64,000 nt of DNA from Butyrivibrio sp. AE2015. Lineage in GTDB: Bacteria; Bacillota; Clostridia; Lachnospirales; Lachnospiraceae. Position numbers and translations under genes: made by a program. The notes under the pieces were generated by a model. It worked only from the letters and a program-made list of their open reading frames with translations, ran no database searches and was not told the origin of the DNA. The stretch spans positions 62,001-126,000 of the forward strand of contig NZ_ATVR01000006.1 in assembly GCF_000420825.1 (NCBI RefSeq), in the 5' to 3' direction. Numbering within the stretch: the first letter of the stretch is position 1; each line of letters starts with the position of its first letter. Of the stretch, positions 1-64,000 are shown one piece after another.

Positions 1-1044
1 AACTCCGACATTTACAGACATTCCGCCAAGAAGTACCAGTGTCTGATTAAGTGAGTATCTGTTGCCAAGACCTGTAAGAGGATCATGGCTTCCAAGATAC
101 ATCATTTCATTAGTCAGCGCCCTGTTTCGTAACTCGTAGGAAATAAAGACTGCTGCGGATTCGATTACATCGGTGACATTTAAGGGAACGTCATTTGCAA
201 AATTATCAACAATAAGATAACCTAATACAGTTTTTTTGTCCTTAATTGCAGCTACTATGAATCTGTGAACATGGCCTGCTAAAAACTTATCATAAAACTC
301 TTCGTTGCGCTCTTTTAGTTTATGTGTGTCGTTTACTACTGTAATATCTTTATTCTTAAGCTGACCTTGCCAAAGAGATATAAAGTCATTGTTTTCAAAA
401 TCCTTTTTTGTAGGTAGCTTTGCTGGTGCTGATCCGCTGACCCATTCGTGTATAGCTTTTATCTCTCTATCCTGAGTCTCAACTATAAATACTCTGTCAG
501 CTTCGATTGCAGTTCCAAGGATTTTAAGAACTTTCTTAATGCCTTTTCCAAATTCAGCAGAGGAAAGCTCTTTTGCGCATTCTATTACCAGGTTGTTACT
601 ATTTCTTTTAAGAATTTTATCGTCTTCATCTCTTTTTGCTGCAGTAACATCATGAATTATGAAAGCGCAAAATCCCTTTTGATAAACAGGTACTGCCCAA
701 AATTCGAACCATTTATCATAATCACTATTATATGTTCTTAGAATTGTAGATTGGCGTAAAATTGCCGCCTGATAGCTATATTTGATCCAATCTTCATCCC
801 TGTTAGTAACCGTCTCAAAATATGTACTTCCTATCAGCTCTGCAGATGGTTTTTTTACCAACTGTGCATATTTTTCATTGGCAAACAGGAAAAGCATATC
901 TTTAACTGTTCCAAAAGGATCTGTTAAAACCTTGAAAATACAGCATGCATCCGGCAAATCCTTCAGCATGTATAAAATATCATTTGAGGTGAAGTTAGTT
1001 GTAGAAGAATACTCAATTTTCCCATGACTCTCTAATTCTGACAT
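1..1044 (-). CDS. PAS-GAF-GGDEF signalling protein, C-terminus cut by window edge
   Basis: The reading frame is open from an ATG at 1044 to the window edge, 348 codons with no stop. A GGGGGA ribosome-binding site lies just upstream of that ATG. Residues about 15-130 look like a PAS domain (CCIFKVLTDPFG, then FCAFIIHDVTAAKR). Residues about 140-300 look like a GAF domain (GTAIEADRVFIVE, AAIKDKKTVLGYLIVDN). The frame then enters SHDPLTGLGNR, the signature of the start of a GGDEF domain. The protein is therefore probably a cytosolic diguanylate cyclase, or a related c-di-GMP or degenerate regulator. The GGDEF active-site loop lies outside the window, so activity cannot be judged. No membrane segment is visible. 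Confidence 0.82.
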   Translation of the reverse strand, partial: MSELESHGKIEYSSTTNFTSNDILYMLKDLPDACCIFKVLTDPFGTVKDMLFLFANEKYAQLVKKPSAELIGSTYFETVTNRDEDWIKYSYQAAILRQSTILRTYNSDYDKWFEFWAVPVYQKGFCAFIIHDVTAAKRDEDDKILKRNSNNLVIECAKELSSAEFGKGIKKVLKILGTAIEADRVFIVETQDREIKAIHEWVSGSAPAKLPTKKDFENNDFISLWQGQLKNKDITVVNDTHKLKERNEEFYDKFLAGHVHRFIVAAIKDKKTVLGYLIVDNFANDVPLNVTDVIESAAVFISYELRNRALTNEMMYLGSHDPLTGLGNRYSLNQTLVLLGGMSVNVGV

Positions 1045-1147
1045 TCTGCATCCCCCATTTAATGTTAGGAATATTACTTTATACCGTTGATTATACAATA
1101 TATATTTTAATTATGCACTATATAATTGTTCATAAAAATTGGAAGTA

Positions 1148-2422
1148 TCAAAATGATACTTCCAATTCTTTTTTTATCTCCATAATGCTTTTTCCGGTTC
1201 TTCTTGCAATTCCTGCTATATCATCATATTCCAGCTTTTTCCGTTTTACGTCATATCCAGTCGCTTCTTTTACGCGAACCATACCATATGGAGTCTCTAT
1301 AGTATCTATTGTTCTGGATAAGATATATCTGTTGCAAATGTTCTCTCGCACACCAATTGTGGTGGTGTTCTTAAATAATTCCTTTAATATATTCTCTCTA
1401 TCATCAAGTCTGCACATGCAAGTTAATATGACTCCCGGCCTGTTCTTTTTCATACCAACCGGTATTGTATAAGCCTCCACTGCGCCTGCCTCGAAGAGCC
1501 TTTCAGTTGCATAACCAATCTCTTCAGCTGTCATATCATCAATGTTACATGACAACTCTACTATTCTATCATTCTCATATTCATCGCTGCTTTCGCCATA
1601 TATAGTCCTTACAAAATTCCCCTGAGGAAAATCCTTTTTCCCCATACCATAGCCTATTTTTTTAACATTCATGACAGGCTGAGAAGCAAAATCAAAAGCA
1701 AAATATTTAGCTAAAGCCGCTCCTGTTGGAGTGCACAATTCTGATTTTATGCTATCACTCTCGTAACACGGAATTCCCTCCAGCAAAAGAGCTGTTGCAG
1801 GCGCTGGAACCGGTAATATACCGTGTGCACATTTCACTGTTCCTCCACCAACATTTATCGGTGACACAACAATCTTATCTGCATCAAGCTCATGCATTAA
1901 ATAGCAGACTGCAGTTATATCAGCTATTGCGTCAAGATTACCTACTTCATGGAAATGTATCTCCGAAACCGGAACTCCATGAACCTTGCTTTCAGCCTGC
2001 GCGAGAAGCTCATAAACTTCTCTGACATCACTTTTTATCTCTTTTGAGATATTTAAATTCTCAATGATGTCCTCTATGTCATAGAGCTTATTGTGATGAT
2101 GATGCCCTTCATGCTCATGGGTGTGCTCATCGTCATGGCTATGAGTAAACTCATGAGAATGTGCATGGTCATGTTCATATTCATGTGCATGATGATGCTC
2201 TTCTTCAGAATCAGGTTCTTCCTGACCTTTCACAAGAACTCTCATACGCTTACCGACTACGCCGCACTTTGTTGAATCCTCAAGCACAAATTCAACATTA
2301 GGTATTCCTATTTCATTCAGCTCTTTTTCTTTCTCTTTTACATCGTCAAAAAGTGAGATCAGCGCTGCTGTAAGCATGTCGCCCGCTATACCCATCTTGC
2401 ACTCAATATATAATGTATTCAA
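1148..2422 (-). CDS. larC: LarC, nickel insertion into the pincer cofactor
   Basis: LarC (DUF111 family) inserts nickel into the pyridinium-bis-thiocarboxylate mononucleotide cofactor used by lactate racemase and related enzymes. The N-terminus YIECKMGIAGDML matches the family's start. EIHFHEVGNLDAIADI and the C-terminal CNIDDMTAEEIGYA are family motifs. Residues about 75-110 form a very His-rich loop, a likely nickel store or delivery segment. The start is a TTG at 2422, supported by GGGAGG six bases upstream and by the family N-terminus. In Lactobacillus plantarum larC is made by programmed frameshifting; here it is one continuous 424-residue frame. It lies 67 bp downstream of hypA on the same strand. 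larE is in the window at 43731; larA and larB are not seen. Confidence 0.93.
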   Translation of the reverse strand: MNTLYIECKMGIAGDMLTAALISLFDDVKEKEKELNEIGIPNVEFVLEDSTKCGVVGKRMRVLVKGQEEPDSEEEHHHAHEYEHDHAHSHEFTHSHDDEHTHEHEGHHHHNKLYDIEDIIENLNISKEIKSDVREVYELLAQAESKVHGVPVSEIHFHEVGNLDAIADITAVCYLMHELDADKIVVSPINVGGGTVKCAHGILPVPAPATALLLEGIPCYESDSIKSELCTPTGAALAKYFAFDFASQPVMNVKKIGYGMGKKDFPQGNFVRTIYGESSDEYENDRIVELSCNIDDMTAEEIGYATERLFEAGAVEAYTIPVGMKKNRPGVILTCMCRLDDRENILKELFKNTTTIGVRENICNRYILSRTIDTIETPYGMVRVKEATGYDVKRKKLEYDDIAGIARRTGKSIMEIKKELEVSF

Positions 2423-2489
2423 AACTACCTCCCTGCATTGTGTAAGTCAATAGTTTGCTTAAACATTTGCATTGTATAACGTATAAATG

Positions 2490-2840
2490 TTATATATCTT
2501 CTATAACTATATTTTTTAATGTAATGCCTTTCCCTTCGATTATATGCGCTCTTCTTCCACCACATTCAGTACAAAGGTATCTGTTGTCACTGGTTGGAAA
2601 ATACTCACTTCCACATTCTTCACAAAGAGCTTTTACCGGCACTTCCTCGCAAACAAGCTCTGCATTCTCAAGCATTGTTCCCTTTGCCGCTTCCGGATAA
2701 TACTTATACATATAATACGGCATTACACCACTTGTTTTTCCGATCTGAACTACGATACTTTTTACATTTTTAGCATTGTTTTCTTTTGCTACATCTATGG
2801 CCAGAGCTACCATCCGTGAAATATAGCTCATTTCATGCAT
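2490..2840 (-). CDS. hypA: HypA-like nickel metallochaperone
   Basis: HypA delivers nickel to NiFe-hydrogenase, and in some species to urease. This 116-residue protein starts MHEM, and His2 is the nickel ligand in the family. It ends with a zinc site formed by CEECG and CTECG, separated by about 15 residues. AGAGGAT lies upstream of the ATG. It is followed on the same strand by larC, so the pair forms a small nickel-handling operon. No hydrogenase gene is in the window, so its client is not known from this sequence. It could serve a hydrogenase elsewhere in the genome or supply nickel for the Lar cofactor. Confidence 0.9.
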   Translation of the reverse strand: MHEMSYISRMVALAIDVAKENNAKNVKSIVVQIGKTSGVMPYYMYKYYPEAAKGTMLENAELVCEEVPVKALCEECGSEYFPTSDNRYLCTECGGRRAHIIEGKGITLKNIVIEDI

Positions 2841-2927
2841 GATTTATATCCTCTTTATTTTCATTTAATTACAATTTAATTGATTATATACCAAATTGCT
2901 AGATAATTATATATAAAGGAGGAAATT

Positions 2928-3143
2928 ATGGCTCATAATGTTGTGCAAACATGCATGGGATGTGGTCGAACATTTGTCGCTAGAAATAGTGGCACTCCTT
3001 TTTGCTGCCGTGCTTGCAAAATCCGCTACTCTTACCACTATTCTTTCAGGTGCAGAGACTGCAGAAACGCATCCTGTACTGTTCGAAACGAGTACTTGCA
3101 AGGCTGCGCTCCTGATTGTCCTAACCTTAAATGGGATCCTTAA
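2928..3143 (+). CDS. Small Cys-rich zinc-ribbon-like protein
   Basis: This 71-residue protein has a strong AAAGGAGG ribosome-binding site 5-6 bases before its ATG. It carries eleven cysteines: CMGCG, FCCRACK, CRDCRNASC, then a final pair about 20 residues later. This suggests two or more treble-clef or zinc-ribbon metal sites. I recognise no named family. It stands alone, divergent from hypA, and its stop overlaps the end of the convergent DUF815 gene by four bases. An alternative overlapping frame starting at 2938 has no comparable ribosome-binding site. The function is unknown; RNA or DNA binding is possible. Confidence 0.8.
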   Translation: MAHNVVQTCMGCGRTFVARNSGTPFCCRACKIRYSYHYSFRCRDCRNASCTVRNEYLQGCAPDCPNLKWDP

Positions 3144-4444
3144 TTATTCCCTGATAGATGATTTATGAATTGCTGTGCACATCTTCCAGAAACACCGCCG
3201 TGATTTAACTCCCATCTGTCAGCTTCAAGCAAAAGCTCGCTTTCATCCATCTTTATTCCATTTCTCTTGGCAAGCTCTTTCACTATATTGTAATATTCCT
3301 GTCTCGAAGGCTTATAATATCCTATATTCACACCAAATCTGTTAGCAAGGGACAGTTTTTCTTCCATTGTGTCAGATCTATGTATATCACCGTCCTGCTC
3401 AACATCTCTTCTATCTTTCCATGTTTCTTTTATCAGATGTCTTCGATTGGAAGTAGCATAGATAAGAATATTATCCGGCTTAGTTTCAACGCCACCTTCT
3501 ATGACTGCCTTCAAGAACTTGTAATCAGATTCATCCTCTTCAAAAGAAAGGTCATCCATATAGATAATAAACTTATAATTCCTGTTTTTTATCTGAGAGA
3601 TAAGCTGTGATAAAAGCCTGAACTGATATTTATATATCTCTATCATTCTAAGGCCATCACCATAATACTCATTAACAATTGCCTTAATGCTTGTTGATTT
3701 TCCTGTGCCACTATCACCAAATAAGAGCACGTTGTTAGCTTTTTTACCTTCTACAAATGCTTTGGTGTTATCAACAAGCTTTTTTTTCTGGATTTCATAG
3801 CCTACAAGATCGCTTAAAACGACCTTATCCATATTATTTATAGGATTAAATTCTATTTTCCCGTTTGTAAGCTCTCTTATCCTGAATGCCTTATTTAGTC
3901 CAAATTCACCAACACCGATCTTTTTGTAAAAATCAGTAACTATATCAAAAAAGTCCTGGTCTGAATCTGCATTCTCAAGCCTCGAGGATAGATTCCTTAC
4001 CTTCTCGCTTACATTTGAATTGTACATAAGCTCAGGCTTCTCAATAGCCTTATAATTCGTTATACAGCTAAAACAGTCAATTCCGAGCTTCTCTTCCATT
4101 TCCTTGAAATCATACTCAAACAACTGCTTAAAGGCATGAAAATCCGCGGTCGCAAAATGATTAACACTGCCATTCTTACTTCCAACCTTCTCGCAAGTAA
4201 GACTAAATGGATTCTCATCCATTATAAGTAAATAAGTAAGATAGTTATGCCAAAGATTATCATCAAAAGCATTAGCTGTACCAAGTTCAAGTAATCTTTT
4301 CACCTGCTTGTAAATTCTTGCTATCAGATCCTCTTTGTCATATTCCGGCTTATGCAAATCTTTTGAAACCTTTGCAAGCTGCATCAATATTGATTCTTCA
4401 GGCATATCCCCATAGATCAGTAATTTTGCTACAATTTTCTCCAT
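3140..4444 (-). CDS. DUF815 family AAA-type ATPase
   Basis: The 434-residue protein has an N-terminal helical region of about 220 residues and a C-terminal AAA domain. The domain shows Walker A GDSGTGKST near residue 245, Walker B IIYMDDLSF near 295, and the DUF815-typical EIYKYQFRLL and ILIYATSNRRHLI (sensor 1). This family is common in Lachnospiraceae and its substrate is not established. It lies 35 bp downstream of the Rep gene on the same strand, with a TATATAACA motif in the gap. It could be cotranscribed with rep, but a replication role would be pure inference. Confidence 0.88.
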   Translation of the reverse strand: MEKIVAKLLIYGDMPEESILMQLAKVSKDLHKPEYDKEDLIARIYKQVKRLLELGTANAFDDNLWHNYLTYLLIMDENPFSLTCEKVGSKNGSVNHFATADFHAFKQLFEYDFKEMEEKLGIDCFSCITNYKAIEKPELMYNSNVSEKVRNLSSRLENADSDQDFFDIVTDFYKKIGVGEFGLNKAFRIRELTNGKIEFNPINNMDKVVLSDLVGYEIQKKKLVDNTKAFVEGKKANNVLLFGDSGTGKSTSIKAIVNEYYGDGLRMIEIYKYQFRLLSQLISQIKNRNYKFIIYMDDLSFEEDESDYKFLKAVIEGGVETKPDNILIYATSNRRHLIKETWKDRRDVEQDGDIHRSDTMEEKLSLANRFGVNIGYYKPSRQEYYNIVKELAKRNGIKMDESELLLEADRWELNHGGVSGRCAQQFINHLSGNN

Positions 4445-4457
4445 AATTTCCCAATGT

Positions 4458-4466
4458 TATATAACA
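4458..4466 (+). repeat. Isolated TATATAACA motif between DUF815 and rep
   Basis: The 12-bp palindrome TGTTATATAACA spans 4455-4466 and contains the same 9-mer found in many copies upstream of parA. It sits in the only gap between the two minus-strand genes, so it may be an outlying binding site for the partition protein. Confidence 0.45.
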
Positions 4467-4479
4467 TATATTTATTATA

Positions 4480-5646
4480 TCAATTATCCAACAGTTGCTT
4501 TTCTAATTCTTCAAAGTTTATATCCGTTCTCTGCTCAAAGTTATTAAAGCTATTTTTCTTTGGAGAGATTGGCTTAGCCTTGTTGTTATAATACTCGTTT
4601 TTAATGCAGTCCTTCATAAATGCAATCGGGACATCAACGGTAGTGTTATAGGACTGCATGTAATCATAAGCCTGTTTTATCTTATCGATATCATAATCTG
4701 CACATTCAGCAATTTCTTTGATCTCTTTTACCTTGAAATAATCGTGCATAAGATCGATAAGATCATCTAAAACATCATCTTTATTGATCTTCTTCTCTTT
4801 TTTGATGCTATTTCCAACATCTTTTTTATCAACAAAGAACCTGATCCCAACAGTTTTTCTGCCACTTTTAATAGGCTCGTAGTCAACTATCAGGCTGGTT
4901 TTCTTATTTAATTCGTCTTTTGCCTTTGATAATACGTTCCTATTGAATATTTTATATTCTTTATACTTCGTTTGGCCTGTTTTCTCGACTAATTCATCGA
5001 TTTTTTCATAATCAGGAAAGTCTTTTTCAAGCTCAGCCTTGATCTTATTATCGCCTCCGGAAGTGATTATACCAAGCTCAAGCTTTAGCTCTGTCAGATT
5101 ATAATCAAAAACCTGCTCTCCATCTATTTTTTCAATGGCTTTTTTATAGTCAAATGCAGATTTTAACATCTCATATAAGCGCAAAGAATACACACTCTTA
5201 AGACTAAGAGTATCTGATAAGCTAAGTACTGTATAATCCTTTTGAAGATTGACTATTTTATCCGTTAGTGAGTTATTATAACGAAGTGTTAGAGTACCAT
5301 TTTTAAAAGATGCGTCTGTAACTACCTGGTGTGCTTCTATCTTACCATTGGCCTTATCTTTCATAAGAAGGTTCCAATCAAAAATAGTAGCACCCTTAAC
5401 CTGTCTGTCACATAACGCTTCAATGTGTTCATACAAAGATCCGGAAGTAGACTTAAACATTTTCCTTAAATCTGTACCATATATAGTAGCAACAACGTTG
5501 TTTGTTTCATCTATTTTAATATGCTGCATTCCTATGGCGAACAGTTTCTGGCTTAATGCAGTTCCTTTACCCATAGCGTTGATCAATTCATTAGACTTTT
5601 TATAACTCTGTCTAGTAATGAGTTGGTCTCGTTTTTCTTCTTTCAT
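4480..5646 (-). CDS. Rep_3-type replication initiator (RepB-like)
   Basis: Initiators of this superfamily bind iterons through two winged-helix domains and open the origin. Supporting segments are an early RQSYKKSNELINA, a first domain with LSQKLFAIGMQHI, the linker SLSDTLSLKSVYSLRLYEML (typical of Rep_3 proteins), and a second domain ending around VGIRFFVDKK. A lysine-rich, likely disordered C-terminus follows. The frame extends to an ATG at 5685, but that codon lies inside an iteron (5674-5692). The ATG at 5646 has GGGGGA just before it, although with short spacing, so I prefer 5646 (388 residues); 5685 is possible. The neighbouring iterons strongly support the call. Confidence 0.88.
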   Translation of the reverse strand: MKEEKRDQLITRQSYKKSNELINAMGKGTALSQKLFAIGMQHIKIDETNNVVATIYGTDLRKMFKSTSGSLYEHIEALCDRQVKGATIFDWNLLMKDKANGKIEAHQVVTDASFKNGTLTLRYNNSLTDKIVNLQKDYTVLSLSDTLSLKSVYSLRLYEMLKSAFDYKKAIEKIDGEQVFDYNLTELKLELGIITSGGDNKIKAELEKDFPDYEKIDELVEKTGQTKYKEYKIFNRNVLSKAKDELNKKTSLIVDYEPIKSGRKTVGIRFFVDKKDVGNSIKKEKKINKDDVLDDLIDLMHDYFKVKEIKEIAECADYDIDKIKQAYDYMQSYNTTVDVPIAFMKDCIKNEYYNNKAKPISPKKNSFNNFEQRTDINFEELEKQLLDN

Positions 5647-5673
5647 AAATCCCCCAGTTCTTTTATATACAGG

Positions 5674-6468
5674 TTCCCTTTTCATGCACCTTAGAAAAGA
5701 AATTATCTTCCTATTTTGTACACCTTTAGAATAAAAAGATATAATAACATTCCCTTTTTGTAAACCTTTTATTTTATTATATTCCTTTTTTGGTCACCTT
5801 CAAGTATTAATTGCCTATATTTTGGGGTTTTTATCAGATAAAAGCACAAAGGTTTGTTAACCATTACAGTCAATTCTAATGATTCCCTTTTTGTGCACCT
5901 TTCCCATCATCTATTCCCTTTCACTTCACTTTTGACTTTAATGGTTTGACTGATATGGTTTATTCTAATCCCTTTTTGTGCACTTTTAATACCCATTTTA
6001 GTACTTAATAATTTCATAACTTATCCCAAACATTAAAATCCATTCCCTTTTTAGTCACCTTTCATTTATATTATGCAATTTATGGCCTGATCTAAGCTCA
6101 TTTTTATTATATTGAGCATTCATTACCCCAAAACATATTTTGTTTTAGTTATCTATTAGTACCTATTTATGTAATTTTTAACGTTCCCTTTTTGTACACT
6201 TAAATGTTCCCTTTTTGGTCACCTTTAATTTTGTGACTGTTTGAAACGCCCTATTTATGCGTGTTCTGGCATCTACAGATTTAGGGATCTATTAAATATT
6301 ATATATTCCCTTTTTAGTCACCTATCTTCCCAAATACTGCACTTTACATCCCTAAACAGGTAACTTGGGGCATATTTTCACAGTTCCCTTTTTAGACACC
6401 TTATCTTCCCATTCATTCAACTTTATAATCCCTTTTTATCTACTTTAAATTCCTTTTTTAGTCACTCA
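5674..6468 (+). repeat. Replication origin iterons, about 14 copies of a 19-bp repeat
   Basis: Direct repeats with consensus TTCCCTTTTTRGTCACCTT (variants TGTGCACC and TGTACACC) start at 5674, 5708, 5750, 5782, 5883, 5914 (degenerate), 5968, 6043, 6184, 6207, 6306, 6384, 6428 and 6450. All have the same orientation. Spacing is irregular, from 22 to about 140 bp. Arrays of this kind beside a Rep_3 initiator are the usual origin and copy-control element of theta-replicating plasmids and chromids. The first copies overlap the rep promoter and the upstream end of the rep frame. Confidence 0.93.
5736..5764 (-). promoter_or_regulatory. Predicted rep promoter overlapping an iteron
   Basis: Read on the minus strand, TTTACA at 5764-5759 and TATCTT at 5741-5736 are separated by 17 bp. 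The -35 hexamer lies inside the iteron at 5750-5768. Rep bound to this iteron would be expected to block its own promoter. That is the usual autoregulation in such plasmids, but here it is inferred only from overlap. Confidence 0.5.
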
Positions 6469-7714
6469 TAATAAAACAAATCGCCTATTTGTGCGGTTTT
6501 CATAGTCTATTAATTAATAAAAGAATTGTAGTTTTATATTTTTAAATAAACAACATTTTAAGGTGTCCCAGATAAATACATAAATTTCAAATAAGTAAGA
6601 TCTAAATATACTTTATATATACAACATATATACAAAGTATAAAACAAAATATAAATACAATAGATACTTAAATTCTATTTATATGTTTCTAATTTTTATG
6701 CAGGGATTGTAAATGAAAATAAATAGAAATTGAAAGAGAAACAAAGATTCAGACAAAAATTAGAATACAATTTTGTATTAGATGACTTTGTTTGGATATT
6801 TCTAAGATTGTTGAAAACATTTTTTCTGTTTTTTAAATAATTATAAATAGTTTTAATTTGTATAAATTACAATTGATATACAATATTAATATTAGTATTA
6901 ATAATATGAAATACTATCGGAAACTATCTATTTTATTCAAGTGACAATAAAAATGACAATAGATATTATAAAATCTGCTATTCTATTAAGCATTTTATTT
7001 TTATCTCAATATGTACTAACATTTTGACTGAAGTTTATTTTTTGACAGTATAATTATTGACTTCTTTAGTCTATAATTTTTGCAAGTTTGACGACCTTTT
7101 ACATATAGAGCGTATGATATTAAAAGCAGTTTTAATAATCTATTATAATACCTTATTTTACAGCATATATCATTTGCTATATTATTCTATTTTTTTGAGT
7201 GGTAATACAAATTATGCAAGTAATCTTGCAACATCTGATTATGTTTTGCTCTTAATATTGAAATATCATATTGAAATGTCGATATTTACTGGCTTCTAAT
7301 AATAGACTCGAAACAAAAGCGTTCCTGCATCTTATTGATTGCAAATTTATAATTTATTTATATTCTATTTATTCTATTTTTATAAAACTAAATCATAGAA
7401 TATACTTCTAAAAGTAGCTTAAAACTTGATAGAAACAAAAATGATTAAAAACGCTGCAGTTCTTGATTAAAAATAATCATTTTTTGCTTATTTATCAGTT
7501 TTATCTTCTGGGAAACCATCTGTTTTTCCATTATCATTTCATTATTGAGATCTTCATACTTTTGATAAATCCCCAGGCCTTTTATCCATGATTAAGTTAC
7601 AAATTTATGGTTTGTTAGAGTTTTTAAATGTTGCTTATATGATTCAAATGCATTTATAAATATATATCATATTTTCTATTTATTATATATTATATACATA
7701 TTATAAATATAAAA
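6469..7714. other. AT-rich gene-free spacer between iterons and centromere-like array
   Basis: The stretch consists mostly of A and T homopolymer runs and TATA-type repeats. I see no convincing coding region. An 80-codon frame at 7057-7299 starts with TTG and has no ribosome-binding site. A possible promoter (TTGACT at 7024, TATAAT at 7049, 19-bp spacer) and a hairpin with a T-run at 7437-7485 could bound an untranslated RNA. The AT-richness would suit the DNA unwinding element of an iteron origin. Confidence 0.6.
7437..7486 (+). terminator. Possible intrinsic terminator in gene-free region
   Basis: An 11-bp perfect inverted repeat, AAAAATGATTA at 7437-7447 and its complement at 7474-7484, is followed by T residues. 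The stem is AT-rich and weak, and no annotated gene lies upstream on this strand, so the call is tentative. Confidence 0.3.
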
Positions 7715-8896
7715 TATATAACAAATAATTTATAGTACATATCTTATATATATTAAGTATAAAATATAGAATACATATATAAGCAATCACTTCAATATAT
7801 ATTATAACAGATATACATTCTATATTCAACATAAATAATATATTATACATACGAGAAATATATAATATAATATACACATATAATAAATAAAATGCATTAA
7901 AAATATAATATATAATTAGTATGTAAATAGTATAACAAATATAAAATGTATGTATAATAAAATATATCGAATATATATAACAAGCGTACCAAATGTAACA
8001 TATATGAGATATATAACATACATGTATGATATTAAGAATATAGCTAATATTATATATATAAAATATGCATAATAATGTTTTGATATAATGCATATGTATA
8101 ATATAATAATAATAACATATACGAGATATATAACAAATATGATGAGATAAATAAGTTATATAACATATAACATTTTGGGTAGATTAATTCCGATGGAGAG
8201 AAAATATATACTGGATCCAGAAATACTTGGCGCAGCATAGAGATTAGTATAAAAAGATATATATGTTATATATATTATGCTGAAAATAGGATGATTTAGT
8301 TTGAGCATATTGCTGATAAACAGTGACTTTAAGCATATTTGATGTGAAGAATAAATACATAGAGAGTAGTTTGCGTTTTTCATAAACAATCAGCCAAAAA
8401 TATATAAATGCAAAATATACATATATATAACATATATAAAAATCAAATATTACTTTGACTATACCATTTAGAATAATATATAGAAGAAATATATATGATA
8501 TATATATTAATAACAATCTGACAAATAATGAAAATAAGCATTAAATAAATATAACATACATACGATATATAACATAAATAGAATTAGTATTTGGATAAAG
8601 CTCTTCATAAAAACTATAACATATATAACATATATTATAATAATAACATTTATATAACAATACTATTTGCTATAATGCATAAATAAATCATATTGCATGT
8701 ATATATTATATAACACATAGATAAATAACAACTCGACATGTAAGATATATATAACAAATATACAATATATGAATAATATGTAACAAATATAAAATATAAG
8801 ATATGGTAAGTATATTAGTCATATTAAATATTGAAAACAAATAATTTAAACGTTATAATAGCAAAGGAATATAAAAGAGATAAAAGTTATATAACA
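7715..8896 (+). repeat. Putative partition centromere: TATATAACA motif array
   Basis: The exact 9-mer TATATAACA occurs at 7715, 7974, 8010, 8127, 8157, 8424, 8566, 8622, 8651, 8707, 8748 and 8888. About ten one-mismatch copies lie between, often extended to GATATATAACAWATA. Almost all are in the same orientation; I see one reverse copy, at 8264. The array ends 23 bp before parA and overlaps the region that would control parA. Ribbon-helix-helix centromere binders recognise short direct repeats of this kind, which fits the downstream partner gene. The centromere role is inferred, and the high A+T content raises the chance-match background. Confidence 0.65.
8831..8859 (+). promoter_or_regulatory. 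Predicted parA promoter
   Basis: TTGAAA at 8831 and TATAAT at 8854 are separated by exactly 17 bp. A TATATAACA motif at 8888-8896, within a small dyad ending TATGTTATAGG, lies between the promoter and the parA ribosome-binding site. This arrangement suits autoregulation by the centromere-binding partner. Confidence 0.65.
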
Positions 8897-8918
8897 GATA
8901 TATGTTATAGGAGGGGAT

Positions 8919-9743
8919 ATGCGAATTATTGCATTTAGTAACCAAAAGGGTGGAGTTGCAAAAACTACTTCCAGTTACGCAATGGCAGTAGGCCTTGCAA
9001 AGAGAGGATATCAGGTTTTAGTTGTAGATGCTGATCCTCAGGAAAATCTTTCAATGACAGCAGGAATCGATCTTAATGAGGTAGATCCTGATCCGGAGGA
9101 TATTGAAGCATTAACTCCGGAGCAGAGAAGTTACTTTGAAGAGAATGTACCTGCAAAATTGTTTGAGGTAATGGCTGGCGATAAGGATATAAATAAAGCA
9201 ATTATTCCTATTGCTGAGAATTTAGATCTCATAGTTGGCGGTATTGATCTTGCATCTGCAGACATGACATTCTCTATGTTGGGACGTGAAAAGCTTATAA
9301 AAGAAGCATTTAAAAAGATCAAAAAAGAGTATGATTTTTGTATATTTGACTGTAGCCCTGCTTTAGGCGTTGTTTTAATGAATATACTTACAGTTGCAGA
9401 TGAAGTAATTATTCCACTGGAGCCAGGAGCATTTTCATTACAGGGACTTTCAAGGTTATACAAATTTATTGGCCAGATCCACGATTTTACCAATGATAAG
9501 CTTAAAGTGGATGGAATATTAGTAACTAAGGTTAGAAACACTGCAAACGCCAAAATATGGATAAATGATATAGAAGAGAAAGCTGATCTTCTTGGAACAA
9601 CAGTTTATAAGTCAAAAATAAGGCTTAATGTCTCAGTTGAAGAGGCACAGACCATGAAAATGGATCTGTTTGAATATGCGGGCGGTTCAAGCGCAGCAAG
9701 AGATTATGATGACTTTATTGATGAATTCTTAGGGGAGGATTAA
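8919..9743 (+). CDS. parA: ParA-family partition ATPase
   Basis: This 274-residue Walker-type ATPase segregates the replicon by forming ATP-dependent gradients on the nucleoid. It begins MRIIAFSNQKGGVAKTT, with the deviant Walker A KGGVAKTT at residues 10-17. Walker A' VLVVDADPQ and Walker B FCIFDCSPALG follow. There is no N-terminal helix-turn-helix extension, so it resembles Soj or type Ib ParA, and repression probably falls to its partner. A TAGGAGGGG ribosome-binding site precedes the ATG. The next gene starts two bases after the stop. Confidence 0.95.
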   Translation: MRIIAFSNQKGGVAKTTSSYAMAVGLAKRGYQVLVVDADPQENLSMTAGIDLNEVDPDPEDIEALTPEQRSYFEENVPAKLFEVMAGDKDINKAIIPIAENLDLIVGGIDLASADMTFSMLGREKLIKEAFKKIKKEYDFCIFDCSPALGVVLMNILTVADEVIIPLEPGAFSLQGLSRLYKFIGQIHDFTNDKLKVDGILVTKVRNTANAKIWINDIEEKADLLGTTVYKSKIRLNVSVEEAQTMKMDLFEYAGGSSAARDYDDFIDEFLGED

Positions 9744-9745
9744 TT

Positions 9746-10411
9746 ATGGCAAGCAAGGCTGATATGCTTAAAAAGAGCGTCAGGAAGACAGGAACAGGTC
9801 TTTTTGCAGGAATGCAATCAATTAAGGAAGAAGAAGTAAAAGAGGAAAAAACGAAGGCTGTTGAAAAGGCAGAGAAGCCTATTGAAGAGCCTGTTATAGA
9901 AGTTAAGGAAGAAAAAAAGATAGAGCAGGTTGTTAATCAACCTGTTCAGAAGCCTGTACAAGCAGTTAATCAAACTCAGGCACCAGTAAATGAGTATGTG
10001 GCACCACAGGTTCAGCCGGTATATCAGCAGCCGATTCCACAGCCTGTACAGCCGGTAGTTCAGCAGGTTGTACCTATGCAGCCAGAGCCACAGATACAGC
10101 AGGTTCAGCCTCAATCAGTATATGTACAGCCACAGCCCGTTCAGACAGCTCAGCCTGTACAGCCAATACAGGAGGTAGAACAGCCTGTTCGAAAGGCAGC
10201 AAAGACTGAAAAGAATAGCAGATATGAAAAAGATAAGTTTCTTTTGCTTGATATACGAGGATTAAGGGATTATGTAGAGCACATGGCAAAGGCTGCCAAC
10301 ATGTCAGCTACGAAATACATCAGAAATCTTATAGAAATAGATATGCAGCAGAATATGGATATTTATGAAGCTCATAAGGCTTTGGAAGAAAGATTAAAAG
10401 AAAGAAGATAA
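9746..10411 (+). CDS. Putative centromere-binding ParB substitute with PQ-rich linker
   Basis: The 221-residue protein has three parts. A basic N-terminal peptide of about 25 residues (LKKSVRKTGTGLFAG) could stimulate ParA. A low-complexity Glu/Lys then Pro/Gln/Val-rich linker spans about residues 30-150. A C-terminal domain of about 65 residues begins near RYEKDKFLLLDIRG and includes NMSATKYIRNLIEID, which resembles the helical part of a ribbon-helix-helix fold. There is no ParB/Spo0J nuclease-like or helix-turn-helix domain. Tight coupling to parA and the upstream repeat array argue for the centromere-binding role. The specific fold is my inference from one motif. Confidence 0.7.
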   Translation: MASKADMLKKSVRKTGTGLFAGMQSIKEEEVKEEKTKAVEKAEKPIEEPVIEVKEEKKIEQVVNQPVQKPVQAVNQTQAPVNEYVAPQVQPVYQQPIPQPVQPVVQQVVPMQPEPQIQQVQPQSVYVQPQPVQTAQPVQPIQEVEQPVRKAAKTEKNSRYEKDKFLLLDIRGLRDYVEHMAKAANMSATKYIRNLIEIDMQQNMDIYEAHKALEERLKERR

Positions 10412-10415
10412 AAAT

Positions 10416-10446
10416 AAAGGTGATTACGAAAACGTAATCACCTTTT
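10416..10446. terminator. Bidirectional terminator between par operon and HU
   Basis: A 13-bp perfect stem, AAAGGTGATTACG with a four-base A loop, is flanked by A residues on the left and T residues on the right. It can therefore end transcription from both convergent genes. Confidence 0.9.
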
Positions 10447-10470
10447 TGGTTATGCGATAATCTTTATCAA

Positions 10471-10755
10471 TTATTTCTTCTTGCCGTTTACAGCATCCTT
10501 AAGAGCCTTACCAGCTTTGAATTTAGGAACTGTAGCTGCAGGAATCTTGATAGCTGCGCCAGTCTGAGGATTCTTACCTGTTCTAGCTGCTCTCTTAGCA
10601 GTCTCGAATGTACCAAATCCAACAAGCTGTACTTTGCCTTTTTTCTTAAGCTCCTTAGAAACAGCTTCTGTGAAAGCCTTTACAGCCTTCTCTGAATCCT
10701 TCTTAGAAAGACCAGTTTCCTTTGCGATAGCATCAACAAGTTCTGTCTTATTCAT
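10471..10755 (-). CDS. HU-family nucleoid DNA-binding protein
   Basis: The 94-residue protein matches bacterial HU throughout. It has MNKTELVDAIAKETGLSKK at the start, GFGTFETAKRAARTGKNPQ (the DNA-binding arm signature) near residues 46-64, and a lysine-rich tail. HU dimers bend DNA non-specifically and help origin opening, so its position next to the replication and partition genes is suggestive. GAGGGAGG precedes the start and a good promoter lies upstream. Confidence 0.96.
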   Translation of the reverse strand: MNKTELVDAIAKETGLSKKDSEKAVKAFTEAVSKELKKKGKVQLVGFGTFETAKRAARTGKNPQTGAAIKIPAATVPKFKAGKALKDAVNGKKK

Positions 10756-10800
10756 GGTTTAATACCTCCCTCAAATTGAGTATTTTCACTACTAGAAAAA

Positions 10801-10829
10801 ATTTTACACCCATTTTATGCACTTCACAA
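10801..10829 (-). promoter_or_regulatory. Predicted HU promoter
   Basis: On the minus strand TTGTGA (10829-10824) and TAAAAT (10806-10801) are spaced by 17 bp, about 45 bp upstream of the HU start. Confidence 0.6.
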
Positions 10830-10965
10830 GTATTTAAAATCGAAAAATTGCCAAAAATAATAATATTTTTTAGTGCATTATTCTGAAAAAGCGCATATTT
10901 ATGGCATATTTCAGCAAGAAGGGCTTGACATTGTAGAAAATATGGGCTACTAAACCACAAAAGTA

Positions 10966-12336
10966 TTAAAGAACCGACATAGTAGTTTTATAAAGCTTTC
11001 TGAAATAGTATGTTGAGAGGGCAAGTGAAGCAATCTCAGCAATAGGAAAGGCAAACCATACTAAGTTTAAGTTTCCAGTTTTTGAAAGAAGCCATGCTAC
11101 AGGAATAAGAACTACAAGCTGTCTTCCTACGGATACCACAAGTGAATAGAAGCTCTTTGAAAAAGCCTGGAAAATCGAACCCATGGCGATACAAACACCG
11201 GCAATAGGGAATGAAAGGCTGATTATTCTAAGGGCTGGTGTGCCTATCTTTATCATCTCATCTGAAGCATTGAACAGTGATAATAATAAAGCCGGAATAG
11301 TCTGAAAAGCTATTGTACCAACGATCATTATTGATACTGCAAGGGTAAGAGCAAATTTTAAAGCCTCTGATATGCGCTGTTTATTCTTGGCTCCATAGTT
11401 ATAAGCCAATACAGGAATAAGGCCGTTATTGAGACCAAATACAGGCATAAAGAAGAAGCTCTGAAGCTTGAAGTAAACACCAAATACAGCTGTTGCAGTT
11501 GAAGAGAAAGCACCAAGAATAAGATTCATAAGGTAGGTCATAACAGATCCGATAGACATCATAAGTATGGATGGTACACCTACGAAGTAAATATCTTTTA
11601 TTGTAGTCACATCGATGGTTAGAATCTTCTTAAATGAGTAATTGATCTCTTTGTTAAAGTGCAAATTGCAATACAGACCGATACAGGAACCTACACATTG
11701 ACCGAAGATTGTAGCATAAGCTGCTCCAGCAATTCCAAGCTGTGGAAAAGGTCCGATACCAAAAATAAGAAGTGGATCAAAAATAATGTTGATCACAGCT
11801 CCTGAAGCCTGTGAAAGCATACTATAAAAGGTTTTGCCAGTTGACTGAAGCAGTCTCTCAAAAGTTATCTGGAAAAAGAGAGCAACAGAACAGCATGCGA
11901 TTATTCTAAGGTAAATAGTGCCATATTCCGCGATGACAGGAGTGTCAGTTTGTGAATTGATAAATGCGTCAGCAAAAAAGACACCAATGATAAGAAAGAA
12001 TAAATAGTTGAAAAAAGTGAGTAAAATACCGGTATTAGCAGCAGAATCAGATTTATTGAAGTTTTTTTCACCAAGAGATCTTGAAAGAAGTGCGTTAATA
12101 CCAACTCCAGTTCCTGAACCTAGAGCAATCATCAAATTCTGCATAGGAAATGCAAGAGTAACAGCGGTGAGTGCATCCTGACCGGCGTTTGGAGTAGTTC
12201 CAACTATCTGAGATACAAAAATGCTGTCCACAACATTATAAAGAGCCTGAACAAGCATTGAGATCATCATAGGTAAAGACATTGATACAATTAGCTTTTT
12301 TACGGGCATTACACCCATCTTGTTTTCTTTTGTCAT
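10966..12336 (-). CDS. MATE-family multidrug/cation exporter
   Basis: The 456-residue polytopic membrane protein has about twelve hydrophobic helices. Its MATE N-terminal signature is MGVMPVKKLIVSMSLPMMIS followed by ALYNVVDSIFVSQ. Such proteins export drugs or metabolites using Na+ or H+ gradients. An upstream extension of the frame to 12423 has no ribosome-binding site. The ATG at 12336 follows AAAAGGATGATTTT, so I use it. It is divergent from the YesN-like regulator at 12512. The substrate cannot be read from sequence. Confidence 0.92.
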   Translation of the reverse strand: MTKENKMGVMPVKKLIVSMSLPMMISMLVQALYNVVDSIFVSQIVGTTPNAGQDALTAVTLAFPMQNLMIALGSGTGVGINALLSRSLGEKNFNKSDSAANTGILLTFFNYLFFLIIGVFFADAFINSQTDTPVIAEYGTIYLRIIACCSVALFFQITFERLLQSTGKTFYSMLSQASGAVINIIFDPLLIFGIGPFPQLGIAGAAYATIFGQCVGSCIGLYCNLHFNKEINYSFKKILTIDVTTIKDIYFVGVPSILMMSIGSVMTYLMNLILGAFSSTATAVFGVYFKLQSFFFMPVFGLNNGLIPVLAYNYGAKNKQRISEALKFALTLAVSIMIVGTIAFQTIPALLLSLFNASDEMIKIGTPALRIISLSFPIAGVCIAMGSIFQAFSKSFYSLVVSVGRQLVVLIPVAWLLSKTGNLNLVWFAFPIAEIASLALSTYYFRKLYKTTMSVL

Positions 12337-12511
12337 AAAATCATCCTTTTTAATAATAATTAAGCCGTAAAAGTATAACATATAAGATTTTATATGTATA
12401 TGAGCGAAAATATTCAAAAGCATGAAATAAGTGGATAATCCATCTTTAGGAATTATTGGTTTAATGATAAAATGAAGCGGGGAAAATGTATTTCATAAAG
12501 GGGTTTCTGGT

Positions 12512-14131
12512 ATGGTGAAAGTATTTCTTGTGGAAGACGAATTTGTTGTTAGGGAAGGTATAAAAAATAATATTGACTGGCTGGCAAATGGATTTGACTT
12601 TTGTGGAGAGGCATCTGATGGGGAACTTGCCTATTCATTGATTCAGAAAACTAAGCCGGATATTCTTATAACAGATATTAAAATGCCATTTATGGACGGT
12701 CTGACTCTAAGCCGCATGGTCAAGGCGGAATTTCCATGGATTGAGATAATCCTGCTTACGGGATATGAAGATTTTCAATATGCAAAAGAGGCAATCAGAA
12801 TAGGCGTTTCAAGCTATCTTTCGAAGCCTATAAGCGGGAGTGACCTTTTAAGAGAAGTGAGTTCTGTATCTGAAAAGGTTGAAGAAAGGCGTGCGGAGAG
12901 GGAGGCCACTAAACGCTACGAAGAGGAAATGAAAGAGAGGAATGAGCTTGATAAGCAGGCCTTTTTTGGAAAGCTTGTCAGTTCAAGCTGCGGTGCGTCT
13001 GAACTTATCGAGATGGCAAAAAAGCTGTCTATTGATATAACAGCTCTAAAATATAATGTTCTCCTTATGAAAGTGTGGTCAAAAAAGCATGAGATAGGGG
13101 AGTTTTCGAACAGCGTCTTAAAAATTGAAGAAGGAATAAGAACTATCGCAACTAGAAACGGAGCAATCTGTTTTAATCTGGACCTGGAAGGACTTGCTTT
13201 GCTATTTAAAGGCGATGATGACAGCACAATTAATACAAATATAGAGTCTACGATTAAGGAACTGCTTGGGCTTTTTGAAAAATACAATAACATACGATAT
13301 TTTGGTGGGATCGGTCAATCAGTCAACAGGATAACAGAAATTAGTACATCTTTTTCATGGGCCAGCAGAGCTTTTGCCCATATGTACTTAACTTCTGACA
13401 ATGGTTTTATGGTTGGATCAGAAGAGGGGCTCAAGGTAGAAAAAGAAGACATTATTTTGTCCGAGATCGATCCAAAACATATTGATAGAAGGCTTGTAAA
13501 AGAATTTCTGAGACGAGGAGAAGCATCTGAGACAGAGTTCTTTTTGGAAGAATTCTTTAATGGAATGGGGAAAAATGCTATCAGATCTACTATGCTCAGA
13601 CAGTATATATCCATGGACCTTTATTTCTGCGTTACAGATTATATTTTAAATGAATTGGGCCTTAGCAGAGATGAGCTTGATAAGCAGATCTCAGCTCCAA
13701 ATGCAGAAGTTCTAGGGGATGAGAAAAAGACCTTTGATTACATGAAGGAAATCATGAATAAAGCGCTTTTCATCAAACAAAGTAACGCAATTGGAAGATA
13801 TCGCGACATTATGAATGAAGCAGTGACATATATTGAAAAGCACTACGCAGAGGAGGAACTGTCGCTTAACTCTCTTGCTGCACATGTGAATTTTTCGCCA
13901 AACCACTTAAGTGCAGTATTTAAGCAAGAGACAGGACAGCCCTTCATCAAATATCTTACAGATTACAGGATGGAGCATGCAAAAGAGCTACTTTGCAGCA
14001 CGTCAAAGAGAAGTAATGAGATAGGTCAGATGGTTGGTTACAAGGATCCTCATTATTTTTCATATTTATTTAAGAAGACACAGGGAGTTACTCCTACTCA
14101 GTACAGAAATGGTACCCGTGAGGAGGAGTAA
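12512..14131 (+). CDS. YesN-type response regulator with AraC DNA-binding domain
   Basis: The receiver domain (residues 1-120) has acidic residues at the start (VEDE), the phosphoacceptor Asp55 in ILITDIKMP, and Lys near SYLSKPI. A helical middle region of about 300 residues follows. The C-terminus (about 440-539) is a double helix-turn-helix AraC domain (LNSLAAHVNFSPNHLSAVFK and IGQMVGYKDPHYFSYLFKK). It is coupled to the histidine kinase, whose start lies two bases after its stop. The downstream sugar ABC transporter is the likely target. Confidence 0.93.
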   Translation: MVKVFLVEDEFVVREGIKNNIDWLANGFDFCGEASDGELAYSLIQKTKPDILITDIKMPFMDGLTLSRMVKAEFPWIEIILLTGYEDFQYAKEAIRIGVSSYLSKPISGSDLLREVSSVSEKVEERRAEREATKRYEEEMKERNELDKQAFFGKLVSSSCGASELIEMAKKLSIDITALKYNVLLMKVWSKKHEIGEFSNSVLKIEEGIRTIATRNGAICFNLDLEGLALLFKGDDDSTINTNIESTIKELLGLFEKYNNIRYFGGIGQSVNRITEISTSFSWASRAFAHMYLTSDNGFMVGSEEGLKVEKEDIILSEIDPKHIDRRLVKEFLRRGEASETEFFLEEFFNGMGKNAIRSTMLRQYISMDLYFCVTDYILNELGLSRDELDKQISAPNAEVLGDEKKTFDYMKEIMNKALFIKQSNAIGRYRDIMNEAVTYIEKHYAEEELSLNSLAAHVNFSPNHLSAVFKQETGQPFIKYLTDYRMEHAKELLCSTSKRSNEIGQMVGYKDPHYFSYLFKKTQGVTPTQYRNGTREEE

Positions 14132-14133
14132 GG

Positions 14134-15459
14134 ATGTTCAATGGACATAGGAAAAAGCAGCGATCAAAGCTGGCTTCTCAGATCAGATTATCATACATTA
14201 TACTTCTTTTACCTAACCTGATCTTCATGGTGTATGCGCTTTACAATCTCTTTTTTGTAAGCGAAAGATATAATACAATGCTGAACTCAGTGGTTGCGGC
14301 AAGCGAATTCAGCCTGGATTTTAAAGAAGATTTTGATTATGAGACCTATCTTTTGATCGTTGGTAATGTCGCACCTGAAGACTCGCAGATACCGGTGCTG
14401 CTTAGCGATGCACGAGCTGTTGTTGGTGGGCTTAAAGGTTACACAAATACTGATGATAATCAAAAGAGATTATTAAGTGCAGAAAAGTACTTAAATAACC
14501 TTGAAGTCTACATAGAGAGAATAAAGAGCAATCTCAATTATGAGGATAAGTATGAGGCAAATATGCTCATATGGGAGAATGACGTTCAGATAGTAACAGC
14601 TCTTTTGCAAGAGACTATTAATGAGTACATTTATTATGAAAATAAGCAGATACAGGTCGCACAGGCTGAGAATAAGGAAGTATTTCTGGATATTATAAAG
14701 ATCTCAATGATAATAACAGTTGCTATTGTATTAGTTATCCTTTTAGTGTCATTTGTAGGCCCTTTATGGATAACACGACCTATCGAAGAACAGGTAAAAC
14801 AGGAACAAAAACAACTGCGAAAGGCTGAATTTGAACTCCTGCAGGCTCAGATAAATCCACACTTTCTTTATAATACACTGGATACAATAGTGTGGTCGGC
14901 AGAGGCCGGTAACCAGAAACAGGTTGTTAATATGGTTAAGAGTCTGTCTGACTTTTTCAGGGCTTCTTTAAACAGGGGAAAAGAGATTGTTTCTGTAAAA
15001 GAGGAGCTTCAGCATGTAAGGAGCTATCTGGAGATACAGCAGATAAGGTATCAGGACATATTGAGCTATGAGATAAACGTAGAAGAAACAATCCTTAAAT
15101 ATAGCATTCCTAAGATCACCGTTCAGCCTGTAGTGGAAAATGCACTTTATCACGGAATCAAGAATAAAAGAGGCGGTGGCCGCATTACAGTAACGGGAAA
15201 GGAATATAACACTCACTTTGAGATTTGCGTTGAGGACAATGGAAAGGGAATGACTCCTGAGAGGTTAAATGATGTTAAGCTTGCTCTCGAGGCTGAAAAA
15301 CTTGAAGAGAGTGCCGTTTATGGTCTTTATAACGTAAATCAGAGAATAAAGCTGAATTTCGGTGAAGAATACGGACTTGATCTTGAAAGTACTTATGAGG
15401 AAGGAACAAAAGTTGTGATACGCCTTCCGAAAAAATTAACCGAAATCGTAGAAAAATGA
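14134..15459 (+). CDS. YesM-type membrane sensor histidine kinase
   Basis: The 441-residue protein has a first membrane helix at about 20-42, an extracytoplasmic helical sensor region to about 185, and a second membrane helix at about 186-210. A short HAMP-like linker leads to the His_kinase domain with phosphoacceptor His in QAQINPHFLYNTLD. The ATPase domain has VENALYHGIKNK (N box) and EDNGKGMT (G1 box). It probably senses the ligand state of one of the two binding proteins encoded downstream and phosphorylates the preceding regulator. Confidence 0.93.
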   Translation: MFNGHRKKQRSKLASQIRLSYIILLLPNLIFMVYALYNLFFVSERYNTMLNSVVAASEFSLDFKEDFDYETYLLIVGNVAPEDSQIPVLLSDARAVVGGLKGYTNTDDNQKRLLSAEKYLNNLEVYIERIKSNLNYEDKYEANMLIWENDVQIVTALLQETINEYIYYENKQIQVAQAENKEVFLDIIKISMIITVAIVLVILLVSFVGPLWITRPIEEQVKQEQKQLRKAEFELLQAQINPHFLYNTLDTIVWSAEAGNQKQVVNMVKSLSDFFRASLNRGKEIVSVKEELQHVRSYLEIQQIRYQDILSYEINVEETILKYSIPKITVQPVVENALYHGIKNKRGGGRITVTGKEYNTHFEICVEDNGKGMTPERLNDVKLALEAEKLEESAVYGLYNVNQRIKLNFGEEYGLDLESTYEEGTKVVIRLPKKLTEIVEK

Positions 15460-15593
15460 AACAAAATGAAATTTTGATAAAAAAACTAACCTAATTTCAA
15501 TTTTATTGAATTTAAAATTTCCTCCTGAAAATTACAATGTGTTTAAGAGGTGGGGACAACCCAAAACACATAATATTTTAGGAGGAAATTGTT

Positions 15594-16589
15594 ATGATGA
15601 GGAAAGTATTGTCAATCGTTATGGCATCAGCCATGACACTCGGTCTTGTTGCATGTGGAAGCACAGCGCCAGCAAGCACAACTACAGAAGCTCCAGCTTC
15701 TTCAGGCGGTCTTATTAAGGTAGGTATTATCAATAACGACCCTAACGAGTCCGGTTATCGTACAGCTAACGATGCTGATCTTAAAGCAAAATTCACAAAA
15801 GAAAACGGATATGATGCATCTTTTGCTTACAGCTTGAAGAATGATGAGCAGATTCAGTACGCTCAGACATTTATCCAGGATGAAGTTGATTATCTTCTTC
15901 TTTCCGCTGCTGATACAGCAGGTTGGGATTCAGTTCTTAAGGATGCACAGGCTGCAGGAATCAAAGTAATTCTTTTTGACCGTACTATCGATGCAGATCC
16001 AAGCCTCTATGAAGCTTCAATCGTATCAGACATGGCAAAAGAAGGACAGACAGCTGTTGACTGGCTCGCTGGACAGAACCTTTCTGAGTACAATGTAATC
16101 CACATTCAGGGTGTTATGGGTTCAGCTGCACAGCAGGGACGTAGTGGTGCTCTTGATACTAAGGTTGCTGCAGAAGCAAACTGGAACATCGTTAAACAGC
16201 AGACAGCTGAGTGGAATGCAGAGAAGGCACAGCAGATTGTTCAGTCAGTTATCGATTCAAACACACCATTTAACGTAATCTATGCTGAGAACGATGACAT
16301 GGCTAAGGGTGCTGTAGCTGCTCTTGATGCAGCAGGTATCTCACATGGTGTTGGAAAAGACGTTGTAGTTATGGGCTTTGACTGCAATAAGTGGGCACTT
16401 GAAGAGCTTCTTAACCAGAACTGGAACTATGATGGACAGTGCAATCCTTTCCAGGCTAGCTACATTGATGACATTATCAAGACATTAGAGAGTGGCGGAA
16501 CACTTTCACAGAAGACAATCATCATGGATGAGAAGGGCTTCGATGCAACAACAATCACACAGCAGGATGTTGACACATACGGAATTTAA
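15594..16589 (+). CDS. Sugar-binding lipoprotein of ABC transporter (YtfQ-like)
   Basis: The signal peptide with lipobox LVACGS gives a lipid-anchored cysteine near residue 21. The mature part is a periplasmic-binding-protein type I fold (VGIINNDPNESGYRTAND at the start; VIYAENDDMAKGAVAALD and VVMGFDCNKWALEELL later). This fits the galactose or galactofuranose class that works with YtfR-type ATPases. AGGAGG lies eight bases upstream. A leader with a small hairpin (about 15538-15572) precedes it. A strong terminator-like hairpin follows before the ATPase gene, so this abundant component is probably made in excess. Confidence 0.9.
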   Translation: MMRKVLSIVMASAMTLGLVACGSTAPASTTTEAPASSGGLIKVGIINNDPNESGYRTANDADLKAKFTKENGYDASFAYSLKNDEQIQYAQTFIQDEVDYLLLSAADTAGWDSVLKDAQAAGIKVILFDRTIDADPSLYEASIVSDMAKEGQTAVDWLAGQNLSEYNVIHIQGVMGSAAQQGRSGALDTKVAAEANWNIVKQQTAEWNAEKAQQIVQSVIDSNTPFNVIYAENDDMAKGAVAALDAAGISHGVGKDVVVMGFDCNKWALEELLNQNWNYDGQCNPFQASYIDDIIKTLESGGTLSQKTIIMDEKGFDATTITQQDVDTYGI

Positions 16590-16607
16590 TTAAGTAAAAA
16601 AGAAAGG

Positions 16608-16653
16608 ACGCGGTGCGGCAGGAGTCCGTAAGGACAACCGCACCGCGTTTTTT
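16608..16653 (+). terminator. Intraoperon terminator/attenuator between binding protein and ATPase
   Basis: An 11-bp GC-rich stem (ACGCGGTGCGG at 16608-16618 with its complement at 16638-16648) encloses a second 4-bp hairpin and is followed by a run of T residues. It sits 19 bp after the binding-protein stop. It should partly terminate transcription and lower ATPase and permease expression. Confidence 0.85.
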
Positions 16654-16669
16654 AAAAGAAATAGAGGTA

Positions 16670-18184
16670 ATGCCTGTGGAAGAGAAACAAGTGCTAACGA
16701 TGCGAGGCATCAATAAATCATTTCCTGGAGTTAAAGCTCTTCAGAATGTGGATTTTACCCTGAACAAAGGGGAAATACATGCTCTGATGGGAGAGAATGG
16801 TGCAGGAAAATCAACACTGATCAAGGTCCTGACGGGGGTGTATTCCAAAGATGCAGGAACAATCTGCCTTGCCGGGAAAGGAGAGGTTCAGATCCATTCA
16901 CCTCAGGATGCCCAAAGGCTTGGTATCAGTACAGTTTATCAGGAAATAACTCTTTGTCCCAATCTTACTGTTGCTGAGAATATGTTTATTGGCAGAGGAG
17001 AAGGCCGATTAGTGGACTGGAAGAGCATGAATGCAGATACTGAGAAGCTTTTAAAGAAGCTTGATATTCCTGCAAAGGCAACCCAGCAGCTGGCAAACTG
17101 CTCAATAGCTGTTCAGCAGATGGTTGCAATAGCCAGGGCTGTTGATATGGACTGTAAGGTTCTGATACTTGATGAACCGACTTCTTCCCTTGATGAGCAG
17201 GAAGTAGAAAAACTTTTTGGTCTTATGAGAGATCTTAAAGAAATGGGAGTTGGAATAATATTCGTAACTCACTTCCTGGATCAGGTTTATGAAGTCTGCG
17301 ATAAGATCACAGTTCTTAGGGATGGTCAGCTTGTTGGGGAATATGAGATAAAAGACCTTCCAAGAGTTCAGCTTGTTGCAAAAATGCTTGGCAAAGAGAT
17401 GGATGACCTTTCAGATATCAAAGGCGAGAATTCAGCATATGCGGGAAAAGATGCTGAGGAAAGAGTCTTTGAAGCATCAAAACTTCAGAGTGATGCCGGG
17501 ATTCAACCTTTTGATTTTTACATTAAAAAAGGCGAAGTAAACGGATTTACAGGTCTTTTGGGCTCAGGACGAAGCGAATGTGTGCGTTCAATCTTTGGAG
17601 CAGACAGAGTTATTGGAGGCCATGTAAAAGTACATGGCAAGGACGTTAAGATAAATAAGCCCTTGGATGCTATGAAAAATGGCATAGCATATCTGCCTGA
17701 GGACAGAAAAGTTGATGGAATCATAGGAGATCTTTCTGTAAGGGATAACATCATACTTGCACTTCAGGTTTTGACAGGCTTCTTTAAGCCTTTCAGCAAG
17801 GCAAAAGCGAACGCTTTTGCGGAGGAGTACATTAAAAAACTGAATATTAAGACTGCATCGACTGATACACCGATAAAATCTCTTTCCGGTGGAAATCAGC
17901 AGAAGGTAATCCTGGCAAGGTGGCTTTTAATGCATCCTGAATATCTTATTCTTGATGAGCCTACCAGAGGAATCGATGTAGGAACGAAAGTAGATATACA
18001 AAAGCTCGTGTTAGAGCTTGCTTCAGAAGGAATGAGCGTTACGTTTATCTCTTCTGAAACCGATGAAATGCTAAGAACGTGCTCAAGGCTGGTAGTTATG
18101 CGTGACAGAAAAGTAGTAGGTGAGCTCTCGGGAGATGATCTTACTCAGAATAAGATAATGAGCACTATTGCAGGGGGAGAATAA
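16670..18184 (+). CDS. Sugar ABC transporter ATPase with two nucleotide-binding domains
   Basis: This tandem ATPase of the ribose/galactose (CUT2) class energises the permeases that follow. Domain 1 has Walker A GENGAGKST and Walker B LILDEPTSSLD. Domain 2 has the degenerate Walker A GLLGSGRSE, the signature LSGGNQQKVILARWL, and Walker B LILDEPTRGID. The frame is open back to a GTG at 16613, but that codon lies inside the terminator stem. ATG at 16670 with AGAGG upstream is the credible start (504 residues). It ends three bases before the first permease. Confidence 0.95.
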   Translation: MPVEEKQVLTMRGINKSFPGVKALQNVDFTLNKGEIHALMGENGAGKSTLIKVLTGVYSKDAGTICLAGKGEVQIHSPQDAQRLGISTVYQEITLCPNLTVAENMFIGRGEGRLVDWKSMNADTEKLLKKLDIPAKATQQLANCSIAVQQMVAIARAVDMDCKVLILDEPTSSLDEQEVEKLFGLMRDLKEMGVGIIFVTHFLDQVYEVCDKITVLRDGQLVGEYEIKDLPRVQLVAKMLGKEMDDLSDIKGENSAYAGKDAEERVFEASKLQSDAGIQPFDFYIKKGEVNGFTGLLGSGRSECVRSIFGADRVIGGHVKVHGKDVKINKPLDAMKNGIAYLPEDRKVDGIIGDLSVRDNIILALQVLTGFFKPFSKAKANAFAEEYIKKLNIKTASTDTPIKSLSGGNQQKVILARWLLMHPEYLILDEPTRGIDVGTKVDIQKLVLELASEGMSVTFISSETDEMLRTCSRLVVMRDRKVVGELSGDDLTQNKIMSTIAGGE

Positions 18185-18187
18185 GGT

Positions 18188-19255
18188 ATGAATAAGCAAA
18201 TATTAAAAAAAATAACGAGCAATCAGCTCTTTATTCCGCTTATGGCACTTATACTTCTGGCAGTAATTAATCTGATCAATGATCCGGGATTTTTTAAAGT
18301 AACTGTTGGAACAAATAATGCCGGAAATCCGGTTTTGTCAGGTTATCTGATAACAATTCTGGATTATGGCTCAGAGCTTGCAATCTTAGCCATAGGAATG
18401 ACTCTTGTTACAGCAGCATCCGGAGGACAGGATATATCCGTAGGTGCAACAATAGCTATTGCAGGATCCGCTATGTTAAGGATTCTGTGTGGAGGCAATT
18501 CAAGGCCGGAAACAATTCAGGCTCCGATTATCGTTGCATTTTTGGTAGCCTGCATAGTTGGTATGCTATGCGGAGCATTTAACGGAATGCTGGTTGCTAT
18601 ATTTAAGATACAGCCCATGATAGCGACACTGATTCTTTTTACAGCAGGTCGTTCAATTGCTGCCTGGATCAACAACAATGAGCTACCCATCGTTCCAGAT
18701 CCGAAATTTGCTTACTTTGGCGGCTTTATACCGGGAATTCCAATTCCGACCACAGTGTTCATAGTAATAGCCTGCATTATAGTGATCGCGATTGTCCTTA
18801 AGTTAACAAATCTTGGATTATATACACAGGCTGTCGGAATCAATGAGAATTCCTCAAGGCTTAATGGTATAAATCCTATATTTATAAAGTTCTTAACATT
18901 TGTTATTTTGGGCCTTTGCGTTGCAGTAGCAGCACTTATCAAGGTAAGCAGATTATCCACGATCAATTACTCAGTTATAGCAAAAGACATAGAGATGGAC
19001 GCTATTTTAGCTGTAGCTCTTGGAGGAAATGCTCTTTCAGGAGGAAAGTTCAACATGTGGGCTTCAATACTGGGAGCATATGTCATTCAGTTTTTGACTA
19101 CTACTCTTTATAAATTCAATGTGCAGTCTGATGCCCTTGCGGCATATAAAGCTGTTGTGGTTATCCTGCTTGTTATATTCTCAGCACCTACAGTAAGGGA
19201 CTATATGGCAAAGCTTTCAAAACAGCTTCCAGTGACTAGAAAGGAGGCTGCATAA
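18188..19255 (+). CDS. Sugar ABC transporter permease (YtfT-like)
   Basis: The 355-residue BPD_transp_2 membrane protein has 8-10 hydrophobic helices. The family segment LAIGMTLVTAASGGQDISVG lies near residue 75, and LAVALGGNALSGGKFN near 275. It pairs with the next gene to form a heterodimeric channel, as YtfT and YjfF do in the E. coli galactofuranose importer. Confidence 0.93.
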   Translation: MNKQILKKITSNQLFIPLMALILLAVINLINDPGFFKVTVGTNNAGNPVLSGYLITILDYGSELAILAIGMTLVTAASGGQDISVGATIAIAGSAMLRILCGGNSRPETIQAPIIVAFLVACIVGMLCGAFNGMLVAIFKIQPMIATLILFTAGRSIAAWINNNELPIVPDPKFAYFGGFIPGIPIPTTVFIVIACIIVIAIVLKLTNLGLYTQAVGINENSSRLNGINPIFIKFLTFVILGLCVAVAALIKVSRLSTINYSVIAKDIEMDAILAVALGGNALSGGKFNMWASILGAYVIQFLTTTLYKFNVQSDALAAYKAVVVILLVIFSAPTVRDYMAKLSKQLPVTRKEAA

Positions 19256-20296
19256 ATGAAAAAGATAAAAGAAAACACAAGTATATTCAACAAAATGAGC
19301 GATACAAACCTGCTTCTTACAATTACAATTGTTATCTTTTTTCTGATGTATATAGGAGCAGTGCTTTTTCAGGGCGGTGGATTTACCAAGCCACAGATGT
19401 TTTTTAACATTTTAAATGCAAATGCAGCACTTATCATTACGGCATGTGGAATGAGCATAGTTATGATAAGTGGTGGAATTGACATTTCTGTCGGAGGTGT
19501 TGTGGCACTCGTGTCAATGTGCTGTGCTGTGTACCTTGACTACCATGACGGAAGCATCATAGGCTCTATTCTTATAGCTTTGGGAATAGGACTTGCCTAT
19601 GGACTGGTTCAGGGCTTTTTGGTTGCTTATCTTGATATTCAACCATTTATTGTATCTCTTGCCGGAATGTTTTTTGCCAGAGGTATGACAACAATAGTAA
19701 ATACAGCGCCATTTAACGTAGAAGATCCTGAGTTTAACGCACTTAAACTGACAAGGATAAATGTTCCGGGACTTGGATCGGTGAACAAAAAGGGAATATA
19801 TGTACCTGCATATGTAGAAATTGGTGTGATAGTAGCACTGCTTCTTGTGGTATTATTATTCTTAGTACTTCGCTATACCAGGCTTGGAAGGAACTTATAT
19901 GCAGTTGGTGGCAATAAGCAGAGTGCATTGATGCTTGGAATCAATGTTAAAAGAACTAAGTTCTTATCACATCTTATCTGCAGCCTTCTTGCGGGAATTG
20001 GAGGATATGTTTACTTCCTTCATGTAGGTTCAGGTGCTGCCAGCCATGCGATGGGAATGGAAATGAATGCCATTGCCTCATCAATCATTGGCGGAACAAT
20101 GCTTACAGGTGGTGTAGGTAACATCATTGGAACATTGTTTGGCGTTTTATCACTCAGCACGATTCAGAACATAGTAGCATCCGCCGGTCTTGATCAGGCA
20201 TGGTGGACTGGAATCACAATTGCAGCTATGCTCTGTATATTCCTGCTCATCCAAAGTATAGTAATGTCTCAAAAAAAGAAAGCTCTTAAAATATAA
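19256..20296 (+). CDS. Sugar ABC transporter permease (YjfF-like)
   Basis: The 346-residue second BPD_transp_2 permease starts immediately after the first one's stop. Its motifs are TACGMSIVMISGGIDISVGG near residue 65 and NAIASSIIGGTMLTGGVG near 270. Having two different permeases is characteristic of the YtfQRT-YjfF system. Confidence 0.93.
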   Translation: MKKIKENTSIFNKMSDTNLLLTITIVIFFLMYIGAVLFQGGGFTKPQMFFNILNANAALIITACGMSIVMISGGIDISVGGVVALVSMCCAVYLDYHDGSIIGSILIALGIGLAYGLVQGFLVAYLDIQPFIVSLAGMFFARGMTTIVNTAPFNVEDPEFNALKLTRINVPGLGSVNKKGIYVPAYVEIGVIVALLLVVLLFLVLRYTRLGRNLYAVGGNKQSALMLGINVKRTKFLSHLICSLLAGIGGYVYFLHVGSGAASHAMGMEMNAIASSIIGGTMLTGGVGNIIGTLFGVLSLSTIQNIVASAGLDQAWWTGITIAAMLCIFLLIQSIVMSQKKKALKI

Positions 20297-20308
20297 GGAC
20301 ATTGAGAT

Positions 20309-21355
20309 ATGAGAAAAAACGCCATGTTAGCGCTAGTACTGCTCCTGCTTTCGGTTTTCACAGCCGGATGCGGGAGCAGTGCTATTAATGATCAAAATGC
20401 AGATGTTGAAAATGAGGTTACAAAAGACCTTATAACAGTAGGCTTTTCACAGCTCGGAGCAGAATCTGACTGGAGAAGTACCAATACAGAGTCCATGCTT
20501 GAGGCTTTTTCCCAGGAAAATGGCTATAACCTGATATATAAGAATGGCCAGCAGAAACAGTCTAATCAGATAACTGCCATAAGAATGTTTATCCAGCAGG
20601 AAGTCGACTATATAGTCCTTGCGCCTGCAATGGAGACTGGCTGGGATTCAGTACTTGGAGAGGCAAAAGAAGCGGGAATTCCCGTGATAATTGTGGACAG
20701 GCGAGTAGATGTTGCAGATAAGAACCTCTATTCATGCTGGGTTGGTTCTGATTTTGAGCTTGAGGGCAAAAAGGTTGCTGCCTGGTTAAAGGCTTTTACT
20801 GAAAAACGAGGCATATCAGCCGATGATATCCACATTGTAAATATACAGGGTACTATCGGATCAACAGCTCAGATTGGCAGATCAAGGGGCCTTGCCAATG
20901 CGGCCAGAGCAAATGGATGGGAAATACTTGATGAAGTCAGCGGAGATTTTACTGAGACCAAGGGCCGCGAAGTTATGGCTTCGTTCCTTCGTAAATATGA
21001 CAATGTAAATGTTGTATACTGTGAAAATGATAATGAGGCCATAGGAGCTATTGAGGCCATTGAAAATGCAGGCAAAAAGGTTGGAGCAGACATCACAAAC
21101 GGTGAGATAATGGTTGTTTCTTTTGATGGTGTAAACCAGGAAGCCATAAACTACGCAAAAGAAGGAAAGATTGCCTGTATTGCGGAGTGTAATCCTCACC
21201 ATGGGCCAAGGGTCAGTTCCCTCATAAAAACGCTTAATTCAGGGGAGATTCCGGACAAATTTAACTATGTATCGGAGAAACTATATAGCTCTTTTGACGA
21301 TATAAGTGAAATTGTGGTGGATGGAAGCACATATACGATTGATGAACTCGAATAA
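20309..21355 (+). CDS. Second sugar-binding lipoprotein of the same operon
   Basis: The 348-residue protein has a signal peptide ending in lipobox TAGCGS and a type I binding-protein fold (TVGFSQLGAESDWRSTNTES, VIIVDRRVDV, MVVSFDGVNQEAIN). It lies 12 bp behind the permease. Its binding site differs clearly from the first binding protein. It may widen substrate range, or act as the ligand sensor for the YesM-like kinase; neither can be decided from sequence. Confidence 0.9.
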   Translation: MRKNAMLALVLLLLSVFTAGCGSSAINDQNADVENEVTKDLITVGFSQLGAESDWRSTNTESMLEAFSQENGYNLIYKNGQQKQSNQITAIRMFIQQEVDYIVLAPAMETGWDSVLGEAKEAGIPVIIVDRRVDVADKNLYSCWVGSDFELEGKKVAAWLKAFTEKRGISADDIHIVNIQGTIGSTAQIGRSRGLANAARANGWEILDEVSGDFTETKGREVMASFLRKYDNVNVVYCENDNEAIGAIEAIENAGKKVGADITNGEIMVVSFDGVNQEAINYAKEGKIACIAECNPHHGPRVSSLIKTLNSGEIPDKFNYVSEKLYSSFDDISEIVVDGSTYTIDELE

Positions 21356-21446
21356 AAGTGGTATTTTTATTTATATTTAATTTGTATAGGTTATAGTTTG
21401 CTGTCATAATAATATTACTAACGTTGATTCGGTTTAGGAGACTATT

Positions 21447-21821
21447 ATGAGGAAAAAGATACTTATAGCTGATGACACTAATTTGATGAGAGAAATGCTC
21501 AAGGCTGCCCTTGATCCTGAAAAGTATCAGATAGTAGGTGAGGCGCTCACCGGAGAACAGGCAGTTGAGTATTACAAGGAGAAACAGCCGGATCTTTTGA
21601 TCCTGGATATCAATATGCCTAAGATGAACGGCATTGACGCTCTTACTGAGGTCATGAAGATTGATCCTAAGGCCAATGTTATCATGTGTTCAGACCAAAA
21701 GTATGAGAACATGATAGTCCTAGCCCTAAAAAAGGGTGCAAAAGATTTTGTGGTAAAGCCATTTACATCGACTGACGTCGTTGTGGCTGTTAGAAAGGTT
21801 TTTGGGGAAGAAGATGCTTAA
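21447..21821 (+). CDS. Stand-alone CheY-like receiver protein
   Basis: The 124-residue single receiver domain has the acidic pair IADD at residues 7-10, phosphoacceptor Asp54 in LLILDINMP, a conserved Thr/Ser-type switch position replaced near VIMCSD, and Lys in DFVVKPF. There is no output domain. Its last 8 bases overlap the following ACT gene, so the two are translationally coupled. It may act in chemotaxis-like or stress signalling; no partner kinase is adjacent. Confidence 0.9.
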   Translation: MRKKILIADDTNLMREMLKAALDPEKYQIVGEALTGEQAVEYYKEKQPDLLILDINMPKMNGIDALTEVMKIDPKANVIMCSDQKYENMIVLALKKGAKDFVVKPFTSTDVVVAVRKVFGEEDA

Positions 21822-22218
21822 ACAAATTTCAATCTACGCCGAGAATAAGAAAGGATGCTTGCAGAATATTACTGGAATTCTTTGCCAGAATGGAATTAAT
21901 ATACTTGGTTCTGTTACAAACGATTCTGCTGAATATGGAATAATCAGAATGGTTGTTTCAGATCCGGAAAAATGCATCGAGGTACTTCAGGGAGCAGGGT
22001 ACCTTTGTAAGACTACACCTGTTTTAGCAGTGGAGTGTCAGGATGAAGTTGGAGCCTTTGATAAGATCTTAAAGACTCTTTTTTCAAGTAATATCAATGT
22101 AAATTATACATATCTATCATTTAACCGCGAGTCTGCAAGACCAATCATGGTTATCAGTACAGATGACATTAAGGCAGTTGAGAACATTCTTGTAAACAGA
22201 GGTTACAATTGTATTTAA
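21814..22218 (+). CDS. Tandem ACT-domain protein
   Basis: The 134-residue protein is two ACT-like repeats: QISIYAENKKGCLQNITGIL with GINILG, then VECQDEVGAFDKILKTLFSS with NINVNYTY. ACT domains bind amino acids as regulatory ligands. The ATG at 21814 overlaps the receiver gene and uses its GGGGAAG as ribosome-binding site; an in-frame start at 21781 would overlap more and has no such site. The next gene is a PLP enzyme of amino-acid metabolism, which suggests amino-acid sensing. Confidence 0.88.
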   Translation: MLKQISIYAENKKGCLQNITGILCQNGINILGSVTNDSAEYGIIRMVVSDPEKCIEVLQGAGYLCKTTPVLAVECQDEVGAFDKILKTLFSSNINVNYTYLSFNRESARPIMVISTDDIKAVENILVNRGYNCI

Positions 22219-22227
22219 GGAGTAGAT

Positions 22228-23415
22228 ATGTACGATTTTGTCACATCCAAAGATAGCATCAGCGAGAACTCTTTTAAGTATAAGGATATGCTGAAAAGAA
22301 ATCCTGATGTTCCTTCGGGGATAGTTCCAATGTCAATTGCAGACATGGAATTTAGGACTGCTCCGGAGATTACAGAGGAGATAAAGAAATATCTGGACCG
22401 CAACTATCTTGGTTATACAGACATTTCTGATAGCTATCTTAACTCAATAGTAAATTGGATGGGGAAAAGACATAATTATGAAATAAAAAAAGAATGGATT
22501 GCGCCATCAGATGGAGTTGTTACAGCTATTGGAGATTTGATCCTTAGCACAACCGCCCCAGGTGATGGCGTTGTTGTTTTTTCACCTGTTTATAATCCGT
22601 TCAAAAGAGCTGTAAAGATGAAAGGCCGAAATCTCATTGAGGTTTCACTTATCCTCGATGGATCAGAATACAGAATTGATTATGAGGCATTTGAAAAAGA
22701 GGCAAAAAAGCCGGATACAAAGCTTTTGTTATTCTGCAATCCGCATAATCCTGTAGGAAGAGTCTGGACTAAGGATGAGCTTTTAAAAGTATATGAAATA
22801 TGCGTGAAAAATGATGTTTTTATAATTGATGATGAAATTCATCATGACCTCATTATGCCTGGATTTGAGCATACAGTGATGGCTCTTATTACAGAGGGCG
22901 CCGGAATGCATATGGCTGTATGCACAGCTCCAAGTAAGAGCTTTAATCTTGCAGGCCTTCAGACATCTAATGTGATTATTGAAAATCCTGATATTTACAA
23001 AAAATTCAAGGCATCAAGACTTGATGGCTTTAGATCTGTGACCAATGTGCTCGGAATGGTAGCCTTAGAGGCCGCTTATACTTACGGTGAACGATGGCTT
23101 GATGAGTGTATTCAGGTTATTTATGATAATTACAGATACATTTCTGAATTTATTAAAAAAAACATTCCGGAAATCAAAATTTTCCCTTTAGAGGGCACTT
23201 ATCTCTTGTGGTGCGACTGTAGGTCACTTGGTCTAAATAAAACCGAATTAGAGGCATTTATGACCGAAAAAGCATACATATTTGCGGACGAGGGTTACAT
23301 TTTTGGAAATGAGGGTATTGGATTTGAGAGAATTAACATCGCATGTCCAAACCAGGTAATAAAAGAGACCATGGAAAGGTTATATAACGCATATAAGATA
23401 TATATCAAGAAGTAA
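22228..23415 (+). CDS. MalY/PatB-type PLP-dependent C-S lyase/aminotransferase
   Basis: The 395-residue fold-type I aminotransferase contains GIVPMSIADMEFRTAPEI at the start, CNPHNPVGRVWTK, FIIDDEIHHDLI, and the PLP lysine in APSKSFNLAG. These are hallmarks of the MalY/PatB subgroup, whose members cleave cystathionine or cysteine and can act as regulators. GGAG precedes the ATG, nine bases after the ACT gene. A role in sulfur amino-acid turnover is likely. Confidence 0.92.
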   Translation: MYDFVTSKDSISENSFKYKDMLKRNPDVPSGIVPMSIADMEFRTAPEITEEIKKYLDRNYLGYTDISDSYLNSIVNWMGKRHNYEIKKEWIAPSDGVVTAIGDLILSTTAPGDGVVVFSPVYNPFKRAVKMKGRNLIEVSLILDGSEYRIDYEAFEKEAKKPDTKLLLFCNPHNPVGRVWTKDELLKVYEICVKNDVFIIDDEIHHDLIMPGFEHTVMALITEGAGMHMAVCTAPSKSFNLAGLQTSNVIIENPDIYKKFKASRLDGFRSVTNVLGMVALEAAYTYGERWLDECIQVIYDNYRYISEFIKKNIPEIKIFPLEGTYLLWCDCRSLGLNKTELEAFMTEKAYIFADEGYIFGNEGIGFERINIACPNQVIKETMERLYNAYKIYIKK

Positions 23416-23433
23416 AGGAGAAATACATAAGAT

Positions 23434-23529
23434 ATGATTACCAAAAAGAACAAAAAGGTAGTAGCAATAATAGCACTGGCACTTATTCTCGCGATGGTCA
23501 TAGGAACAGTTGCCAGTGCACTTATCTGA
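23434..23529 (+). CDS. 31-residue single-pass membrane peptide (Prli42-like)
   Basis: The small frame encodes MITKKNKKVVAIIALALI and a further 13 residues: a positively charged N-terminus and one hydrophobic helix. AAAGGAG lies 13 bases upstream. It resembles the tiny Firmicute membrane proteins of the Prli42 type, which anchor stressosomes, in size and layout only. It ends three bases before the convergent hydrolase gene. It is credible as a real gene but unproven. Confidence 0.5.
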   Translation: MITKKNKKVVAIIALALILAMVIGTVASALI

Positions 23530-23532
23530 AGA

Positions 23533-24495
23533 TCATAGACGTTCTAGGATTTCAAGGACATCAGAAAAGTATTCTTTTCTGATGTTTTCTTTTGCATTAA
23601 AGATTTCATGCTTTGATTCATCAAAATTTATAAATTTGGCAGATGGAACGAGTTTTTCAAATTGCCTGTACCCCTCAGGATCTATAAGATGGTCATTCCC
23701 GGCAGTAAATACAGTAATCGGGATCTGGAGCTTATCCGCATTTTTCATGATGATCTTATTGGTCTTAAGACTTGCCAATGCCCATCCTATTGAAGCACCA
23801 TAGGTTTGGTAATGCTCGTCTTTTAACCTTCTTTCAAACATATAGTCGTAACGTGGCTTTGACATTGCGCTACTAGTCTCAAAAACAGGCTTTTTATCGA
23901 ATCTCTTTTGTCCCGGAGCAAGAGCTTTTTTCTTACCAAAAAGAAAAGCATATATACCCAGGAGTTTTATCAGTATAGGTGAAGTATTGTTCTTCATCTT
24001 AAGCATTGGAGAGCTTAAGATAGCTGAGTCGAAGTACTGGGGATACTTTTCAAGAAAAAGTGTGCTCACAGCTCCACCCATCGAGTGTGCGATGATGGTT
24101 TTTTTCATGGAAGAAGCGTTTGGAACTACTATTTTTTCTACAAAAACGTGCAGATCTTCAACGTATGTATTGTAATTATCTATGTAGACAATATCAGGAG
24201 CCTTGAGCTTGCCGCCTGAATATCCGTGACCGCGCTGCTCCATGAAAAAGACAGCATAACCTGCCTCATATAAATACCAGGCATATTCATGAAACTTTGC
24301 CCAGAATTCACAGAAACCGTGAACTATAACGATAGCTCTTTTGGCAGAGTCCGGTATTGCGTAGTAGTAATTCATCTTGGTACCATCAAAAGAATTAAAA
24401 ACTCCCTGAGAGACATGCTCCCTTCGCCACGCTTTATTTTCAGTATTCATGGCACTGATGAAGTTATCTTCTCCTAAAAGTTCGATTTTTGCCAT
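23533..24495 (-). CDS. Alpha/beta hydrolase, monoacylglycerol lipase-like
   Basis: The 320-residue hydrolase_4 family protein has the oxyanion segment IVIVHGFCEF, the nucleophile in AHSMGGA, an Asp in AGNDHLIDP, and a His in DESKHEIF. It is probably a cytosolic lysophospholipase or carboxylic-ester hydrolase. I take the ATG at 24495, with AAAGGA about ten bases upstream, rather than 24507, which sits inside that site. It begins four bases after the GPH transporter's stop, so the two are one operon. Confidence 0.88.
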   Translation of the reverse strand: MAKIELLGEDNFISAMNTENKAWRREHVSQGVFNSFDGTKMNYYYAIPDSAKRAIVIVHGFCEFWAKFHEYAWYLYEAGYAVFFMEQRGHGYSGGKLKAPDIVYIDNYNTYVEDLHVFVEKIVVPNASSMKKTIIAHSMGGAVSTLFLEKYPQYFDSAILSSPMLKMKNNTSPILIKLLGIYAFLFGKKKALAPGQKRFDKKPVFETSSAMSKPRYDYMFERRLKDEHYQTYGASIGWALASLKTNKIIMKNADKLQIPITVFTAGNDHLIDPEGYRQFEKLVPSAKFINFDESKHEIFNAKENIRKEYFSDVLEILERL

Positions 24496-24499
24496 TTGC

Positions 24500-25990
24500 T
24501 TAAGCATCCTTTACCAGTTTTTTTGCATTTTCAGCTTTCCAAAGATTGTCATAGGAAAAACCTGTGACTTTTTCACATATTCTTTTTTCTTTTTCTGTTG
24601 TAGAAGAGGTATCTTCGCCTTTTCTACGGGCAATTTCCTTCTGGATAATATCAAATTCCCTGCCTGTAAGTGGGAATACCACTGCAGTGATGAACAATAA
24701 GGTAATAAGTATTGCAGGAACTATGATATAGATCATAGCTATTCCCTTCTGAGTCGAAAGTGCCTGTCTCTGTCCGGCATTTGCAATGTTTTCATCAAAT
24801 CCAACAGCAGCTAAAAGGAAACCGATTCCTGCAGCGGACAGACCTGATGAGATTTTTCTTGCAAAAGTAGCCATTCCTGAGACAATTCCGGGGCGTCTGA
24901 TGGATGTAATAAGCTCATCTACTTCTGCCATATCAGCCATGATCGCGAAAATGCTGGTGAGAGTTGCTGCATTACCAAATCCGATAAATGCTGTAAGTAC
25001 CAGAACCGGAACAATGCTTGCCCCCTCATATGAGAATGCAAGAAGTCCTAAAGTACCAATGAGCCTTGTAGGTGCACCGATGAGAATAGTCGTTCTTTTT
25101 GAAGTCTTGCTCATAATAGGGCCCCAGAAAACCATACCGACAAGCTGAGATACTAAAATTGTGGCCATTAAGTAGATAAAGTAGCCATTTGAATAGCCAT
25201 TTAGAACATCGTCGATATAGTAGACCGCCATTCCTGAAACAAAGTCCATACCGCACTGACCAAAGAGATATATTCCAAGGAAGAGTTTGAAAGATCTGCT
25301 TTTAAGAACGCTTATTGACTGAGGAAAGCTTTCTCTTAAAGTTGTCTTCACAGGTTCTTTTTTCTTTTCCCAGGTACCGATGAAAGTAACGGTAGTTGTA
25401 ATGAAGAAAAGAATACTGAAAAGAACTGCACAGGTCATGTACTGAGCAGGCTTAGTGTTGTCTTTTATGATAAAAGACGGAACAAGTCCGCAGACCATAG
25501 AACCAAGAGTAGACCATACCATACGAACAGTAGAAAACTTGGAACGCATAGTATAATCGTCGATCATATCAGGCAACAGCCCATTATATGGAACCATCAG
25601 AATAGTAAAACCTGTAGAAAACAGGCAAAACATGATCAGATAAAAAAAGTACATTGCCCATATGGATCTGGATGGAATTGTGAGCCATAGCAGTAAGAAA
25701 GTAACTGATGAAGCTATTCCGCCAACGAAGATATAAAAGCGCTTTGCGCCGAATTTAGACACGGTTCTGTCTGTAATGTTACCCATCATAGGGTCAGTTA
25801 TCGCATCCCAGATTTTTCCTACAAGTGGAATTGTTCCGGCGAGAGCAGCCGGCATACCAAGTGCTTTGATAAGGAAGACGGTAAAGAACGTATTTATGAT
25901 GACAAAAGCACCGCCTCCATAGAATTCAGCCATTCCAAACATTATCCTGTGCGCCATGTTGTAGTTTGGCTTTTTTCCGTAGTATTCCAT
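24500..25990 (-). CDS. GPH-family (MelB-like) sugar/cation symporter
   Basis: The 496-residue protein has about twelve membrane helices. The family signatures are GKIWDAITDPMMGNITDRT near residue 60 and a cytoplasmic loop of charged residues mid-protein. GPH carriers import glycosides, pentosides or hexuronides with Na+ or H+. The C-terminal 50 residues are a hydrophilic tail. It is cotranscribed with the following hydrolase, which might act on an imported ester-bearing compound; that link is speculative. Confidence 0.9.
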   Translation of the reverse strand: MEYYGKKPNYNMAHRIMFGMAEFYGGGAFVIINTFFTVFLIKALGMPAALAGTIPLVGKIWDAITDPMMGNITDRTVSKFGAKRFYIFVGGIASSVTFLLLWLTIPSRSIWAMYFFYLIMFCLFSTGFTILMVPYNGLLPDMIDDYTMRSKFSTVRMVWSTLGSMVCGLVPSFIIKDNTKPAQYMTCAVLFSILFFITTTVTFIGTWEKKKEPVKTTLRESFPQSISVLKSRSFKLFLGIYLFGQCGMDFVSGMAVYYIDDVLNGYSNGYFIYLMATILVSQLVGMVFWGPIMSKTSKRTTILIGAPTRLIGTLGLLAFSYEGASIVPVLVLTAFIGFGNAATLTSIFAIMADMAEVDELITSIRRPGIVSGMATFARKISSGLSAAGIGFLLAAVGFDENIANAGQRQALSTQKGIAMIYIIVPAILITLLFITAVVFPLTGREFDIIQKEIARRKGEDTSSTTEKEKRICEKVTGFSYDNLWKAENAKKLVKDA

Positions 25991-26151
25991 TGATGTAACC
26001 CCCTAAAATCCCCAAGTTTTAATATATTTAAGTATATCATTTTTAATAATTCTCAAATATGGCAATAATAGATAGATTCTTTTTATGTTAATTAGTCACA
26101 TTTCTATAATCTATGCTATCATTAGATAAACTTGATTCGAGGATAAAAATA

Positions 26152-26652
26152 ATGAATGATAAGGCAATAAGAGAAAAATATAACACGATCACAGATCTAC
26201 TCATATGCAAGGGGCTTACAATTACGACTATGGAGAGTTGTACAGGTGGGCTTATTGCATCTCTTTTAACAGATATAGAAGGGGCATCAGCCGTTATCAA
26301 AGGCGCATTTGTTACATATTCAAACGAAGCCAAGATAATGGAAGGAGTTCCGCAGGATATTATTGAGGAATACGGAGTATATTCAAAAGAAACTGCTGAT
26401 GCCATGGCAGTGGCTTGCAAAAAATCTTTTGGCGCTGATATCGGAATAGGTGTAACAGGAACCATGGGAAATAAGGATCCTCAAAATGAAGATAGCGCGT
26501 TGGGGCAGATATATTATACTATTGCTTATAAAAACGAGTGTTATTCAAAAGATACGATAATAATGCCGCAGAAGACCAGATACGATTACAAACTTGAAGT
26601 TGCGGATATCATTGCTGATGATCTTCGTTCAATAATAGAAGAGAGGTTTTAA
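26152..26652 (+). CDS. CinA C-terminal domain protein, NMN amidase-like
   Basis: The 166-residue protein consists only of the CinA C-terminal (PncC) domain, with TTMESCTGGLIASLLTD and GIGVTGTMG. In other bacteria this domain hydrolyses nicotinamide mononucleotide to recycle pyridine nucleotides. Start 26152 is chosen because GAGGAT lies seven bases upstream; the frame is open to 26113. Its stop overlaps the serine dehydratase start in TAATG, so the three genes form an operon. Confidence 0.9.
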   Translation: MNDKAIREKYNTITDLLICKGLTITTMESCTGGLIASLLTDIEGASAVIKGAFVTYSNEAKIMEGVPQDIIEEYGVYSKETADAMAVACKKSFGADIGIGVTGTMGNKDPQNEDSALGQIYYTIAYKNECYSKDTIIMPQKTRYDYKLEVADIIADDLRSIIEERF

Positions 26653-27320
26653 TGAACGTATTTGATATGATCGGGCCCATAATGATTGGACCATCAAGTT
26701 CTCATACAGCAGGTGCTGTCAGACTTGGAAGAGTAGTGAATAAGCTGATAGATAACAGACAGTTAAAGAAGGTTGAAATAACTTTGTCAGGTTCTTTTGC
26801 CCAGACCTATAAGGGGCATGGAACAGACAGAGCGCTTTTAGCCGGCATCATGGGATATAAAAGCTATTCTCCGGAAATCCGAAGTGCTCTTGATATTGCT
26901 TCGGAGCAGGGGATTGATTATGAGTTTATTACAGAGAATATAAAAGGTGCCCATCCTAATACTGCCAGGATCCATTATTTTTTAAATGATGGAACTGAAG
27001 GAGTCATGCAGGGGGCAAGTATAGGCGGCGGAAACATATTGGTTAACCAGATCAACGGCATGAATGTTGAGTTTAACGGTGAAAATAATACAATTCTGGT
27101 AATGCATGAAGATAAGCCCGGCGTTATTGCCAGTGTGACCAATATGATGCATTGGGAGCATGCAGAGCTCAATATTTCTAATTTTCATTTATCCAGACAG
27201 GAAAAAGGCGGCGATGCCATCATGACTATTGAGATTGACAATCAGCCTCCGGATACACTGGTGGATGATATTAGAAAGATTGACCATGTTACAAATGCAA
27301 TCTTGATAAGAAGAGTCTGA
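26652..27320 (+). CDS. sdaAB: L-serine dehydratase, beta subunit
   Basis: The 222-residue protein has the beta-subunit signature MIGPSSSHTAGAVRLGR near the start and an ACT domain from about residue 148 (LVMHEDKPGVIASVTNMM). With the alpha subunit it forms the oxygen-sensitive iron-sulfur enzyme that converts L-serine to pyruvate and ammonia. It is split in two genes, as in other Firmicutes. Confidence 0.96.
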   Translation: MNVFDMIGPIMIGPSSSHTAGAVRLGRVVNKLIDNRQLKKVEITLSGSFAQTYKGHGTDRALLAGIMGYKSYSPEIRSALDIASEQGIDYEFITENIKGAHPNTARIHYFLNDGTEGVMQGASIGGGNILVNQINGMNVEFNGENNTILVMHEDKPGVIASVTNMMHWEHAELNISNFHLSRQEKGGDAIMTIEIDNQPPDTLVDDIRKIDHVTNAILIRRV

Positions 27321-27337
27321 ATTAGAAAAGGATATTT

Positions 27338-28216
27338 ATGCTTAAATACGAATCTGTCAGCGAATTAGTAGCTGAAGCTGAAAAAAGGAATATAAAGATA
27401 AGTGAACTGGTCTTGGAAGATCAGGCTAAAAGCATGGAAAAAGAGCCACTTGAACTCTATGAAAAAATGGAGATCAGCTTTCAGGTCATGAAAGATTCAA
27501 TAAAAGAAGGTATGAAAAAAGACCAGAAATCCATGTCAGGTCTTACCGGTGGCGAGGGCTATCTTATGAACAAATATGCCGCTACAGGTGGGATTAGCGG
27601 GAACTTCATGACAAAAGCAATGGCCAGAGCTTTGGCAGTAGCAGGATGTAACGCTTCAATGGGAAGGATTGTTGCAGCTCCTACAGCCGGAAGTTGTGGT
27701 ATTTTACCTGGATGTCTTGTGTCGCTTTATGAGGACAGAGGCTTTGAAGAGAAAGACGTGGTCATGGCCATGTTCACAGCCGGCGCAATCGGGATGGTTA
27801 TAGCAGAAAAATCAAGTGTGGCAGGAGCTCAGGGAGGTTGTCAGGCTGAGTGTGGAAGTGCTTCAGCTATGGCTGCAGCAGCACTTGTAGAAGTAATGGG
27901 GGGAACACCATCTCAGTGCGCAGATGCCTGTGCGATGGCAATTTCCAATCAGATGGGACTTGTCTGTGATCCTGTAGGCGGACTTGTTGAGATACCATGC
28001 ATAAAAAGAAATGTATCAGGCCTAGCAATTGCTTTTTCAAGTGCAGATATGGCACTTGCGGGAATCAGGGCCAATATTCCGGCTGATGAATGCATTGATG
28101 CAATGAAAGAAGTTGGAGATGCACTTCCGGCTTCATTAAAAGAAACCGCTGGCGGTGGACTTGCCACAACGCCAACGGGTCGAAAACTTCGTGATAAAGT
28201 TTTTGGTCTTACTTAA
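27338..28216 (+). CDS. sdaAA: L-serine dehydratase, alpha subunit
   Basis: The 292-residue catalytic subunit carries AAPTAGSCGILPGCLVS and the cysteines that bind the 4Fe-4S cluster (SCGILPGC, ADACAMA, VCDPVGG, EIPCIKRN). It follows the beta subunit by 17 bp. Its 3' end overlaps the convergent NifX-like/SlyD gene by eight bases, with no terminator between them. Confidence 0.96.
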   Translation: MLKYESVSELVAEAEKRNIKISELVLEDQAKSMEKEPLELYEKMEISFQVMKDSIKEGMKKDQKSMSGLTGGEGYLMNKYAATGGISGNFMTKAMARALAVAGCNASMGRIVAAPTAGSCGILPGCLVSLYEDRGFEEKDVVMAMFTAGAIGMVIAEKSSVAGAQGGCQAECGSASAMAAAALVEVMGGTPSQCADACAMAISNQMGLVCDPVGGLVEIPCIKRNVSGLAIAFSSADMALAGIRANIPADECIDAMKEVGDALPASLKETAGGGLATTPTGRKLRDKVFGLT

Positions 28217-29120
28217 CTTCTACAAGTTCAATCTTGAAATTAAGCTCTTTGCCAGCCATTTCATGGTTGGCATCTAATGTGATAGTTGTATCAGTCTTAC
28301 CTACAACTTTAACAGGGAATGGTCTTCCGTACATATCCTGAAGGTAAACCTTTTGATCAACTGTCAGGTCCTCTGAACCGGGAAGCTCAGCGATCTCTAC
28401 AGTGAAGATAGCTGTAGGATCTGCTTCTCCATAAGCTTCTTCAGGCATGAGATGCACATCGAGTGTCTCACCTACGTTCATGTTAGCAACTGCCTTGTCA
28501 AATCCATAGATCATCATGCCTGCGCCACATACGAACTCAAGAGGCTCTCCTCTGTCATAGGATGAGTCAAACTTTGTTCCGTCGTTGAAAGTACCAATGT
28601 AGTGTGTACGGCATGTCTTGCCAACATTTTTTCCTTCGAACGAAGGAGCTGAATGACAACCGCTGCATCCGCCACAGCCACCTGAAGCACAACCGCCTTC
28701 TTCATCTCCGCAGTCGCTTCCGCAACCACCCTCATCATGGTGTCCACAGCTATGTCCATCCTCGTGGTCGCTGCATGTGTGGCCCTCACCGTGATGGTCG
28801 CAATTTACACCAGAGCTCTCAAGGTTTCCGCTAAGGTAAGCTTCTACTACTTCATCAGTATTTCCAGATGTTCCGGCGCATACTTCAATGCCGTTCTCTT
28901 CAAGAGCTGAAAAAGCTCCCCCGCCGATTCCACCACAGATAAGAACATCAATTCCCTTATCGCCAAGAAGTCCGGCTAAAGCACCATGACCGCTTCCGTT
29001 TGAACTTATTACTTCTGAGGATACGACTTTTTTGTCCTCTACTGTATAAATCTTAAACTCGCTTGTATGTCCAAAGTGCTGGAAAACTTCACCGTTTTCA
29101 TAAGTAACTGCAATTTTCAT
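28209..29120 (-). CDS. Fusion of NifX-like domain, Cys/His-rich linker and SlyD-type FKBP isomerase
   Basis: The 303-residue protein has three parts. Residues 1-105 match the dinitrogenase iron-molybdenum cofactor (NifX/NifB-C) fold: MKIAVTYENGEVFQHFGH, VLICGGIGGGAFSALEENGI. About 108-165 is packed with Cys, His, Gly and acidic residues. About 168-303 is an FKBP of the SlyD class (THYIGTFNDGTKFDSSYDRG, LMPEEAYGEADPTAIF), with the inserted flap. SlyD is a prolyl isomerase and nickel chaperone whose metal tail is normally C-terminal; here it is internal. ATG at 29120 has AAAGGAT at good distance. A metal-delivery role is inferred. Confidence 0.88.
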   Translation of the reverse strand: MKIAVTYENGEVFQHFGHTSEFKIYTVEDKKVVSSEVISSNGSGHGALAGLLGDKGIDVLICGGIGGGAFSALEENGIEVCAGTSGNTDEVVEAYLSGNLESSGVNCDHHGEGHTCSDHEDGHSCGHHDEGGCGSDCGDEEGGCASGGCGGCSGCHSAPSFEGKNVGKTCRTHYIGTFNDGTKFDSSYDRGEPLEFVCGAGMMIYGFDKAVANMNVGETLDVHLMPEEAYGEADPTAIFTVEIAELPGSEDLTVDQKVYLQDMYGRPFPVKVVGKTDTTITLDANHEMAGKELNFKIELVEVK

Positions 29121-29299
29121 TATCATTATCCTTTCTTATTAAGAGTCACTAGAGCATATTATCATAAATCGCCAAAAAAGCAAAATACAGTAAAAAAACG
29201 CGCAATAGTGCATGTTTAATGCTAAAATGGGTAGTTGTACAATTTTTGTATCAATAAAAAAGTATTGTTTTAGGGCAGAGCTCTAAGAAAGGTGGAACA

Positions 29300-30805
29300 A
29301 TGACAATTTCAGCTATTATTTTAGCAGCACTTATTCTACTTGTAGTGATGGTAATTGCTACAGGATATGTAAAGGCTCCTCCAGACAGAGCCTATATTAT
29401 TTCCGGTATGCGTAAGACCCCACGAATCCTTATTGGCCGAGCAGGAGTTAAGATTCCGTTCTTCGAGAGGGTTGATAAACTCTATCTTGGACAGATGACT
29501 GTAGACATCAAAACAGAGCAGTCAGTACCTACTAACGATTTTATCAACGTAAATGTAGATGCAGTAGCAAAGGTAAGAATTGGAACAAATCCTGAATCAA
29601 TTCAGCTTGCTGCCAAGAACTTCCTTAACAAAGATCCTCAGCAGATCACAGAGGACCTTCAGGATTCTTTACAGGGAAACATGCGTGAGATTATTGGTAC
29701 TCTTGCTCTTAAGACTATCAATACAGACCGCGACAGCTTTTCAGACCAGGTAATGGAAAAAGCTTCAAGAGATATGAGTAAGCTTGGTATCGAGATCCTT
29801 TCATGTAACATTCAGAATGTTACAGATGAAAATGGTCTTATAAATGACCTTGGTATGGATAACACAGCTAAGATCAAAAAAGATGCAGCCATTGCTAAGG
29901 CACAGGCAGACAGAGATGTGGCTATCGCAAAGGCAGAAGCTGATAAAGCTGCTAATGATGCAAGAGTTCTTGCACAGACAGAGATTGCTGAAAAGAACAA
30001 CGCTCTTGCCATCAAGCAGGCAGAACTTAAAAGAGAAGCAGATACAGCAAGCGCTGTAGCTGATGCAGCTTATGAGATTCAGCAGCAGGAACAGCAAAAA
30101 TCCATTCAGACAGCAACTGTTAATGCTCAGATTGCTAAAGCAGAACGTGAAGCAGAACTTAAACAGAAGGAAGTTCTTGTTAAACAGCAGGAACTTGCAG
30201 CTGAAATCGAGAAAAAAGCTGATGCTGAAAAGTATCAGGCAGAAAAGAAAGCTGAAGCAGAGCTTGTTCAGAGACAGAAAAAAGCTGAGGCTGCCAAGTA
30301 TGAGCAGGAGAGAGAAGCTGATGCTAAAAAAGCTCAGGCTGAGGCTCAGAAATATGCGGCTGAACAGGAAGCTGCAGGTATTAAGGCAAAATATGATGCT
30401 GAAGCAGCCGGTATTGCCGCAAAAGGTAAAGCAGAAGCTGAAGCAATCAAGGCAAAAGGTATAGCTGAAGCTGAAGCGATGGAAAAGAAAGCAGAAGCTT
30501 ATAAGAAGTACAATGGTGCTGCTATGGCAGAGATGATGATTAAGATCATGCCTCAGATGGCAGCTGAGATTGCAAAACCTCTTTCACAGATTGATAAGAT
30601 CAATATTTATGGAACAGGTGATGGAACAAACGGTGCAAGCCAGATCTCAGGAAATATGCCAATCGTCATGAAACAGGTATTTGATACAATGTCAGAAGCT
30701 ACAGGCGTTGACTTTACAGAGATAATGAGAGCCGGAACATACGATGCAAAGGTAAATAAGAACATCAATATTACAGGTGCAGATGTATCGGTAGAGACAA
30801 AGTAA
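29300..30805 (+). CDS. Flotillin (SPFH/band-7 membrane scaffold)
   Basis: The 501-residue protein has one N-terminal membrane helix (residues 3-22), an SPFH domain to about 190 (PPDRAYIISGMRKTPRILIG at its start), and a long Ala/Glu/Lys/Gln coiled coil to about 410. A C-terminal flotillin segment contains IMPQMAAEIAKPLSQID. Flotillins organise functional membrane microdomains. AAAGGTGG lies eight bases upstream. It is monocistronic as far as visible. Confidence 0.93.
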   Translation: MTISAIILAALILLVVMVIATGYVKAPPDRAYIISGMRKTPRILIGRAGVKIPFFERVDKLYLGQMTVDIKTEQSVPTNDFINVNVDAVAKVRIGTNPESIQLAAKNFLNKDPQQITEDLQDSLQGNMREIIGTLALKTINTDRDSFSDQVMEKASRDMSKLGIEILSCNIQNVTDENGLINDLGMDNTAKIKKDAAIAKAQADRDVAIAKAEADKAANDARVLAQTEIAEKNNALAIKQAELKREADTASAVADAAYEIQQQEQQKSIQTATVNAQIAKAEREAELKQKEVLVKQQELAAEIEKKADAEKYQAEKKAEAELVQRQKKAEAAKYEQEREADAKKAQAEAQKYAAEQEAAGIKAKYDAEAAGIAAKGKAEAEAIKAKGIAEAEAMEKKAEAYKKYNGAAMAEMMIKIMPQMAAEIAKPLSQIDKINIYGTGDGTNGASQISGNMPIVMKQVFDTMSEATGVDFTEIMRAGTYDAKVNKNINITGADVSVETK

Positions 30806-30848
30806 GATAAAATCTGATAGTAATTGAAAAATTAAGATTGGATCAATA

Positions 30849-30893
30849 ATAGCCATATATAACATATGTCATATATATGTTATATATGGCTAT
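30849..30893. repeat. Perfect 19-bp AT-rich inverted repeat containing the TATATAACA motif
   Basis: Arms 30849-30867 and 30875-30893 are exact complements around a 7-bp loop. Each arm contains TATATAACATAT, the core motif of the array upstream of parA. No T-run follows, so it is not a typical terminator. It lies between flotillin and the helicase gene. Confidence 0.7.
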
Positions 30894-30978
30894 ATTGTTC
30901 TTTATTCACAAATTTAACAAATATGGATGAAGTGATATTTACTTCACTAGCTGCGATTATTATTGTATAGTAGACACC

Positions 30979-33138
30979 ATGAATGAGAATTACTTTTTTG
31001 AAAAATATACGGCTAAACTTAATAAACAGCAGCTCGAAGCAGTAAAAACCGTGGAAGGGCCCGTACTCCTGCTGGCAGTTCCGGGAAGCGGAAAGACTAC
31101 GGTTCTTGTCCACAGGCTTGGATATATGCTTTTGGTAAAAGAGGTAGCTGCTGAAAATATACTTACACTTACGTATACAGTTGCAGCAACAAGGGATATG
31201 GCGGAAAGATTTGTTAAGGTCTTTGGAGAAGACGCTGCAAGAAATCTTGAGTTTCGTACTATAAACGGAATCTGCGCCAAGATAATCAGCCATTATGCGA
31301 GGCTTATAGGCAAAACATCTTTTGAACTTATAACAGATGAAAAGATATCCGGAAAAATCCTGACGGATATTTATGTTAATGTAATGAAGGATTATCCTAC
31401 AGAGAGTGATATCAAGGCTGTAAGGACACTTATAACTTATTGTAAAAATATGTGTCTTGATAAAGACGCCATAGAAAAACTCGGAAAAGATGAGGGCTTG
31501 GAATTACTGAAGATCTATGAAGCATATAATAAGGAGCTTAAAGCAAGGAGCCTGATGGATTATGATGATCAGATGATATATGCTTATAGGATGCTCAAAA
31601 GTTCGCCTGATCTACTAAAGTTTTACCGCGATAAGTACAGATATATCTGTGTTGATGAAGCGCAGGATACATCCAAGATCCAGCATATGATCATAGCTCT
31701 TTTGGCCGGAAACAGCGGGAATCTGTTCATGGTTGGAGATGAGGACCAGAGCATATATGGATTCAGAGCCGCATATCCTGAAGCTCTTTTAAACTTTGAA
31801 AAAGAGCATGTGGGTGCAAAAGTCCTTGTAATGGACAAAAATTACAGATCAAATGCAAAGATTGTTGAGACAGCTGATAAATTTATTCAGAAAAACTTTA
31901 ACAGACACAAAAAGCACATGACAGCAACTAGGGATGAAGGGGCTGATATAAGCTATATCACTTTAAACAGCAGAGAATCCCAGTATAGCTTTCTTTTGGA
32001 TATTGCCAGGAATATTTCCGTGCAGACAGCGGTTCTTTATAGAGATAATGAGTGTATTTTGCCTCTTGTAGATATATTGGAGAGGGAGAATGTTGATTAT
32101 AGGATAAAGAGCTCTGATATGGCCTTTTTTAGCCACAGAGTAGTTGTGGATGTCGAGAACATGCTCAAATTTGCGCTAAATCCAATGGATCCTGAGCTTT
32201 TCTTAAAAATATATTTCAAGTTTCAGACTTTCCTTCGAAAGCAGGATGCCCTTTTAATGTGCGATATTGCGGACAGAAGGCATTGTGGTATTCTCGATGC
32301 AGTTGAGGAGATTGACATAAACAAGCGTATACTTGGGAATGTAAGATCTCTCAGAACTCATTTTATGCATATGTCTCAGGAAACACCTGCAAAAGCAATA
32401 GGCAGGATTCAAAAGTTCATGGGCTATGGAGAGTATCTAAAGGACAATAATATAGATGATAATAAGCTGTTTACCCTGAAAATGCTCGCCAAAAATGAAA
32501 GTACTATAGCAGGATTCCTGGACAGACTTCAGGAGCTGAAAAATACTCTTACTCAGAAAAAGGAGAACTATAGAAGTAAGCTTATTCTTTCGACGATTCA
32601 TTCAAGCAAGGGGCTTGAGTATGACACAGTTATTCTGATGGACGTGGTAAATGGTGTATTCCCAGGAAGGATCATCAAGTCTTTTGCTACGGCAACTCCT
32701 GAGGAGAAAAGAGAAAACGAGGAAGAGAGGCGCATATTCTACGTCGGAGTGACCAGGGCAAAAGATAAACTGATCATATTTAAATATAAAGACAAGCCGT
32801 CTGTATTTGTTGGTGAGCTATGTCCTAAGGAAAAATGGGCCAACGAAGAGCAGGAAGTACCTGTAAAAAAGAGTAAGAAGAAGGTAGGCAACGAGCTTAA
32901 AAAGCCAATTTCCTACCTAAAGCAAAAGAAGGCTCCACTTTCCTTAGAAAATGTGCCTTCTAATCTTGTTATAGGTGACCGTGTAGCCCAGACTAAATAT
33001 GGCGCCGGTACAATCATCGATGTTGATTGGGACGAAGATGAGATCCCAACAAAGTTTGTTGTTGAATTTGATGACAAGACCAGGAAAAAATTCATGTTCC
33101 CTGTTGCATTTAATATGGGAATGAAGCTTGAAGATTAA
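30979..33138 (+). CDS. UvrD/PcrA-like superfamily 1 DNA helicase
   Basis: The 719-residue protein contains the UvrD motifs in order: LNKQQLEAV (Q motif), Walker A AVPGSGKTTVLV, Ia LTYTVAATRDM, II YICVDEAQD, III GDEDQSIYGFRAA, IV NYRSN, V TIHSSKGLEYDTVILMD, and VI RRIFYVGVTRAKDKLI. A lysine-rich linker leads to a C-terminal PcrA-type Tudor domain (AQTKYGAGTIIDVDWDED). It acts in DNA repair or conflict resolution. No clear ribosome-binding site precedes the ATG; the start is set by the Q motif position. Confidence 0.93.
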   Translation: MNENYFFEKYTAKLNKQQLEAVKTVEGPVLLLAVPGSGKTTVLVHRLGYMLLVKEVAAENILTLTYTVAATRDMAERFVKVFGEDAARNLEFRTINGICAKIISHYARLIGKTSFELITDEKISGKILTDIYVNVMKDYPTESDIKAVRTLITYCKNMCLDKDAIEKLGKDEGLELLKIYEAYNKELKARSLMDYDDQMIYAYRMLKSSPDLLKFYRDKYRYICVDEAQDTSKIQHMIIALLAGNSGNLFMVGDEDQSIYGFRAAYPEALLNFEKEHVGAKVLVMDKNYRSNAKIVETADKFIQKNFNRHKKHMTATRDEGADISYITLNSRESQYSFLLDIARNISVQTAVLYRDNECILPLVDILERENVDYRIKSSDMAFFSHRVVVDVENMLKFALNPMDPELFLKIYFKFQTFLRKQDALLMCDIADRRHCGILDAVEEIDINKRILGNVRSLRTHFMHMSQETPAKAIGRIQKFMGYGEYLKDNNIDDNKLFTLKMLAKNESTIAGFLDRLQELKNTLTQKKENYRSKLILSTIHSSKGLEYDTVILMDVVNGVFPGRIIKSFATATPEEKRENEEERRIFYVGVTRAKDKLIIFKYKDKPSVFVGELCPKEKWANEEQEVPVKKSKKKVGNELKKPISYLKQKKAPLSLENVPSNLVIGDRVAQTKYGAGTIIDVDWDEDEIPTKFVVEFDDKTRKKFMFPVAFNMGMKLED

Positions 33139-33141
33139 GCA

Positions 33142-34953
33142 TTATTCCTGACTTTCCATGTAATGGTCAATAACCTTATAAAGCGGTAAATTGGGGTCCT
33201 CAATGGGCCCTATTTTACTATCTAATTGTAAAAGAAGCTGGGTGTCAGCAGTTACTAAAGGCCACTCGGGAAGCCCTTCTCCATTAGGATTTCCGGTTTT
33301 CACAAAGTTTACCCAGTAGTTTTGCATTATCTCAGAAAGCTCAAAATCGCTTTCATCATAATTTCCGGCATGTCTGTGAAGATTTCCGTAAGCGTAGGGC
33401 AGTTCTCCTGCGTGATGATTAGAAATTCGGCTGTTAGTTTTTGTGAAATAATATTCGTAAACCGGCTTATTTTGCTGCACCATGTAATTCGTCCATACAT
33501 AGTGGGAATAAGTGAACCACATTGCGCTGTATGCGGCATTTAGAGACCCTTTTGCTTCACCTTTTTTGTCGATAATAATATATTCATCTCTTTCAACGGC
33601 GTCATATGGGAGCACATCAGCCATTTCCTGGGCATAGCTTCCGAGATCCTCTGCAAGAAGTTCAACATAGTTGTCTTTGGTTGCTTTTGTTCCAAGCATA
33701 AATGCATCAGCTTCTTTCACATTAAAGCCGTTTAAAAGAGCTTTTTCATGATTTTCACCTTTTTCGTATGTAAGATAAGGCATTTCTGTTATAGCGTAGC
33801 CGTCAAGTGTCATGGCTGAATTGTTAGCTGAAGTCTTAACGAGCTTTTCGGCAGGTATGTTTCTTAACTCAGCAGAAGAGGAAACAGAGAATTCTTCCTT
33901 TACAATATTGCCCTGTTCTACAGCTTCATCGTAGGATCTGAAGGTATGGAAAGGCTTTTTGGCCACAATTCCACTGGACTCAGCGATTGCGTAGTTGAAT
34001 AATCCATCTGTAAGTGGTGATACGCAAATAGCGTTAACACTGGAAGCACCTGCAGATTCGCCTGCAATTGTTATTCTGTTTGGATCTCCTCCGAAAGCTT
34101 CGATATTATCACGTACCCACTTAAGAGCTGCTATCTGATCTAAAAGACCGTAGTTACCGGTTGTGCCATTTGGAGACTCAGCCTTTAGATCATCAGAGGC
34201 ATAATAACCAAAAACACCAAGGCGATATGCGCAGTTAACGAAGACTACACCTTTTTTAGCCAGATCTTCTCCGCGATATTCTGTGTAGGAAGGCTGACCG
34301 GTGGTGAGAGATCCGCCGTGAATATAGAATATGACAGGCAGAAGCTCGTCAGATTTCTTTTCCGGTGAAAAGACATTAAGATAAAGGCAGTCTTCGCTCA
34401 TTTCTTCGCGATATTCATCTCCGAATTTTACGCGGTAGTCATTCCAGCCAAGAATGTGGGAAAGAGAATCATAGAGAGCTGAACTTCTCGGCTGCATAGC
34501 CATAGGACCAAAGTGATCACACGCAAGTACGCCATCCCAGGGTAGCGCCGCCTGTGGCTCTTTAAAGCGCAGATCACCTACAGGAGGCGCTGCGTAAGGA
34601 ATACCTGCGTAAACTTTTACTGATCTGTCTGCATTGTATACGCCCGTCAAGACGCCCTGATCTATTGTTATTTCTTCTGTGATCTCGGGATTTTTGTTGT
34701 CAACCGCAGGAACTCTCTTGAATGGAGGAGCTGTAAATTTGTAGTTGAGCACCAGAATGGCTATGAAGATGAGCCACATGAGGCAAGTAGAAAGTGCTTT
34801 ATTTGTTATTTTTTCCCTGATCGTGTTTTTTAGTGCGATCATCAGTACTGCAGCGATGATTGCAACGGCCCATCCTGCAAGGACGTTTTTGGATAACTCT
34901 AAAATGACGATGTACAGAAGAGTTATCAGTATTATCGATATATTGAAAAACAT
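33142..34953 (-). CDS. Type B carboxylesterase with N-terminal membrane helices
   Basis: The 603-residue protein has hydrophobic helices at about 5-20, 27-43 and 58-72, followed by a full carboxylesterase domain. Catalytic features are the oxyanion YIHGGSLTTG, the nucleophile elbow GESAGASS, and a His in ISNHHAGELPYAYGN. Usual family members are soluble or secreted; this one appears anchored, with the enzyme on the outer face or in the cytosol depending on topology. Rumen Butyrivibrio use such esterases on acylated plant polysaccharides, a plausible role. It is convergent with the helicase. Confidence 0.9.
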   Translation of the reverse strand: MFFNISIILITLLYIVILELSKNVLAGWAVAIIAAVLMIALKNTIREKITNKALSTCLMWLIFIAILVLNYKFTAPPFKRVPAVDNKNPEITEEITIDQGVLTGVYNADRSVKVYAGIPYAAPPVGDLRFKEPQAALPWDGVLACDHFGPMAMQPRSSALYDSLSHILGWNDYRVKFGDEYREEMSEDCLYLNVFSPEKKSDELLPVIFYIHGGSLTTGQPSYTEYRGEDLAKKGVVFVNCAYRLGVFGYYASDDLKAESPNGTTGNYGLLDQIAALKWVRDNIEAFGGDPNRITIAGESAGASSVNAICVSPLTDGLFNYAIAESSGIVAKKPFHTFRSYDEAVEQGNIVKEEFSVSSSAELRNIPAEKLVKTSANNSAMTLDGYAITEMPYLTYEKGENHEKALLNGFNVKEADAFMLGTKATKDNYVELLAEDLGSYAQEMADVLPYDAVERDEYIIIDKKGEAKGSLNAAYSAMWFTYSHYVWTNYMVQQNKPVYEYYFTKTNSRISNHHAGELPYAYGNLHRHAGNYDESDFELSEIMQNYWVNFVKTGNPNGEGLPEWPLVTADTQLLLQLDSKIGPIEDPNLPLYKVIDHYMESQE

Positions 34954-35046
34954 AGTGTCTCCTTTTTAGATGATAATTTAAATTGTTTACAATATTATAA
35001 CATAAAATTATATTACTTTATTCGATATTTGTACAGCACCAATTTA

Positions 35047-35101
35047 TTGACAAGGAATTTTATTAGGAATATTCTATGTATTAAGGTTAGCGGTAGCTAA
35101 C
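35047..35101 (+). promoter_or_regulatory. Strong promoter plus dyad operator for the FtsX-type exporter
   Basis: TTGACA at 35047 and TATTCT at 35070 are spaced 17 bp. Just downstream, GTTAGC-GGTA-GCTAAC (35086-35101) is a perfect 6-bp dyad placed near the transcription start, as expected for a TetR- or MarR-type repressor. No regulator gene is adjacent. Confidence 0.7.
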
Positions 35102-35153
35102 ATAATACAACACAGCTATCTACATTAGTTATCAAAAAAGAAGGTAATGAAAT

Positions 35154-35852
35154 ATGCAATTGGAATTACAAAACATTAAAAAGTCCTATGGAGAAAATGA
35201 AAGCAGGATAGAAGTTCTAAAAGATATAAGCCTTAGCATTGAAAAGGGCGAATTTGTTGTACTTCTTGGGCCATCCGGGTCAGGAAAGTCCACTTTACTT
35301 AATATAATCGGAGGAATAGATAATGCGGATTCAGGTAAGATAATAATCCGCGAAAAGAGTATGTCTGATATGGACGAGAAGGCTCTTACAAATTATAGAA
35401 GGGAACATTTGGGATATATTTTTCAGATGTACAATCTTATACCAAATCTGAATGTAAGAGAGAACATTGAAGTGGGGGCATATCTGTCTAAGAATCCCCT
35501 TGATATAGATGAGCTGCTTGATGTCTTGGGGCTGACCGATCATCAGAATAAGCTTCCAAGCCAGCTCTCTGGTGGACAGCAGCAAAGATGCGCTATAGGA
35601 AGGGCTATTGTAAAAAATCCCGACATTCTTCTTTGCGATGAGCCCACAGGAGCTCTTGATTATAAGACGTCAAAAGAAATCCTGGCCCTGATAGAAGAAG
35701 TAAATCAGAAATACGGGAATACTGTGATCATGGTAACTCATAATGATGCCATCAAGAACATGGCAGATTTTGTGGTTAAGCTAAGAGATGGCGTAATAAG
35801 AAAAAGCTATAGAAATGAAGTAAAGCAGAAAGCAGAAGAACTTGACTGGTAA
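35154..35852 (+). CDS. MacB/LolD-type ABC transporter ATPase
   Basis: The 232-residue ATPase has Walker [10 protein letters not shown], the Q-loop [10 protein letters not shown], the signature [14 protein letters not shown], Walker [13 protein letters not shown] and the H-loop VTHN. This type IV-like ATPase powers FtsX-fold permeases that export peptides or lipids mechanically. It is followed directly by its permease. Confidence 0.94.
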
Positions 35853-35862
35853 GAGGCGTTTC

Positions 35863-38184
35863 ATGAAGAATCCATTAAATAAAAGGCTCTTTAGAGAGCT
35901 TAAAAGCGATATAGGTAAATATTTTGTAATTTTTGTGCTCCTGGTTCTTTCAATTGGATTTGTATCAGGATTTCTTGTGGCAGGAGAGAGCATGATCAAG
36001 GCTTATAACGACAGTTTTGAAAGCTACACCGTAGAAAACGGCAATTTCAGGACTGAAGAAGAGCTTACTGATGCTCAGAAGGAGTGGATTGAGAAAAGAG
36101 GAGTCTCTTTATATGAGAACTTCTATATAGAAAAAGAATTCAGCAATGATACGACCATAAGGATATATTCAAACAGAGAAGAAATAGATAAGGTCTGCGT
36201 GATGGAAGGAAGACTTCCAAAGGCTAAAAATGAAATAGCCATAGATAGGATGTATGCAGAGAATAACGGACTCTTAGTAGGAGATGAACTGGTCTCAGAA
36301 GATATCCCCTACAAAATAGTTGGGTATATAGCGCTTTCTGACTACAGCGCACTTTTTTACAGTAACAATGACATGATGTTTGATGCATCAGCCTTTGGAG
36401 TCGCAGTCGTAGACAAAACGCAGTTTAATGATTATCTGGATGAGGGCATTAGATACAATTACTCATGGATTTATGATAATGAACCTGAGACGGAAATCGA
36501 AGAAAAAGAAGTATCAGATGACCTCATGGAAGCAATAGCCCAAAAAGTATCATTGGAAAGTTTTATCCCAAGGTATTTAAATCAGGCAATCACTTTTACA
36601 GGTGAAGATATTGTTGGTGATAAGGCTATGATGGAGGTTCTTCTTTATATAATCATAATCATTACAGCCTTTGTTTTTGGAATCACAATAAACAATACAA
36701 TACATAAAGAGGCCTGCGTTATTGGGACTCTCCGGGCATCAGGCTACACAATAAATGAGCTTATAGGGCACTACATGAAAATGCCGGTTATTGTGACATG
36801 CTTTTCTGCCGTTATAGGCAATATCCTTGGATATACTGTGTTTAAGAATGTATGCGTAAGTATGTACTACGGAAGCTATTCACTTCCTACATATGTGACC
36901 ATATGGAGTGCAGAGGCTTTTTTTAAGACAACCCTGATACCACTGGCAATAATGCTTGTCATCACTTATGTGATATTGAGAAAAAAGCTTTCTCTCAGCC
37001 CACTTAAACTTATCAGAAGGGATATTTCAGGAAAAAGAAGACTTAACTCCATAAGGCTTAATAAGTCCATAAAATTTTTTGACAGATTCAGGATAAGGAT
37101 CCTAATCCAGAATAAAAGCAGTTATATCACTCTTTTCATAGGTCTTCTTTTTGCAAATTTGCTCCTGTTTTTTGGAATGATGCTGCCTCCTTTACTTGTG
37201 CATTTCCAGGGAATTGTTACAGAGAGTATGCTTGCAAAGCATATTTATATTTTTCAGGTGCCGGCAGGTGCCATAGATACTGATGACCAGCTTTCTGCAG
37301 CCTTTTCTTATATTTTTTATGAGAATAAGATTACGACGAACAATTCAGATGCCGAGAAGTTTTCAGCATATAACCTGAAAACAATAGGTGAAAAGGGCGC
37401 GAGAGTCGAAGATGTGACTTTGTATGGCGTTGTAGATGACAGCAGTTACATAGATGCTAATCTCGATGATAAGACTGTGCTTATATCATCGGCCTATGAG
37501 GATAAATATGGGCTAAAGGCAGGGGATGTCATAACACTTAAAGAACCTTACGAAGACAAATATTATGGGTTTAAGATTACCGGTACCTACGATTATGACG
37601 GTGGAATTGCGGTATTTATGAGCAAGAAACACCTAAATGAAACTATGGGCCTTGGAGAAGACTATTTCTCCGGATATTTCTCGGACAGTGAGATAACAGA
37701 TATTGATAGTAAGTACATTGGAACAACTATTGATGAAGAATCTCTTACAAGAGTATCAAGGCAGCTTATGATATCCATGGGTAATCTCATGTATATGGTT
37801 GATGGGTTTTCAATCATTCTTTTTATTGTCCTTATGTACCTTTTATCCAAACTTATTATTGAGCGCAATGTACAATCTATATCCATGGTAAAAATACTTG
37901 GATATTCCAGAAAAGAAATAGCTCTCCTATATATTCTGCCAACGGCAATTGTTGTAGTGTTGTCACTATTGATCTCATATCCGATCCTGTCCTATGTCAT
38001 GGTTGGTATATTTAGGGCGATGCTAAAGCAGATGATGAGCGGCTGGATGATAATATGGCTTGACCCGACAGTTTATGTAAAAATGTTTTTGATGGGAATA
38101 ATTACGTACGCTGTGACAGCCATTATAGAGTATCGAAAGATAGGTAATATTCCGATGAGCGAGGCTCTTAAGAACGTGGAGTAA
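35863..38184 (+). CDS. FtsX-like ABC permease
   Basis: The 773-residue permease has an N-terminal membrane helix, a large extracytoplasmic domain, three helices (about 265-390), a second extracytoplasmic domain, and three final helices. This is the 4+4 or duplicated MacB-FtsX layout used in single-permease transporters of Firmicutes. The frame extends to a TTG at 35842, overlapping the ATPase, but ATG at 35863 with AAGAGG upstream is the better start. Export of a peptide or lipid, or bacitracin-like antibiotic defence, is possible. Confidence 0.92.
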   Translation: MKNPLNKRLFRELKSDIGKYFVIFVLLVLSIGFVSGFLVAGESMIKAYNDSFESYTVENGNFRTEEELTDAQKEWIEKRGVSLYENFYIEKEFSNDTTIRIYSNREEIDKVCVMEGRLPKAKNEIAIDRMYAENNGLLVGDELVSEDIPYKIVGYIALSDYSALFYSNNDMMFDASAFGVAVVDKTQFNDYLDEGIRYNYSWIYDNEPETEIEEKEVSDDLMEAIAQKVSLESFIPRYLNQAITFTGEDIVGDKAMMEVLLYIIIIITAFVFGITINNTIHKEACVIGTLRASGYTINELIGHYMKMPVIVTCFSAVIGNILGYTVFKNVCVSMYYGSYSLPTYVTIWSAEAFFKTTLIPLAIMLVITYVILRKKLSLSPLKLIRRDISGKRRLNSIRLNKSIKFFDRFRIRILIQNKSSYITLFIGLLFANLLLFFGMMLPPLLVHFQGIVTESMLAKHIYIFQVPAGAIDTDDQLSAAFSYIFYENKITTNNSDAEKFSAYNLKTIGEKGARVEDVTLYGVVDDSSYIDANLDDKTVLISSAYEDKYGLKAGDVITLKEPYEDKYYGFKITGTYDYDGGIAVFMSKKHLNETMGLGEDYFSGYFSDSEITDIDSKYIGTTIDEESLTRVSRQLMISMGNLMYMVDGFSIILFIVLMYLLSKLIIERNVQSISMVKILGYSRKEIALLYILPTAIVVVLSLLISYPILSYVMVGIFRAMLKQMMSGWMIIWLDPTVYVKMFLMGIITYAVTAIIEYRKIGNIPMSEALKNVE

Positions 38185-38289
38185 CAAAAAAATATTCTTT
38201 TTTTAAAAGTCTTCTTTACACGGACAGTTTAGTATGATAATGTGGTAAAGTAAAAGCAGATTAAAATGTTAATTGAAAGAGGAGACATA

Positions 38290-39114
38290 ATGAAAAAGAA
38301 ATTTGTATCTGTGCTTATGGCTTTAACTACAGTTATGATGTTTACAGCTTGCGGACAGGCAGCTGCTACAGAAAATGCAGAAAGTGCTAAAGAGAGCGTA
38401 TCTACAGAGAGCGATCTTGAGTATATTAAGGGAAAAGGGAAACTTATTGTTGGTATCACGGACTTTGCGCCTATGGATTATAAAAACGACAACGGAGAGT
38501 GGATCGGATTTGATGCCGATATGGCAAAAGAGATTGCAAAAGCTCTCGGTGTAGAGGCAGAGTTTGTAGAGATCGATTGGGATAACAAGCTTCTTGAGCT
38601 CAACAACAAGTCAATTGATGTCGTATGGAATGGTATGACACTTACACCTGAAGTTACAAGCTCAATGAATTGTACTAATGCATATTGCAACAATGCACAG
38701 GTTGTAGTTGTTAAGGCTGAAGATGCTGATAAATACAGCACACTGGAATCTTTGTCTGACCTTACATTTGCTGTTGAATCTGGTTCTGCCGGAGAGGCTG
38801 CAGCAAGAGAAAACAATTTCAATACAACAGCTTTAAAGTCTCAGGCTGATGCTGTTATGGAAGTTGCAGCTGGAACATCAGATGCCTGCATTATCGATCT
38901 TTTGATGGCAGGAGCAATGGTTGGTGAAGGCACAGGATATGCAGAACTCACACACACTGTTGAGCTTACAACAGAGGAATATGGAATTGGATGCAGAAAA
39001 GATTCAGATCTTACAGCATTTATCAATGATGAGATGAAGACGCTGTATGCTAACGGCACCATGAAGGAAATTGCTACAAAATACGGAGTGCAGGATGCAC
39101 TTGTAGAGCAGTAA
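38290..39114 (+). CDS. Polar amino acid ABC transporter binding lipoprotein
   Basis: The 274-residue protein has a signal peptide with lipobox FTACGQ, then an SBP_bac_3 domain: GKLIVGITDFAPMDYKN, WIGFDADMAKEIAKALG, and IDVVWNGMTLTPE. This is typical of glutamine, cystine or arginine uptake systems. The start at 38290 follows GAGGAG; the upstream in-frame ATG at 38266 precedes that site. It heads a three-gene importer. Confidence 0.93.
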   Translation: MKKKFVSVLMALTTVMMFTACGQAAATENAESAKESVSTESDLEYIKGKGKLIVGITDFAPMDYKNDNGEWIGFDADMAKEIAKALGVEAEFVEIDWDNKLLELNNKSIDVVWNGMTLTPEVTSSMNCTNAYCNNAQVVVVKAEDADKYSTLESLSDLTFAVESGSAGEAAARENNFNTTALKSQADAVMEVAAGTSDACIIDLLMAGAMVGEGTGYAELTHTVELTTEEYGIGCRKDSDLTAFINDEMKTLYANGTMKEIATKYGVQDALVEQ

Positions 39115-39134
39115 TATCAAAGGAATATCTATAT

Positions 39135-39791
39135 ATGTTTTCAACAGTTACATTATCCCTTATTGAGGGATTTTTAGGCACGTTAAAACTCTTCATTCTT
39201 ACGCTTGTTTTCTCATTGCCGCTGGGACTTTTGATAAGTTTTGGCTCAATGAGCAGACGTGCGTTTATAAGACTGCCCATCAGGTTCATTATATGGGTAG
39301 TCAGAGGTACGCCTCTTATGTTACAGCTTCTTGTTATTTTTTATGGCCCGGGGATTTTCTTTGGGAATAACCTCTGGGGATCAGGATCAACGGGAAGATT
39401 TTTGGCTGCTCTGGTAGCCTTTGTATTCAATTACGCATGTTATTTTAGCGAAATATTCAGGGGCGGGATTCAGTCTATTCCAAAGGGACAGCGAGAGGCT
39501 GCAGCAGTTCTCGGTCTTACAAGAAAGCAGACATTTTTTAAGATAATACTCTTACAGGTAGTAAAAAGAATTGTGCCACCTATATCCAATGAAGTTATTA
39601 CCCTGGTAAAAGACACTTCTCTAGCCAGGGTTATTGCGTTCTACGAGATTATTTGGGAAGGAGAACGCTTTATCAAAAGTAGCGGGATCATTTGGCCTTT
39701 GTTCTATACAGGGGTATTCTATCTGATATTCAGCGGACTTTTGACACTTCTTTTCGGATATATTGAAAAGAAACTGGATTATTTTAAGTGA
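39135..39791 (+). CDS. Polar amino acid ABC transporter permease
   Basis: The 218-residue HEQRO-type permease has about five helices. It carries FIIWVVRGTPLMLQLLVIFY and the EAA loop GQREAAAVLGLTRKQTFFKI that contacts the ATPase. It follows the binding protein by 20 bp and precedes the ATPase, probably forming a homodimeric channel. Confidence 0.94.
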   Translation: MFSTVTLSLIEGFLGTLKLFILTLVFSLPLGLLISFGSMSRRAFIRLPIRFIIWVVRGTPLMLQLLVIFYGPGIFFGNNLWGSGSTGRFLAALVAFVFNYACYFSEIFRGGIQSIPKGQREAAAVLGLTRKQTFFKIILLQVVKRIVPPISNEVITLVKDTSLARVIAFYEIIWEGERFIKSSGIIWPLFYTGVFYLIFSGLLTLLFGYIEKKLDYFK

Positions 39792-39810
39792 TCGTTAGGC
39801 GGTGCATATT

Positions 39811-40563
39811 ATGGCAATACTTGAAGTAAAAGATATAACAAAAAGCTTTGATAATATAGAAATACTAAAGGGTATAAGCTTTGATCTTGAAAAAGGAAAG
39901 ACACTCTCGATACTTGGGAGGTCAGGAAGCGGAAAAACTACTCTTTTAAGGTGCCTCAATTTCCTTGAAACACCGGATAGTGGTACTATCAGCGTAAATG
40001 GAGAGCTTTTATTTGATGGCAAAAATCCTGTTTCCAGCGATAAGGAACTTAGAGAGAAAAGACTTCATTTTGGCATGGTTTTTCAGCAGTTCAATCTTTT
40101 CCCTCAGTATACAGCTCTTGAAAATGTTACCCTTGCTCCGGGGATACTTAAACCTGAAAAAGACAAGACAGAGCTGCTAGTGGAAGGAAAGGCAATTCTA
40201 AGTAAGATGGGATTGCTAGACAGAATGGACAATTATCCCCATCAGCTCTCCGGTGGACAGCAGCAGAGAGTTGCTATAGCGAGAGCTCTTGCATTAAAGC
40301 CTGATATTCTCTGTTTTGATGAACCTACATCTGCGCTTGATCCGGAACTGACAGGAGAAGTTCTTAAGGTTATAAGAGAGCTTGCACAGCAAGAAACGAC
40401 AATGGTAATTGTTACCCATGAGATAGAATTTGCAAAAGAAGTCTCTGATGAGATTATTTTCATGGATGAGGGCGTTATTGCTGAAAAGGGCAGTCCATCC
40501 CAGGTAATTGATAATCCTCAGAATGAGCGAACAAAGCAGTTTTTACTTAATTATCATATGTGA
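39811..40563 (+). CDS. Polar amino acid ABC transporter ATPase
   Basis: The 250-residue GlnQ-like ATPase has Walker A GRSGSGKTTLLR, the Q-loop FQQFNLFPQ, the signature [15 protein letters not shown], and Walker B ILCFDEPTSALDPE. ATG at 39811 with AGGCGGTG upstream is preferred over the GTG at 39802. A strong terminator follows. Confidence 0.95.
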   Translation: MAILEVKDITKSFDNIEILKGISFDLEKGKTLSILGRSGSGKTTLLRCLNFLETPDSGTISVNGELLFDGKNPVSSDKELREKRLHFGMVFQQFNLFPQYTALENVTLAPGILKPEKDKTELLVEGKAILSKMGLLDRMDNYPHQLSGGQQQRVAIARALALKPDILCFDEPTSALDPELTGEVLKVIRELAQQETTMVIVTHEIEFAKEVSDEIIFMDEGVIAEKGSPSQVIDNPQNERTKQFLLNYHM

Positions 40564-40568
40564 TTTTT

Positions 40569-40604
40569 TCAGACCGGAATCGTTAGTTTCCGGTCTGATT
40601 TTTT
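40569..40604 (+). terminator. Intrinsic terminator after amino acid ABC operon
   Basis: The 10-bp perfect stem TCAGACCGGA (40569-40578, complement 40589-40598) is followed by a run of six T residues. Confidence 0.92.
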
Positions 40605-40659
40605 CTATGGTATACTTAAAAGATACCAGCGACTTTTTTGTAATTTTAAGGTGATATTT

Positions 40660-42711
40660 ATGGAAAAAGAAATACTTATTAAAGAACAGGAGCATCTGAC
40701 ATTAGTTTATGATAAGCTCTTGGAAATGAAGAAAAAACTTGAGGATCAGATAGCTGCGCTTGATGAAAAGGCAGTGGATGATAAGAATGATATACGCGAT
40801 AATATCCGTTTTGATTATGCAGATATCGAGACAACAATGGAAACTCTTGCGGAGATTGAGGTATGGAATCGCTATATTGATACCTATAACGTAGAGAGTT
40901 CCTCGTTGGGAAAGCGTTTGGATACAGTGAACAAACTGCTTGAATCCCCTTATTTTGCCAAGATAGAGCTTCAGTTTGATCCATCTGAGGAGCCTGAAAG
41001 CTACTACATTGGAAGAGCGGCTATATCTGAGAATGGTTATGATCAGATGGTTGTTGATTGGAGATCTCCTATTGCCGAAGTTTACTATAATCAGGAAATG
41101 GGAAACACTCACTATACTGTTGAGGACAGGAAGATTCCTGTTGATCTAAAGCTTCGCAGGCAGTTTGACTTAAAGAAAGATAAGCTTCTTTCTTATTTTG
41201 ACACTCAGATTGCTATTGAAGATCCTATGCTCCTGCAGTCCTTATCACAGATACGATCAGACAAGATGCAGGCAATTACTTCAACTATTCAGAAAGAGCA
41301 GAATACCGTCATCAGATATCCTGATGTTCCTGTTCTTTTAGTAAATGGAATTGCGGGAAGTGGAAAAACTTCTGTTTTGCTTCAGAGAATAGCATATCTC
41401 TTTTACCAAAAGAGAAAGACACTTCGCCCTGATCAGGTATGCCTTATGACCTTAAATCCGGTGTTCCGCGACTATATTGACAATGTCCTTCCGGATCTGG
41501 GTGAGTCCAATCCACTTACCATAACATGGCATGAGTTCCTTGATATGGTGAGCGTTCCGTTTATTGATAACGACTACGACTACACAGAGGCAGAGAACCT
41601 CAAAAAGATCCATGATACATTGCCAACACTTACACCGGAAGTGGACGACTTTTTTGATATAACTCAAAAAGAAACCATGGTGATGCCCAAAAAAGATGTA
41701 CTTTCTGTTATTAACAGATTTAGCCAGTTTCCTATGGGCGTTCGACTTTTCCAGATTGCATCTGATGAGCTTTTGGAAAGAGCTAAAAATATACTGAAAA
41801 ACTCTGATAATTACGTTGATAATGAGTCCGACAGTGTTGCAAAGTCAGAAAATGCAGATAATAATCGTCTGGAAAATGACTTTGGCGGAGCTATTCGAAC
41901 CATCAAAAAATGCAGTTTTATCAATGTTATGCATATAGCCCAGCGTATTCTTGGAACATCGCATATTACAGCGGCTGAATGGTTGTATACCAAGATGGAG
42001 CTCACAGGTGAATGTGACAGAAATATGCGTTATGTGATGATCGATGAAGTGCAGGATTATACCATGGCGCAAATGATGGTATTTAGAAAATTCTTCCCAA
42101 ATGCACGTTTTATGTTACTTGGAGATGAATACCAGTCAATTCGCGAAGGCACGATCTCTTTTGCCGAAATAAAAGAAATGGCAGAAAAAGACGACAAAGA
42201 ATTCGTGGAACTACCGCTTATGACAAGCTATAGAAGTTCTCCGGAGATCACAGAGATGTTTTCATCTTTGTTACCTGCAGAGAAAAAGATGTCAGTCTCT
42301 TCTGTTAAGAGGCCCGGTGAAAAGACAATTGTAAAAGAATGCAGTTCAGAAGCTGAATACTATTCGGAACTAGAGGCACACATAAATGAGTTTGGCAAAA
42401 AAGATGGCATAACGGCTGTTATCTGTAGAAATGCTTATTCTCTTGAAAAAATCAGTGCGTCATTGAAAGGTTTAGATATAAAGATCATATCTGAGCAGGA
42501 TGCTCTTCCATCAAGCGGAGCTGTTTTAATGGAGTTATCATTGGCAAAGGGGCTTGAATTTGACAATGTTATTCTCGCTGATGTGGACCAGGAATCTTAT
42601 CCGGACAAAGAACTGGGAAGACATTGCCTGTATACGGCTATGTCACGTGCAACACAAAGGCTTGTTGTATTGTCCTGTGGTAAGTTATCTGATACATTAA
42701 AAAAATTTTAA
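40660..42711 (+). CDS. HelD-like UvrD-family helicase
   Basis: The 683-residue protein has a long N-terminal helical hairpin (residues 1-75). A HelD-type segment follows (YYIGRAAISENG, VDWRSPIAEVYYN), then helicase motifs Walker A GIAGSGKTSVLLQR, II VMIDEVQDYT, III LGDEYQSI, and ELSLAKGLEFDNV and LYTAMSRAT. In Bacillus, HelD frees stalled RNA polymerase from DNA. ATG at 40660 follows TAAGGTGAT; the GTG at 40651 lies within that site. It is a little shorter than the Bacillus protein. Confidence 0.9.
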   Translation: MEKEILIKEQEHLTLVYDKLLEMKKKLEDQIAALDEKAVDDKNDIRDNIRFDYADIETTMETLAEIEVWNRYIDTYNVESSSLGKRLDTVNKLLESPYFAKIELQFDPSEEPESYYIGRAAISENGYDQMVVDWRSPIAEVYYNQEMGNTHYTVEDRKIPVDLKLRRQFDLKKDKLLSYFDTQIAIEDPMLLQSLSQIRSDKMQAITSTIQKEQNTVIRYPDVPVLLVNGIAGSGKTSVLLQRIAYLFYQKRKTLRPDQVCLMTLNPVFRDYIDNVLPDLGESNPLTITWHEFLDMVSVPFIDNDYDYTEAENLKKIHDTLPTLTPEVDDFFDITQKETMVMPKKDVLSVINRFSQFPMGVRLFQIASDELLERAKNILKNSDNYVDNESDSVAKSENADNNRLENDFGGAIRTIKKCSFINVMHIAQRILGTSHITAAEWLYTKMELTGECDRNMRYVMIDEVQDYTMAQMMVFRKFFPNARFMLLGDEYQSIREGTISFAEIKEMAEKDDKEFVELPLMTSYRSSPEITEMFSSLLPAEKKMSVSSVKRPGEKTIVKECSSEAEYYSELEAHINEFGKKDGITAVICRNAYSLEKISASLKGLDIKIISEQDALPSSGAVLMELSLAKGLEFDNVILADVDQESYPDKELGRHCLYTAMSRATQRLVVLSCGKLSDTLKKF

Positions 42712-42728
42712 TCTAAGAGGGGAATGTT

Positions 42729-43715
42729 ATGAAATTAAAAAATGTTGTAGCTGTTTTTGCTGGTATTATTGGGGCGCTGACTCTGTCAACCACTGTTTAT
42801 GCGGGAACTTCAGAGCTTACAGGACTTGAGGTGGATGATGCTATTGCTGGTCAGAGACCTGTCGCAATCATGGTAGATAATGAAAAGAAGGCTCTTTCTC
42901 ATTATGGAACAGCAGAGGCTGATGTGGTTTATGAGATGATGAACAGTACAGCTAATGGACGCATTACAAGACTTATGTGTCTCTACAAGGACTGGGCTAA
43001 TCTTCAGCAGACTGGAAGCATCAGAAGCACCAGAACAACTAACATCATGATAGCTGATGAATACAATGCTGTTTTGATCCATGACGGGGGTCCATTTTAC
43101 ATTAAATCCTATCTTGCACAGCCTTATGCTGAGCACATCAGTGGCGGATTTAGCAGAATAAAGAATGGAAAGCCCACAGAGTACACTGAGTATGTCTTTG
43201 GTTCAGAGCTCGTGAACAGATTTGCAAAAAGTGGTATTTCAACTACCTACAATATGCAGATGGAGAGGAGCACACACTTTTTATTTAACGAAGCGGATAC
43301 AGAGCTTCCAAGTGATGTAGTTGCTGGAACTGTAGATATGTCTGGGGCTTTTGCTCATAATAAGAGCCAGCTTGTATTTAATCCTGAGACCAGAACCTAT
43401 GATTACTATGAGTATGGTGCTTTGCATCAGGATGCAGAAGATGGACAGGCTATGACATTCAAGAACGTTATTTTACAGAACGTATCTTTCAAGCAGCTTG
43501 ATAAGAACGGATATCTTACATATAACGTTATTGGTTCAGATAAAGGTTACTATATAACTAATGGCAAGGTTATACCTATAATGTGGTCAAAGGCCAGCGA
43601 AACAGGCATGACGCATTACTATAGCTCTGATGGACAGGAACTTTCAATAAATAAGGGAAAGACCTATATTGGACTTATTCCTTCAGACTCATGGGATAAG
43701 CTTGTATTACAGTAA
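42729..43715 (+). CDS. Secreted DUF3048 (YerB-like) protein
   Basis: The 328-residue protein has a signal peptide (residues 1-25, cleavage near VYAG) without a lipobox cysteine. The DUF3048 N-domain follows (GQRPVAIMVDNEKKALSHYG, GRITRLMCLY, GSIRSTRTTN), then the C-domain with YITNGKVIPIMWSK. The family is widespread in sporulating and rumen Firmicutes and its biochemical role is unknown. It is 15 bp upstream of larE and probably cotranscribed. Confidence 0.88.
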   Translation: MKLKNVVAVFAGIIGALTLSTTVYAGTSELTGLEVDDAIAGQRPVAIMVDNEKKALSHYGTAEADVVYEMMNSTANGRITRLMCLYKDWANLQQTGSIRSTRTTNIMIADEYNAVLIHDGGPFYIKSYLAQPYAEHISGGFSRIKNGKPTEYTEYVFGSELVNRFAKSGISTTYNMQMERSTHFLFNEADTELPSDVVAGTVDMSGAFAHNKSQLVFNPETRTYDYYEYGALHQDAEDGQAMTFKNVILQNVSFKQLDKNGYLTYNVIGSDKGYYITNGKVIPIMWSKASETGMTHYYSSDGQELSINKGKTYIGLIPSDSWDKLVLQ

Positions 43716-43730
43716 AAATAAGAGGATTTT

Positions 43731-44573
43731 ATGACACAGGCACATTTTGACGCTCCAAGCGAGGAACTTTTGGGCAAGTACAGTCAGCTTAAGGATTATT
43801 TAAAAAGTCTGGGGACTGTTGCAGTAGCATATTCTAGTGGTGTTGATTCCACTTTCCTTTTGTATGCGGCCAGCGCTGCGCTTGGAGAAAATGTTATTGC
43901 ACTTACTGCTTCATCCTGTCTTTTTCCAAAAAGAGAACTTCATGAAGCTACAGATTATTGTAAAGAACTCGGAGTAGAGCATTTTGTTGTTGAAGCTGAT
44001 GTTTTTTCAATAGAGGGCTTTTCAGATAATCCGCCTGACAGGTGCTATCACTGCAAAAGGAGGCTTTTTGAGAAATTTCAGGAAGAAGCTAAAAGGCATG
44101 GAATAACAAGTGTGGTCGAGGGATCAAACCTCGATGACATGGGAGATTACAGGCCGGGCCACAGAGCGATTGCTGAACTTGGTATATTAAGCCCATTGAG
44201 AAAAATAGGTTTCACTAAACAGGAAATAAGGATAATGTCTGCATATTTAGGGATTCCTACCGCTGAAAAAGCTTCTTTTGCCTGTCTTGCCAGTCGTTTT
44301 CCGTATGGAGAGCTTATTTCAGATAAAAAGCTTAGCATGGTAGATAAAGCAGAGCAGTACCTTTTAGATGCTGGATTTAAGCAGTTCAGAGTCAGGATCC
44401 ATGGCACAGATGTTGCTAGGATCGAGGTCCTTCCTGAAGATTTCGATCGTTTTATGGAACCGGATTTCAGGAATGCTGTATATAGTACATTTAAAGAGTA
44501 TGGATTTAATTATGTATCTCTTGATCTTAAAGGTTATAGAACCGGAAGTATGAATGAAATTCTAGCAAAATAA
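43731..44573 (+). CDS. larE: LarE, ATP-dependent sulfur transferase for nickel pincer cofactor
   Basis: The 280-residue PP-loop enzyme adenylates the cofactor precursor and inserts sulfur. The PP-loop is VAYSSGVDSTFLL near residue 32. DRCYHCKRRLFE and ASFACLASRFPYG follow; the latter includes the cysteine that LarE of L. plantarum sacrifices as sulfur donor. CYHC plus CLASR gives three cysteines, which in some LarE proteins bind a 4Fe-4S cluster instead. With larC at 1148 the replicon encodes two of the three cofactor steps; larB is not in the window. Confidence 0.93.
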   Translation: MTQAHFDAPSEELLGKYSQLKDYLKSLGTVAVAYSSGVDSTFLLYAASAALGENVIALTASSCLFPKRELHEATDYCKELGVEHFVVEADVFSIEGFSDNPPDRCYHCKRRLFEKFQEEAKRHGITSVVEGSNLDDMGDYRPGHRAIAELGILSPLRKIGFTKQEIRIMSAYLGIPTAEKASFACLASRFPYGELISDKKLSMVDKAEQYLLDAGFKQFRVRIHGTDVARIEVLPEDFDRFMEPDFRNAVYSTFKEYGFNYVSLDLKGYRTGSMNEILAK

Positions 44574-44610
44574 AAAACTGAGCAGTCTGTTGTGGCTGCT
44601 CAGTTTTTAT
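44574..44610. terminator. Bidirectional terminator between larE and DUF4867
   Basis: The 12-bp stem AAAACTGAGCAG (44574-44585, complement 44596-44607) has A residues before and T residues after, serving both convergent genes. Confidence 0.9.
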
Positions 44611-44634
44611 TTTGCTAATGAATATGCAAGGATT

Positions 44635-45279
44635 TTACTGAATGTCTCCGGCAATATCGATGTTTTCACCAGTTATGCCGATCCATGCTCCGTCCTTTGC
44701 TTCTTTTGAATCTGCATGAGCAAGGAGCCATTTATTGGTAGCTCTAAGAAGCTTATCTTCCTGGTTTACAGCTGTGTACTCAGGCTTACCAACATTTGTG
44801 CCCTGTGGAAGACCAACAAGAACCTGGAATCCAGAGTCCTTATGAGCCTGACATGGAGCGTAGTGGAGAGCTGTTGCATATACCTCTACCATTACTCCCT
44901 TTGGAACGAGGAAAGCCTTAACTTTGCTTGAATCCAGCTTATAATCGGAGATCTCTTCTCTTTTTGCTAAAAGGAGAATAAAATCTGTTGCGCCGAGATT
45001 GATCTCGCTTGAACGATGATACTCAAGGCAATTGAGCTTTGTGTTGTGACCATTGCACCATCCGTACTGCATTGGTGATCCACCAAAGAGTGTGTTTGTC
45101 ATCTTAGCTGAAGCTTCAAGTTCCTGAAGAACCTTTTCCTCAGCAACATATTCAGTTCCCTCAGGTATTGGTGTGTTGGCACCTAAAGCTTCCATGATCT
45201 GTTTCTTTTCTTCTTCGTACCCCTCAATGATTCGTCCATAGTTAGTAAACTCTGGATCTGTAACACTTATTATTTTCAT
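44635..45279 (-). CDS. DUF4867 family protein
   Basis: The 214-residue cytosolic protein of a family common in Lachnospiraceae contains NCLEYHRSSEINLGATDFIL, VFAVPK-like KAFLVPKGVMVEVYATALHY and HKDSGFQVLVGLPQGTN. A cupin-like fold is suggested by the beta-rich pattern and His/Glu residues, but this is not certain. ATG at 45279 follows AAGGAGGG; the longer frame to 45375 has no such signal. The function is unknown. Confidence 0.82.
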   Translation of the reverse strand: MKIISVTDPEFTNYGRIIEGYEEEKKQIMEALGANTPIPEGTEYVAEEKVLQELEASAKMTNTLFGGSPMQYGWCNGHNTKLNCLEYHRSSEINLGATDFILLLAKREEISDYKLDSSKVKAFLVPKGVMVEVYATALHYAPCQAHKDSGFQVLVGLPQGTNVGKPEYTAVNQEDKLLRATNKWLLAHADSKEAKDGAWIGITGENIDIAGDIQ

Positions 45280-45398
45280 TTCGCCCTCCTTAAAAAGCCA
45301 AAAATACATTCTCAAATAATAATATACATCTACCAGACAAAATTTGCTTATCAATATGCATCTAAAACAATTCAAAAAATGCTATATTTTAATGGACT

Positions 45399-45845
45399 TC
45401 AGATTGCAAGTCGCCACGTTGTGTTAGTTCTGGGATCGTAGTAGAGTTTTACAACTCTTTTCATTCCCAAGACAGTGATCATACATTCAAATATGGTGGT
45501 GGAATCGGTGGCGTAGATCCCATCTGCTGTTGTATAGGTGCTTTTTCTTTTGGACTCGCGATACCCCTTAACGGTGAAGGTGTCATATTCTCCGTCCTCG
45601 TTCATAAATCGGAACTTAAGTGGGATTATGCTGCCATCTGACTTGTGTTCGCAGATCACATCTACTTCATTTATAATCTTACTCATAATAAAAATCTCAT
45701 GCTCCTCATGTTCCTGATTGTCTAAAGTTCCATTTGTAAGTGTGACTTTTTTTATCTCTTTTTTCTCGCGTTCTCTAAGTGCTTCTTCAAAGCCCTTCAG
45801 GGCGGCAAAAGGCAGGAACTGGCTTGCTCTGTCTGCTCTTGGCAT
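45399..45845 (-). CDS. YolD-like protein, polymerase-associated
   Basis: The 148-residue protein begins with RADRASQFLPFAALKGFEEA, the YolD-like signature of small Firmicute proteins encoded with Y-family polymerases. The C-terminal 60 residues are beta-rich. It is the second gene of the SOS-controlled operon, 16 bp after the polymerase. YolD-like proteins are thought to assist or regulate UvrX-type polymerases. Confidence 0.8.
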   Translation of the reverse strand: MPRADRASQFLPFAALKGFEEALREREKKEIKKVTLTNGTLDNQEHEEHEIFIMSKIINEVDVICEHKSDGSIIPLKFRFMNEDGEYDTFTVKGYRESKRKSTYTTADGIYATDSTTIFECMITVLGMKRVVKLYYDPRTNTTWRLAI

Positions 45846-45861
45846 GGCTACCTCCTTTTAG

Positions 45862-47151
45862 TTAAAATCCGGCTTTGTGGCCTCCAATCTGGACATTTCT
45901 TTGTATGGAGGTGCCAGCGTCGTACAGATCCATACCCTTGATCACAGAATTTTTACCGTAGCGGTCCTTGATTTCATTTACTGATTGGAGGACCTTTCTG
46001 TCTTTCTCCATTACAGATGGATCAACAAAAAAGCTGTATTGCTCAAAGCATTCGTCCAGGACAGAATTGGCACTGACATTTACCCGTCTTATGGGCACAT
46101 CTCGCATGGCTGACCTGGTATAAAGCTGCACAAATGCATCCATAAGTATTCTGTAAGAGTTGGTTGTTACCTGCAAAGTGGCGCTTACTCCGGTGGGAGG
46201 AAAAGTCTCGGCGCTGTATCCGATGAAAAGCGAGATGTTGTTGCTCACTACATGGGCGGCTGTCATATCAAGCGAGAGCTCATCAGCCATTTCCTTTACG
46301 ATGATCAGCGCTTCATCAAAGCTATAATCCCGCATAAGCACCTGTCCGCAGGATAAAGATTTGGACCGGGACTGGTAGTTTTTTATATCCTGCATTGTGC
46401 AGGACTCCCGCCCCCAGGCATGGTCAATGATGTATTCTGCATTAACGCCGAACTGCTTGTACAGGATATTTTCCGGAAAGTGAGCTATGTCTTTTTGGGT
46501 GTACATACCAAGAGAATTGAGGTGTCGCTGTGTCCCGGGGCCGATTCTCCAAAAGTCTGTTAGCGGGCGATGGGTCCATAGTCGCTGTTTAAAAGTGTCT
46601 TCGTTTAATTCGGCAATGAAATCCGGCGAATGTTTAGCAAGGATATCAAGGGCTACCTTGGCGAGGTACAGATTAGTACCGATACCGCAGGTAGCCCTAA
46701 GTCCCAGCTTTTCTTTTATGTCATTCATTATCTTAAGGGCCAGATCGTGGGCGGATAACCCATAGAGCCCAAGGTAGTGTGTTACATCAAGAAAAGATTC
46801 ATCGATGGAATATACATGTATGTCGTCCTTTGAAACATAACTGAGATATATCTCGTAGATGTCGGCAGAAATATCGATATATCTCTTCATTCTGGGAGTT
46901 GCGATTATATAGTCCAGGTGCTTGGGAATCTCATGGATCCTGCAGCGGTTTTTAATTCCAAGGGCTTTCATCGCCGGGGTGATGGCAAGGCATATAGTGC
47001 TCTTGCTCCTGTCCTTGTCTGCGACGGCAAGGAGCGTAGTCATGGGGTCTAACCCTCTGTCCACGCATTCCACGCTGGCAAAAAAGCTCTTGAGATCTAT
47101 GATGAGATAACAGCGATCATCCGGTTCTATGATCTTGAAATTATTGTTCAT
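45862..47151 (-). CDS. Y-family DNA polymerase (UvrX/DinB-like)
   Basis: The protein has about 429 residues. YLIIDLKSFFASVECVDRGL provides the first catalytic aspartate, and VYSIDESFLDVTHYL provides the second acidic pair (DE). The helix-hairpin-helix follows near FWRIGPGTQRHLNSLG, then a little-finger domain. The polymerase copies damaged DNA with low fidelity. AAGGA is placed correctly for ATG 47151 but too close to ATG 47157. Three LexA-box sequences and a matching promoter lie upstream. Confidence 0.92.
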   Translation of the reverse strand: MNNNFKIIEPDDRCYLIIDLKSFFASVECVDRGLDPMTTLLAVADKDRSKSTICLAITPAMKALGIKNRCRIHEIPKHLDYIIATPRMKRYIDISADIYEIYLSYVSKDDIHVYSIDESFLDVTHYLGLYGLSAHDLALKIMNDIKEKLGLRATCGIGTNLYLAKVALDILAKHSPDFIAELNEDTFKQRLWTHRPLTDFWRIGPGTQRHLNSLGMYTQKDIAHFPENILYKQFGVNAEYIIDHAWGRESCTMQDIKNYQSRSKSLSCGQVLMRDYSFDEALIIVKEMADELSLDMTAAHVVSNNISLFIGYSAETFPPTGVSATLQVTTNSYRILMDAFVQLYTRSAMRDVPIRRVNVSANSVLDECFEQYSFFVDPSVMEKDRKVLQSVNEIKDRYGKNSVIKGMDLYDAGTSIQRNVQIGGHKAGF

Positions 47152-47173
47152 AGGCATATCCTTACTTCAGAAT

Positions 47174-47235
47174 CGAATATATGTTCCGAACATATGTTGG
47201 GTATTTTTATAATACATCTATCGAACGAATGTTTC
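47174..47235. promoter_or_regulatory. Three LexA (SOS) boxes upstream of the Y-family polymerase
   Basis: CGAATATATGTTCC (47174-47187), CGAACATATGTTGG (47187-47200) and CGAACGAATGTTTC (47222-47235) match the Firmicute LexA consensus CGAAC-N4-GTTCG with one or two changes each. The first two abut, sharing one base. Confidence 0.88.
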
Positions 47236-47237
47236 AA
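47209..47237 (-). promoter_or_regulatory. Predicted SOS-controlled promoter of the polymerase operon
   Basis: On the minus strand TTGAAA (47237-47232) and TATTAT (47214-47209) are separated by 17 bp. The LexA box at 47222-47235 covers the -35 element and spacer, and the other two boxes lie at the start of the transcript. Confidence 0.75.
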
Positions 47238-47411
47238 TCGAACAGATTATAAAATTTTTGTTATAACCAGAAAAATACCGTAGAAGTCCAATAAAATGTA
47301 CTGTACTTTTTATAACTCTGCACATCTGTAATTATAATACCATCAGAAATAAGAACTTTAACTTAGTACTTGAAATTGGTAGAGATCAGTGTGTTTAAGG
47401 AGGGATTTGTT

Positions 47412-47789
47412 ATGGATCAGGCATATATGACTTATAGGGAAATCAGAATAGCAGAGAATAAGAAAAGAAGACTGAAAATAGTAAGAAGACAACGTTTTTT
47501 GTTGGGAGCGGTTATAGCAATACTGGCTGTGATAGCCGCATTTATCGCATCTACACTTGTGACAGAAGCTCGTTCTGAAGCGGTTAAATATAAATACTAC
47601 ACATCTGTTACGGTACATTCGGGAGACACTCTGGAGAGTCTTGCTGATGAATATATTACTGAAGATTACAGAGATCATACATCTTATATAAGAGAGGTAT
47701 GTGGAATAAACAACCTTGAAGATGCGGATTCAATTGTTGCAGGAGAGTGCATAATTTTACCGTATTATTCAGAGGAATTTAAGAAGTGA
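47412..47789 (+). CDS. Membrane protein with LysM domain (YneA-like layout)
   Basis: The 125-residue protein has a basic cytoplasmic N-terminus, one membrane helix (about 30-52), and an outer LysM domain (VTVHSGDTLESLADEYI ... AGECIILPYY). This is the layout of YneA, the SOS-induced division inhibitor of Bacillus. ATG 47412 follows AAGGAGGG; the extension to 47370 is not supported. It is divergent from the SOS polymerase operon, but the LexA boxes lie about 180 bp upstream and belong mainly to that operon, so SOS control is uncertain. Confidence 0.8.
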   Translation: MDQAYMTYREIRIAENKKRRLKIVRRQRFLLGAVIAILAVIAAFIASTLVTEARSEAVKYKYYTSVTVHSGDTLESLADEYITEDYRDHTSYIREVCGINNLEDADSIVAGECIILPYYSEEFKK

Positions 47790-47874
47790 ACTACTGGTAA
47801 AAAAGAAATAAATTATTATTATAGTTTTCTAAACAGGGGTCACAGGACCGGGTTCTTCGTATAAACTATACACT

Positions 47875-50442
47875 ATGAAAAGAAAACTTTTTGCACTAAT
47901 ATTTATACTTTGTCTAACTGTAAGTAATCTTGTTCAGCCGGGTAATGTTTCTTATGCAAAGACAGAAGAAAGCCTGGCTGAATGGAATTTTTCGACCTTT
48001 GGACAGGGAGTTTCAGGTAAAGAAGATTCAGGATTTAAACTAAATGACGATGGTTCTGTTACTGTATGGAGCCTAAATGGGAAAGGAAAGATTGTTCCGG
48101 CCAGTACGGATGGTCTTTCTTTTTATTATATCCCAATTCCTGCTGATAAGAATTTTACTCTTACAGCAACAGTAAAAGTTGATTCCTGGACCTTTACTAA
48201 TGGGCAGGAAGGCTTTGGGCTTATGGCTGCAGACAGAGTGGGGGAACATGGGGACAATAGCGTTTTTTGGAACAACTCATACATGGTTATGGGGACTAAA
48301 GTCGAATATTATTTTGACCCCTTGAAGGGTGAAGTTGTAAATGATGGAAATTTTGAGAGAATAACAATGAAGGATGGCCTTGGTGCACAGGAGAAAAAAG
48401 GTGTTACTAAAGAAAATCTTTCTTTATTTGAATCAAATGATACAGCTACGGTCAATCAGTTCTTTTCATCAACCATGTACACTCTTGAGAATTCCTGCGC
48501 GAGAAAGGGATCAGGAGTATACAATCTTTGGGAAAATGAGCAAACTGGCGCTCAAAACACTATCGATGATTCAAAATCTGAGGTTAGATTGCGTATTCAG
48601 AAAAATAACACCGGATATTTTTTAAGCTACCTCGATAATAAAGATAATGTTTTTTGCACACAAAAATTCTATGATCCAGAGGCACTAGAGCAGCTGGATG
48701 AAGAAAATGTCTACGTAGGATTTTTTGCTGCCCGCACCGTGACAGCAACTTTTAGTGATATAGATATTTCCGTTACTGATCCTAAAAATGATGCGCCGGC
48801 AGAAGAGAGGCCTATCACCTATGTAAATCCTGATTACAAAGTTGTTTCAGCCCCATATGCAAATTCTGATCTATATTTGTTAGAGTATGTAGGCAATGCT
48901 GACGGGTACCTTACTGTTACAAACTCATACGGAGAAAAGCTGCTTGATGAACAGGAAGTAATTGCAGGTGAGACAGTAGGCATTGAAACAATGCTTAAGG
49001 AGGGTATTAATTCCTTTAAAGTTTCTGTAACGCCTTTAGAGGATTATTTACCTGATAATGATGAATATAAGCGTCTTTCGTCATATGAGACGAAAGAATT
49101 TAATTATGCAGTGAAATATGAAACTATAAATAACGATGATAGTATATATGTTTCACCGGATGGTACACCTGAGGGAGATGGAAGCACAGGAAATGAAGTA
49201 GATATTTATACCGCTGTTAAATATGTTAAACCGGGCCAGACAATTGTTCTGCAAGCAGGAGAATACAGTCTCGATGAGACAGTAACTGTGTATAGGGGAA
49301 TCAATGGAACTGAAGATGCTCCTATAAATATGATGTCTGAAGGTGGAAGGGCGATATTTGATTTTAACAGTGCTTGTGCCGGCTTTGTTTTTGCCGGTGA
49401 CTACTGGCATGTTAAAGGAATTGACTGCACTCATTCAGGTAATGGGAAAAAGGGAATACAGGTTTCCGGAAGCAGCAATATTTTGGAAGATGTGTATGCT
49501 TATAAAAATGGTAATACCGGCATTCAGATAAGTAGATTTTTAAACAGCGACAGTTATGAGAAGTGGCCCTGTGACAATCTTATTACTAATTGCATTTCAT
49601 ATGGTAATGCAGACTCAGGTTTTGAGGATGCTGATGGTTTTGCTGCCAAGCTGACCGTTGGTGATCGAAATGTATTTAATGAGTGTATATCTTATAATAA
49701 TGCTGATGATGGCTGGGATCTGTTTGCTAAAGTTGAAACAGGCATCATTGGAAAGGTCACGATTCAGAATTGTGTAGCCTTTTCCAATGGATATGGACTT
49801 GATGGATCAGAACAGGGAAATGGCAATGGATTCAAAATGGGTGGGTCCAATATGCCTGGCCAGCATATGCTGATAAACTCTGTTGCCTGGGGAAACAAAG
49901 CAAAGGGAATCGATTCTAACTCCGGCCCGGATATTCAGATATATGACTGCAAGTCTTTTAACAATGGTGCTAACAATGTGGCTCTTTACACGAATAGCAC
50001 ACAAGATACAGATTATTATGTGGACGGGCTTATTTCCTATAGGACTGAGAACAAGGATGTTGATGAAAAGATAACGCCTGAAGGGACTCAGAATAACGAG
50101 GATATCTATAGAAATAATAATTTCTTCTGGATAAGAAAACAGTCAAGAAATGCTGATGATGTAATAATTGAAGATGACTGGTTTGAATCCCTTGAGGCAC
50201 CGGTAGCAGATGTTAATGATCCTTTAGCTGTGGCTATGAATATGAGGACAAGCGAGGGGAGTATTGACCTGGGCTCCTTCCTAAAACTCAGCGCCAAGGG
50301 TACTTCTGAACTTGAAAATGCAAGCAAAGCTGTGGAAGAAGGCAGTGAAGAAATCTCATTAGATTCGCTAGTACCTATAACAATAGCAGCAATGCTTATT
50401 TTGGCAGCTGCAATAGTAATAATTAAAGGGAGCAACACGTAA
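47875..50442 (+). CDS. Secreted PL9-type pectate lyase with parallel beta-helix
   Basis: The 855-residue protein has a signal peptide (residues 1-29). An N-terminal beta-sandwich region (about 35-310) resembles a carbohydrate-binding or laminin-G-like module. A right-handed parallel beta-helix (about 420-720) contains ISYGNADSGFEDADGFAAKL and ECISYNNADDGWDLFAK, typical of polysaccharide lyase family 9. The C-terminus has one membrane helix (about 830-850), which suggests surface anchoring. The likely substrate is pectate or another uronan. No clear ribosome-binding site precedes the ATG. Confidence 0.85.
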   Translation: MKRKLFALIFILCLTVSNLVQPGNVSYAKTEESLAEWNFSTFGQGVSGKEDSGFKLNDDGSVTVWSLNGKGKIVPASTDGLSFYYIPIPADKNFTLTATVKVDSWTFTNGQEGFGLMAADRVGEHGDNSVFWNNSYMVMGTKVEYYFDPLKGEVVNDGNFERITMKDGLGAQEKKGVTKENLSLFESNDTATVNQFFSSTMYTLENSCARKGSGVYNLWENEQTGAQNTIDDSKSEVRLRIQKNNTGYFLSYLDNKDNVFCTQKFYDPEALEQLDEENVYVGFFAARTVTATFSDIDISVTDPKNDAPAEERPITYVNPDYKVVSAPYANSDLYLLEYVGNADGYLTVTNSYGEKLLDEQEVIAGETVGIETMLKEGINSFKVSVTPLEDYLPDNDEYKRLSSYETKEFNYAVKYETINNDDSIYVSPDGTPEGDGSTGNEVDIYTAVKYVKPGQTIVLQAGEYSLDETVTVYRGINGTEDAPINMMSEGGRAIFDFNSACAGFVFAGDYWHVKGIDCTHSGNGKKGIQVSGSSNILEDVYAYKNGNTGIQISRFLNSDSYEKWPCDNLITNCISYGNADSGFEDADGFAAKLTVGDRNVFNECISYNNADDGWDLFAKVETGIIGKVTIQNCVAFSNGYGLDGSEQGNGNGFKMGGSNMPGQHMLINSVAWGNKAKGIDSNSGPDIQIYDCKSFNNGANNVALYTNSTQDTDYYVDGLISYRTENKDVDEKITPEGTQNNEDIYRNNNFFWIRKQSRNADDVIIEDDWFESLEAPVADVNDPLAVAMNMRTSEGSIDLGSFLKLSAKGTSELENASKAVEEGSEEISLDSLVPITIAAMLILAAAIVIIKGSNT

Positions 50443-50460
50443 GTGTTATGCTCCCTTTTT
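50425..50460. terminator. Bidirectional terminator after the PL9 gene
   Basis: AAAGGGAGCAACAC pairs with its complement across a four-base loop with one small bulge, followed by five T residues. Both flanking stop codons, PL9 at 50440 and the small minus-strand gene at 50446, fall inside the hairpin. Confidence 0.85.
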
Positions 50461-50607
50461 TAGCTCTTTAACCAGGTCTTTGAGTTTCTCTACAGTTTTG
50501 TAGTAATCGTACCCGTGAACCTGAATATGCGTATCTATATCTTCGGCAATGTATCCGTTTTTACCACCATTGCATGTAAGAACAATATAATTTAACTCTT
50601 CCCCCAT
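50446..50607 (-). CDS. Small 53-residue hypothetical protein
   Basis: The frame starts MGEELNYIVLTCNGGKNGYI and ends KELKKGA. GGGGAGAG lies about five to nine bases before the ATG, a good ribosome-binding site. Composition is that of a soluble small protein with a C-terminal amphipathic helix. It is convergent with the PL9 gene and shares its terminator hairpin. No family is recognised. Confidence 0.65.
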   Translation of the reverse strand: MGEELNYIVLTCNGGKNGYIAEDIDTHIQVHGYDYYKTVEKLKDLVKELKKGA

Positions 50608-50779
50608 AAGATACTCTCCCCAAACAAAAAAATCCTTAGACCTATTTTAACCGAATCTAGGGAAAATAATTATAAAAAAACTATAAAAAAAATCCAAGGA
50701 AATTTTATTGCCATTTCCACAATGCGATTCGTATATATTATTGCAATCAAAAATACACGATAAGGATGGTGAAAGTATT

Positions 50780-51211
50780 ATGGGAAAGTTTATTAAGCTC
50801 TTAGCTGGTATAGTTCTTGCATTATCGATGGCATTGAGTGGAAACCTGATGTCTACGAATGTATTGGCGGCAAATGACGCTGCGCTTTACATAAGTGGCG
50901 CGAGATTTTTAACTGCACTTCATGGCCAGGCTGATGATAATAGCGAGATAGTCGTAGCCCTTTATGAGAAAAATGGTGAAGACATTGCCTATATCAACGA
51001 CGGAATAAGCCATGTGTATACCGATTATACTCAATCCAATACGACAATTAATGGCATTGGTGCTGTAGAGAGATATGCATTTGAAGGAACACTGGTATTA
51101 AACTTCTTTATGGCAGGAGATATTCCATGCCTCATGACAGATGAAGGCAAGATTTATGCTTGTGAGTATCTGAATAATTACTATGTGACACAGATACAGA
51201 ATCAGGATTAA
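50780..51211 (+). CDS. Secreted hypothetical protein
   Basis: The 143-residue protein has a signal peptide (residues 1-32, cleavage near NVLAAND) and a mature part of about 110 residues rich in beta-type segments (ALYEKNGEDIAYINDG, RYAFEGTLVLNFFMAGD). GGTGAAAG precedes ATG 50780; the frame is open to 50708 without support. It has two cysteines, which might form a disulfide. No family is recognised. Confidence 0.7.
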   Translation: MGKFIKLLAGIVLALSMALSGNLMSTNVLAANDAALYISGARFLTALHGQADDNSEIVVALYEKNGEDIAYINDGISHVYTDYTQSNTTINGIGAVERYAFEGTLVLNFFMAGDIPCLMTDEGKIYACEYLNNYYVTQIQNQD

Positions 51212-51238
51212 TAAGTTAATAACAGGCCTCTCATTATT

Positions 51239-51280
51239 AAGCTGTCATTTCAGGTGGTAAATCTGGGATGGCAGCTTTTC
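51239..51280 (+). terminator. Probable terminator after secreted hypothetical protein
   Basis: AAGCTGTCAT (51239-51248) pairs with ATGGCAGCTT (51268-51277) with one G-U pair; a short T-run follows. The loop is large, so strength is uncertain. Confidence 0.5.
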
Positions 51281-51369
51281 ATTGCTATTTGTGAGCTTGG
51301 CGATTGATTTTGTGGATGATAAAATAATAATAACAAAACGTCATATAGTAGATTAAAAAGGAGAACGTT

Positions 51370-52689
51370 ATGTTTGAACCACAGATTCTAAAAGATGTAT
51401 TCCCTACATGCAATAATATTCTCATGATCTTTGGCTGTTGGTTTCTGTTCAAGAAATGTGGTGTTAAAAGAATATGGGCTTTGATCCCTTTTGCCAGAGA
51501 GTATCACATGGCTCTATGTGCCGACAAAGAGAAAGAGGGAAGGGTTTTTGCCGTAACTACATTTTTTTATTATCTGATCACGCTGACCCTGATTGTTATT
51601 GACGGTCCGGAAGAAGTTGAGCTACTTATTTCAATTCCGCTTATAGCCTTATATGTAACAAATGTTATCTATACAATCAGGATCTATTTAGGGCTGATCA
51701 AGATGTTCGGCCTTAAAAAGAGGTGGATAATCCCACTGATCATTTTCGATGGCCCGGTACTAATACTTTGGGGAGTGGCTCCAAAGTATGTGCCTGAAAA
51801 AAAGGTAGTTCAGGTCGCTAAAAATGGTGCAAAAGAGCTTGGAAAGGACATTGTGGCTGCCTCGGAAGGACTTACGGTCAATATCACGGAGAGGACAGTC
51901 ATAGACTTTTTCAGGAAAAAGACTCTGCTTAAAGACATTCATATGGCAATACCAAGAGGACATATGGTACTTCTTCTTGGAGGGTCAGGAGCAGGAAAAA
52001 CAACCCTGTTAAATGCAGTTACGGGCTATGAAAAAGCCGATGCCAGCGTAATGCTGGATGATAATGATGTATATAAAGATTACCAGAAAATGAAATATGA
52101 TATAGGTTTTGTTCCTCAACAGGATCTGATGAGAGGGAATGATACCGTTGAAATGACCCTTACAGATGCTGCTCTTATGAGGTTATCTGCAGATGCATCT
52201 ATTATGGAAAGAGAAAACCGAATCGCAAATATGTTGGACCAGTTTGGGCTTACAACTGTAAGGAATTCCTTGGTGGAAAAGCTCTCGGGAGGGCAAAGAA
52301 AAAGGCTGTCCATTGCCATGGAGTTTATTTCCAATCCGTCTCTTTTTATTCTTGATGAACCTGACTCAGGTCTTGATGGTGTTGTAGCAAGAAGCCTTTT
52401 TGAAAAGCTGAGGGAGATAGCGGATGAGGGAAAAATAGTTTTAGTTATAACGCACACTCCTGACAGAGTCATAGATCTTTTTGACGATGTGATCGTTTTG
52501 GCAAAGGATGCCACGAGAACAGGGCGCCTTGCCTGGTATGGGCCGGTAAAAGAAGCCTATGAGTTTTTTGGCAAAAACTCAATGGAGGAGATACTTCTTT
52601 CCATAAACCAGAAGGATGAAGGCGGAGAAGGAAAAGCTGATGAATTTGTTGAGAAATATGCTGATCGCATCAAAGAAAAGGTGGGGTGA
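51370..52689 (+). CDS. ABCG-like ATPase with N-terminal membrane region
   Basis: The 439-residue protein starts with three or four hydrophobic helices in residues 10-145. An ABC ATPase domain follows with Walker A GGSGAGKTTLL near residue 205, the signature LSGGQRKRLSIAMEF (the ABCG/White type), Walker B LFILDEPDSGLD, and the H-loop VITHTPDRV. Membrane helices before the ATPase domain are unusual, since the true permease is the next gene. AAAAGGAGAA precedes the ATG. It is probably an exporter; the substrate is unknown. Confidence 0.85.
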   Translation: MFEPQILKDVFPTCNNILMIFGCWFLFKKCGVKRIWALIPFAREYHMALCADKEKEGRVFAVTTFFYYLITLTLIVIDGPEEVELLISIPLIALYVTNVIYTIRIYLGLIKMFGLKKRWIIPLIIFDGPVLILWGVAPKYVPEKKVVQVAKNGAKELGKDIVAASEGLTVNITERTVIDFFRKKTLLKDIHMAIPRGHMVLLLGGSGAGKTTLLNAVTGYEKADASVMLDDNDVYKDYQKMKYDIGFVPQQDLMRGNDTVEMTLTDAALMRLSADASIMERENRIANMLDQFGLTTVRNSLVEKLSGGQRKRLSIAMEFISNPSLFILDEPDSGLDGVVARSLFEKLREIADEGKIVLVITHTPDRVIDLFDDVIVLAKDATRTGRLAWYGPVKEAYEFFGKNSMEEILLSINQKDEGGEGKADEFVEKYADRIKEKVG

Positions 52690-52695
52690 CTTTCG

Positions 52696-53640
52696 ATGAA
52701 AGAATACAAAGTCAGACATAGAGGAAGGTTTTTCCAGACACTAATTTATCTTGGGAAGTTCTTCAGGATGTTTTTATTCCAAAATGACTGGAAGGTTCTG
52801 CCCATGGCGGCAGTAATCGCGGGGCTGGTGGGATTTTCTGTAGGGCAGAATATTTACAAGACCATGGAGGGTACTCTTATGGGTACCTTTGCTATTTCCT
52901 GTATATGCATCTGGAATGGATTCTTTAATTCAATTCAGGTTATCTGCAGAGAAAGAGCTATAGTAAAAAGAGAACACAGATCAGGCCTTCACATAAGTGC
53001 CTACGTTGCTGCGCACATGATTTATCAGGCATTTTTGTGCATATTGCAGGTTGTGATAACAATTGGTGTATGTATGCTCATGAGAGTGGAAATACCACAA
53101 AAAAGCTTGATAACCCCTTGGGCAGTGGTAGATTTTGGTCTGACACTTTTCCTTATAACTTATTGCGCAGACATGCTGGCACTTTTGATCTCAGCTTTTG
53201 CCAAGACGACTACAACAGCCATGACTATAATGCCATTTCTTTTGATAGTACAGCTGTTGTTTTCAGGAGCATTTTTTAACTTGCCTCAGGAAGCTATGCC
53301 ATTTACCAATCTGACAGCTACAAAATGGGGACTGACAGCTCTCTGTGCGCAGGGTGAGTATAATTCGCTTCCAATGGTAAGCGTGTGGAACAGTGCCCTT
53401 AAGATGAAGGATGTGGAAGTTGATGGAGAAAAGCCTCTTTTGACTGTTTTCAGGGAAATAGAGTCCAACAATATGAGGGATGATCTTTTGATGAAAACCG
53501 GCGAGCTTAACCAGAATCATGAGTATGATTTTGATCCCGCAATCGTATTAAGATGCTGGATATGGCTTTTGATGTGGACAGTAGTCTATGTGATCCTTAC
53601 AGTTCTTCTTTTGGAGTCGATTGATAAAGACAAGAGGTGA
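52696..53640 (+). CDS. ABC-2 type permease (ABCG-like)
   Basis: The 314-residue protein has about six membrane helices. A cytoplasmic N-terminus and ICRERAIVKREHRSGLHISA (the connecting helix found in ABCG/ABC2 permeases) precede helices that end in LDK-type charged residues. It partners the preceding ATPase, 6 bp upstream. Eukaryotic-like ABCG half-transporters fuse these parts; here they are separate. Confidence 0.85.
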   Translation: MKEYKVRHRGRFFQTLIYLGKFFRMFLFQNDWKVLPMAAVIAGLVGFSVGQNIYKTMEGTLMGTFAISCICIWNGFFNSIQVICRERAIVKREHRSGLHISAYVAAHMIYQAFLCILQVVITIGVCMLMRVEIPQKSLITPWAVVDFGLTLFLITYCADMLALLISAFAKTTTTAMTIMPFLLIVQLLFSGAFFNLPQEAMPFTNLTATKWGLTALCAQGEYNSLPMVSVWNSALKMKDVEVDGEKPLLTVFREIESNNMRDDLLMKTGELNQNHEYDFDPAIVLRCWIWLLMWTVVYVILTVLLLESIDKDKR

Positions 53641-53700
53641 AAAAAAAGATATAGTAAATGAAGAAGGGACAAAAACAATATAAAATGGGTGGAGATAAAA

Positions 53701-54384
53701 ATGATCAGACGTTCACAGTACAGATGCAGTTTTAAATTACTTACAGCAGACATTTTACCGGATAACATTATAGAAAGATGTCAGGATCAGTTTAAAAAGC
53801 TTATAAGAGAGGGGAGAGTCTGCAACGCCTCTTTTTACAAGTATAACAGCATGGGATTTCTTTATCTGGAAGAGATAGTTGACGACTACAGTGAACCTTA
53901 TCTTTCAGTGGATCAGTACATGTATGACCTTCAGCCATATTTAAAGCCATGGCCGGAGGAGGATGGCGACAGATATTTTGCGCCTATGATTAATGTCTAT
54001 TATCACCATATTCCGGAAGAAGACCTTGAAAAATGGGAGCTTGAGCGCACTACAGATAAAAAAGAACGTGTAGGGCGAGTTGCTTTTGTTTTTCCTAAAA
54101 AACTCCCCTCATATGTAATGCATCACACTGCAATAGTAAATGAAGGCCTTCTTAAAGGGGATAAGTATGCATATATATCTCTTCATGAGAATCTTCTTTT
54201 CTCATATTATGAAGAACCCAGAAATAATGTGAATATCAAAGGGGTTGACGAAGAGTCTGTTGTTATAAATGACTGGCTTAAAGCTGACCCGGAATCTCAT
54301 TTTGACCGTGAGAAGGGCAGAGGAAGCAATTTCCTTGTTATTCCTTGTCTGTTTACAGTGGACAGAGTGGATGATATTCAATAA
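53701..54384 (+). CDS. Hypothetical cytosolic protein
   Basis: The 227-residue protein is rich in aromatic and acidic residues and has no signal or membrane segment. Recognisable stretches are YLSVDQYMYDLQPYLKPWPE, FVFPKKLPSYVMHHTAIVNE and FLVIPCLFTVDRVDD. I do not recognise a family. ATG 53701 follows GGTGGAGAT; a GTG at 53689 is inside that site. It is 60 bp behind the ABC permease and 27 bp ahead of the lactonase gene, so it may be cotranscribed with either. Confidence 0.75.
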   Translation: MIRRSQYRCSFKLLTADILPDNIIERCQDQFKKLIREGRVCNASFYKYNSMGFLYLEEIVDDYSEPYLSVDQYMYDLQPYLKPWPEEDGDRYFAPMINVYYHHIPEEDLEKWELERTTDKKERVGRVAFVFPKKLPSYVMHHTAIVNEGLLKGDKYAYISLHENLLFSYYEEPRNNVNIKGVDEESVVINDWLKADPESHFDREKGRGSNFLVIPCLFTVDRVDDIQ

Positions 54385-54411
54385 TATTCAAAAAGGTATT
54401 GGCACGTTGGT

Positions 54412-55221
54412 ATGAATGAACTGGTAAAAAGAATTTTAGATACAAATACACCGAAAGGTACAGCTTCATTGTGGTGGATGGGCCAGATGGGGCTTATTGT
54501 GAAGATGGGCGATACAGTGCTTAGTATAGACTACTATGCAACACCGGATCCTTCCAGACAGATTGAACCACCGGTTCCGGCCGGGGAACTTGAGGGAATT
54601 TCAGCTTTTTTGGGGACGCATGATCATCTTGACCACATAGACCATGAAGCTTGGAAAATATGGGCAAAAACAAATCCTGAAGCAAAGTTTGTCTTTCCAA
54701 GAAAACATATGAAAAGTGTTCTTGCAGATGGGATTAGTGCTGATAATGCGCTAGGACTTAATGATGGTGAAAAGATAAAATTGGGAGATGTGACAATATC
54801 TGCTATTGCAGCATCTCATGAATTTTTGGACAGAGACCCGGAAACTATGCTTTATCCGCATCTTCAGTACATAATTGAAGGTAACGGAGTAAGGATCCAT
54901 CATGCAGGTGATACAATCCGCTACGAGGGAATGTTGGGAAAGGTTAAGGCGTTTGGCAAAATAGATGCCCAGCTTCTTCCGATAAACGGGCGTGACTCAG
55001 TGCGTTATAGGAGAAACTGCATAGGTAATATGACCTATCAGGAGGCCGCAGATTTTGCAGGTGATTGTAAGACAAGGCTTGTTATCCCGGGCCACTGGGA
55101 TATGTTTGCGGACAACAGCGCTGATCCAAAAGAGTTTTGTGATTATATCGAAATAAAATATGGGGATAAGATAAAAAGCCTTATCCCCAAGGTTATGGAA
55201 GAGATTGTAATTAAAGGGTGA
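54412..55221 (+). CDS. UlaG-like metallo-beta-lactamase-fold lactonase
   Basis: The 269-residue metallohydrolase contains the metal motif GTHDHLDHID, then IAASHEF, IHHAGDTIRY and VIPGHWDMF. LWWMGQMGLIVK at the start and the overall motif spacing match L-ascorbate-6-phosphate lactonase (UlaG) and its relatives. No other ascorbate genes are near, so the true substrate may be another sugar lactone or phosphodiester. The end is convergent with corA. Confidence 0.88.
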   Translation: MNELVKRILDTNTPKGTASLWWMGQMGLIVKMGDTVLSIDYYATPDPSRQIEPPVPAGELEGISAFLGTHDHLDHIDHEAWKIWAKTNPEAKFVFPRKHMKSVLADGISADNALGLNDGEKIKLGDVTISAIAASHEFLDRDPETMLYPHLQYIIEGNGVRIHHAGDTIRYEGMLGKVKAFGKIDAQLLPINGRDSVRYRRNCIGNMTYQEAADFAGDCKTRLVIPGHWDMFADNSADPKEFCDYIEIKYGDKIKSLIPKVMEEIVIKG

Positions 55222-55237
55222 TTCCTTTTTCAACTAT

Positions 55238-56155
55238 TTACAGGATCTTCTTAATTTTAAAGAATGTCAGGCTGCCTGCCACAATAAGGATACTCAGTCC
55301 GATGATGACAGGGTATCCCATGCGTGATTCAAGCTCTGGCATATATTTAAAATTCATACCATACCATCCGGCTATCAGTGTAAGTGGCATGAAAATAGTG
55401 GTAACCACTGTGAGCACTGTCATGATGCGGTTCTGCTTAACATCAAGCTGTGACTGATACAGATCGTTGAGCTGGATCGTATAGTCACGAAGATGAGTTG
55501 CAGCATCATAAAGTCTGTCAACGCGGTTAGAGAACATGTGGAAGTATCTTAGGTTTTCTTCACTGAAAAATCCGTTTTCGTTTTCTTCCAGCTCCTGACC
55601 AAAATCCTGCAGCTGCTCATAATGGATTCGAAGATCTCTTATATCACCGCGAATTTCGTTGTTACGCTGCATATGAGCGTCTTCAGCGTTTTCCATAATC
55701 TCTTTTTCTATATCATTAAGCTCGCGCTCGTAAAGCTGCATGAGCTGCAGATCGTTATGAATGATCTGTTCAAGGAAATCATAGAGAAATCTCTCAAGAG
55801 AGGGCTTGCGCCATTTTTTGTTCTGCTTAATGCGTTTTACAAGATTCAAAGCGCTTTTTCCCTGGTCTATGAACACTATTCCGGTTTCATCAAGAGCAAA
55901 AGAGAAGCTTTCCGGCGTTTCGCTGCCGGTTGATTGTACCGGCAGGCAAAACGTTCCTGTAAGAGAATCATAGTTGACATCGGCTTTAGTTGTAAGAATA
56001 TCATCGCTGTTCATGTCAAAATCAATACCCATGTCAAAGTTCTCATTTTGTTCCAACCACTGCTCAGGAGTCAGGATTGCAACGTAAGGTGAATCTGCGT
56101 CATGGCACTGTTCTGCGCTACATTCTTCTAAAGTATTCTTTATCAAATAATACAT
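55238..56155 (-). CDS. CorA-family Mg2+/divalent metal channel
   Basis: The 305-residue protein has a cytosolic N-domain and a long helix region (about 110-240). Two C-terminal membrane helices are joined by the GMN selectivity motif in AGWYGMNFKYMPE. CorA pentamers conduct Mg2+ and sometimes Co2+ or Ni2+. GGAGAG precedes the ATG. It lies 21 bp downstream of the PurF-like gene on the same strand, so the two may be one transcript. Confidence 0.94.
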   Translation of the reverse strand: MYYLIKNTLEECSAEQCHDADSPYVAILTPEQWLEQNENFDMGIDFDMNSDDILTTKADVNYDSLTGTFCLPVQSTGSETPESFSFALDETGIVFIDQGKSALNLVKRIKQNKKWRKPSLERFLYDFLEQIIHNDLQLMQLYERELNDIEKEIMENAEDAHMQRNNEIRGDIRDLRIHYEQLQDFGQELEENENGFFSEENLRYFHMFSNRVDRLYDAATHLRDYTIQLNDLYQSQLDVKQNRIMTVLTVVTTIFMPLTLIAGWYGMNFKYMPELESRMGYPVIIGLSILIVAGSLTFFKIKKIL

Positions 56156-56176
56156 TTTTCTCTCCAGATAAATTAT

Positions 56177-57598
56177 TTATTCTTTTCCGCTCCAGCAGTA
56201 TGTGCAAAGCTTGCATGGCTCAAGCGGTATAGCTTCGATCATATCATCCAGTCTGTGGTAATGAAGTGAAGTGAAATTCAGCTCTTTTCTGATCTCTTCA
56301 AGCATTGCCTCATACTGAGGTGAATCAGGATCGGTGTATTTTCTAACAGTTTCCTCGTTTGGAGAAGGGTAACCTTCAAGTTTTTCGATCACACGTCTTG
56401 TGATAAGCTCCATCTCTGAATTTGAACGGGAGAAGTTGAGGTATTTGCAGCCGTAGATCAAAGGAGGGCAGGCAGGACGGATATGAACTTCGCTGGCACC
56501 GCTCTTATATAGGAATTCCGTGGTTTCTCTAAGCTGTGTTCCTCTTACTATAGAGTCATCAATGAGAAGAAGACTCTTATTTTTAATGAGCTGGTTTACA
56601 GGAAGGAGCTTCATTTTAGCTATAAGGTCACGTCTTGACTGAACAGTTGGCATAAATGATCTGGGCCATGTAGCTGTATATTTTACAAAAGGTCTCGAAT
56701 ATGGGATCCCAGAAGTATTGGAATAGCCGATAGCATGGGCAACACCCGAATCCGGAACACCTGCAACAAGGTCTGGATGAATGCCACGCTGCATATCACG
56801 CTGAGCAAGCTTTCCACCACAATTATAACGCATTCTTTCTACATTTAGTCCCTCATATGTTGAGGCAGGAAATCCGTAATAAATCCAAAGGAAGGTACAG
56901 ATCCTCATGTCGCCCATTCCAGGAGCAACAATTTCAACAGATTCAGGTGTGATAAATGCAATTTCAGCAGGTTCAAGTTCTTTATATTGGGTGTATCCAA
57001 GATTTAAATAAGAAAAGCTTTCAAAGCAGACGCAGAATCCTTCGTCCTTGTGACCAATCTGGACAGGAGTTCTACCATAGCGGTCTCTTGCAGCATAAAT
57101 GCCTTCCGGTGTCATCAGAAGAAGAGACATAGATCCTTTGATTATAGCTTGAGCGTAGCGAATACCCTCTACGATTGTAGATTTCTGATTGATAATAGAA
57201 GCAACAAGCTCTGTAGGATTGATATCCCCACCACTCATTTCAAGAAAGTGTGAGTGATTGTCAGTAAAGAGCTTTTTGGTTATTTCATCGATGTTGTTGA
57301 TCTTGCCAACAGTAGTGATGGCATATGTTCCGTGATGTGACCTTACGATAAGTGGCTGTGGTTCAAAATCTGAAATGCTTCCGATACCAAGATGTCCTTC
57401 CATCTTGAGCATATCGTCTTCAAACTTTGGTCTGAAATATGACCTCTCGATATTGTGGATAGAGCGGTCAAATCCTTTCTTTCTGTCATAAACGGCCATT
57501 CCGGCGCGTCTGGTTCCTAAGTGTGAGTGGTAGTCAGTTCCGTAAAACAAGTCAAAAACTGCGCTCTCACGAGATGCTACTCCAAAAAATCCTCCCAT
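56177..57598 (-). CDS. PurF-like protein lacking the glutaminase nucleophile
   Basis: The 473-residue homologue of amidophosphoribosyltransferase has an N-terminal Ntn-hydrolase-like domain (GTRRAGMAVYD, GHLGIGSISDF) and a C-terminal PRTase with SLLLIDDSIVRGTQLRE, the PRPP loop. Cysteines near the end (CKLCTYC) recall iron-sulfur ligands of Bacillus PurF. Active PurF begins, after processing, with Cys-Gly; here the sequence is MGGFFGVAS, with Gly at that place. The start is firm (AGGAGG, 5-bp spacing) and no cysteine lies upstream in frame. It may be ammonia-dependent, regulatory, or have a new role. Confidence 0.9.
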   Translation of the reverse strand: MGGFFGVASRESAVFDLFYGTDYHSHLGTRRAGMAVYDRKKGFDRSIHNIERSYFRPKFEDDMLKMEGHLGIGSISDFEPQPLIVRSHHGTYAITTVGKINNIDEITKKLFTDNHSHFLEMSGGDINPTELVASIINQKSTIVEGIRYAQAIIKGSMSLLLMTPEGIYAARDRYGRTPVQIGHKDEGFCVCFESFSYLNLGYTQYKELEPAEIAFITPESVEIVAPGMGDMRICTFLWIYYGFPASTYEGLNVERMRYNCGGKLAQRDMQRGIHPDLVAGVPDSGVAHAIGYSNTSGIPYSRPFVKYTATWPRSFMPTVQSRRDLIAKMKLLPVNQLIKNKSLLLIDDSIVRGTQLRETTEFLYKSGASEVHIRPACPPLIYGCKYLNFSRSNSEMELITRRVIEKLEGYPSPNEETVRKYTDPDSPQYEAMLEEIRKELNFTSLHYHRLDDMIEAIPLEPCKLCTYCWSGKE

Positions 57599-57733
57599 GG
57601 AAACCTCCTAGAATATGAGTTTTAAATATGTAATTCCGGAAAGTATCATATCACAAGCGTGGAGATTAGTGGAAAGTTTTTTCATAAGCAAGTTATCTTT
57701 AACTTGAATTAAGTTTTAAGGAGTAGTATTGTA

Positions 57734-57783
57734 CATAACAAAAATGGCAAAATAAACTAATTGATTTTGCAAAATCTGTTATG
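57734..57783. repeat. Imperfect 20-bp inverted repeat in divergent promoter region
   Basis: CATAACA and CAAAAT blocks at 57734-57753 reappear inverted at 57764-57783, with mismatches in the centre. The dyad sits between the divergent PurF-like and zinc-ribbon genes and could be an operator. Confidence 0.4.
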
Positions 57784-57861
57784 TTTGTTTTGGCAGTGAG
57801 AATATAGGATGATAATTGAGAAACCTCAATTTAAAATCTTTTTAGAGAGAAAGGCATGACT

Positions 57862-58287
57862 ATGAACAGATTCAGACAGTTTAGTAATCAGATGATGTAT
57901 AAAATGGCACAGTTCTTTTACGGAAGAAATGGCTTTGATAATTTAGCAAGGACATGCAATGCGCTAGCGATTCTTATGCTCGTGATCAATATATTTGCTC
58001 AAAGTGCAGTAATTTACTTTATTTGGGTGGCATTATTCGGATATACGATCTTTAGGATCTATTCGAAAAACATTTCTAAAAGATATGCTGAGAACCAGAA
58101 ATTCCTGCAGCTCACAGAGGTTCCAAGACGATATGCAAATCTTGCAAGACTTCAGTGGAGAGACCGTTCTGTCAGCAGATATTATTTATGCAAGAGCTGT
58201 CATCAGCAGATCAGGGTACCAAAGGGCAAAGGACGCATTGAAATAAGATGTCCTAAATGTGGTGAGAGATTTATCAAAAAGACCTGA
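57862..58287 (+). CDS. Membrane protein with C-terminal zinc ribbon
   Basis: The protein has about 141 residues. Two hydrophobic helices (about 33-55 and 56-72) are followed by a basic stretch and a zinc ribbon with CKSCHQ and CPKCGERF. ATG 57862 has AAAGG seven bases upstream; ATG 57856 is only just beyond that site. It is 19 bp upstream of the DnaJ-like gene. The pairing suggests a joint role at the membrane, perhaps folding or quality control, but no function is established. Confidence 0.8.
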   Translation: MNRFRQFSNQMMYKMAQFFYGRNGFDNLARTCNALAILMLVINIFAQSAVIYFIWVALFGYTIFRIYSKNISKRYAENQKFLQLTEVPRRYANLARLQWRDRSVSRYYLCKSCHQQIRVPKGKGRIEIRCPKCGERFIKKT

Positions 58288-58306
58288 TTAGTATGGAGGA
58301 AGTGGT

Positions 58307-58792
58307 ATGGTAATGGATCCTTATAAAGTTCTCGAGATAAGTCCCGGAGCTTCAGAAGAAGAGATAAAAAAAGCACATAGAAGGCTTGCCAAGAAGTATC
58401 ATCCGGATTTAAATCCGGGAGATGAAGTTGCAGCTAAGAGGATGAACGAGATAAACGCTGCATATGATATTTTGACACGTCCGGGTGCTGAGAGATACAG
58501 AAGTGCATATTCATATTCGCAGGCACAATCACAGTCTCAATCTCAATCTCAGGAGAGGACCTATAGTCAGGAGGAGAATCCTTTTGAAAACTATGGTACT
58601 TATTGGCGTTGGACAAATGCAGATTTTAACAGGAATTATGACAGACCTGATGAAAGTTGGAATACCTGGAATAATTGGACCGGTTGGAACAGGACACCTG
58701 TTTATGGCGGCTCATTATTATTTAAAGTCTTTAGATGGTTTATAATCCTGCAGATATTGTCATTTTTCTTTAGGTTATTCCTATTCTTTTAA
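58307..58792 (+). CDS. DnaJ-domain protein with C-terminal membrane helix
   Basis: The 161-residue protein has a J domain (residues 3-68: [20 protein letters not shown], the HPD motif in KKYHPDLNP). A Ser/Gln repeat (QSQSQSQSQ near 75-85), an aromatic Trp/Asn-rich linker and a C-terminal hydrophobic segment (about 140-161) follow. J domains stimulate DnaK. The tail suggests membrane tethering, which would bring DnaK to the membrane. GGAGG precedes the ATG. Confidence 0.9.
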
Positions 58793-58814
58793 TGTTCATG
58801 ATATTCCACATTTT

Positions 58815-58840
58815 TGCTAGTGTAAGCGCTTACACTAGCA
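58815..58840. promoter_or_regulatory. Perfect 26-bp palindrome with cre-like core
   Basis: The centre TGTAAGCGCTTACA matches the Firmicute catabolite-responsive element, and TGCTAG/CTAGCA flanks extend the symmetry to 13-bp half sites. T residues precede rather than follow it, so it is not a plus-strand terminator. A LacI-family regulator such as CcpA is the likely binder. It is about 80 bp upstream of the GltD-like gene. Confidence 0.8.
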
Positions 58841-58843
58841 TAT

Positions 58844-58892
58844 GTTCAAGTGATATAAATTAACATAACATAATCGTATGTATTACTTGAAC
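58844..58892. repeat. 12-bp inverted repeat flanking the promoter of the GltD-like gene
   Basis: GTTCAAGTGATA (58844-58855) reappears inverted at 58881-58892 with one mismatch, directly after the palindrome. It could be a second operator or fold in the leader RNA. Confidence 0.5.
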
Positions 58893-58920
58893 AAAGTGAT
58901 AAAAAATGGAGGAGTATTAT

Positions 58921-60186
58921 ATGTCTGTGCACGTTATTGATGAAGCAAATCGTTGTTTACAATGTCCAAATCCCAGATGCAGGGAAAATGGATGCCCTAT
59001 TCATACAAATATTCCTGAAATGATACGCCTTTTTAAGGAAAATCGTATGATGGAAGCAGCTCAGATGCTCTTTGAGAACAATCCGCTTTCAATGGTGTGT
59101 TCTTTGGTATGTAACCATGGTAATCAGTGTGAAGGCAATTGTGTAAGGGGCATTAAAGGAGAGCCTATTCATATTTCTTCAATTGAGAATTACATTTCCG
59201 ATTCCTGTTTTGAGAGATTAGAGCTTAATCCTGCTCCTTCAAATGGCATGAAGGCAGCTGTAATAGGTGCAGGCCCGGCAGGAATAACAATTGCTATTAT
59301 TCTTGCCCTCAAGGGATACTCCATAACTGTTTTTGAAACACATGATAAAATCGGTGGAATCCTTCGATATGGCATTCCTGAATTCAGATTGCCGAAATCA
59401 ATTTTAGACAGGTATTATAAAAAAATGCGTGAGCTGGGAATTAAGTTCAGACCTAATTTCTCCATTGGAGGTTCCACAGGAATACAGGACCTTCTTGATG
59501 ACGGTTACAAGAGCGTATTTATTGGAACCGGCGCATGGAAGCCAAAAAGGCTTGGCGTTCCGGGTGAGACCTTTGGTAATGTATTCTATGCAATAAACTA
59601 TCTCAACAACCCGGATGTATACGAGCTTGGTGACAGGGTAGCAATAATAGGTGCCGGTAATGCGGCTATGGATGTAGCCAGAACTGCCATAAGACATGGG
59701 TCAAAAGAGGTTGTTGTATATGTGAGGGGCGATTCAGTAGGCGCTTCTGAGGCAGAATATGAATATGCCAAGGTTGATGGAGTAAAGTTTGAATTTCGTA
59801 AAGCCATCGTCAGAATAGAAGACGATGGGGCAGTATTTAGCGATATGGAACCCGATGAAGAGAAGATTGCTGAAAGCAAGGCTAAGGGAGAGGAACTGAA
59901 AAAGACTCCATTTAAAGTCATTCCGAATTCGGAGCATCTTATTCCTGCAGACAGCATAATAATCGCTATTTCTCAGGTGCCTCAGGATCGTTTGGTAAAT
60001 CACGATAAGGACCTGAAATTTAATGAAAAAGGTAATCTTGCAACAGATTCAAAAGGAGAAACCTCACTTCCCGGAGTATTTGCTTCAGGGGATGTGGTTA
60101 CAGGAGCCAAGACTGTAGTTGCTGCGGTTGCAGTATCCAAGCAGATTGCTGAAGATATGGATAAATATATGAAGAGTAAGGCATAA
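58921..60186 (+). CDS. GltD-like NAD(P)-dependent oxidoreductase (glutamate synthase small subunit type)
   Basis: The 421-residue protein has an N-terminal cysteine-rich iron-sulfur segment (CLQCPNPRCRENGCPIHTNI, then CSLVCNHGNQCEGNC). An FAD site GAGPAGITIAI near residue 118 and an NAD(P)H site IIGAGNAAMDVARTA near 245 follow. TSLPGVFASGDVVTGAKTVV is the flavin end motif. It could be a glutamate synthase beta subunit or an electron-bifurcating NfnB-like partner; no large subunit is adjacent. GGAGG inside the upstream in-frame ATG codons supports the start at 58921. Confidence 0.9.
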   Translation: MSVHVIDEANRCLQCPNPRCRENGCPIHTNIPEMIRLFKENRMMEAAQMLFENNPLSMVCSLVCNHGNQCEGNCVRGIKGEPIHISSIENYISDSCFERLELNPAPSNGMKAAVIGAGPAGITIAIILALKGYSITVFETHDKIGGILRYGIPEFRLPKSILDRYYKKMRELGIKFRPNFSIGGSTGIQDLLDDGYKSVFIGTGAWKPKRLGVPGETFGNVFYAINYLNNPDVYELGDRVAIIGAGNAAMDVARTAIRHGSKEVVVYVRGDSVGASEAEYEYAKVDGVKFEFRKAIVRIEDDGAVFSDMEPDEEKIAESKAKGEELKKTPFKVIPNSEHLIPADSIIIAISQVPQDRLVNHDKDLKFNEKGNLATDSKGETSLPGVFASGDVVTGAKTVVAAVAVSKQIAEDMDKYMKSKA

Positions 60187-60210
60187 ATAGGATTATTTTC
60201 ATAAACAGAC

Positions 60211-60260
60211 AATAAAAGGTATCATTTTATTTGAAATTTGATAAAATGATACCTTTTATT
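60211..60260. terminator. Bidirectional terminator after the GltD-like gene
   Basis: A 20-bp perfect stem with a 10-base loop (arms 60211-60230 and 60241-60260) has A- and T-rich ends. Confidence 0.9.
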
Positions 60261-60367
60261 AAATAATTCGAAAATTAGGATACCAAAATAGAAAACAAAT
60301 GAAGTTTAAACCAAGGACTACCTGATTTATAATTTGATTATAGAGAAAATGGGGAGTAAATGTCACA

Positions 60368-62518
60368 ATGGGGAATACAAAATTATATTATGAGCAGCCG
60401 GCTGGAAATTGGAATGAAGCCTTGCCTATAGGAAATGGAAGGCTGGGAGCAATGATATTCGGCAGGGTGGAAAAAGAGCTTATACAGATGAATGAAGATT
60501 CTATCTGGCTGGGAGGCTATAAAAACAGAAATAATCCGGATGCACTAAAGAACCTTCCAAAAGTAAGAAAGCTTTTGATGGATGGAAATATAAAAGAAGG
60601 CGAGAAACTTTTAAAGAGAGCATTCTCCGGAATTCCTCAGAGTATGCAGCCTTATCAGACACTAGGAAATCTCGATATATCTTTTGACTATAAAAATGGT
60701 GAAATAAAGGATTATCGCAGAGCTCTTGATCTTGAAAACGCAGTTGCAACTACAGAGTTTAAAGTTGGAGACATAGCTTTTAAGAGAGAAATGTTTTCCA
60801 GTTACCCTGATAAATGTATGTTTATGCGTATCTCAGCCTCTGAAGGAAGCAGTATATCTTTTGATGCATTACTGACAAGAGGGCGAGAGTATCAGGCAGT
60901 TAAGAAAATAAATGACCATACTATTTATCTTTATGGCAAACTTGGCAGTGATGGAATGGACTTTGGAGTAGTAGTTACTGCAAATGCCGTAGGAGGTCAG
61001 GTTGCTGTAATAGGTGAGAGTCTTGTTGTTAAAGAAGCAGACGAAGTGCTCTTGACCATAGACGGTGGATCTACATTCAGATATAAAGAGCTTGAAAAAG
61101 AGCTTTGTGAAGAGTGCAGTTTAACTTTGCCATATGAAGAATTAAAGAAAAGACATATAGCCGATTACAGAAAGCTCTTTGACAGAGTCTCATTTTCTCT
61201 GGATTCAGATGACAGAAGTTATGAAGAAATGCCGACAGATAAAAGGCTTGAGCTTGTAAGAAAATGCGTTGATAAGGGGAATGAAGTAAAAGATCTTGGT
61301 ATTTATGTTCTATACTTCAATTTCGGAAGATATCTGATGATTTCCGGAAGCAGACCCGGATCATTGCCGCTAAATCTTCAGGGAATATGGAATGACAGCT
61401 TCATTCCCGCCTGGGACAGCAAATATACCATAAATATCAATGCTGAGATGAATTACTGGCCGGCGGAAATCTGTAATCTTTCCGAATGTCACCTACCACT
61501 GTTTGATCTGATGGAAAGAATGTATGAGCATGGAAAAGAAACTGCTTCTTCAATGTACGGCTGCAGAGGAATAGTAGCTCATCACAACACAAATATATGG
61601 GGAGATACTGCGCCCCAGGATCAATGGATTCCCGGGACATACTGGGTAATGGGCTTTGCATGGCTGTCCACCCATATCTGGAACCACTATGAGTATACTT
61701 GTGATAAGGATTTCCTGAAAAATAACTATTATCTTATGCTTGAGTCCGCCAGATTCTTTTTGGATTTCCTTATTGAAGATAAGGACGGATACCTCGTTAC
61801 CTGCCCTTCTGTATCCCCTGAGAATACATATATAATTGACACATTCCATAAAGGCTGCAATGGATATGGTGTAACAATGGACAACATGATCTTAAGAGAT
61901 CTTTTCACACAATGTATTGCAGCTTCTGATGTTCTTGGCAGGCATGATGAAGAAATTGATGAAATGCAAAAAGCCAAAGACAGGCTACGTCCAACAAATA
62001 TCGGGAAGCATGGCCAGATAATGGAATGGGCAAAAGACTATCAGGAGGAAGAGCCGGGACACAGGCATATTTCACAGTTATATGGTCTCTTCCCTTCAGA
62101 TCAGATCTCGGTTCAGTCCACAAAAGAGCTTGCAAATGCTGCCAGAGTCACAATTGACAGAAGACTCCAAAATGGCGGCGGACATACCGGATGGAGCAGG
62201 GCATGGATAATAAATTTCTATGCAAGGCTACATGATGGAGAGAAGGCCCTTGAGCACTTAAATATGCTTCTGACCAGATCTACGCTGAATAACTTGTTTG
62301 ATAATCATCCACCTTTTCAGATTGATGGTAACTTTGGCGCTACTGCAGCGATTGCCAATATGTTGCTTCATGACACTGCAGACGGGCCAATCTTGCTTCC
62401 GGCACTTCCGAAAGAGTGGAAAAGCGGATGTATCAAAGGCCTTAAGCTTAAAGGGAATAAAACTATAGATATAGTCTGGAAAGACGGAAAAATAATGAGT
62501 AAATGCAAATCAGTGTAA
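60368..62518 (+). CDS. GH95 alpha-L-fucosidase, cytosolic
   Basis: The 716-residue glycoside hydrolase family 95 protein has an N-terminal beta domain ([33 protein letters not shown]) and an (alpha/alpha)6 barrel. Active-site segments are [35 protein letters not shown] and [10 protein letters not shown], holding the Asn, Glu and Asp positions known for this family. There is no signal peptide, so it cuts imported oligosaccharides. Family members release alpha-1,2-L-fucose, some alpha-L-galactose. GGGGAG lies 11 bases before the ATG. Confidence 0.93.
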
Positions 62519-62519
62519 A

Positions 62520-62553
62520 ACAAGCCCAAATCAGTGTAAGGGCTTGTTCTGAT
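62520..62553 (+). terminator. Weak terminator-like hairpin after GH95
   Basis: ACAAGCCC pairs with GGGCTTGT across about 12 bases; only a short T-run follows. Confidence 0.5.
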
Positions 62554-62623
62554 CCGGAGCATATGCTATCATCTTTTTATAAATGAAAGGGCGATTTTTC
62601 GTAGGGTGAAGGAATGATTATTA

Positions 62624-62704
62624 GATAATTTAATTTAGGTGAACATGTTGATGTTACTGCTATTTCTGATAGCAGTATTATGTGTACGCTTAAATTAGAT
62701 TATC
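62624..62704 (+). promoter_or_regulatory. Structured leader RNA of the ABC-F gene
   Basis: A 14-bp outer stem (62624-62637 with 62691-62704, one mismatch) encloses a perfect 9-bp hairpin, TACTGCTAT (62655-62663 with 62669-62677). The leader peptide frame runs through both, so ribosome position would decide which stems form. Confidence 0.75.
62645..62698 (+). CDS. 17-residue leader peptide for ABC-F attenuation
   Basis: The frame reads MLMLLLFLIAVLCVRLN and stops with TAG. TAGGTG lies four bases upstream. It spans the leader hairpins ahead of a ribosome-protection gene. Leader peptides with hydrophobic and Arg-Leu ends stall ribosomes under antibiotics and allow read-through of the following terminator; that mechanism is inferred here. 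Confidence 0.7.
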   Translation: MLMLLLFLIAVLCVRLN

Positions 62705-62746
62705 ATGCATTCTGAGCCTGTGTTATATATAGGTCTTTTTTGTATG

Positions 62747-62790
62747 AGTCTATTTTGCGTACGCAGGATAGGCTATTTATTTAGTTTTTT
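62747..62790 (+). terminator. Attenuator terminator before the ABC-F gene
   Basis: A 12-bp stem (62747-62758 with 62763-62774, including three G-U pairs) has a GTAC loop and is followed by an AT-rich segment with seven T residues (62784-62790). It ends about 30 bp before the ABC-F start. Confidence 0.72.
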
Positions 62791-62820
62791 TACTAAAAAG
62801 CCAACAAGGGAGGCTTGTAT

Positions 62821-64000
62821 ATGTCTAAGAGATTATTGATTAAAGCAGAGAATATAGTACATTCATTTGGTGAGCAGACAGTTCTGGATTTTGACAGATT
62901 TTACCTGTATGAAGGCGAGAAAGTTGGGCTTGTTGGAATGAATGGTGCTGGAAAGACTACGCTCCTTAAAATCCTTTCAGGTGAATTAGAGCCAACTAAA
63001 GGCTTCGTTTCAAGAGACTGTGAGCCTTTCTGTTTTGAACAGTTTGGCGGGAGCGACGCATACTACGAGACAGACTTTAGCGAAGCAGGAAAAATGGGTG
63101 TAAGCCAAAAGCTTTGGCAGGATAATGTAAGTGGCGGTGAAGATACAAGGATCAGACTGGCCCAGTTATTTTCATGTCCTCATGCAGTAGCTTTTTTAGA
63201 TGAGCCTACATCAAACCTTGATTATGAAGGCGTGGAGATGCTAAAGAAGCGGTTAAAAGAAATAGAAACGCTGGTAATGATCAGTCATGACAGATCGGTA
63301 CTGAATGATATATGTGACCGTATAGTAGAGATTTCTTTTGGAAAGCTTAACTGTTATTCGGGTAATTATGATGACTACGTTATTCAAAAAGAAGAACAGT
63401 TTAAAGCCATGCAGTCAGAGTATGAGAACTACCAGGCAGAGAAAAAGCGGCTTCAGGGGGTTTATGCTCAGAAAAAAGCAAAGGCAAAAACTGTTGAGAA
63501 AAAACCAAGGAATCTTACTTCAAGCGAGGCAAAGGCCATCAGCTTATGCGGCAACAGGAAGCCTGAAGACAAAGCGCGAGGAATAGAAAAAAGTGCCGCA
63601 AATGTGCTCAAGCGAATTGAACATATGGAGGTTAAAGAGAAACCGAAGGAAGAACTCACAGCAAGACCGGATTTCAGACTGACCAATCCACCAAGGAATC
63701 CTATCGTCATTAGAGGAGAGCATATATCTTTTCAATATGATGACCATATCATATTTGATGATGCTGACTTTATTATTAGAAATGGCAGCAAGGTAGCTCT
63801 TCTTGGTGGAAATGGTGTGGGAAAGACAACCCTTCTTGAGCTGATAAGTGACCAGTATGAGGGAATACACATTGTTCCCGGAGCGAAAATTGGATATGCC
63901 AGGCAGAACATGTCACAGATTGATCTTGAACAGACAGTGCTTGAAAATGTGCGCAGAGTCAGTATCCAGAGCGAGAGCCTTTCCAGGATAGTACTTGCCC
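62821..64000 (+). CDS. ABC-F ribosome-protection protein (CplR/VmlR-like), C-terminus cut
   Basis: The frame is open for 393 codons to the window edge. Domain 1 has Walker A GMNGAGKTT, the signature NVSGGEDTRIRLAQ, Walker B VAFLDEPTSNLD and ISHDRSV. A lysine-rich interdomain linker (about 195-270) follows, and domain 2 has Walker A GGNGVGKTT. Two ATPase domains without membrane helices define ABC-F. Members with this short first domain rescue ribosomes from lincosamides, pleuromutilins and streptogramin A. AAGGGAGG precedes the ATG. Drug specificity cannot be told from sequence. Confidence 0.9.
   Translation, partial: MSKRLLIKAENIVHSFGEQTVLDFDRFYLYEGEKVGLVGMNGAGKTTLLKILSGELEPTKGFVSRDCEPFCFEQFGGSDAYYETDFSEAGKMGVSQKLWQDNVSGGEDTRIRLAQLFSCPHAVAFLDEPTSNLDYEGVEMLKKRLKEIETLVMISHDRSVLNDICDRIVEISFGKLNCYSGNYDDYVIQKEEQFKAMQSEYENYQAEKKRLQGVYAQKKAKAKTVEKKPRNLTSSEAKAISLCGNRKPEDKARGIEKSAANVLKRIEHMEVKEKPKEELTARPDFRLTNPPRNPIVIRGEHISFQYDDHIIFDDADFIIRNGSKVALLGGNGVGKTTLLELISDQYEGIHIVPGAKIGYARQNMSQIDLEQTVLENVRRVSIQSESLSRIVLA

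Follow-up and report, generated by a model that had tools for sequence, protein, structure and literature searches.

A SlyD-type prolyl isomerase fused behind a NifX-like domain and a Cys/His-rich linker is encoded within the stretch of DNA analysed here (64,000 nucleotides of contig NZ_ATVR01000006.1 from Butyrivibrio sp. AE2015, hereafter the window). The fusion is real and conserved across anaerobic gut bacteria. As far as its function can be judged from sequence, we tentatively favour a SlyD-type metallochaperone in which the Cys/His tail of a NifX-like protein is continued by SlyD and the metal tail therefore lies N-terminal of SlyD. The gene and its parts are located in the window as follows:

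28209..29126, minus strand: fusion gene of NifX-like domain, Cys/His linker and SlyD-type FKBP, 305 aa (open reading frame, Pfam matches, architecture shared by 31 of the 200 family genomes)
28809..29120, minus strand: NifX-like domain (PF02579), residues 3-106 (Pfam, model and alignment)
28635..28802, minus strand: Cys/His/acidic linker, residues 109-164, comprising a NifX-type tail and a Cys/Gly-rich stretch beside SlyD
28212..28634, minus strand: residues 165-305, FKBP prolyl isomerase of the SlyD type including the insert-in-flap domain, without C-terminal metal tail

The open reading frame (28209-29126, minus strand) comprises 305 aa and a stop codon in a single frame with zero internal stops. 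The gene end at 29120 given in a preliminary description corresponds to an alternative ATG at residue 3. PF02579 was matched by residues 11-98 with 78.6 bits (4.6e-22; curated cut-off 26.3) and PF00254 by residues 168-244 with 75.6 bits (3.8e-21), well over its curated cut-off. With these two matches in an uninterrupted frame, the description was right to place a NifX-like and a SlyD-type domain in one polypeptide. An AlphaFold2 model built on 59 aligned fusions (mean pLDDT 82.9, pTM 0.46) consists of two confidently predicted domains and an unstructured stretch, and leaves the mutual placement of the domains loose.

The search for further NifX-FKBP fusions that the description had proposed recovered the same architecture, at full length, in 31 of the 200 family genomes sampled, each genus being represented once, and in 4 of the 398 sampled from the phylum. 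In a scan of named genomes, the best 80 of 575 loci contained 63 full-length fusions, 1 truncated at a contig end, 11 stand-alone SlyDs and 5 NifX-like proteins; these 80 were chosen by similarity to the fusion, and 63 of 80 is not a frequency. Among the named holders are Blautia glucerasea, Coprococcus comes, Mediterraneibacter catenae, Bilifractor porci and isolates of Pseudobutyrivibrio and Butyrivibrio as well as, outside the family, Anaerovibrio lipolyticus. The chance that the joint frame is an artefact of assembly or frame, raised in the description as a possible objection, is negligible, and this explanation was rejected. Besides the uninterrupted frame, 97 fused sequences were collected, of which 94 are distinct when compared over the last 250 residues, and in Lachnospira eligens ATCC 27750 a single annotated CDS on the closed 627-kb plasmid matches query residues 1-304 in two segments, at 83% coverage. 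Two annotated records holding most of the fusion name only the FKBP-type isomerase, and the L. eligens CDS is called FKBP-type peptidyl-prolyl cis-trans isomerase. No description of the fusion was found in the PMC literature searched, which leaves out most subscription papers. A search of 50,697 phage records gave one near full-length match, 64% identical and spanning 99% of the query, at 1295-2170 of MT836829.1; this unannotated record of 11,229 bases from human faeces is perhaps bacterial DNA under a wrong label.

The FKBP half (residues 168-304) aligns with FKBP12 carrying the SlyD insert, and the insert-in-flap part runs to the C-terminus. The top Foldseek matches were the SlyD-type structures 4odm, 5i7q and 5i7p, with the PF02579 structures 2yx6 and 1o13 ranking lower. 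Y176, F186, D187, I206 and Y232, which we take to be the counterparts of active-site residues of FKBP12, sit in invariant columns of 31 fusions. FKBP and insert-in-flap chaperone domain are thus shared with the SlyDs of E. coli, H. pylori and T. thermophilus, and the tailed SlyDs also possess a flexible Cys/His/acidic stretch. In the fusion, however, this stretch precedes the FKBP domain instead of following it, the protein ends with ELVEVK, and a NifX-like domain is added. The C-terminal metal tail is variable among SlyDs and absent in some. By sequence reading, 17 of 18 stand-alone SlyDs of the sample have no metal tail; this type of isomerase therefore does not need one, which counts against the metallochaperone reading.

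The linker contains 9 Cys, 8 His and 12 Asp/Glu in its 56 residues, while only 10 Cys and His occur in the remaining 249 residues (hypergeometric p 7e-8 for the enrichment). A joining stretch of about 55 residues dominated by Cys, His and acidic residues, as had been described, was thereby confirmed by count. Its CxHH opening is nearly fixed among the 59 aligned fusions (C109 in 59, H111 in 58, H112 in 59), and four later cysteines are kept in 53-58 of them (C127 in 58, C118 in 56, C157 in 54, C154 in 53). Judged from the alignment, this conservation exceeds what compositional drift would retain. Residues 110-156 of the model (112-158 of the 305) have a pLDDT below 50 and are predicted to be unstructured. 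Across 90 of the 97 fused sequences, the linker measures 26-70 residues with 4-11 Cys and 3-17 His; the linker pattern found no match in the other seven, which were left out.

In the NifX-like half, H17 and C64 are present in 59 of the 59 aligned fusions and H47 in 58, and these three residues form a candidate holding site. The domain belongs to PF02579 by score as well as by fold (Foldseek matches 2yx6 and 1o13). It is the same domain as in stand-alone Nitro_FeMo-Co proteins, helix-turn-helix (DUF134)-NifX fusions, MrpORP and the orange protein 2wfb. The curated NifX equivalog model TIGR02663 (cut-off 112 bits) gave a score of 14.7, and the MrpORP model NF041136 scored 87.5 bits against 450, with only profile positions 264-365 matched; the half is thus neither a NifX equivalog nor an MrpORP by these models. 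The nearest solved structures by sequence are those of TM1816 from Thermotoga maritima (1o13, 1t3v; E about 1e-12). TM1816 is a single-domain protein and, unlike the fusion, lacks a Cys at the position aligned with C64.

The presence of a NifX-like domain could suggest a protein related to nitrogenase or FeMo-cofactor. Beyond the low TIGR02663 score, the nitrogenase-like family PF00148 does not track the fusion (9 of 31 fusion genomes against 48 of the 169 other family genomes, p 1), and the genome of Butyrivibrio sp. AE2015 gave no PF00148 match at E <= 1e-10, in agreement with the earlier remark that nitrogenase genes are missing. Such a relation is highly improbable and was rejected.

The metallochaperone reading that we favour would assign a task to each part of the chain. 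Ni, Zn, Cu or Fe would be loaded as soft divalent metal by the flexible tail; near H17, H47 and C64, the NifX-like domain would keep either metal or a small cluster of the Fe-S type; and the SlyD half would hold and isomerise an unfolded or apo metalloprotein. Candidate clients would be Fe-S assembly proteins, Fe-S dehydratases and, where present, Ni enzymes. Metal bound to the tail may turn the isomerase down, by analogy with the effect reported for nickel on SlyD of E. coli and H. pylori. In these anaerobes, the protein would help to mature or protect metalloproteins in general and would not serve one dedicated enzyme. PMC10653786 reports that E. coli SlyD interacts with IscS, SufS and IscU, H. 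pylori SlyD with MisS/MisU and both with metal enzymes, and that nickel represses the H. pylori isomerase; according to PMC7055735, as many as 7 Ni can be bound by SlyD of E. coli, with reversible inhibition of its isomerase activity. Given these interactions with desulfurases and IscU-type scaffolds and this inhibition by nickel, a chaperone handling metal or clusters appears to be the most economical explanation. The two confidently modelled domains with a disordered linker between them and the Cys/His conservation in linker and NifX half across the 59 fusions are consistent with it. Also in its favour are the invariant counterparts of the FKBP12 active-site residues, the Cys/His-bearing tails of the non-fused relatives and the rubrerythrin-, rhodanese- and thioredoxin-like genes close to some NifX-tail paralogues. 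The NifX-like domain of NifB, on the other hand, is described as dispensable for activity in PMC5715403, which speaks against this reading.

A comparison with unfused NifX-like proteins was informative on the origin of the linker. Behind the domain, at the same position as in the fusion, a Cys/His-bearing tail occurs in 53 of 53 complete non-fused relatives (54 rows less the incomplete row L081); these were retrieved with tail-containing queries and include a few near-identical proteins, and the count should not be read as a frequency among NifX-like proteins at large. In 45 of the tails there are 3 or more Cys and 4 or more His, 45 start with CxHH by pattern, and 4 are only 13-16 residues long. 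The HFG motif is present in all 53 relatives and the C64-type Cys, by pattern, in 45. The Bacillota relatives thus share the HFG motif and the tail with the fusion; in them the tail is the end of the protein, whereas in the fusion SlyD follows. Since the tail is found there in all the relatives examined, the NifX tail most likely existed before SlyD was joined to it, and the linker most likely corresponds to the C-terminal tail usual in this NifX-like group. The idea of a new internal metal reservoir was consequently given up. The Cys/Gly-rich half beside SlyD is more developed in the fusions. From the proposed new kind of metallochaperone, a variant of the SlyD kind remains, in which the NifX-like domain and the position of the tail on the N-terminal side are new.

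The same tails fit a possible, if doubtful, alternative, namely a metal buffer joined to an ordinary foldase. The tail would soak up surplus metal, the FKBP would be a general isomerase or holdase, and the NifX-like domain would have no function in delivery. The occurrence of the tail on NifX-like proteins without SlyD agrees with this, and so does a SlyD at L159 (5827-6429) that keeps a Cys-rich N-terminal stretch without a NifX domain, by reading the sole such case among the 18 stand-alone SlyDs. A role of the NifX half is, in turn, indicated by the near-invariance of H17, H47 and C64, and fused proteins outnumber stand-alone SlyDs of the same type by 31 to 6 genomes in the family sample. 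No genome of that sample has both forms, nor has any among the PF00254 matches listed; as only about 0.9 joint genomes would be expected by chance, mutual exclusion is not claimed.

The tree of SlyD domains (a sample of 55 fused and 18 stand-alone; 142 columns, 6 of 70 inner branches starred) bears on both readings. The label fused or stand-alone requires 7 changes on it, 1 of them forced by starred branches. Stand-alone SlyDs from the family (L034, L036, L154, L159) as well as L156 and L158 fall among fused copies, and nine further ones (four from the family, five from Negativicutes) form one starred group within the mostly fused part. With few forks resolved, this nesting suggests repeated loss of the NifX half, which looks dispensable in some lineages; it counts against the metallochaperone and in favour of buffer and foldase. 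In the tree of NifX-like domains (a sample of 41 fused and 53 other), 33 of the 41 fused copies group together with support 84, not starred, and three helix-turn-helix-type proteins are among them. The copy from the window and 7 other fused copies lie outside this group without resolved placement.

The gene neighbourhood named no client. The commonest neighbour family, an ABC-transporter ATPase by sequence, was found at 5 of 31 fusion loci and the next, a MATE-like transporter by sequence, at 4 of 31; both are generic. Clustering of the neighbour proteins thus gave no operon or partner gene above 5 of 31 loci, with contig ends cutting several loci and the fusions of L070, L077 and L079 not joined to the fusion cluster, though present when shorter loci at the same places are taken. 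The missing partner weighs against the metallochaperone and is in line with buffer and foldase; the lack of a conserved neighbourhood also fits a general helper. In the window, the gene is convergent with serine dehydratase genes and divergent from a flotillin-like gene, and a scan for promoters and terminators revealed nothing above shuffles. Further genes of the window are:

1148-2422, minus strand: LarC (PF01969), with a His-rich stretch
2490-2840, minus strand: HypA (PF01155), just upstream of LarC
4480-5685, minus strand: Rep3-type initiator, 61% identical to its nearest relative on a plasmid of Butyrivibrio proteoclasticus B316
8919-9743, plus strand: ParA-like gene

The Rep3 initiator and the ParA-like gene give the window the appearance of a secondary replicon. 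Pfam confirmed the hypA and larC that had been noted on this replicon, and the LarC does carry a His-rich stretch; no larE turned up among the 41 proteins of the window that were scanned by Pfam, a subset of the open reading frames. As hypA and larC lie about 25 kb from the fusion gene and no neighbour family recurs at more than those few loci, their nearness does not indicate a partnership.

A chaperone dedicated to supplying nickel to lactate racemase or a [NiFe]-type hydrogenase, acting with HypA/LarC, was considered in view of the metal enzymes in the 31 fusion and 169 other family genomes; all p-values are uncorrected and ignore relatedness and the number of tests. PF00374 was found in 8 of 31 against 13 of 169 genomes (p 0.0066), and any of LarA, PF00374 and urease in 16 of 31 against 43 of 169 (p 0.005). 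The genome of Butyrivibrio sp. AE2015 itself has one PF00374 match, one LarA (contig C12) and two HypA (the second on contig C33). The association was weaker for urease (4/31 against 8/169, p 0.095), for HypA (12/31 against 39/169, p 0.076; 51 genomes at >40 bits, 52 over the profile cut-off) and for LarA (8/31 against 27/169, p 0.20; 35 genomes at >=90 bits, 53 without this limit), and from these counts neither HypA nor LarA is needed. LarA, PF00374 and urease are all absent from 15 of the 31 fusion genomes, 8 of which also lack a match to the prismane family (HCP/CODH). This family, PF03063, is enriched (20/31 against 72/169, p 0.03), but it mixes HCP and CODH and was therefore set aside as nickel evidence. 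In fusion genomes, the PF00374 matches are confined to roughly the first 70 of the 508 profile positions and may represent remote membrane-complex subunits instead of typical hydrogenases. The link to nickel is weak; some hosts may use the fusion for nickel, but this is unlikely as the general reason for it, and a dedicated nickel chaperone is improbable.

A stronger version of the favoured metallochaperone reading would be a folding-coupled cofactor insertase, widespread in anaerobic gut Firmicutes, in which one chain couples a domain holding metal or an Fe-S cluster, a metal-loading tail and a client-holding prolyl isomerase. This is rather unlikely; if true, cofactor delivery and client folding would occur within the same complex. 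SlyD has been linked to both nickel delivery and Fe-S biogenesis, and its natural fusion to a NifX-like domain offers a single-chain test of how foldase and metal store cooperate, in gut genera as common as Blautia, Coprococcus, Lachnospira and Butyrivibrio.

Some of the unfused NifX-like relatives stand alone and others carry a helix-turn-helix-like part at the N-terminus, and in some annotated plasmid records the gene matching the NifX half is named DUF134 domain-containing. Paralogues with the NifX tail were observed at L042, L044, L049, L080, L084, L087 and L091, several of them with the helix-turn-helix-like part. Next to them lie genes resembling CoA-disulfide reductase/rhodanese, rubrerythrin, thioredoxin or Crp (named by sequence reading, not by family search), which hints at a redox or sulfur role of these paralogues.
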